This document shows positions 1 through 64,000 of a DNA stretch of 64,000 nucleotides, in pieces (the first letter of the stretch is position 1; every line of letters begins with the position of its first letter). A program made the position numbers and the translations under genes. The notes beneath the pieces were generated by a model. The model did not search any database. It saw only the letters and a program-made list of their open reading frames with translations, and was not told where the DNA came from. This stretch comes from Levilactobacillus suantsaii (GTDB taxonomy: Bacteria > Bacillota > Bacilli > Lactobacillales > Lactobacillaceae). Where the stretch lies: positions 1 to 64,000 of the forward strand of contig NZ_QXIL01000008.1 of assembly GCF_004115745.1 (NCBI RefSeq), in the 5' to 3' direction.

Positions 1-89
1 AATAACCTCTTTCATTGTTTGTGTAGGAACATCAATGATAACAGAGATTTGTCTTGGTGTTTTTTATTTTATCAATTAGCTAAAAGTAT

Positions 90-578
90 TTGGCTAACTT
101 GATTATAAAACGCGCGACTGAATTTAAGGGTGTTGATGGTGCTAACTACACTTCTACAGATTTGGATGCATTTGCTCAATCTAACAAGTTGGTAACCCTT
201 TACACGCCAACCTACCAAGTTAATGGTAAGAATGCTTACACTAAGTACACGCTAGTTTCTGTACAAAGTGGTTCTTATGGTGTTGGCAACCAAGCTCAAT
301 TGGTATATATTGCCAAGGAATACACTGATGCAACGTCACCAGTTGGTGATGGTACTGCTAACTCGACTGAAACTGATACAGGTCATGTTGTTGGTGATAA
401 TCCTGCCGTTCACGGAAACAGTACTGCCGGGGGAAGCACTTCCGGAAACAGTAATGCCGGGGGAAGTGCTTCCGGAAACGATAATGCCGGGGGAAGTACT
501 TCCGGAAACGATAATGCCGGGGGAAGCACTTCCGGAAACAATAACGCCGGGGGAAGCACTTCCGCTGATAAAGCTTAG
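90..578 (+). pseudogene. C-terminal remnant of an S-layer protein with Gly/Ser/Asn-rich repeat tail
   Basis: The open frame starts at a TTG with no convincing ribosome binding site and an in-frame stop just upstream at 81-83. Residues about 15-80 resemble the C-terminal end of the intact S-layer protein encoded at 794-2149: both share a TLYTP(T/S)Y-type segment followed by a Tyr/Lys-rich strand and a SPV motif. No signal peptide or N-terminal wall-binding modules are present. The last 55 residues are five 10-residue repeats followed by a short end. I infer the 3' remnant of a second slp gene whose 5' part is lost or lies out of frame upstream. It could also be expressed as a short protein, but nothing supports export. 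Confidence 0.55.
414..563 (+). repeat. Five tandem 30-bp repeats encoding GNxNAGGSTS
   Basis: Five in-frame 30-bp units begin at 414, 444, 474, 504 and 534. Each encodes a 10-residue block of the form G-N-x-(T/N)-A-G-G-S-(T/A)-S. Units 3 and 4 encode identical peptides. The low divergence suggests recent unit duplication. The tail is absent from the intact paralogue at 794-2149. Confidence 0.9.
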
Positions 579-621
579 TCCTTTGTCGCTCGTTAATTAA
601 TTTTAAGTTAGTGGTTGTTTT

Positions 622-655
622 AAAGGTACCTAGACTTTTTGTCGGGTACCTTTTT
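622..655 (+). terminator. Rho-independent terminator after S-layer remnant
   Basis: AAAGGTACC at 622-630 pairs with GGTACCTTT at 645-653, with a T-rich 3' side. Confidence 0.8.
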
Positions 656-742
656 ATTGTAAAAATTAATTATGGAGTTTGAGTAGAGTATAGTGGATGA
701 CAATTATTAACAGTTTATCGGTTTTATCATTAGTGAATATGA

Positions 743-748
743 TATAAT
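743..748 (+). promoter_or_regulatory. -10 element of the S-layer gene promoter
   Basis: A perfect TATAAT lies 45 bp upstream of the S-layer start. No clear -35 is visible at 17 bp. The gene has a strong GGAGGAG ribosome binding site at 776-782. Confidence 0.5.
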
Positions 749-793
749 TAAGCCCGTTACATAAACTTATTCATCGGAGGAGAAGATTACATT

Positions 794-2149
794 ATGCAAT
801 CACGTTTAGCAAAAACCTTGTACCTTGGGTTAGCTGCATTGAGCTTAGGCGCCGTGGCGTCGGTCTCAACAACGGCTAGTGCCAAGAGTAAGGCTAAAGT
901 TGTGTCCACTAAGCCCTTAAAGACGGCACCGGAAACGCGGAATGTTCAAGTTACAGGAACCAACGCTATTTACTCTAAACCGGGAACGGTTAAGGGCGCT
1001 AAGATCGTGGCTTCTAAGAAAACGGTCAAGAAGTTGGCGAACTCCAAGAAGTCTGCCGATTACTTCCGGGCTTACAGTATGCAGGTCACCAACAAGGGGT
1101 CCGTTTACTACAAAGTCGTGGCTATGAACGGGAAGCACCGCGGCTACATCTACGGGGGGAAGAAGGACACTGTCTTCGCTGGGGGCATTAAGTCTGCAAC
1201 CACCACGCAAACGGCTAATCTGTCAGCGAACACGACCGTTTACTTTGCCAAGCCAGGCAAGACCAACGTGACGTGGAGTGCCCCGAAGTACACCCAATAT
1301 AAGGCTTCTAAGCAGGCCGCCAACACGTTACCGTTCGCTAAGGACACCCTGACCGTCACCAAGGCCGAAACCAAGACCCGTGAAGGTTCCCTGTACTACT
1401 ACGTGGAAGATGCGGCTCATCCATCCATCAATGGTTGGATCTACAGCGGCGCTTTGACTACCACGCAAAATACGTTTGATGCTAAGTCCGACGTGAAGGT
1501 CAACTTCCAGACGACTTCCGGCGCTATCGTGAAGTCGACAACGTTAGCTGGTTTAAAAGCAAATGATGGTGGTAAGGTAGCAACCAAAGTTGGTACTGCG
1601 GTTGGAACGGATGCTGCTAACCAAGCAACGGATGCTTGGGGTGCGGCTGCACTAGCTGGCACTGGCTACGCTTACAAGCGTTCGGATTCCATGAATAATG
1701 CGGCTTTAACAGCGGCTAAGTCCGGGGACACCATTACTTTGTATGTAACCCAAAATGTAGCCCAAAGCACCAAAATCAACTTTTACGCGGTCACTAATGA
1801 CCTGTCCCAACAAGGAAAACAGTTGAAGGCTTACACTAAGAGTGCCTCGGCGACTACGGTTGCTTTCCCAGCATTAACGAACATGTTTGCTGGCGCTAAG
1901 GATTCAACTTACACAGCTAATGATGTGCAAGCTTATCTGACCGCCAATAACCTGACGACGCTTTACACGCCAAGTTATACAGTTGGTAACGACAAAGTCT
2001 ACATGAAATACACTTTCAACAGCGCGCTTAATGGAATCTATGGTTCAACTAACGCCAAGGCTTTCTACACGGGAACCCAAGAAAATGGGGCTTCACCGGT
2101 TGATACCATAGCGACTACCACGTCTGCGAATCAAGATTACGTGGGCTAA
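794..2149 (+). CDS. S-layer protein of the L. brevis SlpA type
   Basis: The 451-residue exported protein has a signal peptide (positive start, hydrophobic core, likely cleavage after TASA near residue 30). The N-terminal third holds two modules of about 90 residues, each ending in a GSVYYKVV- or GSLYYYVE-type strand followed by G-Y/W-I-Y-(G/S)G. This is the wall-binding half of L. brevis SlpA as I remember it, including TGTNA(I/L)Y(S/T)KPGTVKGAK. The C-terminal half is Ala/Thr-rich and would form the lattice. Length is close to SlpA (about 465 residues). It has its own -10, a strong ribosome binding site and a strong terminator, as expected for a very highly expressed single-gene unit. Confidence 0.9.
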   Translation: MQSRLAKTLYLGLAALSLGAVASVSTTASAKSKAKVVSTKPLKTAPETRNVQVTGTNAIYSKPGTVKGAKIVASKKTVKKLANSKKSADYFRAYSMQVTNKGSVYYKVVAMNGKHRGYIYGGKKDTVFAGGIKSATTTQTANLSANTTVYFAKPGKTNVTWSAPKYTQYKASKQAANTLPFAKDTLTVTKAETKTREGSLYYYVEDAAHPSINGWIYSGALTTTQNTFDAKSDVKVNFQTTSGAIVKSTTLAGLKANDGGKVATKVGTAVGTDAANQATDAWGAAALAGTGYAYKRSDSMNNAALTAAKSGDTITLYVTQNVAQSTKINFYAVTNDLSQQGKQLKAYTKSASATTVAFPALTNMFAGAKDSTYTANDVQAYLTANNLTTLYTPSYTVGNDKVYMKYTFNSALNGIYGSTNAKAFYTGTQENGASPVDTIATTTSANQDYVG

Positions 2150-2172
2150 TCCCAATTAAATCGAGTCAAAAG

Positions 2173-2206
2173 AAATCCCTCGCCAACTATTTGGCGAGGG
2201 ATTTTG
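2173..2206 (+). terminator. Strong terminator of the S-layer gene
   Basis: A perfect 14-bp stem (AAATCCCTCGCCAA at 2173-2186 with its complement at 2191-2204), a 4-base loop and a following T tract. Confidence 0.95.
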
Positions 2207-2208
2207 CT

Positions 2209-2723
2209 GTTCTGGGGGAATCGAGTGACGGATCAAGAAACGGGAAAACTGACCAAACAAACTCGTTCCTTGGTCGGTCTAGCATAGCGAACCGTCCGCC
2301 CAGTTGAACCGGACTGGGGTTGAACGGCTTGGGGAGGCTATGACTTTTAGCCCCGGTGGGGAGAAGCGCGGGATAATCGCCGGGCGTCTACCCAATAATG
2401 CCAGAGGACCTGAGTCGTTGAGCAGGTAATAAGCGCCGATTCGTCGTGGATTGAGTCGAACCGGTGTGGTATCGCGGCAGTGATCATCGAAATCATCTCG
2501 ATTTATTGGAATTGCGCTGAGTGTAGTCCCTTTCTGGAACGAAGCCCAAGGAAAACGCTTAAAAATGGTGCGCGTGGGGGCCGTTGCTAAGGTAAGTAAC
2601 TTTTTTAAGTTGACTTTCATTTCTAAAATAGTTTACCCGGTAACCTACCCCATTTTTTGGGAGAGGTGCTACACTAGGGAAAAACGAAGATGGGCAGCAT
2701 CTGCGAAAGGGAAGTGGGCAATT
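2209..2723. other. Intergenic region without recognised gene
   Basis: About 510 bp with no convincing coding sequence. A TTGACT at 2610-2615 and a TACACT at 2670-2675 could belong to promoters for the next gene, but neither has a well-spaced partner. Confidence 0.4.
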
Positions 2724-3461
2724 ATGACCAAACAGATTGGAATAACCGTTAGTCTTTTATTGGGAATTGTCGGGGTCACGGCCCTGGGGGTTGCGGTCCC
2801 AACGTCGCCCCATGCACTGGGCGTGGTCAGCGCCACTAGTGCGGCTGTCATGGTGGCACAACGGCCGCGGCATTTCGTAAGCGCTACCGCGACTGGCCGG
2901 GCCCCGCTGGTCTGGCGGGCGCGGACGCCGGTCGTGACCAAGCTGGCAGTGGGGACCAGCAGTACGGCGACCGGGACGCAGGTGTCGAAGGCGGCCATCA
3001 CGCTAGAACGGAATTCAAATACGCCATCAACGGGGACCGGTGGCGCGCCTAGTAATCCGTCGAATTCGTCGAGTTTAGGGTCAACGAGCAGTAGTTCTTC
3101 ATCTACCAGTAGTAGCAATTCCGGCACCTCGAGTTCATCCGAAAAGCCGATCAATGGCGGAAACGGCGTGAATCAGAACGGTGGCGGGAGTAGTGGTGCG
3201 GGGAGCTCCTCGTCGAGCGGTACGCACGGTGGCACCGGCATCACGCCGACTAATGGCGGTGGTGGTGACCACCCGCAGAGTGGGGCGCCGACTTCCACGC
3301 AGTCGACGATTCCGGGAAGTCATTCCTGGGTCAGTGGCTGGTTACCGCAGACCAACGAGCAGGGGAAACTCCTCTTATTGAGTGCTGGGGGGCTGATCCT
3401 CTTGATTTCCGTGCTGACCGTGGCTTATGGCTGGTGGCGCGAACGTCGGTCAAAAGCGTAG
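2724..3461 (+). CDS. Sortase-anchored Ser/Gly-rich surface protein (LPQTNE)
   Basis: Start chosen at ATG 2724, with AAAGGGAAG ten bases upstream; an upstream in-frame extension has no ribosome binding site and no signal peptide. The 245-residue product has an N-terminal signal segment (ITVSLLLGIVGVTALGVAV), a low-complexity stalk of Ser runs and Gly/Asn/Ser blocks, then LPQTNE, a hydrophobic segment and a tail WWRERRSKA. This is a complete cell-wall sorting signal; LPQTxE is the sortase A motif of the plantarum/brevis group. No folded domain is recognised, so its role beyond a surface stalk is unknown. It lies just downstream of the S-layer gene. Confidence 0.8.
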   Translation: MTKQIGITVSLLLGIVGVTALGVAVPTSPHALGVVSATSAAVMVAQRPRHFVSATATGRAPLVWRARTPVVTKLAVGTSSTATGTQVSKAAITLERNSNTPSTGTGGAPSNPSNSSSLGSTSSSSSSTSSSNSGTSSSSEKPINGGNGVNQNGGGSSGAGSSSSSGTHGGTGITPTNGGGGDHPQSGAPTSTQSTIPGSHSWVSGWLPQTNEQGKLLLLSAGGLILLISVLTVAYGWWRERRSKA

Positions 3462-3475
3462 TTGAACGAACGCAA

Positions 3476-3502
3476 AAAGGCCCGGCAGTTGTCGGGCCTG
3501 AA
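3476..3502 (-). terminator. Terminator for the minus-strand gene at 3517-4155
   Basis: Read on the minus strand, CAGGCCCGACA pairs with TGCCGGGCCT and is followed by TTTTTG. No T tract exists on the plus side. Confidence 0.75.
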
Positions 3503-3516
3503 AAGGGGGACGGGAT

Positions 3517-4155
3517 TTAGATGAGTGGTGCGGTCATGAAGCCACCGGCGTTGCGGTTCCGCACGGCCGTGGCTAAATCAGTGGCGTGGGTGTACGTCTT
3601 GAGATCATCGGTCCCAAGCATCGCCCCTAACCAATCGAGCTGGGCAGGCGCAAACGGCGACTGGCCAGTCTCTTTTTGCCAATAAATCAGCGGTGGTAAG
3701 TCCAGAAGTTGAGCCATCTCGACCACCGACCGTTCCAGACAAGCGGTGCGCAAGAAGCGCAGAAGGTCGGCGTAGCTGTACTTGGCTGCCGGGTCCGTGC
3801 TGTCGGGATGGCCGTGGAAGCGCCGGGCAACTTGGGCACTGTCGGGCCACTTGATCATCGCGAGGCGCAACTCGGCTTCGTGGCGCAGGACACTGTCCGT
3901 TAAGACTTGTTCCATCGCTAGAGACAAGTCGTCCGCCGTGCGTAAGCGCTCGAAGTCACTAGCTGGCAACCCGTAAAAGCCCATCAAGAGGCGTTTCGTT
4001 TCCGGTTTGAGGCGGTGAGCCTGACTGTGTTCCAGGTTGAGGTAGTACCAGTCGGGAAGGTCGAATAGGGTTAACTCGGCGCGGAAGGTATCCAGGTCAT
4101 CCTGGTAGATCCACTGTCGCAGGGTCGTTAAAATTTCACCAACGGTTTGGCTCAT
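3517..4155 (-). CDS. Hypothetical protein, possibly a degenerate XRE-type regulator
   Basis: The 212-residue soluble protein starts at ATG 4155 with AAGGAG at a good distance. No family is recognised with confidence. It is helical, with two stretches whose spacing resembles helix-turn-helix units (around residues 50-70, KPETKRLLMGFYGLPASDF, and around 150-180, LDLPPLIYWQKETG). It has no signal peptide or membrane segment. It stands alone with its own terminator. A regulatory role is only a guess. Confidence 0.5.
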   Translation of the reverse strand: MSQTVGEILTTLRQWIYQDDLDTFRAELTLFDLPDWYYLNLEHSQAHRLKPETKRLLMGFYGLPASDFERLRTADDLSLAMEQVLTDSVLRHEAELRLAMIKWPDSAQVARRFHGHPDSTDPAAKYSYADLLRFLRTACLERSVVEMAQLLDLPPLIYWQKETGQSPFAPAQLDWLGAMLGTDDLKTYTHATDLATAVRNRNAGGFMTAPLI

Positions 4156-4465
4156 CGTTGCTCATCTCCTTATTTGTACGGTGAGTATACCAAGTCCAAG
4201 TGGTGATTTGCTGTGATGGTGCTAAGAAATTAGATAGAAAACGAATATTAAGGCCATAAGTTTGTCTATAATTCATATTTTTATATTTAAACGAATGGGC
4301 CACAACATGGTTGAACACCGTCAATATTAATAACTGTTTGGTTTAACTTTCGTTTATGGGGTGAGCCGATTACTTGCTAATGTTCGTGGTTTATGGCATA
4401 TTAACGCTGGCCTGAATAATCAATGAGGCCTTTCAATTAAGTGTTTATCATGAGGGGGCATTCTG

Positions 4466-5380
4466 ATGGAACCACGGTGGAACAATACGACTCCGGCTTT
4501 GCGTGATAAAGTCACGCACCGTGAGATGTTGGTATTATCAGATTTACGCGTGCAAGATATCACTCAGCAAGTTGATGCGAGTGACGTTGCTTTGGATTGG
4601 GAACATACCATTTTATTGAAGAATCTGCCGTCCGACGGGAAGACACGTCGGGGACGGACGATCGTTTGGAATGATTTGAGTGGGTTCTTATTGGTCACGG
4701 CGTCCCCCAACAATCTGATCGACCGGTTGTCGCGGGATAATCTGGTGAGCCGGTTGGACATGCAAGCTTATTTACAGGTTTGCCAGGGGAAAAATCCCGT
4801 TCCGTACGTTGTGGGGGACTTTCGGTTGATTGCTGTGGGCACGCAACAAAAAGAGCAGTACGACTGGATCAATCTCAAGTACTTCCAGACGATGATCCCG
4901 TTTAAGCGCAAGCGTGAGCGTGACCAAGCGTTGGTCATGTTGACCAACGGCGAGCAGTTATTGATTGAGGATACCGCCAGTCGCATGACGAACCGGAAGA
5001 CGACCGCCGATAAAATCTTCGCCCTGCAGCTGAACCAGGCCAAGCATGACTTTCAGTTGTATCGGCCGAACGAGGGCCTTAGTCAACGGAATTACACGAC
5101 GTTGCAGGCGTTTCAACTCGAAAAGATTGGTCAAGTCATCGAGCACGTCGTTCCGCGCTTGCGGAAACTCTTGACCGCAAAGGAGTGGTCGGACCTGGTC
5201 ACGGCAATCGAACGAAATCAGCGGATACCCGAGGATATGCGGGTTCAGCCACCGAAGCCGGATGACTCGGCGGCTAAAAAGCCGGTTAAGCATGACCCCA
5301 AGAAGTCGCCGAAACCGCACCAATGGGACCAACAAAAGGATCCAAAAAAACATGGTAATCAGGACGAAGCGGGGGATTGA
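4466..5380 (+). CDS. Possible ComK-like competence regulator with charged C-terminal tail
   Basis: The 304-residue protein starts at ATG 4466 behind GAGGGGG. Residues about 80-180 can be aligned by eye with the core of Bacillus ComK: an R-rich segment after a hydrophobic strand, KNPVPYVV where ComK has HKPPIMV, a hydrophobic strand, a DWINL segment where ComK has GWISH, and LVMLTNGEQLLI where ComK has VTFSNGKTMEL. ComK is a DNA-binding activator of competence genes. Residues 255-304 form a Lys/Pro/Asp/Gln-rich tail not found in B. subtilis ComK (192 residues). The match is weak and from memory; without it the gene is hypothetical. Confidence 0.45.
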   Translation: MEPRWNNTTPALRDKVTHREMLVLSDLRVQDITQQVDASDVALDWEHTILLKNLPSDGKTRRGRTIVWNDLSGFLLVTASPNNLIDRLSRDNLVSRLDMQAYLQVCQGKNPVPYVVGDFRLIAVGTQQKEQYDWINLKYFQTMIPFKRKRERDQALVMLTNGEQLLIEDTASRMTNRKTTADKIFALQLNQAKHDFQLYRPNEGLSQRNYTTLQAFQLEKIGQVIEHVVPRLRKLLTAKEWSDLVTAIERNQRIPEDMRVQPPKPDDSAAKKPVKHDPKKSPKPHQWDQQKDPKKHGNQDEAGD

Positions 5381-5597
5381 GCGGAAGCGGACAGAGTCTT
5401 ATAACGAATTAAATAAAAATATTTCAACGGGCGTGACCTGTTTACACTATATTCGTTTGTTCTATGTTACAATACGAAGAGTATCAACTTAACTCGTCAG
5501 TAGTTTGGCGGCTAGGTTGGTCCGCGATGACTATGTTGACGCTGGTGATAACCGGGCCAGTCACTCGGTTACGACCGGCACGAGGAGGAAGAGCACC

Positions 5598-5981
5598 ATG
5601 ACAGAAGTAGATGAAATGGCCGGTGACATCGAACGAATTCACCAATTGAATTCACTCCTACGGCCGTTTATCAAACGGCCGAGTAGCGGGGACGCGGTCA
5701 CGTTTGAACAATACCGGATTCTACACGAACTGATTCGGGAGAAGACCAGTACCAGTGAACTGTCGCGGCGGTTACACGTCGGGCAATCCATGATCTCGAT
5801 TCAGATCAGTCGGCTACTCAAGGGGGGCTACATCCGTGATGAGACCCTCCCGACCGACCGCCGGTACCATGTGTTTCAAATCACGCCCCGCGGGGAAGCG
5901 GTACATGAACACGTTAGTCTTGTGTTGACCCATGAGCTGCCCCAGTTGATGGCTAAGTTAGCCACCTACGTTAAAGTCTGA
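5598..5981 (+). CDS. MarR-family transcriptional regulator
   Basis: Start chosen at ATG 5598 with GAGGAGG 8-14 bases upstream; a longer frame from 5505 lacks a binding site. The 127-residue product has the MarR winged-helix layout: a helix carrying FEQYRILHEL, recognition region TSELSRRLHVGQSMISIQIS (about residues 52-71), and a wing with DRRYHVFQITPRG. MarR proteins are dimeric repressors usually responding to small phenolics or oxidants. No adjacent target gene is evident, since the next gene is convergent. Confidence 0.8.
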   Translation: MTEVDEMAGDIERIHQLNSLLRPFIKRPSSGDAVTFEQYRILHELIREKTSTSELSRRLHVGQSMISIQISRLLKGGYIRDETLPTDRRYHVFQITPRGEAVHEHVSLVLTHELPQLMAKLATYVKV

Positions 5982-6007
5982 TCCCACCAGTGGGCGGAAT
6001 GATGACA

Positions 6008-6043
6008 CGCAAAAAGGCCGAGACCAACGTCCCGACCTTTTTT
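6008..6043. terminator. Bidirectional terminator between convergent genes
   Basis: AAAAAGGCCGAGA pairs, with G-U pairs, with TCCCGACCTTTTTT. T tracts occur on both strands, serving the MarR gene and the minus-strand gene ending at 6051. Confidence 0.8.
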
Positions 6044-6050
6044 GTACCGC

Positions 6051-6311
6051 TTATTCGGCGGCTTCTACTTTATCGTCTGCTGGTTCTGCGAGGGCAGTCC
6101 CATTCTCGTCGACTAATTGAAGTTCCGTTTGTCGAATCACCACGAGGTCCCCGAAAGAATCGATCTTGTCTGTTTCCTTCTTCTTCAACTGGTCTGGTTC
6201 AACTTGAACCAGCGCCGAATGTTCGTACAGCTTGGTAATCGTGCCGTAGAATGAGGTCGAAAACAGTTCGGTTTCTTTGCAGTAGACCCGGTCATTTACG
6301 TGTAAAGCCAT
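6051..6311 (-). CDS. Small DUF2187-like protein
   Basis: Start chosen at ATG 6311 (MALHVND) because GGGGGA sits just upstream on the minus strand; the longer frame to 6395 has no such signal. The 86-residue product begins with a small beta-barrel-like stretch: V-x-D-R-V-Y, then a G-T-I-T-K strand and an SALVQVE strand. This resembles the KOW/DUF2187 type seen in short Firmicute proteins. The C-terminal 20 residues are acidic. Function is unknown; a nucleic-acid-binding role is family-level inference. Confidence 0.55.
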   Translation of the reverse strand: MALHVNDRVYCKETELFSTSFYGTITKLYEHSALVQVEPDQLKKKETDKIDSFGDLVVIRQTELQLVDENGTALAEPADDKVEAAE

Positions 6312-6442
6312 GAATGATCGTCCCCCATAAAAGTAATTTATAACAGGGTAAGGGTTATGCCGAAAAATGTCAAGGAAAATCGAAACTTTTTTCAATTAAG
6401 GGCTATTATTAAGGGAATTACCTTATAAACCATTCAGCGTCT

Positions 6443-6985
6443 TTAATGATGGCGTAACTGGTCGATACGTTCCTGGACCGTGAAGCGTTGGAGTAATTCA
6501 GTTTGCCGGGCGGTGTGTTTGGCCAGGTCACTGAGAAAGTCGATCTCCAGGTCACTCAACGGCGCCTGGGCCCGCGCGGCCGTCAACAGGTCATCGACGG
6601 CGTGATCCAGTTGGGCGTTGGCGGTTTTTAAGGCGGTGAAAGTCGGTAGGGTACTGAGGCCCCCGGCCGAGGAGACGGTCGTCGTGGTCGGTTGCGCCGG
6701 TTGCTTCTGCGGCGCGTCAGCCACGAAGTAGTAATAGACTTCGCGCGGCTTGAGCGTGGCCTTTTGAATCCGATGGTCAATCGATGGGGCCGCCGAGACC
6801 GCGCCCATCACGGCGGTCTGCGGGTAGCCGAGCTTGCCGAGCATCTGCCGCAGCTGAACCGCCCGTAACCCCTTGATGCCGGGGAAGCGACTGTCTGAGA
6901 CCACCTCGACCAACTTATCGTCTTGCAGCCAGGCGATGATCTGCTTGCGGATCTTAGCCGCCTGACTATTCTTGGTATTCGCCAA
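6443..6985 (-). CDS. Hypothetical protein with Thr/Ser/Pro linker
   Basis: A GTG at 6994 directly abuts the GGAGG, so the TTG at 6985 (9-base spacing) is the better start, giving 180 residues. The N-terminal part (about residues 1-85) is basic and helical and may be a winged-helix fold (KIRKQIIAWLQDD, then GLRAVQLRQMLGKLGYP). A Pro/Thr/Ser-rich linker follows, then a predicted helical bundle. No family is recognised and no membrane segment is seen. Confidence 0.55.
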   Translation of the reverse strand: MANTKNSQAAKIRKQIIAWLQDDKLVEVVSDSRFPGIKGLRAVQLRQMLGKLGYPQTAVMGAVSAAPSIDHRIQKATLKPREVYYYFVADAPQKQPAQPTTTTVSSAGGLSTLPTFTALKTANAQLDHAVDDLLTAARAQAPLSDLEIDFLSDLAKHTARQTELLQRFTVQERIDQLRHH

Positions 6986-7142
6986 TCTGTTCACCCTCCA
7001 TTAGACACCAATTAGACTTAATTAATGTCGGAATTATTAATAACATTACACCATTTTTGCGGGGGCGAATGCAAGGCGGGCACGCATTTTTTTGCCGCTT
7101 TCGCGCGTCTTTTTGGGAGCCGTCGCTAATTTCGCGGGTAAA

Positions 7143-7224
7143 TATGGTACAATCGAGCTACATGGTTGAAAAGGGTGCCGCGCGTCAACCACCGGCCAAA
7201 CGACGTTGCGCGCGGCTTTTTGTT
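7143..7224 (+). ncRNA. Short terminated transcript or attenuator upstream of 7371 gene
   Basis: An extended -10 (TATGG then TACAAT at 7148-7153) is followed about 25 bases on by GCCGCGCG (7177-7184), which pairs with CGCGCGGC (7209-7216) before TTTTT. An alternative hairpin, GGTTGA (7164-7169) with TCAACC (7185-7190), would sequester the 5' arm of that terminator. This is the geometry of an antiterminator/terminator switch. The bases AAGGGTGCCGCG resemble a damaged T-box sequence, but no T-box stem I is seen. It could instead be a free RNA of about 65 nt. Confidence 0.4.
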
Positions 7225-7370
7225 TGACCACGAGTAGTGGGGTGTGAGTCCCAACTACTGCTCTGCTTCCACGTGATTGGCCACAGGACGAATGACGCTC
7301 GGAAGTCCGGCGATGAGTCCTTAGGATTCCCCGTCCGGTAGTCAATTGATTATATATAGGAGTGAACATT

Positions 7371-7637
7371 TTGCATATTTTTAAAGATGAAAACGGAATT
7401 CGCTTGGTCGTTTCCCACCAATTAGGCCACTTTGCCGTCCACTTCGCGGATTATGCCCCGGAGCAGGAATTCATCAACTACGGCTTGAGCCAAGACAAGC
7501 GGGGGCGTTATCATCTCACCATCGAGAAGACCAACTTAACGGCGCTGCAGGCGTCGGTCTTCGATAAGGACGTCATCTTTGGTGATTTGGGCGATGAAGT
7601 TACCCCTATCAACGGCGTTACCTTCATGTTACTCTAA
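7371..7637 (+). CDS. Hypothetical small protein
   Basis: TTG at 7371 is chosen because AGGAG at 7358-7362 overlaps the upstream GTG candidate but is 8 bases from this TTG. The product is 88 residues, soluble, and looks beta-strand-rich. No family is recognised. It follows the attenuator-like region at 7143-7224 and has its own strong terminator. Confidence 0.55.
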   Translation: MHIFKDENGIRLVVSHQLGHFAVHFADYAPEQEFINYGLSQDKRGRYHLTIEKTNLTALQASVFDKDVIFGDLGDEVTPINGVTFMLL

Positions 7638-7677
7638 GCTTGAACCAGGGGAGTGGCGCGATGCTAAGCGCAACACG

Positions 7678-7702
7678 GGTCCGGCAGTTGCCGGACCTTT
7701 TT
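7678..7702 (+). terminator. Terminator
   Basis: A perfect 9-bp stem GGTCCGGCA/TGCCGGACC with a short loop, then TTTTT. Confidence 0.9.
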
Positions 7703-8048
7703 CGCGTCATCTAATTGGGAGAGTCAAGGCCTGCGAAGCCATCGACCGCGATGCGCCCCTTAACCGGCCAGCCGGGTTAGCGGATGACGACGAGGTGATC
7801 TATGAGCTGACGCCAAGAAGGACGCCGAGGTCTTCCTGGAAAGTAGCATTGCGTGAGTCACCAAGCTAGACCAGCACGTGAACCAATCAGCGGGTGTCAA
7901 TCCGCCGGGCACGACTGGCGCCCAACCAACTTAGTATTAAGTCGCTAAGAGTGGGCTAAACATGTGCATTCCGATTATATTCGCTGTATAACAAGGGTGT
8001 GCGTTCAATGACAACGCATAAAGTGATTTCTTTTGTTAACGGATAACT
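7703..8048. other. Non-coding stretch
   Basis: About 350 bp with no convincing gene. An open frame running from 7579 to 7869 passes through the terminator above and is not credible. Confidence 0.4.
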
Positions 8049-8170
8049 TATAATCAGAGCAATGTCGCATTTCGTAGAACCTTTCCTCCAAACAAGAACT
8101 ATCGTTTTGTGACCGTTGGTTATGGGCTATGCGATCGGATACCGGTGCCTGCGGGTGCCGGTATTTTTAT
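8049..8170 (+). ncRNA. Candidate small regulatory RNA with anti-Shine-Dalgarno segment
   Basis: A perfect -10 (TATAAT at 8049-8054) is followed about 85 bases later by an intrinsic terminator: ATACCGGTGCC (8139-8149) pairs with GGTGCCGGTAT (8154-8164, with G-U pairs) before a T tract. The RNA would start near 8061 and be about 110 nt long. It contains CCTTTCCTCC at 8080-8089, which is complementary to a strong ribosome binding site. A 16-codon frame exists inside but has no ribosome binding site. The -35 is weak. Confidence 0.45.
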
Positions 8171-8310
8171 TGGTCGGTTTGACGCAGCAAAAGTGGTTCT
8201 GACGACGGAATTTGCGTGAGGGAACAACTAGCGTTTAGGCGGCATGGCCGGCGCACCGGGCCCTTTAGCTGGGGTTATAAAAAAGTTTGTCACTTTAGCG
8301 GCCTTTCGGT

Positions 8311-8339
8311 TGCAAACGTTTACAGTTAATGATATATTA
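8311..8339 (+). promoter_or_regulatory. Promoter overlapped by a cre site
   Basis: -35 TTGCAA (8311-8316), a 17-bp spacer, and -10 TATATT (8334-8339). The sequence TGCAAACGTTTACA (8312-8325) matches the CcpA operator consensus except at position 3 and covers the -35. Catabolite repression of the downstream transcript is inferred. Confidence 0.65.
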
Positions 8340-8345
8340 TAACCG

Positions 8346-8739
8346 TAGAAAGGACCAGGGGTGGCCAAGCAAAGCACCACTTGATCTAGTTGATAAAAGT
8401 TTCACGGTTCGTAAATCTGATTTCCGTTTTGACGTAAGTCTGATTTAAGAGTTTCAATCAGTACCACAGATTTTTGATAACACGGTTCAAGATTCACGGT
8501 TTAAGATTCAAGCGTCACGGTTTCGCACCAGGTAACACAGATAAACCTTCTAACGAACTCTAGAAGAATCACGCACCAGCATTAGGCACTTCACCACAAT
8601 TGAATAAGCTTTATGTACCATTAAGCAACCTGTTCTGAGATGGATAAACAATGTCAAGCCTAGAGCTCGGATGTCGGCACTAACCAGCTTCACGCGAGGA
8701 TTTCAAGAAGAATCGTTTGAGCGTTGACGGGGACGACCG
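8346..8739 (+). other. Long non-coding leader with four CACGGTT motifs
   Basis: Between the cre promoter and the short frame at 8740 there are about 390 bases without an open frame. CACGGTT occurs at 8403, 8481, 8495 and 8516, the last three within 42 bases. Short hairpins are possible, for example CTTCTA with TAGAAG near 8547-8566. Function unknown. Confidence 0.4.
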
Positions 8740-8905
8740 ATGGAGGAATTAAGGAACACTGAAAACGGTAGCCAGAAATTAAGTGAGTGATTTGGCGGCT
8801 GCGACAGTTCAGTTGGAAAATTTGATGTATGAGGCGATTAAGTATTACGAAGATGACAAGACGGAAATTCCGGGATCACGCCTGCCTTTCTACAACCGAG
8901 TAGAC
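8740..8905 (+). pseudogene. Short frame interrupted by a 4-bp GTGA duplication
   Basis: ATG 8740 opens MEELRNTENGSQKLS and then meets a stop at 8788-8790. GTGA is present twice in tandem (8783-8790). Removing one copy joins this to a 40-codon frame (DLAAATVQLENLMYEAIKYY and onward) ending at 8905, giving a 54-residue acidic helical protein. No good ribosome binding site is seen before ATG 8740. Alternatively only the frame from GTG 8783 is real. No homologue is recognised. Confidence 0.35.
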
Positions 8906-8945
8906 TTCAAGTTGATTCTCAGCTAACTTGAAGTCTATTTTTGAC
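8903..8945 (+). terminator. Strong terminator of the 8.35-8.94 kb transcript
   Basis: TAGACTTCAAGTT (8903-8915) pairs perfectly with AACTTGAAGTCTA (8927-8939), followed by TTTTT. Confidence 0.95.
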
Positions 8946-9193
8946 TCTTGGATTCGGTTTGGAGGCCCATTGGTTTACGGCATTACATAAACAAACGCGT
9001 GGGTCAGTGAGTGGGCTAATCCAGGAACACGATTTTAGCTGACCTAGTGGCAAAGTGGAGTAGTCCGGCACGTAAATCCTTTTAACCCGGTGGTAAATGG
9101 CCACCAGTGAATTTTCAATCCGACAATCACGAACTAGTTTAGCGCCGAAATGTTCGGGAAATTCGAAAATTGACGCTTTTAGTCAATCGGGGA

Positions 9194-9222
9194 TTTACAG
9201 TGCTTTAGTGAAACGGTATATT
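9194..9222 (+). promoter_or_regulatory. Promoter of the phosphopentomutase-like gene
   Basis: TTTACA (9194-9199), exactly 17 bp, TATATT (9217-9222), located 65 bp before the GTG start at 9288. The 250 bp between this promoter and the preceding terminator hold no recognisable gene. Confidence 0.7.
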
Positions 9223-9287
9223 ATTACTAAGGCCCGGGACGCCCAGTCAAATTTTACGGAAATCCCGGACGAAGGGAGTGAGTAAGT

Positions 9288-10115
9288 GTGGCCTTTCACC
9301 GCATTTTTGTCATTGATTTTGCCGGGTTAGGATTAGGCGAATCTTCCGACGCGAACCACTTTCAATCCGTCGGTGCCGATACCATTGGGCACGTGGCGGC
9401 TACTTGGCCGGGAAAGCTGCAGCTCCCAACATTACAGCGCTTAGGCCTAGGCAATATTCGGGTTGACCATCCCATCTTGGGGGTCGAACCCATCTACCAA
9501 CCGTTGGGATTCTTTGGGCGCCTGCACATGACCGCCCAGGACAACTTACGGCCGACCGGGCTTAGGGAGATGTGGGACTACACCGGTGCGATTCGCACCG
9601 AGAACGTCTTTACCACGCTGATTGCCGCGGGTTATGCGGTGACGGTGGCCGGGCCCTTTCTGAGCTATCTGGCCACCCAGACACCGGCCAATCGCTACCA
9701 AGTTGGCAGTAATCAAGCCAGTTTCAAGATCTTATACGACCGGTTGAACGAACCGGTCTCGGGCTTGACCTACGTGTGCCTACCGGAGATGCGCTTTGCC
9801 GGGGAACATCAGGACCTGATGGGCTTCGGCACGGCGCTCATCGCCGCCGACCACTATTTAGAACAGGTGGTGCACGATTTGGGGGCTAACGACCTTCTGA
9901 TCGTGACGGCCACCCACGCCGCGGACCCGACCTTTAGTCTGACGCCCACGCGTGAGTATCTTCCATTATTGGCGTACTCACCGTCCCGGGCGAAGGGCTT
10001 TGCGTTGGGTATCCGCCGCACCCTCGCGGACATCGGGGCGACCGTCTTAGAGAACTACGGGGTCGCCACCGAGCACGCAGGACATAGTCTGTTGAATGAA
10101 ATCACGCAGATCTGA
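9288..10115 (+). CDS. Phosphopentomutase-like protein lacking cap domain and most metal ligands
   Basis: The GTG start has GAAGGGAG upstream. The 275-residue product aligns with both ends of DeoB: GADTIGH and LGLGNI near the N-terminus, and TREYLPLLAYSP, then ADIGATVLENYGV at the C-terminus. DeoB (about 390 residues) interconverts ribose-1-phosphate and ribose-5-phosphate. Here the middle cap domain is largely missing, and the TMTGHWE motif with the phosphorylated Thr is replaced. The TADH motif reads TATH, DHTREY reads TPTREY, and the DxxxGHRRD region reads RFAGEHQD. Only the first Asp (residue 10) and one His are kept. Phosphotransfer by the normal mechanism is unlikely. It lies upstream of nucleoside transport genes. 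Confidence 0.7.
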   Translation: MAFHRIFVIDFAGLGLGESSDANHFQSVGADTIGHVAATWPGKLQLPTLQRLGLGNIRVDHPILGVEPIYQPLGFFGRLHMTAQDNLRPTGLREMWDYTGAIRTENVFTTLIAAGYAVTVAGPFLSYLATQTPANRYQVGSNQASFKILYDRLNEPVSGLTYVCLPEMRFAGEHQDLMGFGTALIAADHYLEQVVHDLGANDLLIVTATHAADPTFSLTPTREYLPLLAYSPSRAKGFALGIRRTLADIGATVLENYGVATEHAGHSLLNEITQI

Positions 10116-10358
10116 CGCACAGGATTCCTTGAAGGGGGGTGAGGAATAGCACCAGACCGGAACATACTTAAAGTGCAAGGACTAGCGAGAGGTTACTTCA
10201 CTTATTTATTTACCCATTACGCTAGACTTTAAGGTCGTTTTGGTATCGTTCGGAACAGAAATTATGCGTACATAGTTTCTGCAGCAGCATCGTGTCGAAA
10301 CGGAGTCGGTGGGGCGCCACCACCCGTTAAACAATATCGGAAAGAGGTATTTTGACCA
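10116..10358. other. Intergenic leader of nupC
   Basis: No gene. A short G/C hairpin, GGTGG with CCACC around 10308-10322, lies before the ribosome binding site of nupC. No clear promoter was identified. Confidence 0.3.
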
Positions 10359-11618
10359 ATGTTAGTCGCAATTAATATTCTCGGGGTAATCGTCTACCTC
10401 GCCATTGCTTTCCTGTTCTCCAAGGCGAAAAAGAAGATTCACTGGAAATCTGTCGGTGTCGTTTTGGTCTTGAACCTGATCTTAGCTTGGTTCTTCACCA
10501 GTTTTGGCATTGGCCAAAGCATTGTTAAGGGTGCGGCCGATGGTTTCAACTGGTTGGTCCAAGTGGCCTATCAAGGGATCGTCTTCGCCTTACCTAACTG
10601 GGTCACGCCACAATTTGGTGGGACCGCGAAGTCGATGAACTTCATTACCAGTTCATTGCTGCCAATCTTATTGGTTGTTCCAATGTTCGATATCCTGACT
10701 TATATCGGGGTCTTGCCTTGGATCATCAAGTGGGTTGGCCGGGGCTTGTCCTACATTACCGGACAACCGAAGTTCGAATCCTTCTTCTCCGTTGAAATGA
10801 TGTTCTTAGGGAACACCGAAGCCTTAGCCGTTTCTCAATTACAATTGAAGAGTATGCGTAAGGAACGGAACCTGACGCTGGCCATGATGTCCATGTCCTG
10901 TATCACGGCGTCGATTCTGGGGTCATATACCCAAATGGTTCCGGGGCAGTTCGTCTTGACGGCCGTTCCGATTAACATCTTGAACGCCATCATCGTGACG
11001 AACATGCTGAACCCAGTGGATGTCGCACCGGAAGAAGATACGATTGCCAAAATCGGCGGCTCGAACAGTGCCGCTGCCGAAGAAGGCGCCGTTGATGACA
11101 ACGGGAAAAAGGAACCTTTCTTCTCCTTCTTGGGTGACTCCATCTTAGGGGCCGGCCGCCTGATCTTGATCATCGCTGCCAACGTTATCGCCTTCGTGGC
11201 CTTAGCTGCCTTGATCGATAAGCTATTAGGCTTAATCTACCCGTGGCTCTCATTGGAACACATCTTAGGGATCATCATGTTCCCGTTTGCTTGGTTGATG
11301 GGACTGAACGTCTCCGATGCCTTCCAGTTCGCTCAATACATGGGGACGAAGTTAGTCACCAACGAATTCGTGGTCATGGGGAAGATTGCTTCCACCATCA
11401 ACACGAATGCGTTCTCTGACCACTACCGGGCCATCTTGACGGTCTTCTTGACGTCCTTTGCGAACTTCTCGACGACCGGGATGATCATCGGTTGTTTCAA
11501 GGGAATCGTTGACCGGGAAAATAACGAATTGATTTCGAAGAACGTGGGCTACATGTTACTTTCTGGGATCCTGGTTTCGCTGCTTTCTGCCGGAATCGTG
11601 GGTATCTTTGTTTGGTAA
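10359..11618 (+). CDS. nupC: Concentrative nucleoside transporter, NupC family
   Basis: The 419-residue integral membrane protein starts at ATG 10359 behind GGAAAGAGG. It has the CNT layout: N-terminal helices, a gate region with GNTEALAVSQ, and a C-terminal core with NTNAFSDHYRAILTVFLTSF and FANFSTTGMIIG. Family members import nucleosides with H+ or Na+. An acidic, Ala-rich cytoplasmic loop lies at about residues 220-250. Its neighbours (purine permease, ribonucleoside hydrolase) support a salvage role. A hairpin without a T tract follows at 11645-11676. Confidence 0.9.
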   Translation: MLVAINILGVIVYLAIAFLFSKAKKKIHWKSVGVVLVLNLILAWFFTSFGIGQSIVKGAADGFNWLVQVAYQGIVFALPNWVTPQFGGTAKSMNFITSSLLPILLVVPMFDILTYIGVLPWIIKWVGRGLSYITGQPKFESFFSVEMMFLGNTEALAVSQLQLKSMRKERNLTLAMMSMSCITASILGSYTQMVPGQFVLTAVPINILNAIIVTNMLNPVDVAPEEDTIAKIGGSNSAAAEEGAVDDNGKKEPFFSFLGDSILGAGRLILIIAANVIAFVALAALIDKLLGLIYPWLSLEHILGIIMFPFAWLMGLNVSDAFQFAQYMGTKLVTNEFVVMGKIASTINTNAFSDHYRAILTVFLTSFANFSTTGMIIGCFKGIVDRENNELISKNVGYMLLSGILVSLLSAGIVGIFVW

Positions 11619-11644
11619 TTTTGCCAGTTCTGCTTTAAACTAAT

Positions 11645-11676
11645 GATAGCCCAGAGGCCTGGCCTGCTGGGCTATC
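11645..11676 (+). terminator. Hairpin downstream of nupC
   Basis: A perfect 10-bp stem GATAGCCCAG/CTGGGCTATC with a weak TGTGT tail; possibly a processing or weak termination signal. Confidence 0.5.
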
Positions 11677-11851
11677 TGTGTCAGAAGCCCCGGGGAGACC
11701 GGGGCCGGGCTGATGCGCGTCATCGGCCGTACGGGTGCCGACCTTTCGTAGCGACGAAAGTGAAACCCAGCCGGGTGTTTGAGACCATCCGGTTGCAATG
11801 CCCGTGAAGTCTGTACGTCATGTCGTGGCGTATTGAAAGCTAGGGAAAATT

Positions 11852-13186
11852 ATGGATAAGCAACAACCACAGGTCACGCGCGTCGAGACGGCCATTGACC
11901 GGGCCAATCACATGACGTTGCGTGAAGCCTTACGCGACAAGGAGGTCGTCCGCAATGAGTTGATTGCGGGCGTCACGGGCTTCTTTGCCATCTCCTACAT
12001 TATTATTGTCAACCCGCTGATCCTAAAGGATGCGGGGATTCCGACCGACCTCAGTGTCTTTGCGACGATTTTCTCGTCCGTCGTGGGGTGTTTGATCATG
12101 GCCTTCTGGTCCAACGCGCCGATTATCTTGACGCCCGGCATGGGGGTCAACGCCTTCTTCACGTACACCATCGTGGTCAACATGGGGTTGAGTTGGCAAG
12201 AAGCGCTGGGAATCGCGGCCGTGGCCAGTTTTGCCTACATGGTCATCGCCTTTACCAAGATTTCAACGGTGCTTTCCGAAGCGATTCCCGAATCGCTGAA
12301 GAGCGGGATCACCGCGGGGATTGGGCTCTTTTTAGTCGAGATCGGACTGGAAAAGGCCGGACTCATCGTAGCCGGCAAGTCTTCGCTGATCGTGCTGGGG
12401 GACCTCCTCAGCCCAACGCCTTTGCTGGCGTTGTTCGGATTAGTGTTGAGCCTCATCCTTTACCTGCGGAAAGTAAAGGGCAACTTCTTCATCGCCATCA
12501 TCGCCACTAGTTTATTGGCGTTCTTCTGTGGCGTGAAGGACAGCGACACGCCCAGTGTGGACCTCGCACGCTTGGGCCAGTACCACAAGATCGTCTTTCA
12601 AAACGACCTGTCGCACTGGGCCAGCACGCCGTTCATTCTGGCGGCCTTTTCTATGACCATGATTCTGGTCTTCGAGTCGATGGGCCTACTGCAGGGCCTG
12701 TTGCCCGACCAAAAGAAGTTCAAGAAGACCTTCGAGGGCAGCTCGGTCTCGACCTTTCTGTCCGGGTTCATGGGCACCAGTCCCACCGTGGCGGCTGCCG
12801 AAAGCGCCTCGGGGATTGAGAGTGGGGGCCGGACCGGCTTGATGGCGTTAGTCGCCGCGGCCCTCTTCGCCTTATCATTGATTTTTGTGCCGCTGTTGGC
12901 CTACGTGCCGTCCGCGGCGATTGCGCCCGTCATCATCATCACGGGAGCAATCATGATGGCCGCCATCGGGAATATCGACATGGCGGACTTCTCCGAATGG
13001 TTTCCCGCGTTTTTGATCATCGTGTTGATTCCATTCACGAACAGTATCTCGACCGGTCTGGCTTTTGGTTTCGTGGCCTACCCAGTGATGAAGCTGGCGT
13101 TGGGTCAGGGCAAACGCCTGACCTGGCCGGTGTACCTGCTCGGCGTCTTGTTCCTGCTCGACTTGGTCTTCAGTGCCCTGTTGTAG
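11852..13186 (+). CDS. NCS2/AzgA-type purine base permease
   Basis: The 444-residue protein has many membrane segments and AzgA/PbuG-type hallmarks: an N-terminal amphipathic segment, GVTGFFAISYIIIVNP, TPGMGVNAFFTYTIV, and SGFMGTSPTVAAAESASGIE in the second half. AzgA/PbuG members import hypoxanthine, guanine or adenine. It starts at ATG 11852 behind a modest AGGG. The ribonucleoside hydrolase begins 74 bp downstream, so base uptake and nucleoside cleavage are probably co-expressed. The exact substrate cannot be told from sequence. Confidence 0.85.
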   Translation: MDKQQPQVTRVETAIDRANHMTLREALRDKEVVRNELIAGVTGFFAISYIIIVNPLILKDAGIPTDLSVFATIFSSVVGCLIMAFWSNAPIILTPGMGVNAFFTYTIVVNMGLSWQEALGIAAVASFAYMVIAFTKISTVLSEAIPESLKSGITAGIGLFLVEIGLEKAGLIVAGKSSLIVLGDLLSPTPLLALFGLVLSLILYLRKVKGNFFIAIIATSLLAFFCGVKDSDTPSVDLARLGQYHKIVFQNDLSHWASTPFILAAFSMTMILVFESMGLLQGLLPDQKKFKKTFEGSSVSTFLSGFMGTSPTVAAAESASGIESGGRTGLMALVAAALFALSLIFVPLLAYVPSAAIAPVIIITGAIMMAAIGNIDMADFSEWFPAFLIIVLIPFTNSISTGLAFGFVAYPVMKLALGQGKRLTWPVYLLGVLFLLDLVFSALL

Positions 13187-13209
13187 CGGGACTTGATTTG
13201 CCGGCAAAA

Positions 13210-13223
13210 CGTAAGCGGTTACG
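13210..13223. promoter_or_regulatory. Palindromic cre-like operator before rihC
   Basis: CGTAAGCGGTTACG has perfect 5-bp arms and differs from the cre consensus only at the first and last base. It lies between the permease stop and the hydrolase ribosome binding site. A LacI-family regulator (CcpA or a ribose-type repressor) is inferred. Confidence 0.5.
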
Positions 13224-13260
13224 CAAAACGATTTACAGAATTTTTGAGGAGGAAATAAAC

Positions 13261-14175
13261 ATGGCAATTAAAATTTTAATGGATACCGACCCCGGAATTG
13301 ACGACGCAGCGGCGTTGACCATGGCGATCAACGACCCCAAGATTGACTTACAGTTGATCACCACGGTGGCCGGCAACGTGACTGTCGACAAGACCACCAA
13401 GAACGCCTTGAAGATCGTCCGGTTCTTCAACCAGGATATCCCAGTGGCTGCTGGTGCCCAGTTACCATTGTTCAAGGATTTTGAAGACGCCGCCCGGATT
13501 CACGGCGAATCGGGGATGCCGGGGTACGACTTCCCCCAAGACCTGCCGACGCCGCTACATAAGACGGCCGTCGAAGCCTTACACGACACCATCATGGCTA
13601 GTTCAGACCCCATCACGCTGGTGCCGACCGGCTCGTACACCAACATCGCCTTACTCTTATCCGAGTATCCCGAAGTGAAGAGCCACATCGACCGCATCGT
13701 GGCCATGGGGGGCGCTCTGGGCATGGGGAACATGACCAGTGCCGCTGAGTTCAACGTCTTCACCGACCCGGACGCGGCCGCCATCGTCTACAAGTCCGGT
13801 GTACCGATCGTGATGGTCGGCTTAGACGTCACCATGAAGGCGTTACTGACCAACGAAAACATTGAAAAGTTACAGTCGTTGAACGAAGCCGGGCAGATGC
13901 TGCACGACATCATCATCAATGACGGTGACCACAGCGACCAGGGCAGTGCGATGCACGACGTCAACACCATCTTCTACCTGTTGCACCCCGAAGCCTTCAC
14001 CACCCGTGACATGTGGATCGACGTGGTCACGGACGGCCCCGCCATCGGGGAGACCGTCGGCGATATCCGTGGGGCTTACCACAACGGCAAGACCAACGCC
14101 AAGGTCTCCGTGGACATCGACGCCCAAGCCTTCAATGACTGGTTCATGGCCGAAGTTAGTGCGATTAAGATGTAG
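13261..14175 (+). CDS. rihC: Ribonucleoside hydrolase
   Basis: Start chosen at ATG 13261 with GAGGAGG upstream; a longer frame from 12997 overlaps the permease and is not real. The 304-residue protein has the inosine-uridine hydrolase signature DTDPGIDDA at residues 8-16, with Asp8, Asp10, Asp14 and Asp15 for calcium and catalysis. It also has an M-GGA strand (VAMGGALGMGNMT), an EFNVFTDPDAA motif and a C-terminal HDVNTIFYL. It cleaves ribonucleosides to base and ribose. RihC-like broad specificity is suggested; the subtype is less certain than the family. Confidence 0.88.
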   Translation: MAIKILMDTDPGIDDAAALTMAINDPKIDLQLITTVAGNVTVDKTTKNALKIVRFFNQDIPVAAGAQLPLFKDFEDAARIHGESGMPGYDFPQDLPTPLHKTAVEALHDTIMASSDPITLVPTGSYTNIALLLSEYPEVKSHIDRIVAMGGALGMGNMTSAAEFNVFTDPDAAAIVYKSGVPIVMVGLDVTMKALLTNENIEKLQSLNEAGQMLHDIIINDGDHSDQGSAMHDVNTIFYLLHPEAFTTRDMWIDVVTDGPAIGETVGDIRGAYHNGKTNAKVSVDIDAQAFNDWFMAEVSAIKM

Positions 14176-14203
14176 GGTTATTGATTTAACTGAAAAGTAA
14201 CGC

Positions 14204-14239
14204 AACGCCGTCACCCGATATTTTGAAGGTGACGGCGTT
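14204..14239 (+). terminator. Terminator after rihC
   Basis: A perfect 12-bp stem AACGCCGTCACC/GGTGACGGCGTT. Confidence 0.85.
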
Positions 14240-14361
14240 TAGCGTCGGGATTCAGATAAAAAATGACAACCTTTACACAAACGAAAACTTATCGATACAA
14301 AAACTAGACAAAGGCTTGCTATGATAAGGGTAAATCAGGAGGAAGAAAGAAGATGTGGTGA

Positions 14362-14454
14362 ATGTCTGTTACGGATACCGATACACTCATCTTACTCATT
14401 TTGACCTGGTTACCGATGTTATGGTTTAGGAAACCAGCCCATCATCGTCGATAA
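14362..14454 (+). CDS. Possible 30-residue hydrophobic peptide (type I toxin-like)
   Basis: A strong AGGAGG (14338-14343) precedes ATG 14353, which encodes only Met-Trp-stop and is immediately followed by ATG 14362. That frame gives 30 residues: a polar start, one membrane segment LILLILTWLPMLWF, and a basic tail RKPAHHRR. A hairpin terminator lies at 14471-14498. A single membrane span with a Pro and a charged tail is the shape of Fst/Ldr-type toxins. No antisense RNA has been proven, and the two-codon upstream frame is unusual. Function is not established. Confidence 0.4.
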   Translation: MSVTDTDTLILLILTWLPMLWFRKPAHHRR

Positions 14455-14470
14455 GTCTTTTCCGTTGGAG

Positions 14471-14498
14471 GAGTCCGGAGTTGTTCTGGGCTCTTTTT
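14471..14498 (+). terminator. Terminator of the small peptide unit
   Basis: GAGTCC (14471-14476) pairs with GGGCTC (14488-14493), with one G-U pair, followed by TTTTT. Confidence 0.6.
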
Positions 14499-14761
14499 GA
14501 GTTGGGAGGATTGGGGTGAGCGACGAGCCGGGCCTTTCGTGAAAACTTTACACGATGTTGACCAAGACCATACCAATAATTTACATGAAACGGGTATCCT
14601 AGACGTAGTTTCGCCGGCGAATCGTCTCGCGGGTCCGTTCGGTGGGGTACCACAGGGCGCCACCGAATGCAGAACTCAGCCTTCGCCGTAAATCTTGGGC
14701 GCTAGCGACCGGTACGGGGAGCGCAATAACCGGTCACTAGGCGATAGGGGCAATGTGGGAA
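14499..14761. other. Intergenic region with a long hairpin
   Basis: No gene supported. GACCGGT near 14707-14713 pairs with ACCGGTC near 14729-14735, flanked by a further CTAG/CTAG match, forming a stable hairpin just before the phosphoesterase ribosome binding site. Confidence 0.4.
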
Positions 14762-15646
14762 ATGAACAAATATACGATTATTCACGTGTCCGATCCGCAA
14801 CTCACACCACCACTACCGGAAGTTGGCGCCGTTGCCGTTGCCAAGTTACAGCTGATTTTTGACGACATCGTGGCGCACCATCTGTGTCCCGATTTGGTCG
14901 TCATCAGTGGGGACTTGATTCAGCGGGGCGCCACGGCCGATTATCGGTGGTTACGGACCTACTTGGCACAACAAGAGCAGCGGTTGGGGACTGCGATTCA
15001 AGTCATCTTAGGCGACTTGGACGACCGGCAAGCGTTCAACGCCGGTTATTTGGACCAGACACGACGCGCTTACTACGCGTACAAGCTGAACCAGAAGAAC
15101 CTGGACTTTTATTTTTTAGACTCGAAATGGGAGAGTCGCCGCACGGCCGGTTGGCTGGACCGAGCGCAACTCGACTGGTTGAATAAGAACCTTCACCTGG
15201 TGCCCCGGCGCCGGGCGTTTCTCTTTTTACACCACCCCTTGGACGCCCCAGCGTTGCGGGACATGCGTTACACCTTGTTGCAGAATAATCGTGAATTGCT
15301 GGCGATCTTGCACGGGCATAACGTGGGGGGGATCTTCGCCGGGCACCTGCACTTTTCAGCCAACTACCTGGTGGACAACGCGGTACCGGTGACCGTAGCG
15401 GGGGCGGCGTCGACCTACATCGACTGCCAAGACCCCCACAAGCACGTGGTCCACGACGCGGTCAGCTATAACGTCATCACCATCGAACGGGGCATCGCCA
15501 GTGTGACCAGTCACCCCTTGCGCTTTGACACGGGCATCTTGGCCACGATTCCGGTGGGCAACACCGGCTTCACCAAGCATCGGCCGCGTTTGACGCGGAT
15601 TCGGGATGTCAGTGGGGTCAATCTACGCGGTGGTGTAGGCGAGTAG
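14762..15646 (+). CDS. Calcineurin-like metallophosphoesterase (CpdA-like)
   Basis: ATG 14762 is preferred over ATG 14753 because AGGGG is 11 bases from the former and only 2 from the latter. The 294-residue protein carries class III phosphodiesterase blocks in order: SDPQLT where SDxH is usual, GDLIQRG, GDLDDR where GNHD is usual, HHPLDAP, and GHLHFS. Such enzymes hydrolyse phosphodiesters such as cyclic nucleotides with two metal ions. Loss of the first His and of the GNHD Asn/His is notable, so metal binding may be altered. It is a single-gene unit with its own terminator. Confidence 0.75.
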   Translation: MNKYTIIHVSDPQLTPPLPEVGAVAVAKLQLIFDDIVAHHLCPDLVVISGDLIQRGATADYRWLRTYLAQQEQRLGTAIQVILGDLDDRQAFNAGYLDQTRRAYYAYKLNQKNLDFYFLDSKWESRRTAGWLDRAQLDWLNKNLHLVPRRRAFLFLHHPLDAPALRDMRYTLLQNNRELLAILHGHNVGGIFAGHLHFSANYLVDNAVPVTVAGAASTYIDCQDPHKHVVHDAVSYNVITIERGIASVTSHPLRFDTGILATIPVGNTGFTKHRPRLTRIRDVSGVNLRGGVGE

Positions 15647-15671
15647 CGGTCATTAAATTCAGAAAGCTTAG

Positions 15672-15706
15672 AATCGGGGGACCTGCTGGGGGTCCGCCGA
15701 TTTTTT
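15672..15706 (+). terminator. Terminator after phosphoesterase gene
   Basis: AATCGG-GGACC pairs with GGTCC-CCGATT, followed by TTTTT. Confidence 0.9.
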
Positions 15707-15719
15707 ATCGCGCGGGGCG

Positions 15720-15748
15720 TTTCATGTGGCCCCAGTTTTCGGTATAAT
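15720..15748 (+). promoter_or_regulatory. Promoter of the rsmG-noc-soj-spo0J operon
   Basis: TTTCAT (15720-15725), a 17-bp spacer, and a perfect TATAAT (15743-15748). Confidence 0.65.
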
Positions 15749-15814
15749 AGGAAACGATGTGGTGCGGGGACGCGGTTGCGTTTCCGCTATAAGTAAGGTA
15801 AAGTATAAGCAAAC

Positions 15815-15832
15815 GTGAAACAATTGTTTCAC
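15815..15832. promoter_or_regulatory. 18-bp palindrome built from inverted parS half-sites
   Basis: GTGAAACAATTGTTTCAC is a perfect palindrome in the leader 24 bp before rsmG. Firmicute parS is TGTTTCAC followed by GTGAAACA; here the same two half-sites appear in the opposite order. It may be an operator for autoregulation by Noc or Spo0J, or an unrelated repressor site. Confidence 0.55.
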
Positions 15833-15855
15833 AGAAGTGGACTGGGAGATTATAA

Positions 15856-16584
15856 ATGAATCCAGAAGAATTTCGGGCCGCACTGGCCGCTCAGGGGATC
15901 ACGTTGACCCCCAAACAAGAGCAGCAGTTTGCGACGTACTATCAATTTTTAGTGGCGACCAACGAGCACGTGAACCTCACGACGATCACGGCCGCCCCAG
16001 AAGTTTATTTGAAGCACTTCTACGACTCGTTAACGCCGGCATTTTATTTGCCAGCCCTGCAGACCGACCCGCTCACGTTATGTGATGTGGGGGCCGGCGC
16101 CGGGTTCCCGTCGTTGCCGTTGAAGATTGTCTTTCCCCAACTTCAGGTGACCATCGTGGATTCTTTGAACAAACGGATTACCTTCTTGACCGAGTTAGCG
16201 GCCAAGTTGGGCCTTACCGGAGTCAAGTTTTACCACGCGCGGGCCGAGGAATTCGGCGGCAAGCGCGCGCCGCACCGGGAGAGCTATGACCTGGTCATGG
16301 CCCGAGCCGTGGCGCGGTTATCCGTGCTGAGCGAACTGTGCTTACCGTTGGCCAAGGTCCACGGGCAGTTCGTGGCGTTGAAGGCGGCGAAGACAGCTGA
16401 CGAGTTAGCGGTGAGTCAAACGGCCATCGCCACTTGCGGCGGGAAGCTCGTTGCCGACCATGCGTTTAACCTGCCGGTCTCAAACGACCCGCGGCATATC
16501 GTGGTGATCGACAAGGTCAAGCCCACGCCCAAGCGTTACCCGCGCAAGGCGGGCACGCCCAACCGGGAACCGTTAGAAGATTAA
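15856..16584 (+). CDS. rsmG: 16S rRNA (guanine-N7) methyltransferase RsmG (GidB)
   Basis: The 242-residue protein has the RsmG layout: an N-terminal helical part with NLTTIT and YLKHFYDSL, the S-adenosylmethionine loop [14 protein letters not shown], and [10 protein letters not shown]. It methylates G527 (E. coli numbering) of 16S rRNA. ATG 15856 follows GGGAG. The gene order rsmG-noc-soj-spo0J is the usual Firmicute arrangement near the replication origin. The C-terminus is basic ([11 protein letters not shown]). Confidence 0.95.
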
Positions 16585-16604
16585 TGAGATGGAGGTAAGA
16601 TAAG

Positions 16605-17432
16605 TTGCCATTTTCATTATTTGGAAATAACCGGGACAAGGCGACGCCGCCGGTGAAGCAAAACGTGGTGCTGATCCCGTTGGCGAAGATCATCGCCAAC
16701 CGCTTCCAGCCCCGGCAACGCTTCGAACCGACCGGCATCGACGAACTGGCCCACACGATTGCGGCGCACGGGTTATTGCAGCCCATCGTTTTACGTCAGT
16801 ACGAGCCCGACCACTACGAGATCATTGCCGGTGAACGGCGGTTTCGGGCGGTCACCAAGCTCGACTGGACCGAGGTCCCGGCCATCGTCGAAGACCTCGA
16901 TGATGACGAGACGGCCTCGATGGCGTTGATTGAGAACCTCCAACGCGAAGAATTGACCGCCATCGAAGAGGCCACGGCCTACCAGCAACTGATGACGCTC
17001 AATTCGATGACCCAGGCTCAACTGGCCCAGGGCATCGGTAAGAGTCAGGGCTTCGTGGCTAACAAGTTGCGGTTGCTCAAGCTCAGTGACCCGGTCCGTC
17101 AGGCGTTGTTGAACCGGCAGATCTCGGAGCGCCACGGCCGCGCGTTACTGGCGGTTAATCCGGCCCAACAGGCCACGGTGCTCCACCAGATCATCGACCG
17201 TAAGCTCACGGTCAAGGAGACCGAAGCCCTGATTGCGGCCTTGGCCCCACAGAAGACCAAGCACCGCCGCAAAGTCACCAAACAAGGTGTCAACGGCGAC
17301 CCCCGCGTGGCGGTCAATACCATTCGCCAATCGGTGAAGATGGTGACCGACGCGGGGATGTCGCTGACCACCAAGGAAGAGGAGACGGCGGACCATTACC
17401 GGATTATTATTGATATTCCAAAAGAAAGCTAG
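16605..17432 (+). CDS. noc: Nucleoid occlusion protein Noc (ParB-like)
   Basis: The 275-residue protein starts at TTG 16605 with GGAGG 12 bases before it. It has a short amphipathic N-terminus (MPFSLFG), which in Noc targets the membrane. The CTP-binding ParB fold follows, with GERRFRA and ENLQREELT, then a helix-turn-helix (TQAQLAQGIGKSQGFVANKL) and a dimerisation tail. Two ParB-like genes flank soj; position and N-terminus identify this one as Noc rather than Spo0J. Noc prevents division over the chromosome. Confidence 0.9.
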   Translation: MPFSLFGNNRDKATPPVKQNVVLIPLAKIIANRFQPRQRFEPTGIDELAHTIAAHGLLQPIVLRQYEPDHYEIIAGERRFRAVTKLDWTEVPAIVEDLDDDETASMALIENLQREELTAIEEATAYQQLMTLNSMTQAQLAQGIGKSQGFVANKLRLLKLSDPVRQALLNRQISERHGRALLAVNPAQQATVLHQIIDRKLTVKETEALIAALAPQKTKHRRKVTKQGVNGDPRVAVNTIRQSVKMVTDAGMSLTTKEEETADHYRIIIDIPKES

Positions 17433-17446
17433 AGGTGGAACGAAGT

Positions 17447-18214
17447 ATGGGTGAAATCATCGCATTAGCCAACCAGAAGGGCGGCGTCGGTAAAACGACC
17501 ACCGGCGTGAACCTAGGAGCGGCACTGGCCACGGACGGCAAACGCGTCTTGTTGGTCGATACCGATGCACAGGGGAACGCGACCAGTGGTGTCGGCGTGC
17601 AGAAGTCGGCGATTCAACGCGAAATTTATAACGTTCTGGTCGATGAGATTCCGATACGTGACGCGATCGTGTCAACCGAGCACGCCGGGTTGGACCTCGT
17701 GCCGGCCACCATTCAGCTTTCGGGGGCCGAAATCGAACTGACCCCCATGATGGCCAGAGAGACCCGGTTGAAGGCGGCGCTCGACGAGGTTCGTGACGAC
17801 TACGATTATATTTTGATCGATTGTCCGCCGTCGCTGGGATTGCTGACCATCAACGCGTTCACCGCGGCCGACTCCATTTTGATTCCGGTGCAAAGTGAGT
17901 ACTATGCGCTGGAGGGGTTGACCCAACTATTGAACACGGTCAAACTGGTCCAGAAGCACTTCAACCGCGATCTACGGATCGAAGGGGTGCTGTTGACGCT
18001 GTACGATGCCCGGACCAATTTGGGCAAGCAGGTCAACGAAGAAGTCAAAAAATACTTTAAAAATAAGGTTTACGCCACGATTATTCCGCGGAATGTCCAA
18101 TTAGCCGAGGCTCCGAGTCATGGGATGCCGATTATTGACTACGCCCCGAAATCTAAAGGGGCCCAGGTATACACCGAACTCGCAAAGGAAGTGCTAGCTG
18201 CCCATGGCAAGTAA
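17447..18214 (+). CDS. soj: ParA-family ATPase Soj
   Basis: Start chosen at ATG 17447, with AGAGG 11 bases upstream; the upstream GTG overlaps that binding site. The 255-residue protein has the deviant Walker A KGGVGKTT (residues 11-18), DTDAQGNAT, and IDCPPSLG. It works with Spo0J in chromosome partitioning and control of DnaA. The next gene overlaps it by 11 bp, indicating translational coupling. Confidence 0.95.
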   Translation: MGEIIALANQKGGVGKTTTGVNLGAALATDGKRVLLVDTDAQGNATSGVGVQKSAIQREIYNVLVDEIPIRDAIVSTEHAGLDLVPATIQLSGAEIELTPMMARETRLKAALDEVRDDYDYILIDCPPSLGLLTINAFTAADSILIPVQSEYYALEGLTQLLNTVKLVQKHFNRDLRIEGVLLTLYDARTNLGKQVNEEVKKYFKNKVYATIIPRNVQLAEAPSHGMPIIDYAPKSKGAQVYTELAKEVLAAHGK

Positions 18215-19088
18215 GAAAGAGAAAAGTTTAGGACGCGGCATCGACGCGCTGTTTGCTGAAAACGGCGTCGATACCGGAGAAGAGACCGTTGTGGATCTCG
18301 ATTTAGCGGCGATTCGCCCCAATCCGTACCAACCCCGGCAGAAATTCGACCAACAGGGGTTGCACGACTTGGCCGCGTCCATCGAAAAGACCGGCGTGTT
18401 TCAACCGATCATCGTGCGTCAGCCCGATAAACAGATTGACCGCTACGAGATTTTAGCGGGCGAGCGGCGTTTCCGGGCCTCCAAGATGGCCAACAAGGAC
18501 ACCATTCCGGGCATTATTCGTGACGTCACGGAGGAACAGATGATGGAAATTGCCGTCTTAGAGAACCTCCAGCGCGAAGACCTCACACCTTTGGAAGAGG
18601 CCGAGGCCTACGATACGTTGATGACCAAGTTGACGTTGACGCAGGCGCAAGTGTCCGAACGTCTGGGCAAGAGTCGGCCGTACATCGCCAACTACCTGCG
18701 TTTGCTGGGGTTACCCAAGAAGGTCAAGGACATGCTGCAACACAACCAGCTGTCGATGGGCCAGGCCCGGACCTTACTCTCATTGAAAGATAAGAGTCAA
18801 TTGGTGGTGCTGGCGCAAAAAGCCGTTAAGCAGGGGATGACCGTGCGGGCGCTGGAGACGGAAGTCAATAAGTTGAACGGGGCCGCTAAAAAAATGGCCA
18901 AGAAACCGGCCAAGAAGAAGTCCCCGTTCCTGCGTTCCACGGAGAATCAACTTCAGGAACACTTTGGTACGCAAGTCTCAATCAACGAGAACAATCACCA
19001 GACCCATACGGGCCACATCGAGATTGAGTACCTGTCGAACGATGATTTGAACCGCATTTTGACGTTGCTGAACATTCAATCGAACTAA
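18204..19088 (+). CDS. spo0J: Chromosome partitioning protein ParB (Spo0J)
   Basis: The 294-residue protein has the ParB CTPase boxes GERRFRASK and ENLQREDLT, and a helix-turn-helix with TQAQVSERLGKSRPYIANYL. The end is a C-terminal dimerisation domain (HIEIEYLSNDDLNRILTLL). A Lys/Ala/Pro-rich linker sits near residues 230-240. It overlaps soj. It loads origin-proximal parS sites and recruits SMC in related species. Confidence 0.95.
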   Translation: MASKKEKSLGRGIDALFAENGVDTGEETVVDLDLAAIRPNPYQPRQKFDQQGLHDLAASIEKTGVFQPIIVRQPDKQIDRYEILAGERRFRASKMANKDTIPGIIRDVTEEQMMEIAVLENLQREDLTPLEEAEAYDTLMTKLTLTQAQVSERLGKSRPYIANYLRLLGLPKKVKDMLQHNQLSMGQARTLLSLKDKSQLVVLAQKAVKQGMTVRALETEVNKLNGAAKKMAKKPAKKKSPFLRSTENQLQEHFGTQVSINENNHQTHTGHIEIEYLSNDDLNRILTLLNIQSN

Positions 19089-19100
19089 CGGAGGGATACG

Positions 19101-19310
19101 ATGTACGACTTAGGCGATTTGGTGGAAATGAAGAAGCCTCATCCATGCGGGGCCAACCGCTGGGAGATTACCCGGATGGGTGCGGATATCAAAATCAAGT
19201 GTACCAACTGCGGCCACGTGGTCATGTTGTCGCGGCGTGAATTTGAAAAGAAATTAAAGAAGGTACTGGTCAAGAAGGCCGATATCGAAAATTCAGAAAA
19301 GAGTGAATAA
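19101..19310 (+). CDS. DUF951 family protein
   Basis: The 69-residue protein begins YDLGDLVEMKKPHPCGANRW and contains a second Cys pair in CTNCGH. This is the typical DUF951 pattern, probably a zinc-binding Cys4 or Cys3 cluster. It starts at ATG 19101 behind GGAGGG and sits between spo0J and ychF, a position conserved in many Firmicutes. Function unknown; nucleic-acid binding is often supposed. Confidence 0.9.
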   Translation: MYDLGDLVEMKKPHPCGANRWEITRMGADIKIKCTNCGHVVMLSRREFEKKLKKVLVKKADIENSEKSE

Positions 19311-19315
19311 GTGTT

Positions 19316-20416
19316 ATGTCATTAACTGCAGGAATCGTTGGCTTGCCAAACGTGGGGAAGTCAACTTTATTTAACGCGATTACCAACGCTGGTGCCGAAA
19401 TGGCCAACTACCCGTTCGCCACGATCGACCCCAACGTCGGCATGGTCGAGGTACCAGATTCCCGCTTGGCCCGGATTCAGGAGTTGATTCCGGCCAAGAA
19501 GGTCGTGCCCACGACCTTTGAATTCACCGACATCGCCGGGATCGTCAAGGGTGCCAGCAAGGGTGAAGGCCTGGGGAACCAATTCCTGGAAAACATTCGC
19601 CAAGTCGACGCCATCGTCCACGTGGTACGGGCCTTCGATGACGACAACATCACCCACGTCTCCGGCAAGATCGACCCCATCGACGACATCGAGACCATCA
19701 ACCTGGAACTCGGCTTGTCCGACTTGGACGCCGTCAACAAGCGCTTAGCTAAGGTCGAACGCGCCGCTAAGGGCAGTGACAAGGAAGCCAAGGCCGAACT
19801 GGCCGTGCTGGAGAAGATCAAGCCAGTCTTGGAAAATGGCGGTGCGGTCCGGACGCTGGACTTTGACGAAGAGGAACAAAAGATCGTTAAGGGTCTATTC
19901 CTGCTGACGTCTAAGCCGGTCCTTTACGTGGCCAACATCGCTGAAGACGACATGGCCGATCCCGAAAACTCCAAGTACTTCAAGACTATCAAGGATTACG
20001 CTGCCAAGGAAGGCGCCGGCGCCATTGCTGTGGCCGCCGAAGCCGAAGAAGAAATCGCCGAATTAGACGATGACGAAAAGGCTGACTTCCTGGAAGCGGA
20101 AGGCGTCGAGGAACCCGGTTTGAACCGGTTGATTCGCGCGTCCTACCATTTGCTGGGTCTAGAGACCTTCTTCACGGCGGGGGGCAAGGAAACTCGGGCG
20201 TGGACCTACAAGGCCGGCACCAAAGCCCCGCAAGCGGCCGGCATCATCCACTCCGACTTCGAACGCGGGTTCATCCGCGCCAAAGTCATGGCGTTCGATG
20301 ACCTGGACAAGTACAAGACCGAAGCGGCCGTCAAGGAAGCGGGTAAGCTGCGGGTCGAAGGCAAGGATTACGTGATGACGGACGGCGACATCGTCGAGTT
20401 CCGCTTCAACGTTTAG
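19316..20416 (+). CDS. ychF: Redox-regulated ATPase/GTPase YchF (Obg family)
   Basis: The 366-residue protein has the P-loop GLPNVGKSTLFNAIT (residues 9-23), the Obg-type DIAGIVKGASKGEGLGN, and a C-terminal TGS-like domain. That domain has the conserved IHSDFERGFIRAKV and KDYVMTDGDIVEFRFNV. It is a ribosome-associated ATPase. It begins 5 bp after the DUF951 stop. Confidence 0.96.
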   Translation: MSLTAGIVGLPNVGKSTLFNAITNAGAEMANYPFATIDPNVGMVEVPDSRLARIQELIPAKKVVPTTFEFTDIAGIVKGASKGEGLGNQFLENIRQVDAIVHVVRAFDDDNITHVSGKIDPIDDIETINLELGLSDLDAVNKRLAKVERAAKGSDKEAKAELAVLEKIKPVLENGGAVRTLDFDEEEQKIVKGLFLLTSKPVLYVANIAEDDMADPENSKYFKTIKDYAAKEGAGAIAVAAEAEEEIAELDDDEKADFLEAEGVEEPGLNRLIRASYHLLGLETFFTAGGKETRAWTYKAGTKAPQAAGIIHSDFERGFIRAKVMAFDDLDKYKTEAAVKEAGKLRVEGKDYVMTDGDIVEFRFNV

Positions 20417-20429
20417 AAGGGGTTTCAAT

Positions 20430-21161
20430 ATGAGTGAAAACAAGTCGCGTCCGCGTAATGCGGGCGTCCATCAAAACCGGAACGACGTGGCGACCAACGA
20501 ACGAGCCGCCTTTGACAACTTAGGCTTGACCAAGCGTAACGCCGACTACATGTTCCGTTTCAACCGGGCGTTAGCCGACACCAATCTGTCCGCCGACAAG
20601 AAGGCCGAGGCCGTCCAACAGATGGTCGACGAATTAGTTGCGGGCCAAAAGCACGGTGCGACCGCCAAGAATCTGTACGGTGACGTGCCCACGCGGGTCA
20701 AGTTCGTGGTCGAAGGGCCTAAACGCGAGGCGGAAGGTCATCTGATCGGTGGCCCCGATTACTGGCCGAACATGTGGTACAACACGCTAACGTTCTTCAT
20801 GATCTTCACCTTACTGTTCGGGATTACCTACCTGTTCTCCCCGAAGATGATGAAGCCGGGCGAAGCGGTCGGCATCACGGCCATCATCGTCAGTGCGTTG
20901 GTCGCAGGCTTCCTGCTGCCAATCATGCCGCGGTTGTTTGACCCGAAGATCAAGCACCGCTTCAACGGCTGGATTCGGTTCCTGTTCACGTTGCTGGGCT
21001 TTGCGGTCTGGATGATTCTGTTCTTCCTGGCTCAAGCCTTACCAACGGTCGTCAACCCAATCTTGCGACCATGGCCAAGTATTATCGTCGGCGTCTTAGC
21101 CATCGTTGGGATGGTTATCTTGCGGCGGCGGTACAATATCCGTGGTGGCTTCTTCGGTTAA
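20430..21161 (+). CDS. DUF1129 family membrane protein
   Basis: The 243-residue protein starts at ATG 20430 behind AGAAGGGG. The N-terminal 90 residues are soluble and helical (FNRALADTNLSADKKAEAVQ, then GATAKNLYGDVPTRV), followed by four hydrophobic segments from about residue 115. This is the DUF1129 layout found after ychF in lactobacilli. Function unknown. Confidence 0.85.
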   Translation: MSENKSRPRNAGVHQNRNDVATNERAAFDNLGLTKRNADYMFRFNRALADTNLSADKKAEAVQQMVDELVAGQKHGATAKNLYGDVPTRVKFVVEGPKREAEGHLIGGPDYWPNMWYNTLTFFMIFTLLFGITYLFSPKMMKPGEAVGITAIIVSALVAGFLLPIMPRLFDPKIKHRFNGWIRFLFTLLGFAVWMILFFLAQALPTVVNPILRPWPSIIVGVLAIVGMVILRRRYNIRGGFFG

Positions 21162-21173
21162 AAATTGAAATAA

Positions 21174-21216
21174 TGAGCCGTTCGGTACCCCTAAGGGTAT
21201 CGGACGGCTTTTTGCG
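21174..21216 (+). terminator. Terminator of the rsmG-to-DUF1129 block
   Basis: GAGCCGTTCGGTACCC pairs (with G-U pairs) with GGGTATCGGACGGCTT, followed by a T tract. Confidence 0.9.
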
Positions 21217-21364
21217 TGGTGTGGTGGTTTGATTTCAAGCGGATACGATGCTTTGAAAGCGAGTTGGGAATTTGTGAATGAACCTGATGATGGCTTTTAT
21301 GCCGCGAATAACGGTTTCACAAAGAAATAATCGATTAAGCGCCAATTTGGAAGCGTCACCGGCC

Positions 21365-21393
21365 TTGACAGGGGCTGGCGGCCTGTCTAGACT
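21365..21393 (+). promoter_or_regulatory. Promoter with inverted repeat in its spacer
   Basis: TTGACA (21365-21370), 17 bp, TAGACT (21388-21393). GACAGG (21367-21372) and CCTGTC (21382-21387) form an inverted repeat between the -35 and -10 and may be an operator. Confidence 0.7.
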
Positions 21394-21444
21394 ATAGGTT
21401 GCATGAGAACTAGAGAGAAAATCAACGATTAGGAGATCATTTTC

Positions 21445-21666
21445 ATGAAAAAAGTTTTTGGATGGTTTACCGTTGCCGTGGTCGTCTGCGGTCTGTTGGG
21501 CGTGGCCGTCACCGCAAAGGCTGATGCGTCACTGTTCCCGCTCTACCGCAGTTCTAACGTTAACCGCCAAGCCATTGACGGCACGCACCAGTCCCATTTG
21601 AACCTGACCTTACCGCGGTTGGGAGGCCTGCCCTTTGCCAGTGGTCACAACTATAGCGGCAATTAG
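21445..21666 (+). CDS. Small exported protein of unknown function (A)
   Basis: The 73-residue protein follows AGGAG. It has a clear signal peptide ending TAKA-DA near residue 26, and a mature part of about 47 residues with no recognised motif (several Ser, Asn, His, Leu). The leader resembles those of the genes at 21742, 22302 and 29763. It has its own promoter at 21365-21393. Confidence 0.7.
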   Translation: MKKVFGWFTVAVVVCGLLGVAVTAKADASLFPLYRSSNVNRQAIDGTHQSHLNLTLPRLGGLPFASGHNYSGN

Positions 21667-21676
21667 TTAGCCTGAC

Positions 21677-21706
21677 TTGACAACCGGTGGGGGTATTTCC
21701 TACACT
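21677..21706 (+). promoter_or_regulatory. Promoter of small exported protein B
   Basis: TTGACA (21677-21682), 18 bp, TACACT (21701-21706). Confidence 0.75.
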
Positions 21707-21741
21707 AAGGGCGTACCAAGTCTTAGCAAGGAGCGATACGC

Positions 21742-21963
21742 ATGAAGAAGTTTTGGAGTTTCTGTGCCGGCGCAATTGCGGTTCTGGGACTGGGTGGCGT
21801 TGCCATCAATGCCAGCGCTGACACCATGTGGATGCCATTTACCCACAGTTCTCAAATGACCCACCACACGGGTGGGAACATGATGGACGGCAATTGGTCG
21901 GGCTCATCGTGCGGGTCTCACACGGGAAGCACACAGTATGATCACAATATGATGGACCGTTAA
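21742..21963 (+). CDS. Small exported His/Met-rich protein (B)
   Basis: The 73-residue protein starts behind AAGGAG. The signal peptide ends NASA-D near residue 27. The mature part is rich in Met, His, Ser and Gly (MWMPFTHSSQMTHHTGGNMM) with one Cys. Such Met/His clusters often bind copper or other metals, but nothing else supports that here. Own promoter and terminator. Confidence 0.7.
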   Translation: MKKFWSFCAGAIAVLGLGGVAINASADTMWMPFTHSSQMTHHTGGNMMDGNWSGSSCGSHTGSTQYDHNMMDR

Positions 21964-21975
21964 GTAACTGATGAC

Positions 21976-22012
21976 AGGACCGGGGGATTACTTCTCTGGT
22001 CTTTTTTTGCGT
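21976..22012 (+). terminator. Terminator after small exported protein B
   Basis: GACC-GGGG pairs with CTCT-GGTC (with G-U pairs), followed by TTTTTTT. The next 190 bp before the following promoter show no gene. Confidence 0.6.
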
Positions 22013-22210
22013 TGAGTTCGGTGCCTGATGATTGGGCATAGCGACTATTTGGCGGTTAAGGATGAAAAAAGGTGAAAAGTTAGCGGCCATAGTTAGGTGA
22101 CCGTCGTTTGCTCGGTTGGGGACTGACTCCCGTGGCCCCTTTAAAATCAAAGCTTTCGGGGGATTTTCAAGCAATCAAAAGCTGACGAAAAAAGTTTGTT
22201 GGGCCCGCAC

Positions 22211-22238
22211 TTGACTCCAGAAAACGACCTCCTAGAAT
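22211..22238 (+). promoter_or_regulatory. Promoter of cationic exported protein C
   Basis: TTGACT (22211-22216), 16 bp, TAGAAT (22233-22238). Confidence 0.65.
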
Positions 22239-22301
22239 GGGGTCCAGATAGCCGATGTTTGTGACTACCTGACTACAATTTGGAGTTGAGGGGGAGTTTT
22301 C

Positions 22302-22889
22302 ATGAAACGTATTTTGGGGTACGCAGCGGCCTTATTGGCATCGCTATCGTTAGCTGGAGTCGCCGCCACGTCGGCACGTGCCGATGGGGATGCGGCGAAT
22401 GCGGCTAGTGGGCAGAACACGAGGATCTTGAACGATAATCCAACAGGTGATGCGAATAGTTCAAGTCCCGCGAATGATAATGCTAATGCAAGTGCGCCTA
22501 GTTCTAGTTCGAGTTCCGCCGCTGAATCGAGTTCGGTGAACAAGCCGCAAAAGCCCGCTAAGAAACCGGGAAAGAAACCCGCCAAGAAGCCGGCCAAGAA
22601 GCCGGCCAAGAAAGTGACCTCCGCAAAGAAGATGCGGGGGCGCTTGCACTACCGCAAAGATTCTCGCAAGGTTCTCTTCCAGAAGGGGCGGAAGGGTGCA
22701 AAGGTCGTTTTGCGGAACGCCAAGGGTCAGTTCGTCAAGAAGTTTGACGTCAAGCACAACGGCAAGTTCATCCTTAAGTTGAGCAGGAAGGAAGCCCTTA
22801 AGCTGGGCAAGTACCGCAAACACTTTACATTTACAGTCGCCGAAAAGGGCTACAAGGCCTACACCGTAAGGTACCTGATCTACAAATAA
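22302..22889 (+). CDS. Exported cationic protein with Ser stalk, Lys/Pro repeats and Ig-like end (C)
   Basis: The 195-residue protein has a signal peptide ending SARA-D (about residue 28). A Ser/Asn/Ala stalk reaches about residue 82, followed by a run of K-K-P-(A/G) repeats. The basic C-terminal domain of about 75 residues carries KGRKGAKVVLRNAKGQFVKK, NGKF, and a closing GYKAYTVRYL. The alternation of strands and the GAKV-RNAKG-NGKF pattern suggest a bacterial Ig-like fold (inference). Two relatives, both damaged, are at 25650 and 29763. A positively charged domain on a stalk would suit binding to teichoic acid or other anions. Confidence 0.7.
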   Translation: MKRILGYAAALLASLSLAGVAATSARADGDAANAASGQNTRILNDNPTGDANSSSPANDNANASAPSSSSSSAAESSSVNKPQKPAKKPGKKPAKKPAKKPAKKVTSAKKMRGRLHYRKDSRKVLFQKGRKGAKVVLRNAKGQFVKKFDVKHNGKFILKLSRKEALKLGKYRKHFTFTVAEKGYKAYTVRYLIYK

Positions 22890-22908
22890 AATACGATGAC
22901 TCAATTAT

Positions 22909-22943
22909 CGGGGCGGTTTCCTGGGGGAACGGCCCCGTTTTTG
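22909..22943 (+). terminator. Terminator followed by a second hairpin
   Basis: CGGGGC-GGTT pairs with AAC-GGCCCCG before TTTTTG. A second hairpin (GTATTCG with CGAATAC, 22944-22980) follows at once. Confidence 0.8.
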
Positions 22944-23150
22944 TATTCGGGGGAGTAAGGCGAAGAAGCCTTCGAATACAAATATGGCAACGATTTCCAG
23001 ATAGTGTATTATACTGGCTACTGGATGATTCCGCAGGGCCATACTAGCTGCTGGTCAGACCGATGTGTTCTGTCGCGACTAGAAAATGGTTAATGGTGGG
23101 ATCACCAAGGCTAAGAGTGTGCCCATTAATAATTAAGGAGTTTGATATAA

Positions 23151-25388
23151 ATGGCAAATACAGATCCGGTAACGTTAGTCGCTCAGTTAACGCTTGCTGA
23201 AAAAGCGGCGTTAGTCAGTGGTAAGGACTTTTGGTACACGGAAGCGGTGAAACATGCCAACCTCCCCAAAATCATGATGACGGATGGTCCCTCGGGGCTC
23301 CGGAAGCAGGCTGAGGGTGCCGATGCCCTGGGATTGAACGACAGTGTGCAGGCCATCAATTTTCCCGCGTTAGCCCTGAGCGCGAGTTCATTCAACCGCG
23401 ACTTGCTGCAAGAATTGGGACAACATTTGGGGCAGGCGGCCAAAGCCAACCAGGTCTCGGTCTTGTTAGGCCCCGGGGTGAATATCAAACGGAGCCCGTT
23501 AGCCGGACGGAACTTCGAATACTTTTCCGAAGATCCGCTAGTGGCCGGTGAACTTGGCGCGGCTTACGTGCAAGGGGTCCAGTCCCAAGGCGTTGGGGTG
23601 AGTGTGAAGCACTTTGCCGCCAACAACCGGGAAAATCAACGGTTTACGGCTTCATCGAATGTCGATGAGCGGACGTTACGGGAAATCTACTTGAGTACCT
23701 TTGAACGCATCGTGAAAAAGGCCCAACCGGCGTCGTTGATGTGCTCCTACAACGCCATCAATCACCGGTTGAACTCACAAAATAAGCGCTTATTGACGGA
23801 TATTTTGCGCAATGAATGGAACTTCAAAGGCGTCATGCTTTCCGATTGGGGCGCGGTTGCGGACCAAGAAGCGGCGTTAAAGGCCGGTTTAGATTTGGAG
23901 ATGCCTGGAAAGGGCCAGACATCGACCCAAAACATTTTAGACGCCGTTCAGGATGGTCGGTTAGCCGAAGCGCAACTCGACCGGGCCGTGGAACGCATCG
24001 TGGCCATGGTTCAGCACTACCCAGCCGACCAGTCAGCGGCGGATGGATACGACTTGAAGGAACAACACCAGTTTGCCCGTAAAGTGGCCGATGAAAGTAT
24101 CGTCTTGCTCAAAAACGACCAGAACGTCTTGCCGGTGCAAGCCAGCGACCACTTAGGCGTAATCGGCAAGTTGGCCGCCAAGCCACGGTACCAGGCGGGC
24201 GGGAGTTCGCACGTCAACGCGTTTCACGTGACGACGCCCTTGGAGGCGATTCAAGCAGCCGACAACGCCAGTGATTACGCTGAAGGTTACGCGTTAACGG
24301 ATGATCAAGAAGACGATAAGTTGACGGCTGAAGCGGTGGCCGTAGCGAAGAAGGCGGACAAGGTCATCTTCTTTGCGGGCGTGCCGGAAGCTGATGAATC
24401 AGAAGGGTTCGATAAAACCACCATCGATTTGCCCGCGAACCAAACGACCTTGCTGGCCAAAATCGCGGCCGTTAATCCGCACGTGATCGTGGTCTTGCAA
24501 AACGGTTCAGCTATCACGATGCCATGGCGCGACCAGGTTGCTGGTATCGTCGAAACATACCTCGCCGGTGAGGCCGTCGGGGAAGCCACCTGGGACGTGT
24601 TGAGCGGTGCCGTGAACCCGAGTGGCCATTTGGCGGAGACCTTCCCGTTGCGCTTGGCCGATACCCCGGCTGCCACCACGTTCAACGCGAGTCCGACCGA
24701 TGAAAATTACCGTGAAGGGCTCTTTGTGGGGTACCGGTATTACGACTCCAAGCAGGTGCCCGTTCTGTATCCGTTCGGGTATGGTCTGAGCTACACCCAA
24801 TTTGCGTACAGTGATTTAACTGTCCAGGAACAAGCGGACCATCACGTCGCGGTCAGCTTGACCGTGCGCAACACGGGTGAGCGAGCCGGACGGGCGACGC
24901 CACAACTTTACGTTGCCAACCGGACTAGTCACATCGAGAAGCCAGCCAAAGAATTGCGGGGCTTTACGACGGTCGACTTAAAGCCGGGAGAAAGCCAAAC
25001 GGTCACCATCGACCTCTCGCAACGGGCCTTTAGCTGGTACAACCCGCAAACCCAAAGCTGGCAAAGTGATAGCGGTGACTACGACATTTTGGTCGGTCAA
25101 TCTGTAGCCGACATCGAGTTACAACAGACCTTGCAACTGGATTGGGGCACGAATGACGCACCAACGGTCACCCAAAATACGTACTTCAGCGATATTCTCA
25201 AGCGCGATGATCTCGACCAGGCACTGGCAACGTCTGGCTTGGATAAAGTCTTGTCAGACTTAACGTCATCCGGTGATAACGCCAAACTACTGGAAAATAT
25301 CCCGTTACGGTCAGCAGTGATGCTAGGAATCAGCGAGCAGCAAATTACCCAGTTCATCCAGTTGGCTAATCAGCCGGTGACGGATTAA
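23151..25388 (+). CDS. GH3 beta-glucosidase-type glycosidase
   Basis: The 745-residue cytoplasmic protein starts at ATG 23151 behind AAGGAG. It contains the GH3 barrel with MMTDGPSGLRKQ, SVKHFAANNRENQR and the nucleophile region KGVMLSDWGAV (Asp232). The second alpha/beta domain has SIVLLKND and GGSSHVN. A fibronectin III-like end follows (APQLYV-type strand, RGFTTVDLKPGESQTV). This is the complete three-domain layout of bacterial beta-glucosidases. No signal peptide, so it acts on imported glycosides. A substrate cannot be assigned. Confidence 0.9.
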   Translation: MANTDPVTLVAQLTLAEKAALVSGKDFWYTEAVKHANLPKIMMTDGPSGLRKQAEGADALGLNDSVQAINFPALALSASSFNRDLLQELGQHLGQAAKANQVSVLLGPGVNIKRSPLAGRNFEYFSEDPLVAGELGAAYVQGVQSQGVGVSVKHFAANNRENQRFTASSNVDERTLREIYLSTFERIVKKAQPASLMCSYNAINHRLNSQNKRLLTDILRNEWNFKGVMLSDWGAVADQEAALKAGLDLEMPGKGQTSTQNILDAVQDGRLAEAQLDRAVERIVAMVQHYPADQSAADGYDLKEQHQFARKVADESIVLLKNDQNVLPVQASDHLGVIGKLAAKPRYQAGGSSHVNAFHVTTPLEAIQAADNASDYAEGYALTDDQEDDKLTAEAVAVAKKADKVIFFAGVPEADESEGFDKTTIDLPANQTTLLAKIAAVNPHVIVVLQNGSAITMPWRDQVAGIVETYLAGEAVGEATWDVLSGAVNPSGHLAETFPLRLADTPAATTFNASPTDENYREGLFVGYRYYDSKQVPVLYPFGYGLSYTQFAYSDLTVQEQADHHVAVSLTVRNTGERAGRATPQLYVANRTSHIEKPAKELRGFTTVDLKPGESQTVTIDLSQRAFSWYNPQTQSWQSDSGDYDILVGQSVADIELQQTLQLDWGTNDAPTVTQNTYFSDILKRDDLDQALATSGLDKVLSDLTSSGDNAKLLENIPLRSAVMLGISEQQITQFIQLANQPVTD

Positions 25389-25421
25389 GCGCTGAGCAAT
25401 AAAAAGCACGACTAAAATTCT

Positions 25422-25463
25422 AACAAGCTCCCTGTCGTTTTTGATTGGCAGGGAGCTTTTTTG
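25422..25463 (+). terminator. Terminator after GH3 gene
   Basis: AGCTCCCTG pairs perfectly with CAGGGAGCT, followed by TTTTTT. Confidence 0.9.
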
Positions 25464-25554
25464 GTGCGTAGGGGATAAATGCCAGGCCGCCAACGCTGGT
25501 AACCCCTTACACAATGGGATTTATAGCAACTTGAGCCAAACGAAGGGCCCTGGC

Positions 25555-25584
25555 TTGTCTTGGCTAGGGTGGGCTCCGTATAAT
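25555..25584 (+). promoter_or_regulatory. Promoter of the damaged cationic protein gene
   Basis: A TTGTCT-type -35 near 25557, about 18 bp, then a perfect TATAAT near 25579-25584. Confidence 0.55.
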
Positions 25585-25649
25585 ACAGCGTATGTTGACC
25601 AGTCAGTCGCTGTGAGTGAGGAGTACACAAATTGGGGGAAATTATAAAA

Positions 25650-26042
25650 ATGACAACGCAAAGTTCTGAGGTCACTACTAGACCCGCTACCGATATGGAA
25701 ACCATCGTCATCGTGCCGCAAAACAAATGGGCGGCCAAAGCACCAGCCACCGTGTTAGCACCCATGACCGCTAAATGACCGGTAAAGCCCAGTCTTGCAC
25801 TGAAGACCGTGCGGCCTAAACAACGGCACCTACGCTTTAAGCATGGGGCCAAAGGGATGACCGTGGTCCTGCGTGATCAGGACCAGTGCGTCATCAAGGT
25901 TTGCCAATTAAGCCATAGTGGCAAATTCACGTTACCCCTGTCCAAAGGGCAGTTTAATGCGCTGACCACCGGGGCCTTTTACGTGACGACCTTAGTCGCG
26001 CACCAGCCGGCCACGACCGTAAAGTATACAGTGGCGGGCTAA
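25650..26042 (+). pseudogene. Cationic Ig-like domain protein interrupted by an in-frame TGA (D)
   Basis: ATG 25650 follows GGGGGAA and opens 42 codons ending at TGA 25776-25778. The same frame continues without interruption to 26042. The downstream part (RHLRFKHGAKGMTVVLRDQD, then HSGKFTLPLS) matches the C-terminal domain of the 22302 protein. No signal peptide is present, so both export and the reading frame are lost. A single C-to-T change could create the TGA. The distal 77 codons might be made from an internal start, but no binding site is seen. Confidence 0.65.
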
Positions 26043-26059
26043 GTCTCGTTACCCTTTGT

Positions 26060-26088
26060 AAGGCGATTGGTTAATCGCCTTTTTTTGA
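26060..26088 (+). terminator. Terminator
   Basis: AAGGCGATT pairs perfectly with AATCGCCTT, loop GGTT, then a run of T. Confidence 0.9.
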
Positions 26089-26198
26089 TGGCCAAATTGT
26101 TGTTGCTCGTTCGACCACTCGCCATAATGGGATTATCCATAACGGTATAAACACTTCAAATGGAAAATGGTAAAATTGGTTGAATGGAGTGATGCGGG

Positions 26199-27845
26199 AT
26201 GTTGGCAAGAATCAAGGCAAAATTGGGGAGTGCAGAGGCCCAGTATCTCGCCTTATTTGCAATCTTAGGCTTTTTCATCATGTTGTTTTGCTCGTACACG
26301 TCACCGGCGTTTTACTTTGATTACTCGCCGGACAATAACGCCTTTTTCACGACCGGGAAGGCTATGATGCACGGACAAGTTCTGTATAAAGATATTTTTG
26401 AACAAAAGGGGCCTTACGTGTACCTGCTACACGGGCTCGTGTATTTGGTTTCCCACCGGAGTTTCATCTTGATCTACGGGGTGGAAGCTCTGACGTTGAT
26501 TGCGGCGATGTATCTAACATATCGGATTGCTCGACTGATTTTACCCACGCCGCAAGCCTTATTGATGGGTATCTTGTCGCCGGCACTGTTCTTGTACCAT
26601 CCGTACTACGATTATGGGGATACGGTGGAGTTTTTTGCGGTGCCGTTGATTTTGTCGCTGATTTATCTGGTCTTGTTACTGGCCGAGGACCGGCAAGGGG
26701 TCCAGTCGTGGTGGTACTTTTTGCAAGGGTTGTTCGTGGGCATCATCTTTCTGTCGAAGTACACGTTACTGGGGGGCTGGATAGCCTTTTACCTGTTCAT
26801 GTTAGTGGCGCTGATTCGCGACCGGGATTGGCCGCTTTTGAGGCGCCTAGTGGGGTGGAGTCTTTTGGGTTTCTTGGTGGCCACGGTGCCGTGGGCCATC
26901 TATTTTGCGGTGACCCACAGTTTCGGGGCCTTGATTAACGTTTACTTTCTCTTCAATATGCGGATCTACATGACCTCGTCCGTCTCGGCCTTTTCTAACC
27001 TGTTGCAATCTACCAGCTTACTCTCGCAGTTTTTCTTATCCGACGTGGTCTTCTTCGTCTTGGGACTGGTGGGAACCTTAGTCATTGCCTTTCGGACCGA
27101 CATCTTGAAGAATAGCTTTGCCAAATCGTTGTACTTGGTAGTCTTCTTGAGTAGCGACGTTTTAGCACTGTACGGGTACAGTAGCGGCAACGTTTTCCAA
27201 TATTATCAACTGGTCTACTTTCCGTTCTTTGTGTTGCCGTTCATCTATTTTTGCCGGTTCTTCTTCGACCGGCAAACAATCGTGCGGACCGACGACGCGG
27301 GGCCCATCTTGGTCACGATTCTAATCAGTCTCTTTTTGGTCTTGGGCGTCAATAATAACTTTACCAGTTCGCGGCTGTTTCCTAACAACGCGTCCGTGAC
27401 CGACCGCCATACCACGGTGCCCCAAGAGCCGGCACAAATTCAGTTCGGCAACTTGATGCGGCGCAGTGGCCAGCCATTGACCCTGTTAAATTACGGATCC
27501 ATCGACATGGGCTTTTACACGGCGTCGGGGGCGGTGCCCGACCAGTACTACTTCCAGAATTACAATATTCCGGCGCGTAGTGACCCGACCATTTTAGCGG
27601 ACCAATTGCGCTCGATTCGCCGGGCCAAGACCGAATGGGTGGTCTTCAACACGCCAAAGGGCAAGTCGCCGCAAGCGTGGACGGGAATCTCGTACCGTCC
27701 CGGGCAGATCAGCGACGGGAACTTGAATCCGGGCACGGCTAAAATGAGTCGGGTGTTGTATCAACATTACCGCTACGTGACTAAACACACGCAGAGCTTT
27801 GAAAACGTTAACGTGACTTATTGGTTGTTTCAACGCAAATCCTAA
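26199..27845 (+). CDS. GT-C/GT39-like membrane glycosyltransferase
   Basis: The 548-residue protein has about eleven hydrophobic segments. The first external loop carries FDYSPDNNAFFTTGKAMMHG and VLYKDIFEQKGPYVYLLHG. The acidic first loop and the YKDIFEQKGP motif are typical of ArnT/PMT-type (GT-C) polyprenyl-phosphate-sugar transferases. The C-terminal 150 residues form a soluble extracellular part. ATG 26199 follows GGAG. The next membrane gene begins 55 bp later, so the two are likely co-transcribed. The acceptor is unknown; wall polymer or the nearby exported proteins are possibilities. Confidence 0.75.
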   Translation: MLARIKAKLGSAEAQYLALFAILGFFIMLFCSYTSPAFYFDYSPDNNAFFTTGKAMMHGQVLYKDIFEQKGPYVYLLHGLVYLVSHRSFILIYGVEALTLIAAMYLTYRIARLILPTPQALLMGILSPALFLYHPYYDYGDTVEFFAVPLILSLIYLVLLLAEDRQGVQSWWYFLQGLFVGIIFLSKYTLLGGWIAFYLFMLVALIRDRDWPLLRRLVGWSLLGFLVATVPWAIYFAVTHSFGALINVYFLFNMRIYMTSSVSAFSNLLQSTSLLSQFFLSDVVFFVLGLVGTLVIAFRTDILKNSFAKSLYLVVFLSSDVLALYGYSSGNVFQYYQLVYFPFFVLPFIYFCRFFFDRQTIVRTDDAGPILVTILISLFLVLGVNNNFTSSRLFPNNASVTDRHTTVPQEPAQIQFGNLMRRSGQPLTLLNYGSIDMGFYTASGAVPDQYYFQNYNIPARSDPTILADQLRSIRRAKTEWVVFNTPKGKSPQAWTGISYRPGQISDGNLNPGTAKMSRVLYQHYRYVTKHTQSFENVNVTYWLFQRKS

Positions 27846-27900
27846 CGGGGGGAACGGAAACCGCATTTGCGGGTCGTAAGAATTGAAGGGGGTCCTGAAA

Positions 27901-29628
27901 GTGGGACAACGGAGTCGGAAATTTATTGAACGGTATTGGTGGCAATTAGAACTCGTGGGGTTTGTCATCCTGAGCTTGATTTGGGTATTGCCCGGGGGTG
28001 CTTTTGGGCAGCTTTACGTGGGCGATGATCTCATCTTTCATCTGAACCGGGTGCAGGGGTTGCTCTCGGCCATACAACAGGGCGGGCACTGGTGGCAGGT
28101 GCCTGCGGTGACCACCGGGGCATTTAGTGCCTGGGGCTACCCCATCAATTTATTTTATCCGGCCGTGACGCTGTTGCCGCTAGCCTGGATTCAACTGGTC
28201 ATTCCCGGGATTCCCGGGTACGTCTGCTTTCTATTTTTGCTCAACCTTGTCACGCTGGTGGTGGCCGCAGCAGTGGCTCATCGGCTATTGGGGAGTCGGA
28301 CTCAGGCGTGTTTGGCCGCCGTACTATATGGGTTTGCCCAGTACCGCTTTTTAGACTTCTTCGTGCGTGGGGCGTTAGCTGAAGGCATTGTTTTTGCCTT
28401 TTTACCACTGGTCTTTTACGGCAGCTACTGCATCGTAACGGGTGATTACCACCGTTGGTACTGGCTGGCGATTGGGATGGCACTGATTGCGTTGACCCAC
28501 GTGGCTTCACTGGTACTGGCAGCCATTGCGGTGGTCTTGATGCTGGGCCTGTGGGGCTTACGACGACAAGACCTGCAACCCCGACTGGGGCGGTTGGCGG
28601 CCGCGATTGGCTTGACCGTGGCCTTAGCTCTGAGCTTTTTGGGCCCGCTGCTCCAACAGTTGCACCACGTCGGGGCGCTGGGCTTGGCCAAGTACGACTT
28701 GAAGGATAGCGCGCTTCAACTAAGTACCTTCTTAGCCAATTCCTTGGGGGATGCCGTGGCGTCGGGGTCCATCAACATGGGGTTTTTGCTTCTAGCGACT
28801 AGCGTCATCGCCATCATCATGTGGCGGCAATTGACCGCCCTAGATCGTTACTGGCTGGTTCTCGGGGCCGTGTTCATTTACCTGAGTTCAACGCTCTTTC
28901 CCTGGGCCTTGTTCCAAAACATACTGGGTGTCATCCAATTTCCGTGGCGCTTCTTAGCGTTAGCGACCTTTCCGTTAGCGCTCGTGGGGGCTAAAGCGGT
29001 GGCCCGTTTGACCAAGGCCACCACTTTGCGGCGCTGGGCAATCGTGGCGCCGGTGACGTTGGCGTTGATTCTGGGGTTAACCGTCAGTTCGACCGCGGCC
29101 TTAACGGAAGCGATTGGGCCAACGAACCCGAAATTACTGACGACCGCGACGTATCCGGCGGCCGTCAAAAGTGCGGTTGGATCGGATGCGGATTACGTGC
29201 CCCAACAAGGGCAAGTCTCGATGGCCGCCGTGCGAACGCACTCGATTCCAGTCATGAACACGCAACTGAACGGCAAACAACCGGCGTCCTTACAGCAACT
29301 TAGTGAATCGCCGCAAGTCAATGGGATTGATTACACGTTGCACAGTACCGTGACCCGAGATATCAAACTCCCGCAACTCATGTACTTGGGTGAACACGTC
29401 TCCGTCAACGGCCATGAGCAGACGCCCCGCCTGGACAGTAATGATGTGGTCCACATCACCGTGCATCAGGGGACCAGCCATATCCGTTTCTTGTATCGAC
29501 GTACAGGTTTTCAGCACTTTTGTGGCGCCATCAGTTGGTTGGCTTGGCTGGTATTGCTGGGCCTCGGTGGCTGGCGTTGGTGGCGTCAACGGCAATCAAG
29601 AGTGAAACTAACGTCCTCTGACGATTGA
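27901..29628 (+). CDS. Polytopic membrane protein, 6-pyruvoyl-tetrahydropterin synthase-related/YfhO-like
   Basis: Start chosen at GTG 27901, preceded by a GGGGG tract; the upstream TTG at 27883 overlaps that signal. The 575-residue protein has an N-terminal helix, an external loop DDLIFHLNRVQGLLSAIQQG, and about eleven membrane segments. The loop GYPINLFYPAVTLLPLAW is characteristic of the PTPS-related membrane family, which is GT-C-like despite its name. A soluble C-terminal part and a last helix with a basic tail follow. A role in surface glycosylation is inferred. Confidence 0.7.
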   Translation: MGQRSRKFIERYWWQLELVGFVILSLIWVLPGGAFGQLYVGDDLIFHLNRVQGLLSAIQQGGHWWQVPAVTTGAFSAWGYPINLFYPAVTLLPLAWIQLVIPGIPGYVCFLFLLNLVTLVVAAAVAHRLLGSRTQACLAAVLYGFAQYRFLDFFVRGALAEGIVFAFLPLVFYGSYCIVTGDYHRWYWLAIGMALIALTHVASLVLAAIAVVLMLGLWGLRRQDLQPRLGRLAAAIGLTVALALSFLGPLLQQLHHVGALGLAKYDLKDSALQLSTFLANSLGDAVASGSINMGFLLLATSVIAIIMWRQLTALDRYWLVLGAVFIYLSSTLFPWALFQNILGVIQFPWRFLALATFPLALVGAKAVARLTKATTLRRWAIVAPVTLALILGLTVSSTAALTEAIGPTNPKLLTTATYPAAVKSAVGSDADYVPQQGQVSMAAVRTHSIPVMNTQLNGKQPASLQQLSESPQVNGIDYTLHSTVTRDIKLPQLMYLGEHVSVNGHEQTPRLDSNDVVHITVHQGTSHIRFLYRRTGFQHFCGAISWLAWLVLLGLGGWRWWRQRQSRVKLTSSDD

Positions 29629-29675
29629 TTGGATAGTTTTATCGACAAATAGGTGACAGTTCGAACAATGTGGTC

Positions 29676-29704
29676 TTGACACTAAAATCAGCGTGGCTTA
29701 GGAT
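29676..29704 (+). promoter_or_regulatory. Promoter of cationic exported protein E
   Basis: TTGACA (29676-29681), 17 bp, TAGGAT (29699-29704). Confidence 0.7.
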
Positions 29705-29762
29705 AACCAATGAATTAGCCTCATGATTAAAAAACCAGTTAACAATGTAGGGGGATTTAAGA

Positions 29763-30331
29763 ATGAAAAAGGTTCTAGGTTATGTTTTAGGATTAGTGGC
29801 TGTTTTGACGCTGGGCGGCATGTTAGCGACAACGGCGAACGCCGCTGGCAACCAAGCCACCGCGGCGAGTGGCACGACAGCGAGTTCAGTGGCCTCATCG
29901 CACACGACCACGACGAGTCCGGTCGTCACGACACCAACACGTTCGAGTTCGTCTGCTGTCGCTGCTTCGTCGAGTTCGGTGACGGCCACGACCAAGCAAA
30001 CGAAGAAGGTTAAGCAGGCCACCAAGAAAGTTACCAAGAAAGCCACCAAAAAAGTGGCCACTAAGAAGCGGGTCAAGACCACTAAAAAGTACCGCAAACA
30101 TGCCCGTAAGATTGTCTTCAAGAAGGGCCGCAAGGGTGCCAAGGTCACGATTCGCAACGCCAAAAGCAAGTGGTCAAGACTTACAAGATCAAGAAGAACG
30201 GTAAGTTCACCATTAAGTTGACCAAGAAGCAGGCCAAGAAGTTGCTGCGCAAACACGCCAAGTCCTTTAAGGTCACCGTCGCCCAGAAGGGGTATCGGAC
30301 TTACAGCTTCACCGTTAAAATCGCTAAATAA
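29763..30331 (+). pseudogene. Frameshifted exported cationic protein (E)
   Basis: ATG 29763 opens a signal peptide (MKKVLGYVLGLVAVLTLGGM, cleavage after ANA), a Ser/Thr stalk, Lys/Thr/Val repeats, and the start of the same basic domain as the 22302 protein (KGRKGAKVTIRNAKSK). The frame then breaks near 30165 and ends at 30221. The +2 frame from about 30168 continues the domain correctly (VVKTYKIKKNGKFTIKLTKK to the stop at 30331). Restoring a 4-bp CAAG copy beside the existing AGCAAG would give 190 residues. So a tandem 4-bp unit was probably lost; phase variation is possible but not shown. Confidence 0.75.
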
Positions 30332-30358
30332 TTAAGTTGTGAAATAAAACGCGATTCG

Positions 30359-30384
30359 CGTGGTCGGTAACGGCCACGTTTTTT
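30359..30384 (+). terminator. Terminator
   Basis: CGTGG (30359-30363) pairs with CCACG (30374-30378), followed by TTTTTT. Confidence 0.8.
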
Positions 30385-30457
30385 GGTTCTTGGGAGCCCC
30401 AATTAAGGGAGCTGATGCAATAATTTGTGATAAACCATGAAAGTTCTATGAGAAAGC

Positions 30458-30486
30458 TTGACCGGACGCGGATGTGCTGGTAAATT
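30458..30486 (+). promoter_or_regulatory. Promoter of guaB
   Basis: TTGACC (30458-30463), 17 bp, TAAATT (30481-30486). No purine riboswitch is recognisable in the 70-nt leader. Confidence 0.65.
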
Positions 30487-30488
30487 AG

Positions 30489-31697
<1,209 letters not shown>

Positions 31698-31711
31698 GCC
31701 GTTAACGGCTC

Positions 31712-31748
31712 ACGACAATCCTAAATCGACGGGATTGTCGTTTTTTTT
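31712..31748 (+). terminator. Terminator of guaB
   Basis: ACGACAATCC pairs with GGATTGTCGT, followed by T8. Confidence 0.95.
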
Positions 31749-31975
31749 AATGAGGGTGGTTGTGCGAATGGTAGTGGTTGCGTTAAGCTTCGGTTAACGT
31801 GAAGAGTGGCCGTTCACGATGAATTAGTGTAAACTTAAGGAATGTTAAAGGGCCTTACGCCTCCGTAAAACTTAGGCGAGTGGGCGGTCATCAGGTGTAG
31901 TTTTTGGTAAAATAGGTCTAAACGACCAGCAGCAACTGCGCTTGCGGGAATTAGCTGCAAAGGAGAATTTCCAGA

Positions 31976-32665
31976 ATGAAAATTTTAGTTGTCGATGATG
32001 ATAAGGAAATTGCACAATTACTCGAGATTTACATTAAAAACGAAGGCTACGAACCCCTGACTGCGTACAACGGCAAGGAAGCGTTGACCAAGCTCCATAC
32101 CACCCCAGATATCGCGTTGATGATTTTGGACGTGATGATGCCCGAAATGAGTGGTATCGAGGTCATCAAGGAAGTCCGCAAAGACTCCCAGATTCCGATT
32201 TTGATCCTGTCGGCCAAGACCGGCGATATGGATAAGATTCAGGGCTTGATTACGGGGGCCGACGATTACGTCACCAAGCCGTTCAACCCGTTAGAGGTCA
32301 TGGCCCGGGTCAAGTCGCTGTTGCGGCGGAGCCAGGACAAGGTGACCGATGACAGCCCGTATGTTTTAGACATCGGGACACTGACCATCAACAAGGATTC
32401 TCACGAGGTCAAGACGATTGCCGGCAAACCGGTCTCGCTCACGGCGTTGGAATTTGGGATTTTATACCTATTGGCTAGTCACCCCAACCGGGTCTTCTCG
32501 GCTGATGAAATCTTCGAACGGGTCTGGCGGCAGGAAAGTATCGTGTCGGCCAAGACGGTCATGGTCCACGTGAGTCATTTGCGGGACAAGATCGAAGAGG
32601 CCACTAATGGCGAAAAAGTTATTCAAACGGTCTGGGGCGTAGGTTACAAGATTGAAGCCCACTGA
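31976..32665 (+). CDS. OmpR/VanR-type response regulator
   Basis: The 229-residue protein starts behind AAGGAG. The receiver domain has DDDKE near the N-terminus, phospho-acceptor Asp52 (MILDVMMPEMSG), and KPFNPLE. The winged-helix output domain has LTALEFGILYLLASHPNRVF and VWGVGYKIE at the end. Its kinase gene follows with a short overlap region. The downstream dacA suggests a cell-envelope regulon, but the target is not visible. Confidence 0.93.
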   Translation: MKILVVDDDKEIAQLLEIYIKNEGYEPLTAYNGKEALTKLHTTPDIALMILDVMMPEMSGIEVIKEVRKDSQIPILILSAKTGDMDKIQGLITGADDYVTKPFNPLEVMARVKSLLRRSQDKVTDDSPYVLDIGTLTINKDSHEVKTIAGKPVSLTALEFGILYLLASHPNRVFSADEIFERVWRQESIVSAKTVMVHVSHLRDKIEEATNGEKVIQTVWGVGYKIEAH

Positions 32666-32675
32666 GGTGACCGGC

Positions 32676-33851
32676 ATGAAGCTGACGACCAGGGAAAAAA
32701 GCGCGCTGTTTATGGAAGGCGTCGTGACCGTGATCTTACTGCTCATGCTGAACCTCGCGTTACTGGTCCTGATTGTTCAGGCTATCGAGAGTAACCCCGG
32801 TCTCCGTGATGGGATCTTCATCATTAAACGCTCCGTGGTGTTTGGTCCCTATAATTATCAGTTGTGGAGTTGGGAGAACCTCTTCGTTGGTCTGATGATG
32901 ATTGGCGACGCTTTGGTCGTCTGGTGGCGACTGGTGCGGCGCTACAAACAGATGCAACTGCATCACATTATTGAAGAGTTGCACTATATCGCTAACGGTC
33001 ATTTTGATCATCGGATTCCGTTTCGGGTCAGTGGGGACGTCCAGCGGGTGGTCGATTCCGTCAACGCCTTAGTCGATTCCGTGATTCGCTCGATGAACGA
33101 AGAACGGGCTATCGAAAAGTCGAAGGATGAATTGATCACTAACGTCAGCCACGATATCCGGACGCCGTTGACTTCGATTATTGGCTACTTAGGCTTGATT
33201 GAAGACAAGCAGTACCATTCAGACCAGGACTTATTGAAATATACCCATACGGCCTTCTTGAAATCCAAACAAATGAAATCGTTAGTCGACGATTTGTTTG
33301 AATACACCAAGGTGCGGCAGACTGACACGCCGTTGAGTCTGAACCAGTTGGACTTAGGGGCGATGTTGGAACAACTTGCCGCGAGTTTCGAATTGGAAGC
33401 CCAAAAGAAGGGCATGACGATTGGCGCCGCTGTCGGTGACAAGCCACTGATGATGGAGGCCGATGCTGAGAAATTGGTCCGGGTCTTCAATAACTTAGTC
33501 AGCAATGCTTTGAAGTACGGCGACGGGGGGAAACACATTGACCTGGTAGCCAAGCACGTCTCCGACACCGAACTCGAGGTCCGCGTGACGAACGACGGGC
33601 CGAAGATTCCTAAAGAGTCGCTAGCGCTGATCTTCGAACGGTTCTACCGCGTCGAGGAGTCCCGCTCCAAAGAGACCGGCGGGACCGGTTTGGGACTGGC
33701 CATCGCTCAAAGTATCGTGGCACTGCACGGCGGGTACATTTACGTCGAGTCCACGGACGAACTGACCAGCTTCGTGATTCACTTACCAACGCAACACGCA
33801 CACCCCTTAACGGTGCCCCAGCGATTAAAAACGGCGGGTGCCGACAATTAA
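32676..33851 (+). CDS. Sensor histidine kinase, VanS-like
   Basis: Start chosen at ATG 32676 with GAGGTG upstream, 11 bp after the regulator stop. The 391-residue protein has two membrane segments (about residues 14-36 and 68-88) around a short external loop of about 30 residues. It then has a HAMP-like region, the H-box NVSHDIRTPLTSIIGYLG with His159, an N-box NNLVSNALKYGDGG, and G-boxes (GGTGLGLAIAQSIV). It pairs with the regulator at 31976. The short sensor loop suggests sensing within or near the membrane. Confidence 0.93.
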   Translation: MKLTTREKSALFMEGVVTVILLLMLNLALLVLIVQAIESNPGLRDGIFIIKRSVVFGPYNYQLWSWENLFVGLMMIGDALVVWWRLVRRYKQMQLHHIIEELHYIANGHFDHRIPFRVSGDVQRVVDSVNALVDSVIRSMNEERAIEKSKDELITNVSHDIRTPLTSIIGYLGLIEDKQYHSDQDLLKYTHTAFLKSKQMKSLVDDLFEYTKVRQTDTPLSLNQLDLGAMLEQLAASFELEAQKKGMTIGAAVGDKPLMMEADAEKLVRVFNNLVSNALKYGDGGKHIDLVAKHVSDTELEVRVTNDGPKIPKESLALIFERFYRVEESRSKETGGTGLGLAIAQSIVALHGGYIYVESTDELTSFVIHLPTQHAHPLTVPQRLKTAGADN

Positions 33852-33908
33852 ATTAAACCGGGACGTTCTTAATGGCGTCGCGGTTACATAAGACAGGAGA
33901 GTTTTGCT

Positions 33909-35240
33909 TTGAAACGTTTACGTCAACTCATGGTCGGGGTTGTTGCGGCCGTTACCTTATTGACCGGGGGCCTTGGCACTGCTAATGTTGCCCCAACGGT
34001 CACGGCTCAAGCCGCCACGACTAACTCAGCGAGCACCACCGTTAACTTAAAGGCTAAGGCGGGGATTGCCGTCGACGCCAAGACCGGTCAGATTCTCTAC
34101 GACAAGAATAGTTCGCAGAGTTTGCCGGTGGCTTCGATGTCTAAATTGTTGTCGATTTACCTGGTATTACAAGCCATTCATTCCGGTAAGCTGAAGTGGT
34201 CGCAAAAGGTCACCATCAGTAAGGCGGTGGCCAAAGTCGCCCAAGACACGGATTTATCTAACGTGCCGTTACGGGCGGGGCACAGCTACACGGTCAAGGC
34301 CCTTTACCAAGCGTCCCTGATTTACTCGGCTAACGGGGCCATTGAAGCCTTGGGCGCAGCCGTTGCGGGTTCTCCGCACGCCTTTGTCACCCAGATGCGG
34401 GCCCAAGCCAAGAAATTGGGCATGACCAACGCCAAGATTTACAACGCCTGTGGGTTGACTAACAAGCAAGTTGGTGACTTGGGTTACGATAACGTTGCGG
34501 GGAAGGCCGAAAACGCCTGGTCCGCTGCCGACCAAGCCAAGCTGGCCGTGGCCCTGTTGAACAAGTACCCAGAAGTTTTACAGACCACAAAGATTACCAA
34601 GATGTGGTTTGAAAGGGGCACCAAGGACGCTACGAAGATGGAAAACTGGAACTGGATGTTGAAGGGCTTATCTGCCTCGTACACCAAGTTGCACGTTGAT
34701 GGCTTGAAGACCGGGACGTCGACGGCTGCCGGCGCCAACTTCACGGGGACCGCCCATAACGGCGGTAACCGGATCGTGACGGTCGTTTTACACGCCGCAC
34801 ACAAGTCCGAGACCGACCCATCACGGTTCCAACAAACCCAAAAGATGATGTCGTACGTTTATAACAACTTCAAGACGGTGACCTACGCTGCAGGCACCCG
34901 GGTCAAGGGCGCTAAGACCGTTGCGACCCAAAGCGCCAAAAAGCAGACCGCCAAAACGGCATTGGCTAAGAGCGTGAAGTTATGGATTCGTAACGACCAA
35001 GTCGCTAGCAACATCACGGCTAAGCCGCAATTAAAGACTAAGCTGACTAAGAATCAGGCGTTGGAAGCTCCAGTCGCCAAAAATACGACCATCGGGACTG
35101 CCAATCTATCCTTAAAGGGTGATCAACTCGGGTTCTTGGGGAACGCGAAGACAGTTAAGGTTCCGTTGAAGGTCACGTCATCCGTAGAGAAGGCCAACGT
35201 CTTCGTCCGGATGTGGCGTTGGATTGTCGCTCTGTTTTAA
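33909..35240 (+). CDS. dacA: D-alanyl-D-alanine carboxypeptidase (DacA, PBP5-type)
   Basis: The 443-residue protein starts at TTG 33909 with AGGAG upstream. It has a signal peptide (cleavage near AQAA, residue 36), then the SxxK motif SMSK with Ser76, SAN, and the KTGT box (GLKTGTSTAAG). A C-terminal beta domain and an amphipathic final helix (NVFVRMWRWIVALF) should hold it at the membrane. It trims the terminal D-Ala of wall pentapeptides. It lies after a two-component system. Confidence 0.93.
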   Translation: MKRLRQLMVGVVAAVTLLTGGLGTANVAPTVTAQAATTNSASTTVNLKAKAGIAVDAKTGQILYDKNSSQSLPVASMSKLLSIYLVLQAIHSGKLKWSQKVTISKAVAKVAQDTDLSNVPLRAGHSYTVKALYQASLIYSANGAIEALGAAVAGSPHAFVTQMRAQAKKLGMTNAKIYNACGLTNKQVGDLGYDNVAGKAENAWSAADQAKLAVALLNKYPEVLQTTKITKMWFERGTKDATKMENWNWMLKGLSASYTKLHVDGLKTGTSTAAGANFTGTAHNGGNRIVTVVLHAAHKSETDPSRFQQTQKMMSYVYNNFKTVTYAAGTRVKGAKTVATQSAKKQTAKTALAKSVKLWIRNDQVASNITAKPQLKTKLTKNQALEAPVAKNTTIGTANLSLKGDQLGFLGNAKTVKVPLKVTSSVEKANVFVRMWRWIVALF

Positions 35241-35255
35241 TTGAATGAGGCAATA

Positions 35256-35298
35256 TTTAGAGGACTGGGGGTCCCCTTGTGACCCGTGGTCCTCTTTA
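35256..35298 (+). terminator. Terminator of dacA
   Basis: AGAGGAC pairs with GTCCTCT across a structured G/C-rich arm, followed by TT. Confidence 0.7.
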
Positions 35299-35398
35299 TG
35301 TTGCCGCTGATACATAGTTTATCCACTGAATTATTAGCACCACTTAGGCAAAGGAGGTGAGCCCCGGATAGGACCGGGAATACGCCTAATTGAACATT

Positions 35399-35491
35399 TG
35401 TCAAGGGCATGTTGCTTTTTGATGATCCAGTATTGTCAAGGGCATGTTACTTTTTTGATGGCCCAATACTGTCAAGGGCATGTTGTTTTTT
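35399..35491 (+). repeat. Three direct repeats, period 35-36 bp
   Basis: TGTCAAGGGCATGTT begins at 35399, 35434 and 35470, each followed by a T-rich GCTTTTT/ACTTTTTT/GTTTTTT run. The first two copies also share GATG-CC-A-TA after the T run. The array lies about 100 bp upstream of the YhgE-like gene. It could be repeated operators or the end of a lost mobile element. Confidence 0.8.
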
Positions 35492-35587
35492 GAACCAAGC
35501 CCAGGCATCAGACTGCGCCAGTAACCGGCATATTAGCGGTGCATGCACTTATTTATATTTATTATGAGGCAAAGGGAGTTGGAACTT

Positions 35588-36142
35588 GTGAACATGGTTA
35601 AACGCGAATGGCATTACATTCTGCATAACCGGTTGATATTAGCAACGGTTTTAGCAGTTATCTTTATTCCATTCCTCTTCTGTATTTTTTTCCTGCGGTC
35701 CGTTTGGGATCCGTATGGACAAACAAGTAAGTTACCGGTCGCGGTCGTCAACCTCGACCAACCGGTTAAGTACCAAGGTAAGAAGCTGAACGTGGGGGCG
35801 CAGACGATTACCAATTTGAAGAAGAACCACCAGTTGGGGTGGCGGTTCGTGTCACAGCAAAAAGCGGCCCAGGGATTGAAAGACAACAAGTATTACACGG
35901 TTATCACGATCCCGAAGAACTTCTCGGCCCACGCGGCGACGGCGTTAGACGCACATCCCAAAAAGATGACGTTTAACTACAACACCAACGCGTCGGCCAG
36001 CTATATCGCCAAGATCATGAGTGATACGGCAGCGGACAAGCTCCAAAGCCAAATCAGTGCGAAGGTCACTAAGGCTTATGCGCAAGCAACTTTTGACCAG
36101 ATCTATAAGGTCGGTAAAGGTATGGGCAAGGCCGCTAGATGA
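35588..36142 (+). pseudogene. YhgE/Pip-type membrane protein, N-terminal half (split gene)
   Basis: GTG 35588 (9 bases after GGGAG) begins a 184-residue frame: one membrane segment near residues 14-36, then the conserved external domain (LPVAVVNLDQP, then a TVITIPKNFSA strand, and YNTNASASYIAKIM). This is the N-terminal half of YhgE/Pip proteins. The frame stops at 36142, overlapping ATGA with the next frame, which encodes the rest of the family. In intact homologues both halves form one polypeptide, so a 1-base deletion near 36135 is likely. Reinitiation at ATGA could still make two chains. Confidence 0.7.
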
Positions 36143-38760
36143 AGACGTCGGTCAAACCCCTGGCTACCGGGATTCAACAGTTGAATGACGGGGCCGCCAC
36201 GTTGAAGGCCGGCCTAGGGACTTACACGTCCGGAGTTAAACAGTATTCAGCTGGCGTGAACAAGTACACGTCCGGTGTCGGACAGTACACGAGTGGCGTC
36301 AACAAATACACGAGCGGTGTGGGCCAATACACGAAAGGCGTGAACCAGTTCACCAGTGGCGTGAGTCAACTGGGAACGGGGATGCCGAAGCTCTTATCTG
36401 GAAGCAAGCAATTGAACACCGGGGCTAAGTCCTTAAAATCCGGGACTTACAAGTACGTTGATGGCGTCTACACCCTCAATACCGGGGTCAAGCAACTCGG
36501 AAGTGGAGTTGAGCCACTAGCTAGTGGCGTGTCTAAGTTGTCCTCTGGCAGTACAACATTGAGCAGCGGGTTGAAAAAGCTTGATAATAATTCCAGCCAA
36601 TTGACCGCTGGGGCCCAACAACTCTCGGGTGGGTTGACGCAGATGCAAAGTCTGTTAACGGAACTGGCACCAGGTTTAAAGACCCTCTCGCAATTAACGA
36701 GTAACCCAACGAAGCTAACGGAACTGCAGACCGTCTTATCAGAGTTACAAGCCACCCAAGGGAGTTTGTCGGCCGAGAAAGTGAAAACCATCTCGACGGC
36801 GCTGAAAGAATTGGACAGCCTAAGTGCCGATGATTTGTCGACACTGACTAGCAGTACAAAAGATGTGGGCACAGACCTTGCTACAATTAAGGCGCAACAA
36901 AGTTCGGCGTCTAGCAGCAGTAGCAGTAGTAGCGATAGCAGCAGTGACGGTGCAGCGGCCGCCAGTTCAGCAGCTTCGGTTGCCGCTGAAAAAGCCGCGG
37001 CGTTGAGTTCGGCTGAAGTAGACGGGGATAGTAAAAAGATCAGTTCCGCGGCGGCCGATGTGGAAACGGCCGTTTCAGAAACTCAAACGGAGACAAAATC
37101 GTTACAAAACAGCACCCAGAATTCAGGCGCTCAAACCACTAAAGAAAGTGCGACCGCTAGCGATGCGGTTCAGGACTTAATCACGCATTCAACGGCTCTA
37201 GTTGAAGCAATGAGTGCGGTCTCTGACAAATTGCAAGCTCTTGCCACGTTACAACCGTATGTGGGGCAATTAGAAACGGCATTAACGCAGATGAGTTCAA
37301 TTGACAGTGATGACTTAACCGCGATGCAGGGGGCGTTATCGACGCTCCAAGATGAAAGCTCGGCCATCCAAAGTTTGGGGAATTCGACACAGGATGTGGC
37401 GGCCTTGGTTTCTGGTGCGAGTCAATTGAGCACCGGCCTGGACACCTACACGGCTGGTGTTTCCAGTGCCTTGAGTGGGTCAAACCAGTTAACGTCTGGC
37501 TTGTCACAATTGAACGCGCAAGTGCCAACGCTAACGAACGGGGTCACCCAGATTATGAACGGAACGGCCAAGTTAGCCAAGAATGGCTCGGCCTTGAAGT
37601 CCGGCTCGAAGCAATTGGCATCGGGTACCTCGACCTTAAACAATGGGTTACAAACGGCCGCTGCTGGCGTGAACAAGTTGACGGCCAATACTGGCAAGTT
37701 GACCAGTGCGGGCAATAAACTCAACTCCAGCACGGGCCAACTCACCACGGCGGGTCACAAGCTCAATTCCAGCACCGGCCAACTGACCAGTGCCGGCAAC
37801 AAGCTGAACCAGGCTGCCCCGCAACTGACTAGTGGGGCGAGTCAACTTGCCAGTGGGACCGCTGAATTGAACAGCAAGGTGCCAACGCTGACGAGTGGCG
37901 TGAACCAGTTAGCTAATGGGTCCGCTAAGCTGAACAATAATAGTGGCAAGTTGAACGATGGCACCAATCAACTGAAGAACGGAACCGGGAAACTGGCTAA
38001 GTCCTTACAGGATGGTGCCGACCAAGTCAACGCCCAACCGTTGACCAGCAAGACGGCCGACATGTTCGCTTCGCCGACGAAACTCAACCACAAGAACTAC
38101 AGTTACGTCCCGAATTACGGGAACGCCTTAGCGCCGTACGTGCTTTCCGTGGCGCTGTACGTGGGGGCGTTGGTCTTCAACTTCGTCTTCCCAATCCGGA
38201 AAGTTTCATTAGCCGGGGGGACCGCCACCGGCTGGTTCTTGAGCAAATTGTCGATTGGGGCCTTTGAAGCCTTGGCGATGGCCGTAGTCGAACCACTCCT
38301 GATGATGCTCGGGGGCTTATCAGTCGACCATCCTGGCCAACTGATCCTGGTTTCCATCTTCTTTGCGGAGGCGTCGATGTTCATTGTCATGTTCCTGTCG
38401 ATGCTTCTAGATAATCCGGGACGGTTTGTTGCGATGGTTCTGCTGATGCTCCAACTCGGGGGTTCCGGTGGGACCTTCCCGATGGAAGTCACCAACCACT
38501 TCTTTAACGTGGTGCACCCATTCTTACCGATGACCTACTCGATTCTGGGGTTCCGGCAAGCCATCACCAGCGGCATGGGGGGTGGCAGTATGATTGGTCA
38601 AGCCGTCTTGATTTTAGGCGCCTTTGCCGTCATCAGCATCATCTGCCTGTACCCAACCATGCAGTGGCTCCAAAAGAAGCACCTGATGGGCGTCTCGCAA
38701 TTAGACGATAATCAAAAGCTCCAAGCCGTTGAAGATGCCCATACGAACCAACACTCGTAA
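36139..38760 (+). CDS. YhgE/Pip-type membrane protein, repeat and C-terminal membrane half
   Basis: The 873-residue frame begins with about eight 7-residue repeats of the form Y-(T/S)-x-G-V-(N/K/G)-(K/Q). It continues through long Ser/Thr/Gln-rich alpha-helical segments (L-x-x-G-x-x-x-L-x-x-G-type repeats), and ends with about six membrane segments typical of YhgE and phage-infection (Pip) proteins (APYVLSVALYVGALVFNFVF, then LGGSGGTFPMEVTNHFFNVV). Without the first membrane helix supplied by 35588-36142, the repeat region would not be placed outside the cell in the usual way. A Ser/Asp run lies near residues 255-275. It may be involved in wall or export functions; the family's role is not settled. 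Confidence 0.75.
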   Translation: MKTSVKPLATGIQQLNDGAATLKAGLGTYTSGVKQYSAGVNKYTSGVGQYTSGVNKYTSGVGQYTKGVNQFTSGVSQLGTGMPKLLSGSKQLNTGAKSLKSGTYKYVDGVYTLNTGVKQLGSGVEPLASGVSKLSSGSTTLSSGLKKLDNNSSQLTAGAQQLSGGLTQMQSLLTELAPGLKTLSQLTSNPTKLTELQTVLSELQATQGSLSAEKVKTISTALKELDSLSADDLSTLTSSTKDVGTDLATIKAQQSSASSSSSSSSDSSSDGAAAASSAASVAAEKAAALSSAEVDGDSKKISSAAADVETAVSETQTETKSLQNSTQNSGAQTTKESATASDAVQDLITHSTALVEAMSAVSDKLQALATLQPYVGQLETALTQMSSIDSDDLTAMQGALSTLQDESSAIQSLGNSTQDVAALVSGASQLSTGLDTYTAGVSSALSGSNQLTSGLSQLNAQVPTLTNGVTQIMNGTAKLAKNGSALKSGSKQLASGTSTLNNGLQTAAAGVNKLTANTGKLTSAGNKLNSSTGQLTTAGHKLNSSTGQLTSAGNKLNQAAPQLTSGASQLASGTAELNSKVPTLTSGVNQLANGSAKLNNNSGKLNDGTNQLKNGTGKLAKSLQDGADQVNAQPLTSKTADMFASPTKLNHKNYSYVPNYGNALAPYVLSVALYVGALVFNFVFPIRKVSLAGGTATGWFLSKLSIGAFEALAMAVVEPLLMMLGGLSVDHPGQLILVSIFFAEASMFIVMFLSMLLDNPGRFVAMVLLMLQLGGSGGTFPMEVTNHFFNVVHPFLPMTYSILGFRQAITSGMGGGSMIGQAVLILGAFAVISIICLYPTMQWLQKKHLMGVSQLDDNQKLQAVEDAHTNQHS

Positions 38761-38811
38761 GCCGTTTGGCAAGTCAGCTAACCGTTACGACTAATTGAAA
38801 ATTAAATCATG

Positions 38812-38854
38812 AAATGGTCTCCATCTGCAGTCGTTGCGGGTGGAGGCCATTTTG
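38812..38854 (+). terminator. Terminator after YhgE-like gene
   Basis: AAATGGTCTCCATC pairs with GGTGGAGGCCATTT (G-U pairs), followed by a short T run. Confidence 0.8.
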
Positions 38855-39074
38855 GCGTGACGTGGGGCGATTCGGGGGTGGTGAAAGATTATTTTTCCGT
38901 GAAAAAACGCTAAGAATTTTCACAAACGGGATTCTAGGGGGCTTAAAAAGTGACGCTTGGGCGCGGATAATGTCGGACTCGTGGTATGAAAATCTTGTGA
39001 AACATGGTAAAATATCCACGTGTGGTTTTATAATGCATTTCATATCTTAGAGTATTCGACGGAGGCAAACATTC

Positions 39075-39878
39075 TTGAATAGACGAAGGCCAAACCCTAA
39101 GCAAGTGCCGGACCCCAACGAACCCTTATGGCGGTCGACACTGCGGGTCGCCATGCCCCTTAACTTGAGTTACATTCCAATCGGGCTGGCTTGTGGGATT
39201 TTACTACACGCGGCAGGGCTTAATACCTTATTGACCGGATTAGTTTCGATACTAGTCTTTTCTGGTGGGGCACAATTTTTAATTGCCACGATGTTGACCA
39301 TTAATTCTCCATTACTTTCAATTGTCTTGATGCTGTTTTTCTTGGAACTACGGTATGCCCTGTTAAGTTCGAGTCTATCTCCATACTTAAAGGGTCAACC
39401 GAATCGATTCTTATTTATATTTGCGATATCCCTAAACGATGAAAACTACGCGATCAATTACCTGAAATTCGCGACCGATAAGAAGTGGACTGGCAAAGAA
39501 GCGCTCATGGTTGAGCACTATTCCTTGCTTTTTTGGGCGCTCAGCAACGTTATCGGGAGCTTGATTGGGAGCACCTTGAAGATTGATCTGGGGATTGTCA
39601 ATTTTGCGTTAACGGCGCTCTTCTTATACATGATCGTGATGCAGATCAAGAACCGCTTAACGGTGGTGATCTGTCTGTTGTCCGGGGTCTTAGCGGCGGT
39701 CTGCATGATGCTGACCAAGTCGACCTTAGGCCTGGTTATCTCGACCATTATTGCGTCGTTGATTGGGTTTGCGCTGGAATCTACGCTGCGTAAACGGCTC
39801 CCAGATAGCCATTGGCTCTGGAAACTGCGCAGCCCAGGGGCCAAGCAGTCGGCGGTAGAAAGTACGGATGAAAAATAA
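39075..39878 (+). CDS. azlC: AzlC family branched-chain amino acid exporter subunit
   Basis: The 267-residue protein starts at TTG 39075 behind GGAGG. It has several membrane segments with AzlC features: YIPIGLACGILL, SGGAQFLIATML, and LRYALLSSSLSPYL. AzlC works with AzlD to export branched-chain amino acids. The small azlD follows after 18 bp. A TATAAT at 39029-39034 likely belongs to its promoter. Confidence 0.9.
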   Translation: MNRRRPNPKQVPDPNEPLWRSTLRVAMPLNLSYIPIGLACGILLHAAGLNTLLTGLVSILVFSGGAQFLIATMLTINSPLLSIVLMLFFLELRYALLSSSLSPYLKGQPNRFLFIFAISLNDENYAINYLKFATDKKWTGKEALMVEHYSLLFWALSNVIGSLIGSTLKIDLGIVNFALTALFLYMIVMQIKNRLTVVICLLSGVLAAVCMMLTKSTLGLVISTIIASLIGFALESTLRKRLPDSHWLWKLRSPGAKQSAVESTDEK

Positions 39879-39896
39879 GGATGCAGGGAGACGTTT

Positions 39897-40241
39897 ATGA
39901 GTACAGTTAATACTTGGACCAGCACGCAACATTTTTGGTTGATTATTCTCGGCTTTTGCGTTGCCTTCGTGCCGCGTTTTTTACCCTTGATGTTGTTTAC
40001 CAAGCGGGAGATTCCGGAATGGTTTAACGAATGGATGAAGTTCGTGCCAGTATCACTTTTTACCGCGCTGGTGGTCAAAGACGTGTTTATTGACAGTGAA
40101 AGCTACCAGTTGATTTTAACCAAGGTGCCGGAAATGTTAGCGGCCGTTATCGTGATTTTTATTGCATACCGGACACGGTCGATGGCGATTTCGGTGATCA
40201 CCGGTTTAATTGCGGTCTTTTTCCTCTCAATGGTGATTTGA
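39897..40241 (+). CDS. azlD: AzlD family branched-chain amino acid exporter subunit
   Basis: The 114-residue protein has four membrane segments and the typical AzlD segment ALVVKDVFID, and follows azlC directly. ATG 39897 is preceded by AGGGAG. It forms the exporter with AzlC. Confidence 0.88.
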   Translation: MSTVNTWTSTQHFWLIILGFCVAFVPRFLPLMLFTKREIPEWFNEWMKFVPVSLFTALVVKDVFIDSESYQLILTKVPEMLAAVIVIFIAYRTRSMAISVITGLIAVFFLSMVI

Positions 40242-40261
40242 ATTTAGTAAAGCGTTACAAC

Positions 40262-40298
40262 AACGACTATCCCGGGGATGCGGGGGTCGTTTTTTTTA
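40262..40298 (+). terminator. Terminator of azlCD
   Basis: AACGAC pairs with GTCGTT around TCCC/GGGA, followed by T8. Confidence 0.85.
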
Positions 40299-40311
40299 AT
40301 GCCCACACCCA

Positions 40312-40363
40312 AAAAGGCTCACCGGTTAACGTTGATCACGCGTTAGCCGGTGAGCCTTTAAAA
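40312..40363 (-). terminator. Terminator of cfa
   Basis: AAGGCTCACCGG pairs perfectly with CCGGTGAGCCTT; on the minus strand it ends in TTTTT. Confidence 0.85.
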
Positions 40364-40398
40364 GTCGTTACGATCCGCGGTCGCAACTAATCATTCAT

Positions 40399-41592
40399 TT
40401 AATTCGTCACCTTAGTTGAATCGGCGTACATGTAGTCCCGCGTCATCGGCAGCATCCGGGCGGACGGACCCTTAGAAATCAGATACTGAATGACGTCAAT
40501 GTTACCAGACTTGAAGGACGCGGCGCAAGCCTGCAGGTATAAGTCCCACATGCGCACGAAGTTCTCGTCAAACATCTTGGCTACTTCGTCACGGTGTTGG
40601 TTGAAGTTCTTGTCCCAAGTCTCGACGGTCTTTTGGTAGTGGCGCCGCAGGGGTTCCATGTCATCGACTTGCAGCCCATTTTCGACGATGTGGGTCAAGT
40701 TTTCGACCAAGCCCGGGACATAGCCGCCTGGGAAGATCCATTTGTTCAACCAACCGTTGTTGGCGCCACCCTGTTGCCGGGTGATCCCGTGAATCAACGC
40801 CACGCCGTCATCGGCTAAGTATTGTTGAACACACTTGAAGTATTCGCCCAAGTTTTCTTGGCCGACGTGTTCGAACATCCCGACGGACGTGATGTAGTCC
40901 CATTGTTCATCGCCCAATTCCCGGTAGTCTTCCAGCCGAATCTCGGCGACGTCTTGGAGGCCTTCGTCGGTAATCTTTTGGGTCACGTAGTCGTATTGTT
41001 CCTGACTCAAGGTAATCCCGGTGACGTGTAAGCCGTATTCCTTGGCAGCCGTCAGCATCAACGTACCCCAACCACAACCAATGTCGAGTAACGTCTTGCC
41101 CGGCTTCGGGTTCAACTTCTTGATGATGTGGTGGACCTTGTTGACTTGTGCGGTGGTTAAGTCATCTTCCGGCGTTTCAAAGTAGGCACAGGAGTAAGTC
41201 ATGGTGTCGTCGAGCCAGAGACGATAGAAGTTGTTCCCGATATCGTAGTGGTTCTGCACGTCGGTCTTACTTTCCTTTTCGGTGTGCTTCTGCTTCGGCA
41301 GGAAGTTGATGTACTTCTTATTATGGAAGAAACTATCCGCATTTTCGTAAGCCGAAGTGAGGAGATCCTCAATACTGCCATCAATTTCAATCGTGCCGTC
41401 CATGATGGCTTCGCCCAACGCAATCGAGGCGTTGCGGGAGATTTCCTTAATCGGAATGGCCTTATGGATGGTGATGGTGTTTTCTGGAGTGCCGTCCCCG
41501 TACACATCACTGGAGCCGTCCCAATAGTTCACACGGACGGGGATGTTAAAGGTATGGCTGAGAAACGTTTTGTAAAAAGTTTTTTCAAGCAT
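40399..41592 (-). CDS. cfa: Cyclopropane-fatty-acyl-phospholipid synthase
   Basis: The 397-residue protein starts at ATG 41592 behind AAAGGA. It has the CFA-type N-terminal domain, then the methyltransferase core: [36 protein letters not shown] (S-adenosylmethionine loop), [10 protein letters not shown], and a C-terminal domain with NWDKNF-type residues. It adds a methylene group to unsaturated membrane lipids, giving lactobacillic acid and acid/stress tolerance. It is a single-gene unit. Confidence 0.95.
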
Positions 41593-41755
41593 GTTAGAGG
41601 GTCCTTTCTCGTTTCGTTGTCTTCCGACAAGGAAAACAGAATTACTACGCCATTATACGCCTATCCCCGCAAGAGAGTAAGGGGGACGTCTTAGGTGAAA
41701 ACGGTTAACGTTGCGTCGATTTTACAAAAATGACAGTAATGTGAAATGGACATGG

Positions 41756-41761
41756 TATAAT
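41756..41761 (+). promoter_or_regulatory. Extended -10 promoter
   Basis: ATGGTATAAT: a perfect -10 with an upstream TG, 32 bp before the TTG start at 41793. The -35 is weak. Confidence 0.6.
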
Positions 41762-41792
41762 GATTACACTTTTACCAGCGGAGGTCTTCACT

Positions 41793-42749
41793 TTGAAAAA
41801 ATGGGTATGGGTCGTCGCAACACTCGTGGTGGCACTTTTAATTGGCGGTTACGCCTATTCGAACCACCACGCCACCGCGAAGGAATACCAAGCGGCGATG
41901 ACCAATGGGCGCACAGCCCTAACGAATAAAGATTACACGCAAGCTGAAAGTTATTTTCAGAATGCGATGAAGCGGCGGTTGAATGATAAGACCGCGCAGA
42001 CGTATTTGACGCAAACGCAGCATTTTGTATCCGGGGAAGATGCGTTGGATGCGCGTAAATTTAGTCGCGCACAAGGCCGCTATCAGACGGTTAAAGATAC
42101 CAAAAATGGTGCCAAGGTCCTGATCCAACGGGCGACGAAACGCCTGAAACAACTCAAGGTCATTCAGGCTAACGTCAAGCAATTCAAGAAGCTTTTGAAG
42201 CAGGCGGCAAGTGAGAACCAGGCCTTGAACTACGGCACGTCCAACAACACGTTAGATGAACTTTTCAATAATAAGCAATTCCAGAAGGTCTACTATAAGG
42301 ACCTGTACACCCAAGCCTTAGCCCTACGCAAGGCCAACAACGCGGGCCAGGCTAGCAGCAGTTCTAGTGCCTCCAGCCAAACAACGGCGTCATCTAGTGC
42401 TAGCAGCACGACGACGTCCAGCAGTAAGGCAGCGGCCACTAGCAACAGTAACAGTAATAGTAATAGTAGCAGTAGTAGCACCAAAAACACCGGGGCATCG
42501 TTGACCTCGTCAGAATCTCAAGCGGCTAAGAACTACAAGGGGTCTAACGAGTACACGGTCACTAAGAAGCAGAAGGAACTGAACGGCAAGACCATCACGG
42601 CTAGCCAAATCAGTTTAGCGCGCAAGACCATTAACGCTGCGGGCGGCCAAGCAGACGCCATGAGTGATCAGGACATCCGGGTCGCCTTACAGCAAGCTGA
42701 CAAAAAGGGCATGTCCTTGACCAAGTACACGCAACAATATCTGAAATAA
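41793..42749 (+). CDS. Membrane-anchored TPR-like protein with Ser linker
   Basis: Start chosen at TTG 41793 (GGAGG 9 bases upstream), giving 318 residues. One N-terminal membrane segment (WVWVVATLVVALLIGGYAY) serves as an anchor. A helical repeat region like TPR follows (ALTNKDYTQAESYFQNAMKR, ALDARKFSRAQGRYQ). A Ser/Thr/Asn linker then leads to a small C-terminal domain (ASQISLARKTINAAGGQAD, then MSDQDIRVALQQADKKG). Topology should be outside the cell. No exact family or function is recognised. Confidence 0.7.
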   Translation: MKKWVWVVATLVVALLIGGYAYSNHHATAKEYQAAMTNGRTALTNKDYTQAESYFQNAMKRRLNDKTAQTYLTQTQHFVSGEDALDARKFSRAQGRYQTVKDTKNGAKVLIQRATKRLKQLKVIQANVKQFKKLLKQAASENQALNYGTSNNTLDELFNNKQFQKVYYKDLYTQALALRKANNAGQASSSSSASSQTTASSSASSTTTSSSKAAATSNSNSNSNSSSSSTKNTGASLTSSESQAAKNYKGSNEYTVTKKQKELNGKTITASQISLARKTINAAGGQADAMSDQDIRVALQQADKKGMSLTKYTQQYLK

Positions 42750-42797
42750 TTACTGGGAGTGGCCACGATTGACAAGGGTCGAGCCGCCCCCCGATGG

Positions 42798-42834
42798 ACG
42801 GGTCGAAGGCGTAACTAGTCTTCGGCCCGTTTTG
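42798..42834 (+). terminator. Terminator
   Basis: ACGGGTCGAAG pairs with CTTCGGCCCGT (one G-U), followed by TTTT. Confidence 0.85.
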
Positions 42835-43321
42835 TGGATTATGGTTGGGGCGGGGTAAACCGACCTTACCAACGCCCCGCTAGGACCCGAATTTGCGAGC
42901 AACCTATGGTACACTAAGCGCCGTTAAGTTGTAACGTGAATCGATTATGTGAGGGCAACCTCATGAATACTAATAATATATTCTAGGGTAATGTAGTTTG
43001 TAAGGCGACTTAACCAGACGTTAGAAAGTTTTGCGACCCCAGAACGGCTGATTTGACACACAAAAGGTCAAGGATACCAGTGGTTTGGGGACTTTGAGAC
43101 CTGATAAAACCGTCGTAAACTGGCGAGTCGTTATTTACCCGTTATTGGTAAGTGAGGTTTACTATAGTAATAGGTCCACAAACCAATTACACTGTAAGGG
43201 GGGTAAGGGTGATGTGGCACCAGGTGGCCAGAGTCGTGATGATCTTGGGGGATTAAGCGATTCTACTAAGGCAAGCGTCTTAGCGTCATGGTTAATCGGG
43301 GGTTAACATCACCACCATATT
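42835..43321. other. Regulatory-looking intergenic region before the ROK gene
   Basis: No gene over 60 codons is convincing. Visible signals: TTGAC-N9-GTCAA inverted repeat at 43053-43071, a perfect palindrome TTACTATAGTAA at 43159-43170, and a 14-codon frame starting ATG near 43211 behind GGGGGG that may be a leader peptide. Confidence 0.4.
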
Positions 43322-44506
43322 ATGATTATTAACAAACATATCATGCGGACGACGAACGAAAAGCAAGTGTTGCAACAGATTGTCAATGCAGGACCCATTT
43401 CGCGGAGTCAGATTTCCCGGAACCTGAGCTTGAACAAGGTGACGGTCTCGGATATCTACAGTGAGTTGCTCCACGAAGGCTTGATCCGTGAGGTTGGTCA
43501 CGGGGTCAGCACCCGTAACGGTGGTCGGAAGCCAGTCATGGCGTTGTTGAATGTCGACTACGGTTACATCATCAGTATCAATATCCTCCGGCAACGCTTC
43601 ACTATGTTGGCGTGCCGGTTAGACGGTAAGTCGGAAGACTACACCAGCGTTTCGACGCGCAACGTGGATTTGACCACGGCGCTCGATATGATTGAAGACG
43701 ATATCCGCAAGATGATGGCGGAACGTGATACCCGGCTGTTGGGGTTGTCCTTTGGCTTAGATGGCATGATCGACAACAATCAAATCTTAGGGGCCACGCT
43801 CGCTGGGTTGAAGAACTTTGATTTAGCCAAGTACTTCGGCGACAAGTTCAACGTGCCGGTGGTCTTGGAAAACTTGGCCAACGAATCGGCCATCTTCGAA
43901 CGGGACTTTTCCGGTGAGGGCGTCTACGAGAACTTGATTTCGGTCACCATTCGGGATCAAGTTAGCGCCGGCATCGTCGCGGCCGGGCATTTGTACCGGG
44001 GTCACGCGGGTGAAGCGGGCGTCATCGGCCGGTGCCCATTAGCCGACCGGTACCAGGAACAGACTCACGAAACGGTCAACCACTATGTTTCTGAGACTAG
44101 CGTGTTGAAGCGTATCATGGCTTACCAGCATCTGGACCACGTGGATGTGAACCGGATTCGGCGGGATTACTTGGGCCATCAGCCCGAATTACTCGCCATT
44201 CTGGATGAGTTCACTTACTACCTGGCCAAGGTCTTGGCAAACCTCTCCGGCAGTTTTGCCCCAGATGCCATCGTCTTGAACGCGCCGATTTTGGAACTCC
44301 TGCCTGAATTGATGGATGGGGTTCGCGGTTACGTTGACCAGATGGCGATTTCCCGCAAGGCCCCGCTCCTCTTGACCAAGAAGGCTAAGGAAGCGTCCTT
44401 GATGGGTGGGTCATCGGCCATCATTCACCGGGTCTTAGGTCTCGATGACTTACAGCTGACCTTCAAGAACGAACGGCAAGTCGTACTCGAGGAATTGGAA
44501 TCTTAA
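43322..44506 (+). CDS. ROK-family transcriptional regulator, XylR-like
   Basis: The 394-residue protein has the N-terminal pattern of XylR/NagC repressors (INKHIMRTTNEKQVLQQIV), a winged helix (ISRSQISRNLSLNKVTVSDI), and a ROK sugar-kinase-like domain. That domain has LGLSFGLDGMID, GHAGEAGVIG, and VLANLSGSFAPDAIVLNAP. The length fits XylR. The usual zinc-motif cysteines are not obvious. No binding site for ribosomes is well placed before ATG 43322; ATG 43343 is an alternative. XylR in lactobacilli represses xylose/isoprimeverose genes; such genes lie 18 kb away at 61.4 kb. Confidence 0.8.
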   Translation: MIINKHIMRTTNEKQVLQQIVNAGPISRSQISRNLSLNKVTVSDIYSELLHEGLIREVGHGVSTRNGGRKPVMALLNVDYGYIISINILRQRFTMLACRLDGKSEDYTSVSTRNVDLTTALDMIEDDIRKMMAERDTRLLGLSFGLDGMIDNNQILGATLAGLKNFDLAKYFGDKFNVPVVLENLANESAIFERDFSGEGVYENLISVTIRDQVSAGIVAAGHLYRGHAGEAGVIGRCPLADRYQEQTHETVNHYVSETSVLKRIMAYQHLDHVDVNRIRRDYLGHQPELLAILDEFTYYLAKVLANLSGSFAPDAIVLNAPILELLPELMDGVRGYVDQMAISRKAPLLLTKKAKEASLMGGSSAIIHRVLGLDDLQLTFKNERQVVLEELES

Positions 44507-44540
44507 GGCCCCTGACCATTTAAAATATAACGATAATGTG

Positions 44541-44596
44541 AGCAGTTTGATGAGGTCCCGCCGATGATGGCGGGGCGTTGTCAAACTGCTTTTTTA
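44541..44596 (+). terminator. Terminator of ROK gene
   Basis: AGCAGTTTGA pairs perfectly with TCAAACTGCT around an inner hairpin, followed by TTTTT. Confidence 0.85.
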
Positions 44597-44675
44597 GGTG
44601 TTGGTGTGGGAAATTCCTTCGGCAATCGCGACGGGTAGGGTATAATTAAGCTGATTAAGAGTGGGGGAATGCGAT

Positions 44676-45812
44676 TTGAATTTATGGGAACGGTTTGTCG
44701 CGAACATCCGGCTCCGCCGTTTCGTGGTGCTGGCAGCCATTATCCTCATCTTATGGCTGGTTCGCAGTGAAATGAACACGATTCTCTTGACGTTTATCTT
44801 TACCTTTCTGGTCCTCCAGTTAGTGAAATTTGTGCACCGTCACGTGCACTTGCCCTCCCAGCTGATCGTCATCGTGACCTACGTGGTCATCTTAGGCGGG
44901 CTGTATTGGGCGATTACGACCTATTTACCACAACTCGTGACCTCGTCGATGCGGGGCATCGAACAGCTCTATAAGTTCTACCAAAATCCCGACAACGACA
45001 CCAACGAAGTGGCGCGATGGGTGATCAATTACCTGAGCACTTCGGACATTGTCAATCAGTTGCAAAACGGTGCCAAGTTGGTCTTGAACTACGTGTCGAC
45101 CATCGGCTCCTTTGGCTTTACCGTCTTTATGTCGATGATTCTGAGTTTCTTCTTCACCATCGAAGACAAGCAGATGGCGGCCTTTTCCCAACGGTTCTTG
45201 ACCAGCACTTATGGTTGGATCTTCCAAGACATCAAGTTTTTCGCCGAAAAGTTCATCAATACCTTCGGCGTGGTCTTAGAAGCCCAGTTCTTTATCGCGC
45301 TGTGCAACACCCTGATTACCACCGTTATCTTGGCCATCATGCAGATGCCACAGTTGCCGACGTTAGCCATTATGATCTTCGTGTTGAGCCTGATTCCGGT
45401 CGCCGGGGTCATCGTGTCGGTCTTTCCATTGGCCATTTTGGGTTACTCGGTGGGCGGCTATCGCTACATCATTTACATCTTAGTGATGATCGTGGTGGTC
45501 CACGCCCTTGAAGCCTACGTGTTGAACCCGAAGTTCATGTCCAGCCGGACAGAGCTCCCTATCTTTTACACCTTCGTGGTGTTACTGGCGGGAGAACAGC
45601 TCTTCGGCGTCTGGGGCTTGATCGTCGGGGTGCCCATCTTTACCTTCTTCTTAGATATCTTAGGTGTGCGGCCGGTCCACGGCCTACACCCGGGTGTCGA
45701 CGTGGAGAAATTGCGGCAATATCGGCAAACGCACGGGCGACACCATCACCATCCGGAAGATACTGATTGTGATGATACCGATAACAACGTAGAGAAACAC
45801 GACCAACCGTAA
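44676..45812 (+). CDS. AI-2E family transporter (PF01594 type)
   Basis: TTG 44676 is 9 bases from GGGGG and is preferred over GTG 44661. The 378-residue protein has about eight membrane segments in the PerM/AI-2E arrangement and the closing motif LPIFYTFVVLLAGEQLFGVW, then GVPIFTFFLDIL. The tail is His/Asp-rich (residues GRHHHHPEDTDCDDTD). The family includes antiporters and exporters; true autoinducer-2 export is rarely shown. A TATAAT lies at 44641-44646. Confidence 0.88.
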   Translation: MNLWERFVANIRLRRFVVLAAIILILWLVRSEMNTILLTFIFTFLVLQLVKFVHRHVHLPSQLIVIVTYVVILGGLYWAITTYLPQLVTSSMRGIEQLYKFYQNPDNDTNEVARWVINYLSTSDIVNQLQNGAKLVLNYVSTIGSFGFTVFMSMILSFFFTIEDKQMAAFSQRFLTSTYGWIFQDIKFFAEKFINTFGVVLEAQFFIALCNTLITTVILAIMQMPQLPTLAIMIFVLSLIPVAGVIVSVFPLAILGYSVGGYRYIIYILVMIVVVHALEAYVLNPKFMSSRTELPIFYTFVVLLAGEQLFGVWGLIVGVPIFTFFLDILGVRPVHGLHPGVDVEKLRQYRQTHGRHHHHPEDTDCDDTDNNVEKHDQP

Positions 45813-45844
45813 CAGTCGGTTGGCAACCAGAAGTGAATTTTATG

Positions 45845-45884
45845 GAGGAAAGCAGGTCATCGCCGACTTGGTTTCCTCTTTTTG
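45845..45884 (+). terminator. Terminator
   Basis: GAGGAAA-CAGGTC pairs with GACTTG-TTTCCTC, followed by TTTTT. Confidence 0.85.
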
Positions 45885-45980
45885 GGTTTTACTGGTGAAG
45901 GTGAGACTAAGGGAGGACCAGGCTTATAGTAGTGTCAGGGGACCTTTTGTGCTACATTGAAAAATAGGAAGTGATATGAA

Positions 45981-46772
45981 ATGAGTATTCGGCAACACTT
46001 ATTGCGCGGGGCAATCAGATTGGCCGATGCCAGTGATCGGTTGCAACGCAAGTCGATGGTCAGTCGTTTGATCGGTGGTAATTTACCACGCTACGCCCCA
46101 AGTCGCCAACCGCTACACCCGAGGTCACCGCTGGCAGGCAAGCGCATCGCCTTTTTGGGGTCGTCCATTACGGCCGGGGCGGGGTCGCTACAGGATTCAT
46201 TCGTGGATTATTTAGTGGCTCAAGACGGCGTGATTGCTATCAAAGAAGCCGTCAGTGGAACCACCTTGGCCGGGGATGAAGCCGACAGTTACTTGCCCCG
46301 GATGCGGCACAACATTCCGGTCACAGCGCTACTGGACGCGTTCGTTTGTCAGTTGTCGACCAACGACGGGCGCCATCACAAAGCCTTGGGCCACGTCACG
46401 CCGCCGCAACAACGGCACGGTTTTGACACGACCACCACGCTAGGGGCCATTGAAACGGTGGCGGCTTACGTGCACCAGTACTGGGCGGTTCCGCTGATTT
46501 TTTACACCTGTGTGCGGCATCCGGATCCAGACTATGCCCAATTAGTCCATAAATTGTGGGCATTGCAGCAGAAATGGCACTTCACGATTCTGGATCTCTG
46601 GCAAAATCCCATCGTCAAGGCCGAAAACCAGGCGCAACCACTCGCTATGGTCGATGATGCCCACCCGACACGGCTGGGTTACCGCAACATTTGGACGCCA
46701 CTCTTTCGCCAGCAACTGATTGAGACGCTTCAACTGGATCCGCCTGCAGTTGCTAAAAAACAGCATGCTTAA
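45981..46772 (+). CDS. SGNH/GDSL-type hydrolase
   Basis: The 263-residue cytoplasmic protein has block I FLGSSITAGAGS (Ser nucleophile near residue 60), a Gly in block II, QLSTNDGRHH as block III, and DAHPTRLGYRN with the catalytic Asp-His as block V. SGNH enzymes cleave esters of lipids or acetylated carbohydrates. No signal peptide. Own terminator. The substrate is unknown. Confidence 0.82.
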   Translation: MSIRQHLLRGAIRLADASDRLQRKSMVSRLIGGNLPRYAPSRQPLHPRSPLAGKRIAFLGSSITAGAGSLQDSFVDYLVAQDGVIAIKEAVSGTTLAGDEADSYLPRMRHNIPVTALLDAFVCQLSTNDGRHHKALGHVTPPQQRHGFDTTTTLGAIETVAAYVHQYWAVPLIFYTCVRHPDPDYAQLVHKLWALQQKWHFTILDLWQNPIVKAENQAQPLAMVDDAHPTRLGYRNIWTPLFRQQLIETLQLDPPAVAKKQHA

Positions 46773-46786
46773 GCAACGTATTTTAT

Positions 46787-46826
46787 GAGGCAATCAGGTT
46801 ATTGACGACTTGGGCGCCTCTTTTTT
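46787..46826 (+). terminator. Terminator
   Basis: GAGGC pairs with GCCTC around an inner CAGGT/ACTTG match, followed by TTTTTT. Confidence 0.75.
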
Positions 46827-46997
46827 GATGATGAAACCAGTAGCCAAGCACCGCGTTTGCCCCCGAAGCATTGCGACCCCGGTTAGATTTGCGGTGTAAT
46901 AACCAGACCACCGCGTAAATCACCGAATATTGCTGAAATTTACGGGGAGATGGTGTAGAATAGCAAAGGTAAACTATGAAAGAAAGAGGTCTAAATA

Positions 46998-47690
46998 ATG
47001 GCAAAATTAGTACTGATTCGCCACGGCCAAAGTGAATGGAACCTTTCAAACCAATTCACCGGCTGGGTTGACGTTGACTTGAGTGAAAAGGGTGTTGAAG
47101 AAGCAAAGGCAGCTGGCCAAAAGGTCAAGGAAGCCGGCTTACAATTCGATTACGCTTACACTTCAGTTTTAAAGCGGGCCATCAAGACGTTACACTACGT
47201 TTTGGAAGAATCCGACCAACTTTGGATTCCAGAAGCTAAGACGTGGCGCTTGAACGAACGGCACTATGGCGCATTACAAGGCTTAAACAAGAAGGAAACC
47301 GCGGAAAAGTATGGGGACGACCAAGTTCACATCTGGCGGCGTTCTTACGACGTTTTGCCACCCCTGTTGGACGCTAACGATGAAGGTTCTGCGGTTAACG
47401 ATCGGCGTTACGCTGATCTGGACCCGAACATCATCCCTGGTGGGGAAAACTTGAAGGTTACCTTGGAACGGGTTATGCCTTTCTGGGAAGACCAAATCGC
47501 TCCGAAGTTACTTGACGGCAAGAACGTGGTGATTGCAGCGCACGGTAACTCATTACGGGCATTAAGCAAGTACATCGAACGGATTTCTGATGACGACATC
47601 ATGAACCTCGAAATGGCAACTGGTGAACCAGTGGTCTACGACTTCGATGACAAGTTAAACATGACGAACAAGACGAAGTTGGGCAAGTAG
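46998..47690 (+). CDS. gpmA: 2,3-bisphosphoglycerate-dependent phosphoglycerate mutase
   Basis: The 230-residue protein starts at ATG 46998 behind AGAGG. It has [12 protein letters not shown] with catalytic His9, [26 protein letters not shown], and AHGNSLRAL. This is the full GpmA signature. It interconverts 3- and 2-phosphoglycerate. Codon use is that of a highly expressed gene. A TAGAAT -10 lies at 46956-46961. Confidence 0.96.
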
Positions 47691-47700
47691 TCCCAACTCG

Positions 47701-47739
47701 TAAAGCCGATCCGGCAATTGCAGGGTCGGCTTTTTCGTG
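47701..47739 (+). terminator. Terminator of gpmA
   Basis: AAAGCCGA-CC pairs with GG-TCGGCTTT, followed by T. Confidence 0.85.
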
Positions 47740-47801
47740 GGGAAAAGCGTATCGTGCGCTACGGCAGGTGCACACTATAAGAGAAGAAAAGAGATTGAGA
47801 A

Positions 47802-48050
47802 TTGACTAAACCAGTAACGCAAGTTGAAATGATGAAGATTATCGCCCTGTTTCGCAAAGAGGGCTACAAAGGCGAATACGAGGAGTTTCAACGGGTCAGC
47901 GGCACCGACCGCGAGTTCTTCGTGGTCATGGGCAACGACCAGGGCTTGAAGGCCTTGTTCCGGGCCAGCTTGATGCTGGACGCCGTCGAGTTCCAGTACG
48001 TACTGGACGATAAGCACGTGTTCGTGCAAGGGGATGCGGACGCGAGCTAA
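47802..48050 (+). CDS. Hypothetical small protein
   Basis: TTG 47802, with only a weak purine-rich binding site, begins an 82-residue soluble protein: an N-terminal helix (VEMMKIIALFRKEGYKGEY) and a possible small alpha/beta fold. No family recognised. It has a strong terminator. Confidence 0.6.
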   Translation: MTKPVTQVEMMKIIALFRKEGYKGEYEEFQRVSGTDREFFVVMGNDQGLKALFRASLMLDAVEFQYVLDDKHVFVQGDADAS

Positions 48051-48087
48051 AAAGCCTGCTCAACTGGTGTTGGTGAAGCGGCTTAGG

Positions 48088-48124
48088 GGAACCCAATTCG
48101 TTTGCGAATTGGGTTCTTTTTTTT
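48088..48124 (+). terminator. Terminator
   Basis: AACCCAATTCG pairs perfectly with CGAATTGGGTT, followed by T8. Confidence 0.9.
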
Positions 48125-48182
48125 ATGGAGATTGCCCCTAGAAGGGAGACTCGAGTGATTGCCTGCCGCTAATATGATAAAA

Positions 48183-48214
48183 AAGGCATGCCCCCGAAGT
48201 TCGGAAGCATGCCA
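48183..48214 (-). terminator. Terminator on minus strand
   Basis: GGCATGC pairs with GCATGCC and, read on the minus strand, runs into TTTTTT. It serves the decayed gene upstream on that strand. Confidence 0.75.
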
Positions 48215-48328
48215 GAAACAACAGCACTATTCAATTAAATCCAGTTAAACCAATCTCAGCACCCCATTACGGCTTCATCAGAGCCGCCATAGCAACGCGT
48301 TAAACTATGGTCGAGGCTCTAATTACAA

Positions 48329-48436
48329 TCACATCTTGAAGGGTAAGATCTTCGTAAAAAATACAATAGCCTGATTAATATCGGGAACGACAAAACCGGT
48401 GTGGTCAAGGGTCCCTTGAAAAATTGATGATGGCAT
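48329..48436 (-). pseudogene. Remnant of a VOC/glyoxalase-family gene
   Basis: On the minus strand, ATG 48436 opens 35 codons: MPSSIFQGTLD, then HTGFVVPDINQAIVFFTKIL, ending at a stop. H-T-G-F-V-V-P-D-(I/L)-x-x-A-I-x-F-F is the opening beta-alpha unit, with the first metal-ligand His, of vicinal-oxygen-chelate proteins (about 120-150 residues when complete). Beyond the stop, the 110 bp up to the terminator are out of frame and degenerate. I read this as a truncated gene. Confidence 0.65.
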
Positions 48437-48489
48437 ACCCCTTTAGATTACCGTAAGTGCGCTTAAGTGGGTGACCGGATTAGTGGCTG

Positions 48490-48759
48490 TTACGATCTTG
48501 CCGAATTGGTAAGATGACGGTAGCCAAAGTAGAACTGAACTAATGCCAGGATGACGTTCACCCAAATTAAGACTTGGAACCAAGTGCTTAATCCACTAAC
48601 CGGAGTAGCACCGTAGAATGCCCAGAAGCCCCAAATAACGGCAACAACATTAATCCAAGCAAACGTTTTTTGCTTGCTTTGTTGGTCGAGAACGAACCAC
48701 ATCCAGATGACATTAATAATGAACCAAATTGCTAAAATCCAAAAACTCCAAGCAAACAT
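48490..48759 (-). CDS. Small membrane protein divergent from a TetR gene
   Basis: ATG 48759 has AGAGG 8 bases upstream; ATG 48765 is too close to it. The 89-residue product has three strongly hydrophobic, Trp/Phe-rich segments (MFAWSFWILAIWFIINVIWM, then a WINVVAVIWGFWAF segment, then WFQVLIWVNVILALVQFYF). No family recognised. Divergent placement and a shared inverted repeat suggest control by the TetR regulator at 48986. Confidence 0.65.
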   Translation of the reverse strand: MFAWSFWILAIWFIINVIWMWFVLDQQSKQKTFAWINVVAVIWGFWAFYGATPVSGLSTWFQVLIWVNVILALVQFYFGYRHLTNSARS

Positions 48760-48877
48760 TATCATGACCTCTATTCTCTCTATAAATTTGAAAGGAATTA
48801 TGCCGGCTTTCCTAACCTCTAAAGCATACCCTGTTTCGTTTATAAATCCCACCATCAAAATAAGTTTAATTGTCAGA

Positions 48878-48909
48878 TTTCGAACAAAAGCCTTGCTGAC
48901 TGTTCGAAA
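48878..48909. promoter_or_regulatory. Inverted repeat operator between divergent genes
   Basis: TTTCGAACA (48878-48886) and TGTTCGAAA (48901-48909) are perfect 9-bp arms separated by 14 bp. Likely the TetR-family operator. Confidence 0.6.
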
Positions 48910-48985
48910 GGCAACAATTAAGCTGCAATTAATTTGTGGTATGCTAGACCTATCTTAAATTGAGGAGTTCGTTAACGTATTCATT

Positions 48986-49567
48986 ATGACAAAAGACGTG
49001 CGAAAAATAAAAACTGAACGTGATATTCAAACCGCTTTTTTAGAGTTGCTCACGACACGACCGTTTACTAAGGTTACCGTGAGTGATATTTGTCAAAAGT
49101 CACTCACCAGTCGTTCAACCTTTTACAGTCACTACCTTGATAAGTATGACTTATTGGACCGAATTGTGACTTACTATCAGACAATGTTGGTCCAGCAATT
49201 AGATCAGAATTTTAACCAGATGGTTGCCGGTGATTTAGAGTCTTTGATTCATAAGGTCATCATCGCAATGGCACCGCATCGCCGGGCGATTCAGATTCTT
49301 TTTACGGTTCATGAACCTCACGTTGATTTAAAGGAAAGCTTTCGCCAGCTACTACATACCGAATGGCGCCACTATATTCAAAAACAAGGTCCCATTCATG
49401 AGGTCCCAGTTGAGCTAATTGCCGATATGGGGACCAGTATGCATATGACGTTAATCGAATGGGTCATCACTCATGGCACCGATTCGCTACCAGCCGTGAT
49501 TGAATCGATTAGTATCATTCGTAAAGCAATCTTATTACAAATCGACGAGTCGCAACCGTCCCCATAA
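48986..49567 (+). CDS. TetR-family transcriptional regulator
   Basis: The 193-residue protein has an N-terminal TetR helix-turn-helix (ERDIQTAFLELLTTRPFTKV, then VSDICQKSLTSRSTFYSHY) and a ligand-type helical C-terminus (TetR_C_7-like). GGAG lies rather far (about 18 bases) before ATG 48986. It is divergent from the membrane protein gene at 48490-48759. Confidence 0.88.
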   Translation: MTKDVRKIKTERDIQTAFLELLTTRPFTKVTVSDICQKSLTSRSTFYSHYLDKYDLLDRIVTYYQTMLVQQLDQNFNQMVAGDLESLIHKVIIAMAPHRRAIQILFTVHEPHVDLKESFRQLLHTEWRHYIQKQGPIHEVPVELIADMGTSMHMTLIEWVITHGTDSLPAVIESISIIRKAILLQIDESQPSP

Positions 49568-49848
49568 GGCGACTCACGCCACCTAGTTTTGATCAGCTGG
49601 CTATGGTTAAGTGGCAGGGACCAGCGTGAAGGCCCGTTATAATCAGGTCACTGATTTCGCTGAGTGAATTGGTCGGGGCGTTGCCGAGAAAAAGACTATT
49701 TCGCTAAAAACGGCGTCGCCACTTGTTACTGCCTGACTACGTGTTAATCGTTCGGATGAGCGATGAATATGAAGCGGATTGGTGGTGAAATGTAGCGTAA
49801 AATTAGCAGTTGAAGGGGTATCTTATAATTTTTGAAATAAAAACAACC
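49568..49848. other. Intergenic region without recognised feature
   Basis: About 280 bp between the TetR gene and the shared terminator. A TATAAT near 49640 has no gene to serve. Nothing else is seen. Confidence 0.3.
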
Positions 49849-49893
49849 CGCTAAGATGACTGATTGAAGCCAATCTTACCGGGTTATTTTTTA
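49849..49893. terminator. Bidirectional terminator
   Basis: AACCCG-TAAGAT pairs with ATCTTA-CGGGTT; T-rich on both strands. Mainly serves the minus-strand LysR gene. Confidence 0.75.
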
Positions 49894-49919
49894 TGTCAGG
49901 GGTGCGCATCCAATTGTGC

Positions 49920-50768
49920 CTATCGCTCCTGCAACTGTTCAACTAGTGGCATCACCCGCTGCCGGTTACGGCTGAGAAAGCAGGCGTAGAATCGTTGGTG
50001 GGCGACTTTGTCGGTTAACGGTTTGAGCAAGCGGTCGTTAGGCAAGTGCTGGCCCCACTCATCGTTAAGATTAGTGAGGTTGGTGGTGAAGAAGGGGAGA
50101 CGAGAATAATTTAAAATCTCACTGTATTCTTGGGATTGATCCTGATAAATCAGCTTGGCCGCCGGAATCTGGTCGTGATAAATCGTTTGCCAAAAGCCGA
50201 TATTCTGCGGACTCAACAACGTTTGCCCCCTTAAGTCCTGAAAGGTCAACGTTGGCTGGTTCGCGAGCGGACTATCAGCGGGCAAATTGACCGCCATCTT
50301 TTCGGTCCCCAGGTACACGGATGTAATATCGAAGGCCTTCAAAGGATGATTGATCAACACGCATGTCACCTGTTCGTCGGTGAGGCTTTCGGCGACGTTT
50401 GCAACCAAAAAGTCGGCTTGAATCTGGACGTTAGTCGGGGCCAAGGACCGCAGGACAATCAACGGCCCGGGGGCGTTGGCCGCCACAGTTAGAGTGGCTT
50501 GATTTTGGCTGAAACGTTGGACGCGGGTGACGAAGTTGGCGTTGTTGTTCAGCACCTTTTTAGCTTCGCGCGCGGCGTATTTACCGGTCTCGGAGAGGTA
50601 GAGCTTATTCGGCTGACGAATAAAAAGCGCGACGCCTAAATCGGTTTCCAGTTTTTGCATGGAATGAGAAATTGCCGGCTGGGTGAGCCCTAATTTTTGG
50701 GCCGTCTTGGCCAAGGTCCCCACTTGGGCGTAAGTCGCCAGAACCGCCAGCAAATGGTAATCAATCAT
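49920..50768 (-). CDS. LysR-family transcriptional regulator
   Basis: ATG 50768 has AGGAGG 8 bases upstream and is preferred over GTG 50777. The 282-residue protein has the N-terminal LysR helix-turn-helix (AKTAQKLGLTQPAISHSMQK) and a periplasmic-binding-like effector domain. It is divergent from two flavodoxin-fold reductase genes, its probable targets. Confidence 0.92.
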   Translation of the reverse strand: MIDYHLLAVLATYAQVGTLAKTAQKLGLTQPAISHSMQKLETDLGVALFIRQPNKLYLSETGKYAAREAKKVLNNNANFVTRVQRFSQNQATLTVAANAPGPLIVLRSLAPTNVQIQADFLVANVAESLTDEQVTCVLINHPLKAFDITSVYLGTEKMAVNLPADSPLANQPTLTFQDLRGQTLLSPQNIGFWQTIYHDQIPAAKLIYQDQSQEYSEILNYSRLPFFTTNLTNLNDEWGQHLPNDRLLKPLTDKVAHQRFYACFLSRNRQRVMPLVEQLQER

Positions 50769-50821
50769 GGCTGACACCTCCTACCTTAAATTGAATTTAT
50801 ACTAGCATGCCTAAACGTCAA

Positions 50822-50850
50822 TTTTCAAGCAAGACGAGAGCGCCTATAAT
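50822..50850 (+). promoter_or_regulatory. Promoter of the flavoprotein pair
   Basis: TTTTCA (50822-50827), 17 bp, TATAAT (50845-50850), in the LysR intergenic region. Confidence 0.65.
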
Positions 50851-50880
50851 ATAAAATGTTAAGAAAGGAAGGCGTGCAAG

Positions 50881-51414
50881 ATGAAAATTGTTATGTTAAC
50901 GGGGAGTCCCCACAATCCCGGGACTTCTAAGCAGTTGGCTGACGCCTTTGAAGCGGGCGCTAAGGAAGCTGGTCATTCAGTTTACCGGTATGATGCGGGT
51001 CTGCAAGGGACGGACCAACCGCACTTCTTACAACTTGAAAAGGCGTCGGGGATGGAAGTCGGGATTCCGGATAATGATCCGGTGGAAAACGACGTCCTGC
51101 CGCACCTATTGAAGGCCGATGTGGTGGTGTTGGTTTCGTCACTGTACTACTTCGGGATTAACGCTCAGCTCAAAGCGGTGATTGACCGCTTTTGCGATTA
51201 TAATCATGAGTTGAAGGGAAAAAAGTCCGTCGTTTTAGTGACTGGCTACGGTAGTCAAGACGACCTCGGGGCCATCAAGCTCCAACTGCAAAAGCTTCAA
51301 AAATACATGCGCTGGCCAAGTCTTGGCGACATTTATGCCGACGATTCGTGGAACCAACGCAAACTGGCCGTGTATGTGCAACAAGCCCACGACCTGGGTC
51401 AGTCCATCAAATAA
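50881..51414 (+). CDS. NAD(P)H-dependent FMN reductase
   Basis: The 177-residue protein has a flavodoxin-like fold: KIVMLTGSPHNPGTSKQLAD at the N-terminus (FMN phosphate loop) and SSLYYFGINAQLKAVIDRF in the middle. Family members reduce quinones, azo compounds or other small molecules. It starts behind AAGGAAGG and is followed by a flavodoxin gene 33 bp later, both probably under the divergent LysR regulator. Confidence 0.85.
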   Translation: MKIVMLTGSPHNPGTSKQLADAFEAGAKEAGHSVYRYDAGLQGTDQPHFLQLEKASGMEVGIPDNDPVENDVLPHLLKADVVVLVSSLYYFGINAQLKAVIDRFCDYNHELKGKKSVVLVTGYGSQDDLGAIKLQLQKLQKYMRWPSLGDIYADDSWNQRKLAVYVQQAHDLGQSIK

Positions 51415-51447
51415 CCCAATTAACAGCATTGAAGAGAGGAGCCCATT

Positions 51448-51933
51448 ATGGCGAACACACTAGTCCTTTACTTTTCAGCAACGCAGACGACGAAACGCAT
51501 CGCCGAACAGATTGCGCAACAATTAGGCGCTGATCTGCACGAGTTACACGCGCAACAACCCTACACGACAGCTGATTTGAATTGGCATGATCCAGACTCC
51601 CGGACATCGAAGGAACAACACGAACACGCTAGCCGGGTCGCCATTCAAGACGATCTACCAGACCTCGCGGGTTACCAGAACATTTTGCTGGGTCATCCCA
51701 TCTGGTGGGGGATTCCACCGCGTTTGATTACGGACACCATCGATCACTTAGACTTAAATGGTAAGCAATTCGCCGGTTTTGCGACGTCGGGTGGGACCGG
51801 TTATGGCCGGTCACAACGTAATATCGAGCGGACCATCGCGGATAACCACTACACCGCCACGGTCCATCCAGGCGCGGTCCTGATGAACGATCGGCAAATC
51901 AAGCAGTGGCTGAAAGAATTAGATTTGGCCTAA
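51448..51933 (+). CDS. Flavodoxin family protein
   Basis: The 161-residue protein starts behind GAGAGGAG. It has LVLYFSATQTTKRIAEQIAQ (FMN phosphate loop), NILLGHPIWWGIPPRLITDT, and FATSGGTGYGRS. These are features of the single-domain flavodoxin-like group (Flavodoxin_4). Likely a redox partner of the adjacent reductase. Confidence 0.85.
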   Translation: MANTLVLYFSATQTTKRIAEQIAQQLGADLHELHAQQPYTTADLNWHDPDSRTSKEQHEHASRVAIQDDLPDLAGYQNILLGHPIWWGIPPRLITDTIDHLDLNGKQFAGFATSGGTGYGRSQRNIERTIADNHYTATVHPGAVLMNDRQIKQWLKELDLA

Positions 51934-51972
51934 CCAAATAGAGTCAGTAGAATTGAAACGCATCATCTGACG

Positions 51973-52012
51973 GTCTCGTCTCAGGTCACTGGGACGGGGC
52001 CGTTTTTTGGCG
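51973..52012 (+). terminator. Terminator of the flavoprotein pair
   Basis: ACGG-C-CGTC pairs with GACG-G-CCGT, followed by TTTTTT. Confidence 0.8.
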
Positions 52013-52040
52013 TGTTGGCAAGCTGAGTGCTATGGAACGT

Positions 52041-52105
52041 TACTTTTCGCCACCAAAAGTCTCAGAGCGGGTTACTTTTAAACACCAATTATACTTTTGC
52101 CACCA
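52041..52105 (+). promoter_or_regulatory. Three direct repeats upstream of GH27 promoter
   Basis: TACTTTTCGCCACCA (52041), TACTTTTAAACACCA (52073) and TACTTTTGCCACCA (52092) share TACTTTT-N(2-3)-CACCA. The last copy abuts the -35 at 52106. This is the usual layout of activator binding sites. Confidence 0.7.
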
Positions 52106-52133
52106 TTGTAATCGCTTTCTTAGATGCTAAGAT
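52106..52133 (+). promoter_or_regulatory. GH27 promoter overlapped by cre
   Basis: TTGTAA (52106-52111), 16 bp, TAAGAT (52128-52133). TGTAATCGCTTTCT (52107-52120) fits the cre consensus except for the last base. Confidence 0.65.
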
Positions 52134-52204
52134 AATAAGTAGGCATGAGAAACTGCGAGCAATGAGTGGGAACTGATTGGAAGACCACGAAAGGAGCAGT
52201 CAGC

Positions 52205-53479
52205 ATGACTGATGAGTTTAGAAAGGTGGCGTTAGTACCGCCAAAAGGCTGGAACAGCTGGGATAGTTACGGGGCTTCCGTGCGTGAAGACGAAGTGAAA
52301 CGCAACGCGGCGTACATGAGTCGTTATTTGCGTTCAGCCGGTTGGGAGTACGTAACGGTCGATATCCAGTGGTATGAACCCACGGCCAATTCGTCCAAGT
52401 ATCACAATTTTGCTCCGCTGGTGATGGATCAGTATTCACGTCTATTACCCGACCCGAAGCGGTTCCCCTCGGCGGCGAATGGTCAAGGTTTTAAGCCGTT
52501 AGCGGATTACGTCCATGGATTGGGTTTGAAATTTGGCATTCATATCATGCGGGGGATTCCCCGCCAAGCGGTACATCAGGCCACGGCTTTGAAGGGTACG
52601 ACTAAAACGGCTCGTGATATTGCCTTAAACAACATTTGTCCTTGGAACGCGGACATGTACGGAGTCAACGTAGCGTTGCCAGAAGGTCAGGGATACTACA
52701 ATTCATTAATGGATCTTTATGCGTCGTGGGGAGTGGATTTCATCAAATGCGATGATATCGCCAACTCCGTGATTTACGGCGGGACCCATAAGGCGGAAGT
52801 TACAGCCTTACGCAAAGCCATTGACCAGTGTGGTCGGCCGATGGTGTTGTCGTTGTCACCCGGACCAGCGCCCGTGGTGAACGGGGCATTTTTTCAACAC
52901 ACGGCCAACATGTGGCGCATTACGGATGATTTCTGGGATGAGTGGTCGTTACTGTTGAACATGTTTGACCGGGCCGAAGAATGGCCAAGTCTGTCGCGTC
53001 CGGGAAACTGGCCTGATTGTGATATGTTGCCGCTGGGGCACATTGGGCTACGGTCAGTAGATGGCCCTGGGGGTGACCGTCAGACTCGCTTTACCAAGGC
53101 TGAACAGAAAACCATGATGACACTGTGGTGTTTGATGCAGTCACCATTGATCATGGGCGGTGAGTTGCCAGACTTGGATGAATGGACCACGAGTCTACTG
53201 ACTAATCCCGACCTGTTGGCCATGGATGACCAACTTACCGAAAAGTACCAGGTGACCCGGACCGACCAAGTGATTGTTTGGCGGGGGATTAGTGCCATGC
53301 ACCAGTATTTTGCCATTTTTAATATTTCAAATCAGGCATTGTCTTTGTCCTCGGCGGCAGTTAAACGGTGGGAGGTTCCAACCACTGGTTACGATATTTG
53401 GCAACAACGGCCCGTGACCTTAGAGAGCGGTAGTGTGCAGATTCCGCAGCACGATGTGTTCTTATTACGGATTGATTAA
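52205..53479 (+). CDS. GH27-type alpha-galactosidase
   Basis: Start chosen at ATG 52205 with AAAGGAG 8 bases upstream. The 424-residue cytoplasmic protein opens with PPKGWNSWDSYG and has LGLKFGIHIMRG, the nucleophile region GVDFIKCDD (Asp183 or 184), WRITDDFWD (acid/base Asp near 241) and a C-terminal beta domain. This matches clan D family 27. KYD of the usual nucleophile motif reads KCD. It would release alpha-galactosyl (or related) residues from imported oligosaccharides. Single-gene unit. Confidence 0.85.
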   Translation: MTDEFRKVALVPPKGWNSWDSYGASVREDEVKRNAAYMSRYLRSAGWEYVTVDIQWYEPTANSSKYHNFAPLVMDQYSRLLPDPKRFPSAANGQGFKPLADYVHGLGLKFGIHIMRGIPRQAVHQATALKGTTKTARDIALNNICPWNADMYGVNVALPEGQGYYNSLMDLYASWGVDFIKCDDIANSVIYGGTHKAEVTALRKAIDQCGRPMVLSLSPGPAPVVNGAFFQHTANMWRITDDFWDEWSLLLNMFDRAEEWPSLSRPGNWPDCDMLPLGHIGLRSVDGPGGDRQTRFTKAEQKTMMTLWCLMQSPLIMGGELPDLDEWTTSLLTNPDLLAMDDQLTEKYQVTRTDQVIVWRGISAMHQYFAIFNISNQALSLSSAAVKRWEVPTTGYDIWQQRPVTLESGSVQIPQHDVFLLRID

Positions 53480-53486
53480 AGTTACT

Positions 53487-53540
53487 AAAAATCCTGGTAA
53501 TGGCAAAACGGTAAGTTCAGCCAGTTATCAGGATTTTTGA
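53487..53540 (+). terminator. Terminator of GH27 gene
   Basis: AAATCCTG-TAA pairs with TTA-CAGGATTT, followed by TT. Confidence 0.75.
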
Positions 53541-53558
53541 GTCGCATTGATTAAACGA

Positions 53559-54233
53559 TCAACTATGGTAGCGCCAGTAAAGTGACACCGCAAAACAACT
53601 TGTGGCCACCAGGATAATGCTAGTCAGCAAAACAGTGTCCCAAGGTGTTGGCAGAATGTAGGTGACGCCAATGGGAGACAAGGATGTAACGAGAATGGCA
53701 GCCACTCCTAGTAGGAAAATCAGCCCCATGAGAATGACTGGGAGATGCCGATGGAAAAATGAATGTGCGTTCTGGTAGGTCGTGCGATGGAGCAGTTTGA
53801 ACGCTACGCCGATGACGATGAGTTCAACGATTGGCACCCCCACAAAGGCTAGCAGATTCAGCTGCAGGCCTTGGGGCGTTTTCTGGCTACTGAGGAGTAA
53901 GGAGAACCAACTAATGCCGATAATTAGGGCGACGAATCCAGCCAGGTCACGGAGCTTAGCGCGCCATTGTGGTTGCGGAAATTGGCGGAGAATTTCGTCG
54001 GCCATGCTTTGCGGGTCGTGGCCGAACCATTCCGCAGCGTTTAGGCCGTCTTGATTGGCGTTGAGTAGGTCCTGGAGCATGGCCAATAATTGGGCGTTAA
54101 TTGGGGCGTTGCTATAAAAAACGGTTGCGGTATTGAGGTAGACTTGTAAGTCATCGATGTATTTGCGGTCCGCCGGTGACAGCTGGCGTTTAAGCTGATT
54201 AATGGTGGTTAAATCACGGTTGGGGTTCGTCAT
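53559..54233 (-). CDS. Membrane protein paired with PadR regulator
   Basis: The 224-residue protein has a soluble helical N-terminus of about 95 residues (LSPADRKYIDDLQVYLNTAT, then AAEWFGHDPQSMADEIL) followed by four membrane segments. The layout recalls DUF1129/DUF1048 proteins that often follow PadR genes. The PadR gene overlaps its start by 20 bp, so translation is probably coupled. Function unknown; envelope stress or export is common for such pairs. Confidence 0.7.
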   Translation of the reverse strand: MTNPNRDLTTINQLKRQLSPADRKYIDDLQVYLNTATVFYSNAPINAQLLAMLQDLLNANQDGLNAAEWFGHDPQSMADEILRQFPQPQWRAKLRDLAGFVALIIGISWFSLLLSSQKTPQGLQLNLLAFVGVPIVELIVIGVAFKLLHRTTYQNAHSFFHRHLPVILMGLIFLLGVAAILVTSLSPIGVTYILPTPWDTVLLTSIILVATSCFAVSLYWRYHS

Positions 54234-54558
54234 GGGTTAATGCCTCCGTTAGAATTTGATCAACGTTGCCTTTTAATTGCGTCCATTGCTGGCTGAATTC
54301 CGTTAACGTTTGGGTCCCCTGGGGCGTTAATCGATAGTATTTCCGATTAGGCCCAGCAGGGGAAGGCTTGGTGCGACTGGCGAGGTCACCGTTGCGTTCG
54401 AGCTTGACCAGCAGGGGGTACAGAGTCCCCCCAACGATGGTGGTGAACCCACGGTGTTTCAACGCTTGCATCAGGTCGTAGCCGTAAACTTCTTTTTGCG
54501 CAATAATGGCCAGAACGCAGCCTTCTAAGACGCCCTTGATGAGCTGGGTCTGTTTCAT
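54214..54558 (-). CDS. PadR-family transcriptional regulator
   Basis: The 114-residue protein starts at ATG 54558 behind AAGAGG. PadR pattern: LEGCVLAIIAQKEVYGYDLM, GGTLYPLLVKLERNGDL, and GPNRKYYRLTPQG. It probably represses its own operon through the operators immediately upstream. Confidence 0.92.
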   Translation of the reverse strand: MKQTQLIKGVLEGCVLAIIAQKEVYGYDLMQALKHRGFTTIVGGTLYPLLVKLERNGDLASRTKPSPAGPNRKYYRLTPQGTQTLTEFSQQWTQLKGNVDQILTEALTHDEPQP

Positions 54559-54572
54559 GTTGTCACCTCTTG

Positions 54573-54633
54573 CTAGGTTGTTTTACAACATAGCTAGTAT
54601 AGAGGGCGGCTGCTAGGTTGTCAAACATTCTAG
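54573..54633. promoter_or_regulatory. Two PadR operator-like repeats
   Basis: An imperfect palindrome at 54573-54597 (CTAGGTTGT ... ACAACATAGCTAG) and a second copy at 54612-54633 (GCTAGGTTGT ... ACATTCTAG) lie just upstream of the PadR start. Confidence 0.6.
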
Positions 54634-54746
54634 TTGCTAGGGACTAAATTAAGCTGACTTAACTCTTTTCAGTAGAATTTAAGCGTGAGGCAGAAAAAGA
54701 TGACGTTTTTTCGGAAATATCCTTAGTCAAAACAACTGCCTGGTTG

Positions 54747-54767
54747 TATAATACGATATATCGTATT
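54747..54767 (+). promoter_or_regulatory. R-M promoter -10 overlapping an 18-bp palindrome
   Basis: TATAAT (54747-54752) overlaps the perfect palindrome AATACGATATATCGTATT (54750-54767), 18 bp before the methylase start. Confidence 0.8.
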
Positions 54768-54785
54768 TATTGACGAGGTGAAGAC

Positions 54786-55811
54786 ATGAAGATTCCAGAG
54801 TTATTAATTGAACATAATACCTCGGCGAAGACCATTGCGGCGCACCAAGCAATTCCTTATATGACGTTACAATCCGCGTATAAGCGTCCCTTGGAAACTT
54901 GGTCGGTGGCGGTTTTAATTGCCACGGCTAAAGAAATTGGAGTAGGAGTGGAGCATTTGATTACACTTTTGGATATTTCCGATCCACTATCCCCATTTAT
55001 TAAATGGGTAGGGGGTAAGCGCCAATTACTCCACAGCTTGAACTCGTTAATGCCAACGACGTTTAACCGTTACTACGAACCGTTTATTGGCGGGGGGGCC
55101 TTTTTCCTGAATTTAGCGCCTAAACGAGCGGTAATTAATGATTTCAATCCGGAATTGGTGAACACTTGGCAAGTTGTCCAAGAGTCGCCCAAAACGCTGT
55201 TGGAAATTTTACAGGTTCATCAGGCCAAAAATAGTAAAGACTACTACTTGGATTTACGAAGTGCCGACCGGGATGGCCGATTAGAAAAGATGTCTCCGGT
55301 AGAGCGAGCCGCTCGCTTTATTTATATGAATAAAACGGGTTTCAACGGTCTCTGGCGGGTCAACCAGCGAGGACAGAATAACGTGCCTTATGGCCGGTAT
55401 AAGAACCCTAAAATCTGTGATGAACGCATTCTATTAGCAGCGGATTATTTAGCAAATAATGATGTTCAAATTCTGTGCGGCGATTATCGGCAGGCCATAG
55501 TCACAGCTAGTGAGGGTGATTTGGTTTATTTTGATCCACCGTATATTCCAGTGACGTTATCATCGTCGTTTACGTCGTATACGAAGGATGGCTTTGGCTT
55601 ACAACAACAGACTGAATTACGAGATACGTTTGTGGACCTGACGAGTCGAGGCGTGAAAGTAATGCTGTCTAATTCAGATGTGCCATTAATTCAAGACTTG
55701 TACGGGACCATTCCGGGAGTGACCGTGCACCATGTCCAAGCACGCCGAGCTATCAATTCAGTTGGGTCTAAGCGGGGCAACGTTGTTGAGGTTATTATCA
55801 CTAATTATTAA
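54786..55811 (+). CDS. DNA adenine methyltransferase (Dam/DpnM type) with N-terminal DNA-binding-like segment
   Basis: The 341-residue protein starts behind GAGGTG. Residues 1-65 are a helical segment (SAKTIAAHQAIPYMTLQSAY) resembling a helix-turn-helix. From residue 70 the class-alpha N6-adenine methylase follows: FIKWVGGKRQ (72-80), YEPFIGGGAFF (S-adenosylmethionine loop near 97-107), DPPY at 250-253, and SNSDVPLI. Dam/DpnM enzymes usually modify GATC. It protects the host against the nuclease encoded downstream. The extra N-terminus next to a palindrome suggests that it represses its own promoter, as in some fused C5-methylases. Confidence 0.85.
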   Translation: MKIPELLIEHNTSAKTIAAHQAIPYMTLQSAYKRPLETWSVAVLIATAKEIGVGVEHLITLLDISDPLSPFIKWVGGKRQLLHSLNSLMPTTFNRYYEPFIGGGAFFLNLAPKRAVINDFNPELVNTWQVVQESPKTLLEILQVHQAKNSKDYYLDLRSADRDGRLEKMSPVERAARFIYMNKTGFNGLWRVNQRGQNNVPYGRYKNPKICDERILLAADYLANNDVQILCGDYRQAIVTASEGDLVYFDPPYIPVTLSSSFTSYTKDGFGLQQQTELRDTFVDLTSRGVKVMLSNSDVPLIQDLYGTIPGVTVHHVQARRAINSVGSKRGNVVEVIITNY

Positions 55812-55827
55812 CAATGCTTTTAAAGCA

Positions 55828-55878
55828 GACTTAAGTCGTGGCTGTTTAATTATGGCCAGTCTTAAGCCTTTTTTGTGC
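55828..55878 (+). terminator. Hairpin between methylase and nuclease genes
   Basis: CTTAAG-TGGC pairs with GCCA-CTTAAG, followed by TTTTTT. It may attenuate nuclease expression. Confidence 0.6.
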
Positions 55879-55973
55879 ATCACGAGTTTGGCCAAATTAA
55901 ACCTGTTTGTTGGGCAACGGACATGGTAATCTAATAGTAGAAAAAGTCGGTTTAACTTGAGGGGGCCATAGAG

Positions 55974-57500
55974 GTGGGGAAAAAGTTTAAATTACACTAT
56001 GCATTGGAGTCGTATAACAAACGCAATAACAAGCCCAGTTATGCTTGGGAAATCTTGTTTAAGAAATATGACATTGTTAATGAAATTGAAACGCACGGGT
56101 ATTACGACATTAAGACGGATCAAATGATGCGCAATAATGAGGTTATTCAGCTTTGGCAACGGGACCATGCTGGGGTGTCGATTCCGGATAATCGAAATAT
56201 TTTAAAGTTTGATTTTTCGGCCGATTTACCGAATATCTTTAAGGGTTATCGCCTGCAGATTATGCCGCTAGGAGGGAACACTTACCGAATTGCACCGTTT
56301 CAAATGTACCATCAATTGAAGAATGAAGATGTGCCGGTCATTCCCATGGCTAGTCCCTTTAAAATTGCGAGTTTGGATTTTAATCACGTCACCACGGAAC
56401 CTAATGCTCAGACAGTTGCTGAAGTAACGGGGATGTTGGCTTACGTCTTTCATGATTTAAACCCGGCTAATCGGATGGTTGTGAGCACATTGAGTGGTAA
56501 AAATAACATTCGCAACATTAAATTTAACGTTCAGAATGTGCTGGATAAGCAACCTATCACATTTGATATCGAAACCTGGCAGGCGGAAATTGATGGTGTC
56601 TACGAGTCCGAAGAATCTATCTTAATTATTGAAAGCAAGATGAAATTTCCTAAAGACTTTAATATCCGGCAGTTATTTATTCCGCGGCTATTGATTGAAC
56701 AGATTATGACCAAACTGCAGCAACGTAAGGACGTTTACGCGGGTTACTTCGTAAAGACGAAAGACATCTATATTTTCACGATTTATAAATTTACCGATTT
56801 GATGGATATGAATTCAATCAAGTTACAACGCCAGTATAAATTTAGCCTGCCAGATGATCCGACGCATGTGTTTACCATTGAAGGCCCCAAGCGACAAGCC
56901 ACACCTTTGAAAAGTGTGGCGGATATTCAGGACTTTATCGAAGAGATTTCGGTCCAGCAAGATTATCCGCGTTATTCTAATGGCGCTATCATTAGTTTTC
57001 CGCAGGCCAATAATTTACAAATTGCGTTGGATTATTTGGAGCTGTTAGATGGACCGGCATCGTACACGACCATCAATGATGAGAGCGTACCGCGAGTAGG
57101 CGCGGAAGCTTTTGTGGACGCCTTTAAGTACGATCGCCGCCAGTACAATTATTATCTTAATTGGCTGGGATACTTAGGCTTTGTGGACCGAGAAGCGAAA
57201 ACGGGGCGACCAGTGGTGACAACTGCCGGTCGTAATCTGAGAGAAGCAAACTTGAATCAGCGTAACCGCATACTCATTTACGCAATGGCACAACATTTAA
57301 GTTCACGGGAGACGTTACACCGTCTTTTGAACCAGCAGAAAGTGACTAACGATTACTTAATCCAAGTTATCCAGCAGGAGATGCAGAACGTTCCGGCTAG
57401 AAGCCGAATAACAAAGTCAACCTTGCCAAGGCGAATTTCTAGTGTGAAATCGATGTGCAAGCAGGTCTTGGCGCAGATGCAGGTTTTTGATAGGTCGTAG
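55974..57500 (+). CDS. Type II restriction endonuclease, PD-(D/E)XK type
   Basis: The 508-residue protein starts at GTG 55974 with GAGGGGG upstream. A nuclease core is visible: EIDGVYE with Asp207, then a hydrophobic strand and IIESK with Glu220 and Lys222, giving D-X12-E-X-K. A C-terminal winged-helix-like region (YNYYLNWLGYLGFVDREAKT) may bind DNA. It follows the methylase after 162 bp in the same direction. The region is more AT-rich than neighbouring genes, consistent with transfer. The recognition sequence is inferred (GATC-like) only from the methylase family. Confidence 0.75.
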   Translation: MGKKFKLHYALESYNKRNNKPSYAWEILFKKYDIVNEIETHGYYDIKTDQMMRNNEVIQLWQRDHAGVSIPDNRNILKFDFSADLPNIFKGYRLQIMPLGGNTYRIAPFQMYHQLKNEDVPVIPMASPFKIASLDFNHVTTEPNAQTVAEVTGMLAYVFHDLNPANRMVVSTLSGKNNIRNIKFNVQNVLDKQPITFDIETWQAEIDGVYESEESILIIESKMKFPKDFNIRQLFIPRLLIEQIMTKLQQRKDVYAGYFVKTKDIYIFTIYKFTDLMDMNSIKLQRQYKFSLPDDPTHVFTIEGPKRQATPLKSVADIQDFIEEISVQQDYPRYSNGAIISFPQANNLQIALDYLELLDGPASYTTINDESVPRVGAEAFVDAFKYDRRQYNYYLNWLGYLGFVDREAKTGRPVVTTAGRNLREANLNQRNRILIYAMAQHLSSRETLHRLLNQQKVTNDYLIQVIQQEMQNVPARSRITKSTLPRRISSVKSMCKQVLAQMQVFDRS

Positions 57501-57540
57501 TTAAAAGGAGAGCGGCTAAAATTAGTTGTTCTCCTTTTAA
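57501..57540. terminator. Terminator between convergent genes
   Basis: TTAAAAGGAGA pairs perfectly with TCTCCTTTTAA; usable in both directions. Confidence 0.75.
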
Positions 57541-57556
57541 GTTGTCGCGTTTAGGG

Positions 57557-57985
57557 TTAATTCCACCCGGAGTGACTCATCACCAGTTTCCCGGTCTTCA
57601 GATTCACAAAGGCAATTTTACTGTTGAACGCGGCCTCCACATATTCCGATAAGAACGCGGCATATGTCCCGTGTAGCTTTTTAAACATTGGCATCTTAAT
57701 TTCACGGCGAATCGTGGGATTCTTCTGAATACCAAAGAATTGGTTCCAAACAATGTGATCCGTTTCCTTCTTGGAGATACGTAACTTCCTTTGTTTATAC
57801 TTCAAATGGTATTTTTTACGCATCTGGCGAATGGAGTACTTCGAATGATATTTGTGGCCATGATACCTGATGGTCGCGGCCTGAGCAGTCGTTGTTGGCA
57901 GGAGATTAATGGCATTACTGTCATTCCATAGCGTACCGGTCAATAAAGAGGTAACGATGACGGCTACGGTAACTGACTTTTTCAT
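57557..57985 (-). CDS. Exported basic protein of unknown function
   Basis: The 142-residue protein starts at ATG 57985 behind AGGAG. A signal peptide ends near TAQA-A (residue 37). The mature part is Lys/His/Tyr/Arg-rich for about 60 residues (HGHKYHSKYSIRQMRKKYHL), then a compact end with LSEYVEAAFNSK and a closing LVMSHSGW. No family recognised. It is convergent with the nuclease gene, in the same AT-richer stretch. Confidence 0.65.
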   Translation of the reverse strand: MKKSVTVAVIVTSLLTGTLWNDSNAINLLPTTTAQAATIRYHGHKYHSKYSIRQMRKKYHLKYKQRKLRISKKETDHIVWNQFFGIQKNPTIRREIKMPMFKKLHGTYAAFLSEYVEAAFNSKIAFVNLKTGKLVMSHSGWN

Positions 57986-58344
57986 GGTTTAGCTCGGCTC
58001 CTAATAAGAAGTTTTATGAAATACCAGCCTCAAATAAACAACTAAACGATAAGTAGATAGCTCAATATAAAAGAAACTCTGCTTGTCTGGCTACAGTCTA
58101 GCACGCCGGAATCGGGAAGCAAGTAAGAGGTGTTCAACGTTAACACCAGCATATGATTTATCTGGCTTGGATAGGTTTTAAGCGAGTAACAAAATAGACT
58201 CATGACTTTGACTTACCCACCCATTAATATGTGCTCCACCCATCCCCGCCAAGTCACCTTACCAATCGCATCCCCGTCCAAGCACGATTCCCGCCATCAC
58301 TCCCCAAAGGCGGTACGATAGTCACCCAAAGCGAGATGAGAAGC
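57986..58344. other. Intergenic region with C-rich stretch
   Basis: No gene supported. From about 58210 to 58310 the plus strand is very rich in C and poor in G (repeated CCCACCCAT/CCCCGCC-like runs). An open frame runs through it into the next gene, but it has no start signal. Confidence 0.4.
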
Positions 58345-58899
58345 ATGTTAATTAACGGAGTGAGCCGCGGGGGACGCTTACTGATTTTGGTCCTCGACAG
58401 CCTGTTGTTGATGGGAATCTATTGGTCGCAGTTAGCATATCACCGGCTTTCGATCATCTGGGTGATTGCCGCGATGGTCGCGTATCTGGGGCTCTTGGCG
58501 TTGACCTTCTTGGGAGAACGGGTCTTGCTCACCCAACACGTCGCTCAATTGACGGTGGACTTGGGCCTCTTCTTTGGCCTGTACGCGTTACTTCTCCTAA
58601 GTTTTCCCCAGGCGTTTCGGACGGGGTTGGGTGGGGGACCGGCGCTGCTGTTCTCCGTCGTTGGTCTGCCGCTCCCTTACGTGCCGCGCAACGGTTGGGT
58701 CGGCGTCCGAGTTCCCTGGACCATGACGTCGCCGTTGATCTGGCACAAGACGAATTTGTTGGCGGCGCGCTTCATGGTGCCCTTCGGTGGTGTGCTGCTC
58801 CTAGCCAATCTGGTGGGAGCGTCCCTCCTGATGTTAGTGGTGGGTACCGGACTACTGGTCGTGACCGTGGGGGGCTACTCGTATTGGTTGACGCATTAA
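58345..58899 (+). CDS. SdpI-family membrane protein
   Basis: ATG 58345 (or 58336) is likely the start, though the ribosome binding site is weak; the longer frame from 58231 is translated C-rich leader. The 184-residue protein has six hydrophobic segments. The sequence RNGWVGVRVPWTMTSPLIWH is the SdpI signature. SdpI gives immunity to the SDP peptide toxin in Bacillus; other family members have unknown roles. No toxin gene is adjacent. Confidence 0.75.
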   Translation: MLINGVSRGGRLLILVLDSLLLMGIYWSQLAYHRLSIIWVIAAMVAYLGLLALTFLGERVLLTQHVAQLTVDLGLFFGLYALLLLSFPQAFRTGLGGGPALLFSVVGLPLPYVPRNGWVGVRVPWTMTSPLIWHKTNLLAARFMVPFGGVLLLANLVGASLLMLVVGTGLLVVTVGGYSYWLTH

Positions 58900-58903
58900 C
58901 AGC

Positions 58904-58936
58904 AGGCCCCGGTCCTAGTTACCGGGGCTTTTTGCG
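58904..58936 (+). terminator. Terminator
   Basis: GGCCCCGGT pairs with ACCGGGGCT, followed by TTTTT. Confidence 0.9.
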
Positions 58937-59077
58937 ACGATTGGGAGGATTATTTTCCCACCCATGACCACACATTGCCCAGCTTGACCCCACAAATCAT
59001 TACCGGTTAATCAATCGGAAGTGTATTATAGAGTTGTGAACAATTAAATATTTTATACCAGAAAGGGATGCGACGTC

Positions 59078-59575
59078 ATGGCAACTATCTATGATTTTCA
59101 AGAAACCGAAATGAGCGGGCAACCAATCAACTTTGCCGATTACAAGGGCAAGGTGCTCCTCATCGTCAACACGGCCAGCAAATGTGGGTTAGCGCCCCAG
59201 CTAACCGGGATTGAGGACCTGTACAAGCGGTATCATGACCAGGGGCTAGAGGTCTTGGGGTTACCGTCGAACCAGTTTCACCAAGAGCTCGACTCCGACG
59301 CAGCAACGAACGACTTTTGTCAGATGCACTATGGGGTGACCTTTCCCATGACGCGCAAGGTGCGGGTCAACGGTAACGACGAGGACCCACTCTTTACCTA
59401 TCTGAAGGCCACTGCGGGGCACGGTCGAATTAAGTGGAATTTTACGAAATTTTTGATTGGGCGCGACGGGCAGTTGATTAGCCGTTATGCCCCAACCACC
59501 ACGCCGGAGAAGTTCGAAGCGGCCATCGTGGCGGCGTTACGTGCTGAACCATCGACAGCAAAATCCGCACAATAA
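59078..59575 (+). CDS. Glutathione peroxidase family protein
   Basis: The 165-residue thioredoxin-fold protein starts behind AGAAAGGG. It has VNTASKCGLAPQLTGIEDLY with the peroxidatic Cys, LGLPSNQFHQE (catalytic Gln), and IKWNFTKFLIGRDG (Trp-Asn-Phe). Bacterial Cys-type members usually use thioredoxin to reduce hydroperoxides. Own terminator downstream. Confidence 0.93.
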   Translation: MATIYDFQETEMSGQPINFADYKGKVLLIVNTASKCGLAPQLTGIEDLYKRYHDQGLEVLGLPSNQFHQELDSDAATNDFCQMHYGVTFPMTRKVRVNGNDEDPLFTYLKATAGHGRIKWNFTKFLIGRDGQLISRYAPTTTPEKFEAAIVAALRAEPSTAKSAQ

Positions 59576-59583
59576 CCGTAAAA

Positions 59584-59628
59584 AATGATATCATTGGGAA
59601 CGTTACGTTTCTGATGGTATTTTTTTGT
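59584..59628 (+). terminator. Terminator
   Basis: An AAAAATGATATCATT-type arm pairs imperfectly with GATGGTATTTTT, ending in T7. Confidence 0.6.
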
Positions 59629-59716
59629 TTGGGGCCGTGCTGATTGGTGGGCCACCGCGCGATGCCGCTCGAAACGTGATGGAACACTTATATCGAAAAA
59701 AGAAAGTTGAGGATAT

Positions 59717-61063
59717 ATGGAAAATCAGCATCTGGAACGTAAACTAAAACGCCGCCATGTTCAGATGATTGCCCTGGGTGGGGCCATCGGAACGGGACTG
59801 TTTCTGGGGTCCGGGACGGCGATTCGCCAAGCGGGGCCTTCAATCTTACTAGCTTACGCTATCGGGGGATTCTTCTGTTACCTGATGATGCGGGCGCTTG
59901 GGGAACTTCTGTTATCGAACACGAACCTTCATTCATTTTTGGAATTTATTCAACAATACCTGGGTAAAAAATTTGAGTTTGCGATTGGGTGGACCTACTG
60001 GCTGTGCTGGATAAGTTTGGCCATGGCCGATTTGACCGCGAGTGGGATTTACATTCGTTATTGGTTACCGTGGTTGCCCCAGTGGGTGACGCCGTTGATC
60101 ATCATCGTGTTGTTGCTGGCCTTCAACCTATTATCGGTCAGTGTCTTCGGGGAATTGGAATACTGGTTCTCGATGATCAAGGTGGTCGCCATCGTGGCCC
60201 TTATCCTAACCGGATTGGTTCTGCTAGGGTCATCGGCCAATGTCGGCGGCCACGCGGTCACCGTGACCAACCTGGTCAACTACGGTGGCTTCTTCCCCAA
60301 GGGGATTGGTGGCTTTCTGATGTCGTTTTCGTTGGTCATCTTTGCGTTTACCGGGATCGAAATGGTTGGCATCACGGCGGGTGAGGCGGAGAACCCCACC
60401 ACGGAATTGCCGCGCGCCATTAACAGTTTACCGATTCGAATCTCGGTCTTCTACGTCGGCGCCTTGTTCGTTATCATGGCGATTTACCCCTGGAACCAAC
60501 TGTCGGCGAGTCAGTCGCCGTTCGTGCAAGTCTTTAGCGACGTGGGCATCAAGGCGGCGGCCAGCATCATCAACTTCGTGGTCCTGACCGCGGCGTTATC
60601 GGCCTGCAACAGTGCCATCTTCAGTACCAGCCGGACGCTATTCACCTTGGCGCACAACCGCAACGCCCCCAAGTGGATGGGGCAGATCAACCGTTACAGC
60701 GTGCCGTCGAATTCACTGATTTTTTCGTCATTGATCTTGCTGATCATCGTGGTGTTGAACTACGTGATTCCCAGCACCGTGTTCACGTTGATTTCCAACG
60801 TGGCAACCACCAACTTCATCATCGTGTGGTGTTCGCTCTTGGTTTGCCATCTGATTTACCGGCGGACCACCGACAACCGGCTCAATCCGTTTAAGATGCC
60901 GTTGTTCCCGTGGTCGAGTTGGGCCACGTTGGCGTTCTTTTTGGCCGTGACTATCATTTTATGCTTCGACCCAGTTAACCGCTGGGCGGTCATTGGCTCC
61001 GTGATTTGGCTGGTTGGCCTGTTAATCGTTGAGTCGTTTATTCGCCGCGAACAGGCGGACTGA
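59717..61063 (+). CDS. APC-family amino acid permease
   Basis: The 448-residue protein has about twelve membrane segments. The amino acid permease signature is clear: KLKRRHVQMIALGGAIGTGL at the N-terminus, GSGTAIRQAGPS, and AFTGIEMVGITAGEAENP. This is the AroP/GabP/LysP-like group (AAT subfamily). The substrate cannot be assigned. ATG 59717 follows GAGG. Confidence 0.92.
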   Translation: MENQHLERKLKRRHVQMIALGGAIGTGLFLGSGTAIRQAGPSILLAYAIGGFFCYLMMRALGELLLSNTNLHSFLEFIQQYLGKKFEFAIGWTYWLCWISLAMADLTASGIYIRYWLPWLPQWVTPLIIIVLLLAFNLLSVSVFGELEYWFSMIKVVAIVALILTGLVLLGSSANVGGHAVTVTNLVNYGGFFPKGIGGFLMSFSLVIFAFTGIEMVGITAGEAENPTTELPRAINSLPIRISVFYVGALFVIMAIYPWNQLSASQSPFVQVFSDVGIKAAASIINFVVLTAALSACNSAIFSTSRTLFTLAHNRNAPKWMGQINRYSVPSNSLIFSSLILLIIVVLNYVIPSTVFTLISNVATTNFIIVWCSLLVCHLIYRRTTDNRLNPFKMPLFPWSSWATLAFFLAVTIILCFDPVNRWAVIGSVIWLVGLLIVESFIRREQAD

Positions 61064-61099
61064 AAACATGTAAATCGTTAACCCCTGAAAGGGGGCACC

Positions 61100-61137
61100 A
61101 AGCCTTGTAAACTCGTTAGAGCTTACAAGGCTTTTGT
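61100..61137 (+). terminator. Terminator
   Basis: A perfect 11-bp stem AAGCCTTGTAA/TTACAAGGCTT, then TT. Confidence 0.9.
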
Positions 61138-61310
61138 GTTGGCTGGGACGGACCGCACGCGGGGGGAAGTGTTGCAAATGCCCAGGGGATAACATTCTCG
61201 GCATGCCGCCGTTTATCGGCCCTTTCAGCAATGGTTTAGATCGGTAAGTAAATTTGCGATTTTACCGAAACATTCGCAAAGAAAGGGCTTCCATAAATGA
61301 AAGATGATGC

Positions 61311-61336
61311 TATACTTACATTTGTAAGCGGTTACG
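61311..61336 (+). promoter_or_regulatory. xylPQ promoter with downstream cre
   Basis: An extended -10 TGCTATACT (TATACT at 61311-61316) is followed by TGTAAGCGGTTACG (61323-61336), a cre match except for the last base, placed at the start of transcription. Confidence 0.7.
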
Positions 61337-61367
61337 TAAACTTGAACGTGGCCGTTACTTACATAAA

Positions 61368-61392
61368 TTGGTTGTTTCTAACAACAAACCAA
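61368..61392. promoter_or_regulatory. Candidate XylR-type operator
   Basis: Inverted repeat with arms TTGGTT (61368-61373) and AACCAA (61387-61392) and further symmetric GTT/AAC bases inside; followed by CTAA. Resembles ROK XylR operators (TTAGTTTGTT-type), by memory. Confidence 0.5.
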
Positions 61393-61461
61393 CTAAGGAA
61401 GTGATCATCCCGTTCGTTAAATCATTCAGGTGTTTCTATTTTGAGAAAGAAGGCTAGTATT

Positions 61462-62898
61462 ATGCGTGTTGATGCATCAGGTCCAGAAGACAACGCTAAC
61501 GCGGAATCTTCGGCGCGACGGAAAAACATGGTTCCGTGGACGGAGCGTTTTAGCTATTCATTATCCGACTTTGCCTGCAACTTGTCCTTTTCGTTAATCA
61601 GTACGTACCTTATGTTCTTTTACACCGACGTCTTTGGCATTGGCGCCGCAGCTGTCGGAACGTTGTTTCTGGTCGCCCGAATTGTTGATGCGTTCGATGG
61701 TCCTTTCTGGGGGATCATGATTGACCATACCCACACGCGGTGGGGCAAGAGCCGGCCGTATTGGCTCTGGTTCTCCATCCCATTTGCCGTGTTCAGTGTC
61801 CTGTGCTTCAGTGCACCGGATATGAGCATGGGCATGAAGATTGTCTGGGCTTACGTCACTTATATTGGGGTCGACATCCTGTATTCAGCGGTGAATATCC
61901 CGATTACGTCGATTTTGCCAAGCTTGACCAGTAACCCGCAAGAACGGGTCACCTTGTCAACCATCCGGCAATTCATGGGGACCTTAGGGGCCACCATCAT
62001 TTCCGCGATTGCGTTGCCGATGGTTGCGTTCTTTGGTAAGGGCAGCACCACCTCGGCTCATGGCTGGTTCATGGTCGCTTTGATCATGGCCGTCATCGCC
62101 ATGATCATCTTCTTCGTTGTGTTTGCGAACACGAAAGAACGGGTCCAAACGGTGCAATCTAAAAAGAGTATTCCAATCTTAACGTCGCTGAAGGCTTTGA
62201 AGAAGAACTGGCCATGGGTGATCGTGATCTTCATCAACTTCATCTACTGGTTAGGGATGCAGACCCGGTCACAAGTAACGGTCTACTTCTTCAAGTACAA
62301 CATGCATGACGCTACGTTAGCCTCATTCATTTTGAGTTTACAGTTGGTTGCCTTGGCTGCGGTTGTCGTTACGCCGTGGACTTCCAAGAAAATTGGGAAG
62401 CGGAACACGATGCTCCTCGGCATGATTTTGGCCATTTTAGGTCAATTAATCTTGTGGGGTGGGTCCAAAGCCTTAAACGTGCCAACCATCACGATTGGGA
62501 CCATCGTCGGTTACTTAGGAACTGGATTTGTTTCCGGGTTAATCGCCGTGATGTTAGCCGATTCTGTGGACTATGGTGAATGGAAGAACGGTGTCCGGGC
62601 CGAAGGAATCGTCACCTCCTTCTCAAGCTTCTCCGCGAAGTTTGGGATGGGCATTGGTGGTGCCGTCACCGGGATCATTCTCTCCGCCGGTGGTTACGTG
62701 GCTAACCATGTTCAGACCGCTGAAGCCTTACGGGCCATTGAAATGAACTATGTTTGGGTTCCAATCATTGGTTTCGGGTTATCCGCGATTGCCTTGTTGT
62801 TCTACAAGGTCGACAAGATCGAACCAAAGATGTTGGCGGACTTGGACGCAAAGCATGCTCGTGAAAACGCAGCGGCTAAAGATGCTGGAAATAACTAA
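61462..62898 (+). CDS. xylP: GPH-family sugar symporter, isoprimeverose/xyloside transporter-like
   Basis: ATG 61462 is preferred because AAGAAGG is about 9 bases upstream; TTG 61441 is an alternative. The 478-residue protein has about twelve membrane segments and MelB/XylP features: RFSYSLSDFACNLSFSLIST, ARIVDAFDGPFWGIMIDHT, and RWGKSRPYWLWFSIP. It imports glycosides with cations. The alpha-xylosidase gene directly downstream gives the same xylP-xylQ order as L. pentosus, where XylP imports isoprimeverose. Confidence 0.85.
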   Translation: MRVDASGPEDNANAESSARRKNMVPWTERFSYSLSDFACNLSFSLISTYLMFFYTDVFGIGAAAVGTLFLVARIVDAFDGPFWGIMIDHTHTRWGKSRPYWLWFSIPFAVFSVLCFSAPDMSMGMKIVWAYVTYIGVDILYSAVNIPITSILPSLTSNPQERVTLSTIRQFMGTLGATIISAIALPMVAFFGKGSTTSAHGWFMVALIMAVIAMIIFFVVFANTKERVQTVQSKKSIPILTSLKALKKNWPWVIVIFINFIYWLGMQTRSQVTVYFFKYNMHDATLASFILSLQLVALAAVVVTPWTSKKIGKRNTMLLGMILAILGQLILWGGSKALNVPTITIGTIVGYLGTGFVSGLIAVMLADSVDYGEWKNGVRAEGIVTSFSSFSAKFGMGIGGAVTGIILSAGGYVANHVQTAEALRAIEMNYVWVPIIGFGLSAIALLFYKVDKIEPKMLADLDAKHARENAAAKDAGNN

Positions 62899-62916
62899 TA
62901 GAAAGGATGTTACACA

Positions 62917-64000
62917 GTGAAGTTTACGAATGGCTATTGGTTAAATCGTGAAGAGTACGATATCAATTCTCCTCAGGAAACGTTTGATGCGCACCAAGAC
63001 GGCAAGGTCCTCAAGGCTTTTGCCCCTTACAAGCGGATCCATTCTCGAGGCGATGAACTCAACATTGGGGCGACGACGTTAACGTTGACGTCTCCAGTTG
63101 AAAACGTTATCGGGGTTAAACTAGAACATTTTGACAGCAACGATCACGGACCAAAATTCAAGATCAACAATACTGACCCGGACGTCGACATCAACGTTGA
63201 CGACAAAGTGGCCAGTCTCCAAAGCGGCGACTTGAAGGTCGAATTGCCATTACGGACGGCCTTTGACATGAAGTTCACCGCGAACGGCAAGGTCGTCACG
63301 GAATCCGAAACCAAGGCGCAAGCCACGATTTGGAACCACGACACCAAGGTCAACTACATGCGCGAACAACTCAACATGGACATTGACGAAAAGATCTATG
63401 GGTTAGGTGAACGGTTTGCCAACTTCGTCAAGAACGGCCAAACCATCTACACCTGGAACCAAGATGCCGGGACCGGGAGTGAACAGACCTACAAGAACAT
63501 CCCATTCTACATGAGTAGTAATGGCTACGGGGTCTTCGTTGACGAACCACAACGGGTGTCCTTCGAAGTCGCTTCCGAAAACGTGGACCGGGTCCAATTC
63601 AGTACTGAAGGCCAATCCCTACAGTACTACGTCATCTACGGCCCAACGCCTAAGGAAGTCTTACACCGTTACACCGAGTTAACTGGGGCCATCAAGTTGC
63701 CACCAGAATGGTCATTCGGTCTCTGGTTGACCACGTCCTTCACCACTGATTACAGTGAAGAAACAGTGCTGAAGTTTATCGACGGTATGCAAGAACGTCA
63801 TATTCCGCTAGACGTCTTCCACTTCGACTGCTTCTGGCAAAAGGGCTTCGAATGGTGCAACCTGGCTTGGGACAAGGATGAATTCCCAGATCCAGAGGGC
63901 TTGATCAAGAAGATCCACGACCGGGGCGTCAAAGTTTGTGTTTGGCTCAACCCTTACGTGGCGCAAAAGTCACCATTGTTCAAGGAAGCCAAGGATCAAG
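62917..64000 (+). CDS. xylQ: GH31 alpha-xylosidase (YicI/XylQ type), partial at window end
   Basis: GTG 62917 has GAAAGGA upstream. The open frame continues past 64000; 361 residues are visible. It has the N-terminal beta domain, then IYGLGERFANFVKNGQ, VIYGPTPKEVLHRYTELTG, and the barrel start LDVFHFDCFWQKGFEWCNL and KVCVWLNPYVAQKSP. These match YicI-type alpha-xylosidases closely. The KTDFGE nucleophile motif lies beyond the window. It would cleave isoprimeverose and similar alpha-xylosides imported by XylP, giving xylose and glucose. Confidence 0.88.
   Translation, partial: MKFTNGYWLNREEYDINSPQETFDAHQDGKVLKAFAPYKRIHSRGDELNIGATTLTLTSPVENVIGVKLEHFDSNDHGPKFKINNTDPDVDINVDDKVASLQSGDLKVELPLRTAFDMKFTANGKVVTESETKAQATIWNHDTKVNYMREQLNMDIDEKIYGLGERFANFVKNGQTIYTWNQDAGTGSEQTYKNIPFYMSSNGYGVFVDEPQRVSFEVASENVDRVQFSTEGQSLQYYVIYGPTPKEVLHRYTELTGAIKLPPEWSFGLWLTTSFTTDYSEETVLKFIDGMQERHIPLDVFHFDCFWQKGFEWCNLAWDKDEFPDPEGLIKKIHDRGVKVCVWLNPYVAQKSPLFKEAKDQ

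Follow-up and report, generated by a model that had tools for sequence, protein, structure and literature searches.

A two-gene type II restriction-modification (R-M) locus in a genome of the Lactobacillaceae encodes a DpnM-type methylase that is, with high probability, its own transcriptional repressor, acting via an N-terminal helix-turn-helix (HTH) domain on a palindrome in its promoter. The locus and its relatives carry this additional HTH domain and a conserved operator, and both are absent together from a nested group of relatives. We infer binding of the HTH domain to the palindrome, and repression, from sequence; comparative footprinting of the related loci gives strong support to the methylase autorepression that the first-pass annotation had proposed, and the methylase very probably switches itself off. 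The window (the whole 64-kb stretch of DNA that was analysed) holds the following features, with reading frames taken from the ORF list.

54724-54752, + strand: putative methylase promoter, sigma-70-like, TAGTCA - 17 nt - TATAAT, 10/12 consensus matches
54750-54767, no strand: perfect 18-bp palindrome, AATACGATATATCGTATT, proposed operator
54786-55811, + strand: methylase ORF, 341 aa
54786-54983, + strand: XRE/Cro-C1-type HTH domain, methylase residues 1-66, outside the D12/DpnM fold
54984-55811, + strand: DpnM/Dam-type N6-adenine methyltransferase domain (PF02086, 6.2e-64; TIGR00571, 3.5e-80; PDB 2dpm, 3.4e-100)
55827-55874, + strand: hairpin followed by a U6 tract, probably an intrinsic terminator ending the methylase transcript, z -3.3
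55974-57500, + strand: nuclease ORF, 508 aa, GTG start; DUF6996-DUF6997-DUF7226 with a PD-(D/E)XK core and a C-terminal FokI-recognition-like part

As expected of a type II system, the methylase gene adjoins a nuclease gene, which follows 162 bp downstream, and PADLOC profiles identify the two products as MTase_II (1.6e-99) and REase_II (PDLC03513, 1.2e-34). No ORF of at least 60 aa lies between 54560 and 54786 and no XRE-type ORF was noted adjoining either gene, which supports the first-pass reading of a system with no separate control (C) gene; no second methylase adjoins the window's methylase. On the minus strand at 53559-54558, a PadR-type regulator adjoins a protein weakly similar to DUF1129/HAAS_TM, a neighbourhood that is poorly conserved in the genus. 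The flanks of the locus are matched in just 4/35 and 5/35 genus genomes, the window's own genome counted, and because of this poor conservation no insertion boundary was found by empty-site comparison.

An HTH domain additional to the methylase

The methyltransferase domain belongs to the D12 class at full length, covering positions 1-253 of 253 in PF02086 and 2-267 of 267 in TIGR00571. Alignment to the solved DpnM structure (2dpm) starts at residue 67 and that to Pfam D12 at residue 74, so residues 1-66 are additional to the methylase. The first-pass annotation had recognized a DNA-binding-like segment here and held that its reading would fail if residues 1-65 were an ordinary part of the methylase fold; they lie outside that fold and form a separate XRE-type domain, and because this domain is additional and HTH-like in relatives and model, the reading withstands this test. 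Pfam HTH_26 (Cro/C1 type) is matched by 7/14 members of the fusion family at E up to 1 (best E 2.4e-5), and the window's own methylase has no Pfam HTH match. Its AlphaFold2 model has five N-terminal helices (residues 3-9, 14-21, 25-32, 41-51 and 55-63), the usual XRE layout, with pLDDT of 68-92 in ten-residue blocks over residues 1-60 and a low-confidence joining stretch at residues 64-76. On this model, residues 14-21 are proposed as helix 2 and 25-32 as the recognition helix; I23, Y25, T27 and W39 are invariant among the fusions, the first three in or beside helix 25-32. The window methylase thus has the N-terminal HTH outside the methylase fold that characterizes dual-function methylases, and the promoter of its gene carries, at sequence level, a palindrome other than the methylation site. 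That methylation site is probably GATC, judging from similarity to DpnM, the DpnII-family partners of two related fusions (L003 and L091) and the GATC clusters in sister-clade promoters described below.

The HTH-DpnM fusion was found at 14 loci (13 distinct), window included, all in Lactobacillaceae. It lies on contigs of Lactiplantibacillus plajomi (L002), Weissella oryzae, Periweissella fabalis, Lentilactobacillus parabuchneri, Lacticaseibacillus brantae, Apilactobacillus waqarii and three other genomes, and on plasmids of Leuconostoc, Fructilactobacillus, Lactiplantibacillus and Levilactobacillus; plasmid records H81, H83 and H85, of the same type as L084 and L085, are outside the locus set. 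Among 397 genomes of the family, the HTH profile gave 11 strong matches (E below 1e-20), each at the start of a 342-356-residue frame encoding one of these methylases, and weaker matches in other frames (best E 2.9e-10). Among 395 genomes of the order, three matches span the HTH start through the methylase, all in Lactobacillaceae; a match outside the family (G716) begins at model position 17 and passes through seven stops. The gene tables of L082 (3995-4153) and L083 (4007-4198) begin the methylase 3' of the HTH domain, and the regulatory domain is therefore missing from the annotated proteins.

Of the best 40 of 961 matching phage records, 38 begin at query residue 65 or later, and two records of Escherichia phage D6 match from residue 21 at 33% identity. 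A fusion in viral contigs was considered and rejected: 2/24 loci (L133 and L136) match from residue 2 or 9, and stops precede the methylase in both. In L133, a small frame from position 522, XRE-type by eye, lies just before a Dam-type methylase and is separated from it by stops, an unfused, C-protein-like arrangement.

A conserved operator in two geometries

The sigma-70 promoter of the methylase is a consensus match only, and such matches are no more numerous in the region than in shuffles. Its TATAAT -10 (54747-54752) is overlapped by the palindrome, as the first-pass annotation had described; the palindrome is perfect, ends 18 bp ahead of the ATG and consists of half-sites AATACGA and TCGTATT placed head to head, 11 nt from start to start. 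The 2.43-Mb draft genome has no second copy of it at up to 3 mismatches. Perfect palindromes of at least 18 bp number two in the 64-kb window versus one in total in ten Markov-shuffled 64-kb sequences; the second, GTGAAACAATTGTTTCAC, is at 15815-15832. Head-to-head half-sites are found in the window and in L. plajomi (L002), where the palindrome is identical and at the same distance from the ATG; the two promoters agree at 25/25 positions across the site, compared with 22/56 before it and 6/18 after it.

Exact AATACGA/TCGTATT occurs within 100 bp upstream at 10/14 fusion loci, compared with 1/83 HTH-less relatives and 0/22 Lactobacillales controls, and with one mismatch at 12/14 compared with 22/83 controls (5/22 for the Lactobacillales controls), the word having been derived from the same promoters in which it was counted and the control start codons set automatically. 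Without choosing a word beforehand, AATACGA is present in 9/13 promoters and no 7-mer is commoner; in shuffles, some 7-mer reaches nine promoters in 2/1000 and AATACGA itself reaches at most three. L085, a near-copy of L084, is not counted among the 13 or the 10 rows of these statistics.

The ten class II loci share a tail-to-tail repeat, TnGTATTT..AAATACGA, with words 29 nt apart, forming a 36-bp site with the -10 in its middle. At up to 4 mismatches to TCGTATT/AATACGA, this repeat is present at 9/10 loci versus 2/83 controls, and a motif-free search of all inverted repeats at spacings of 7-60 recovers it at spacing 29 in 9/10 with up to 3 mismatches, where 400 shuffles give at most 7. The weakest class II locus, L014, has 5 mismatches, a score at least equalled by another position of the same promoter; L090 offers only a degenerate site, with 5 mismatches to the head-to-head form. 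Since the window half-sites are opposite in polarity to those of the class II loci, one HTH type would have to read two geometries; like the weak sites of L014 and L090 and the smaller one-mismatch contrast, this counts against the proposed autorepression. We lean towards a Lactobacillaceae family of N6-adenine self-repressors, in which a portable methylase-repressor module associates with three nuclease families and dimers would read its single half-site in either of two opposite geometries (11-nt head-to-head and 29-nt tail-to-tail), with a switch between them within the family.

Two other uses of this region were rejected. GATC is absent from 54640-54830 and 55800-56000, so promoter methylation is not needed for control at this locus. 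An RNA hairpin formed by the operator arms is unlikely, because with the -10 in or at the operator the transcript should carry one arm only.

Relatives without the HTH domain

In a tree of 73 methylase domains (same-genome copies, rows under 255 bits and rows short of residue 320 left out), the fusions group in a single set of 18 rows (94/85, short of the strict threshold). Five HTH-less Limosilactobacillus rows belong to it too, nested in a fork that they share with six class II rows (100/94). Within 250 bp, none of the five has an exact half-site, and each has at most one word with a single mismatch. Joint loss of HTH and operator is the simplest reading of these sequences; a new promoter context alone could also explain the missing operator. 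At L007 and L011, the methylase frame begins where an upstream gene, ATPase-like by eye, ends.

In a sister clade, also HTH-less, 8/11 rows have a tandem repeat at the start of the methylase frame with a unit that is not a multiple of three: the 7-bp AGCAACA, 12-35 times, in L015, L106, L107 and L113, and the 4-bp AACC, in 14-21 perfect copies, in L017, L019, L020 and L104. The repeat lies 3-6 nt after an ATG in the seven rows with the start on the contig. The methylase is in frame with an upstream ATG in L015, L107 and L020 and has no in-frame start in L106, L019 and L104; the frame is undecidable in L113, at a contig edge, and in L017, with Ns. From these repeats, the methylases look phase-variable; no paper on phase variation in Leuconostoc was found in the literature searched. 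A DUF6997-type nuclease adjoins six of the eight.

Seven of seven sister-clade promoters (L015, L017, L019, L020, L104, L106 and L107) have 3-5 GATC in the 120 bp upstream of the ATG, compared with shuffled means of 0.43-0.81, and in each of them one GATC stands 10 nt ahead of the start codon; near relatives make up several of the seven. L012 and L013 of the same clade have no promoter GATC, and HTH-group promoters have none in 9/13 and 1-2 in four. The clusters suggest that the sister clade may be controlled by GATC methylation, and they support GATC specificity.

The nuclease and its counterparts

The first-pass annotation had called the nuclease unfamiliar and proposed an HMM search as a check. 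That search returned known families, namely DUF6996, DUF6997, DUF7226 and the PADLOC REase_II model, and the description holds to the extent that no solved relative was found by sequence. The whole model had no Foldseek match at E 0.001, and no paper on DUF6997 was found in the literature searched. Q203, E205, D207, E211, E220 and K222 are invariant in 14 aligned nucleases (window included, one partial) and sit on model strands 202-211 and 215-222 as the PD-(D/E)XK residues; the window nuclease is predicted to be active. In the model, residues 336-506 match FokI 4-273 over 162 residues (Z 9.5, rmsd 4.0), and in a structural ranking of the C-terminus two FokI entries lead, followed by Nt.BspD6I at Z 6.6. 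In FokI the recognition part is ahead of the catalytic core; by model comparison, the window nuclease has a likewise recognition-like C-terminus with the catalytic core preceding it, the reverse order.

Nucleases of three families partner the fusion, in gene orders that vary between loci. A DUF6996/6997/7226 nuclease is beside it in the window, L002, L006, L090 and L093, a DpnII-family nuclease in L003 and L091, and a small PDDEXK_11-like protein in L005, L085 and L082 (just under the Pfam cut-off); a PDDEXK_11-like partner was recognized by eye only in L004, L014 and L083, and L084 has adjoining pieces annotated PD-(D/E)XK. In L002 (4673-6279) and L093 (1-1441) the methylase frame is open and the nuclease gene is split over two frames, so these two nucleases may be broken.

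Proposed control and alternatives

In the scheme we favour, the XRE-type domain, probably as two copies, would bind the AATACGA/TCGTATT half-sites over the -10 and start site, and bound methylase would shut out RNA polymerase once enough of it had accumulated. In a new cell the operator would be empty and methylase would be made first; later, feedback would hold methylase at a level that still permits restriction. Transcription of the nuclease would probably come mostly from its own weak start behind the terminator, a predicted promoter, and any delay would then come from promoter strength, not attenuation.

Dual control resembling SsoII/Ecl18kI, in which bound methylase represses its own gene and raises nuclease transcription directly or by promoter competition, is unlikely for the window. 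It would suit L006, where the operator is inside the 68-bp gap between divergent methylase and nuclease genes, as described for Ecl18kI in excerpts of PMC3874152 and PMC12707154; in the window, however, the nuclease lies downstream across a gap with no half-sites at 0-1 mismatches, and in L002 it is convergent.

The first-pass annotation also had the nuclease delayed by attenuation at a T-tract hairpin between the genes. The hairpin is present (55827-55869, with U6) and is stable (-15.4 kcal/mol, 0/200 shuffles as good); a simple terminator scan did not list it. As an attenuator coupling nuclease expression to the methylase transcript it is improbable: the stretch 55806-55980 is not unusually structured overall (z -1.1), and on inspection neither a competing antiterminator nor a leader peptide or conserved element is apparent. 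The conserved, regulated hairpin of an attenuation operon is not seen among the relatives examined, in which gene order and gap vary: the nuclease is convergent in L002, divergent in L006 and 16 bp behind the methylase in L090, and terminator-like hairpins stronger than the window's occur in L002, L082 and L085, with the nuclease behind them in the latter two. Attenuation and a conserved operon order were rejected on these varied arrangements, which point to the hairpin being, probably, an intrinsic terminator of the methylase transcript.

That the N-terminal domain aids methylase scanning or target choice and is not a repressor is very unlikely; repression is deduced from sequence and the domain is joined by the low-confidence stretch, which would allow such a role, but it leaves the conserved site at the promoters of HTH-bearing genes unexplained. 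Least likely of all is that the palindrome serves some other regulator, such as the nearby upstream PadR protein (54214-54558), as operator. We reject this, as the palindrome persists in L002 next to other upstream genes and the half-site accompanies the HTH fusion across varied gene contexts, including plasmids.

Comparison with known systems

The self-repressing methylases M.SsoII, M.Ecl18kI, M.EcoRII, M.MspI, M.ScrFIA and M1.LlaJI, as named in excerpts of PMC3978073, are all C5-cytosine enzymes, a class also treated in parts of PMC3874152 and PMC12707154. M.SsoII has an N-terminal HTH region (residues 1-71 with linker) before its methylase domain, binds a palindromic site unlike its methylation site and represses its own gene (PMC3978073, excerpts). 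The window system shares with this SsoII/EcoRII type, as these excerpts present it, an N-terminal HTH on the methylase and a palindromic site in the methylase's own promoter; it differs in having a D12-class N6-adenine, DpnM-type enzyme in place of the C5-cytosine domain, and in half-site, operator geometry and nucleases. The XRE-type HTH acting on an R-M promoter operator is likewise found in C-protein systems (PMC3978073 and PMC12707154, excerpts), whereas here the HTH is fused to the methylase. Compared with the DpnII system (DpnM, DpnA and DpnII), the window methylase domain has 53% identity with DpnM over the structural alignment, and L003 and L091 adjoin DpnII-family nucleases, L003 together with a second methylase of the N6_N4 class; however, DpnM aligns from fusion residue 67 only, and the window has no adjoining second methylase and a nuclease of another family. 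The working principle proposed for the window system is therefore known, and its enzyme class, operator and partners are different. No HTH-fused adenine methylase was found in the literature searched by title or abstract start, a search with most subscription journals outside it.

If the proposed control is true, methylase autorepression is not confined to C5-cytosine enzymes but extends to adenine methylases of the Dam/DpnM class, and the operator is predictable from sequence. Among the close relatives there is a natural experiment, with HTH and operator in one group, both absent in another, and GATC-rich promoters and repeats behind the start codon in the sister clade; it allows testing of how R-M systems exchange their means of control and yet retain the enzyme.
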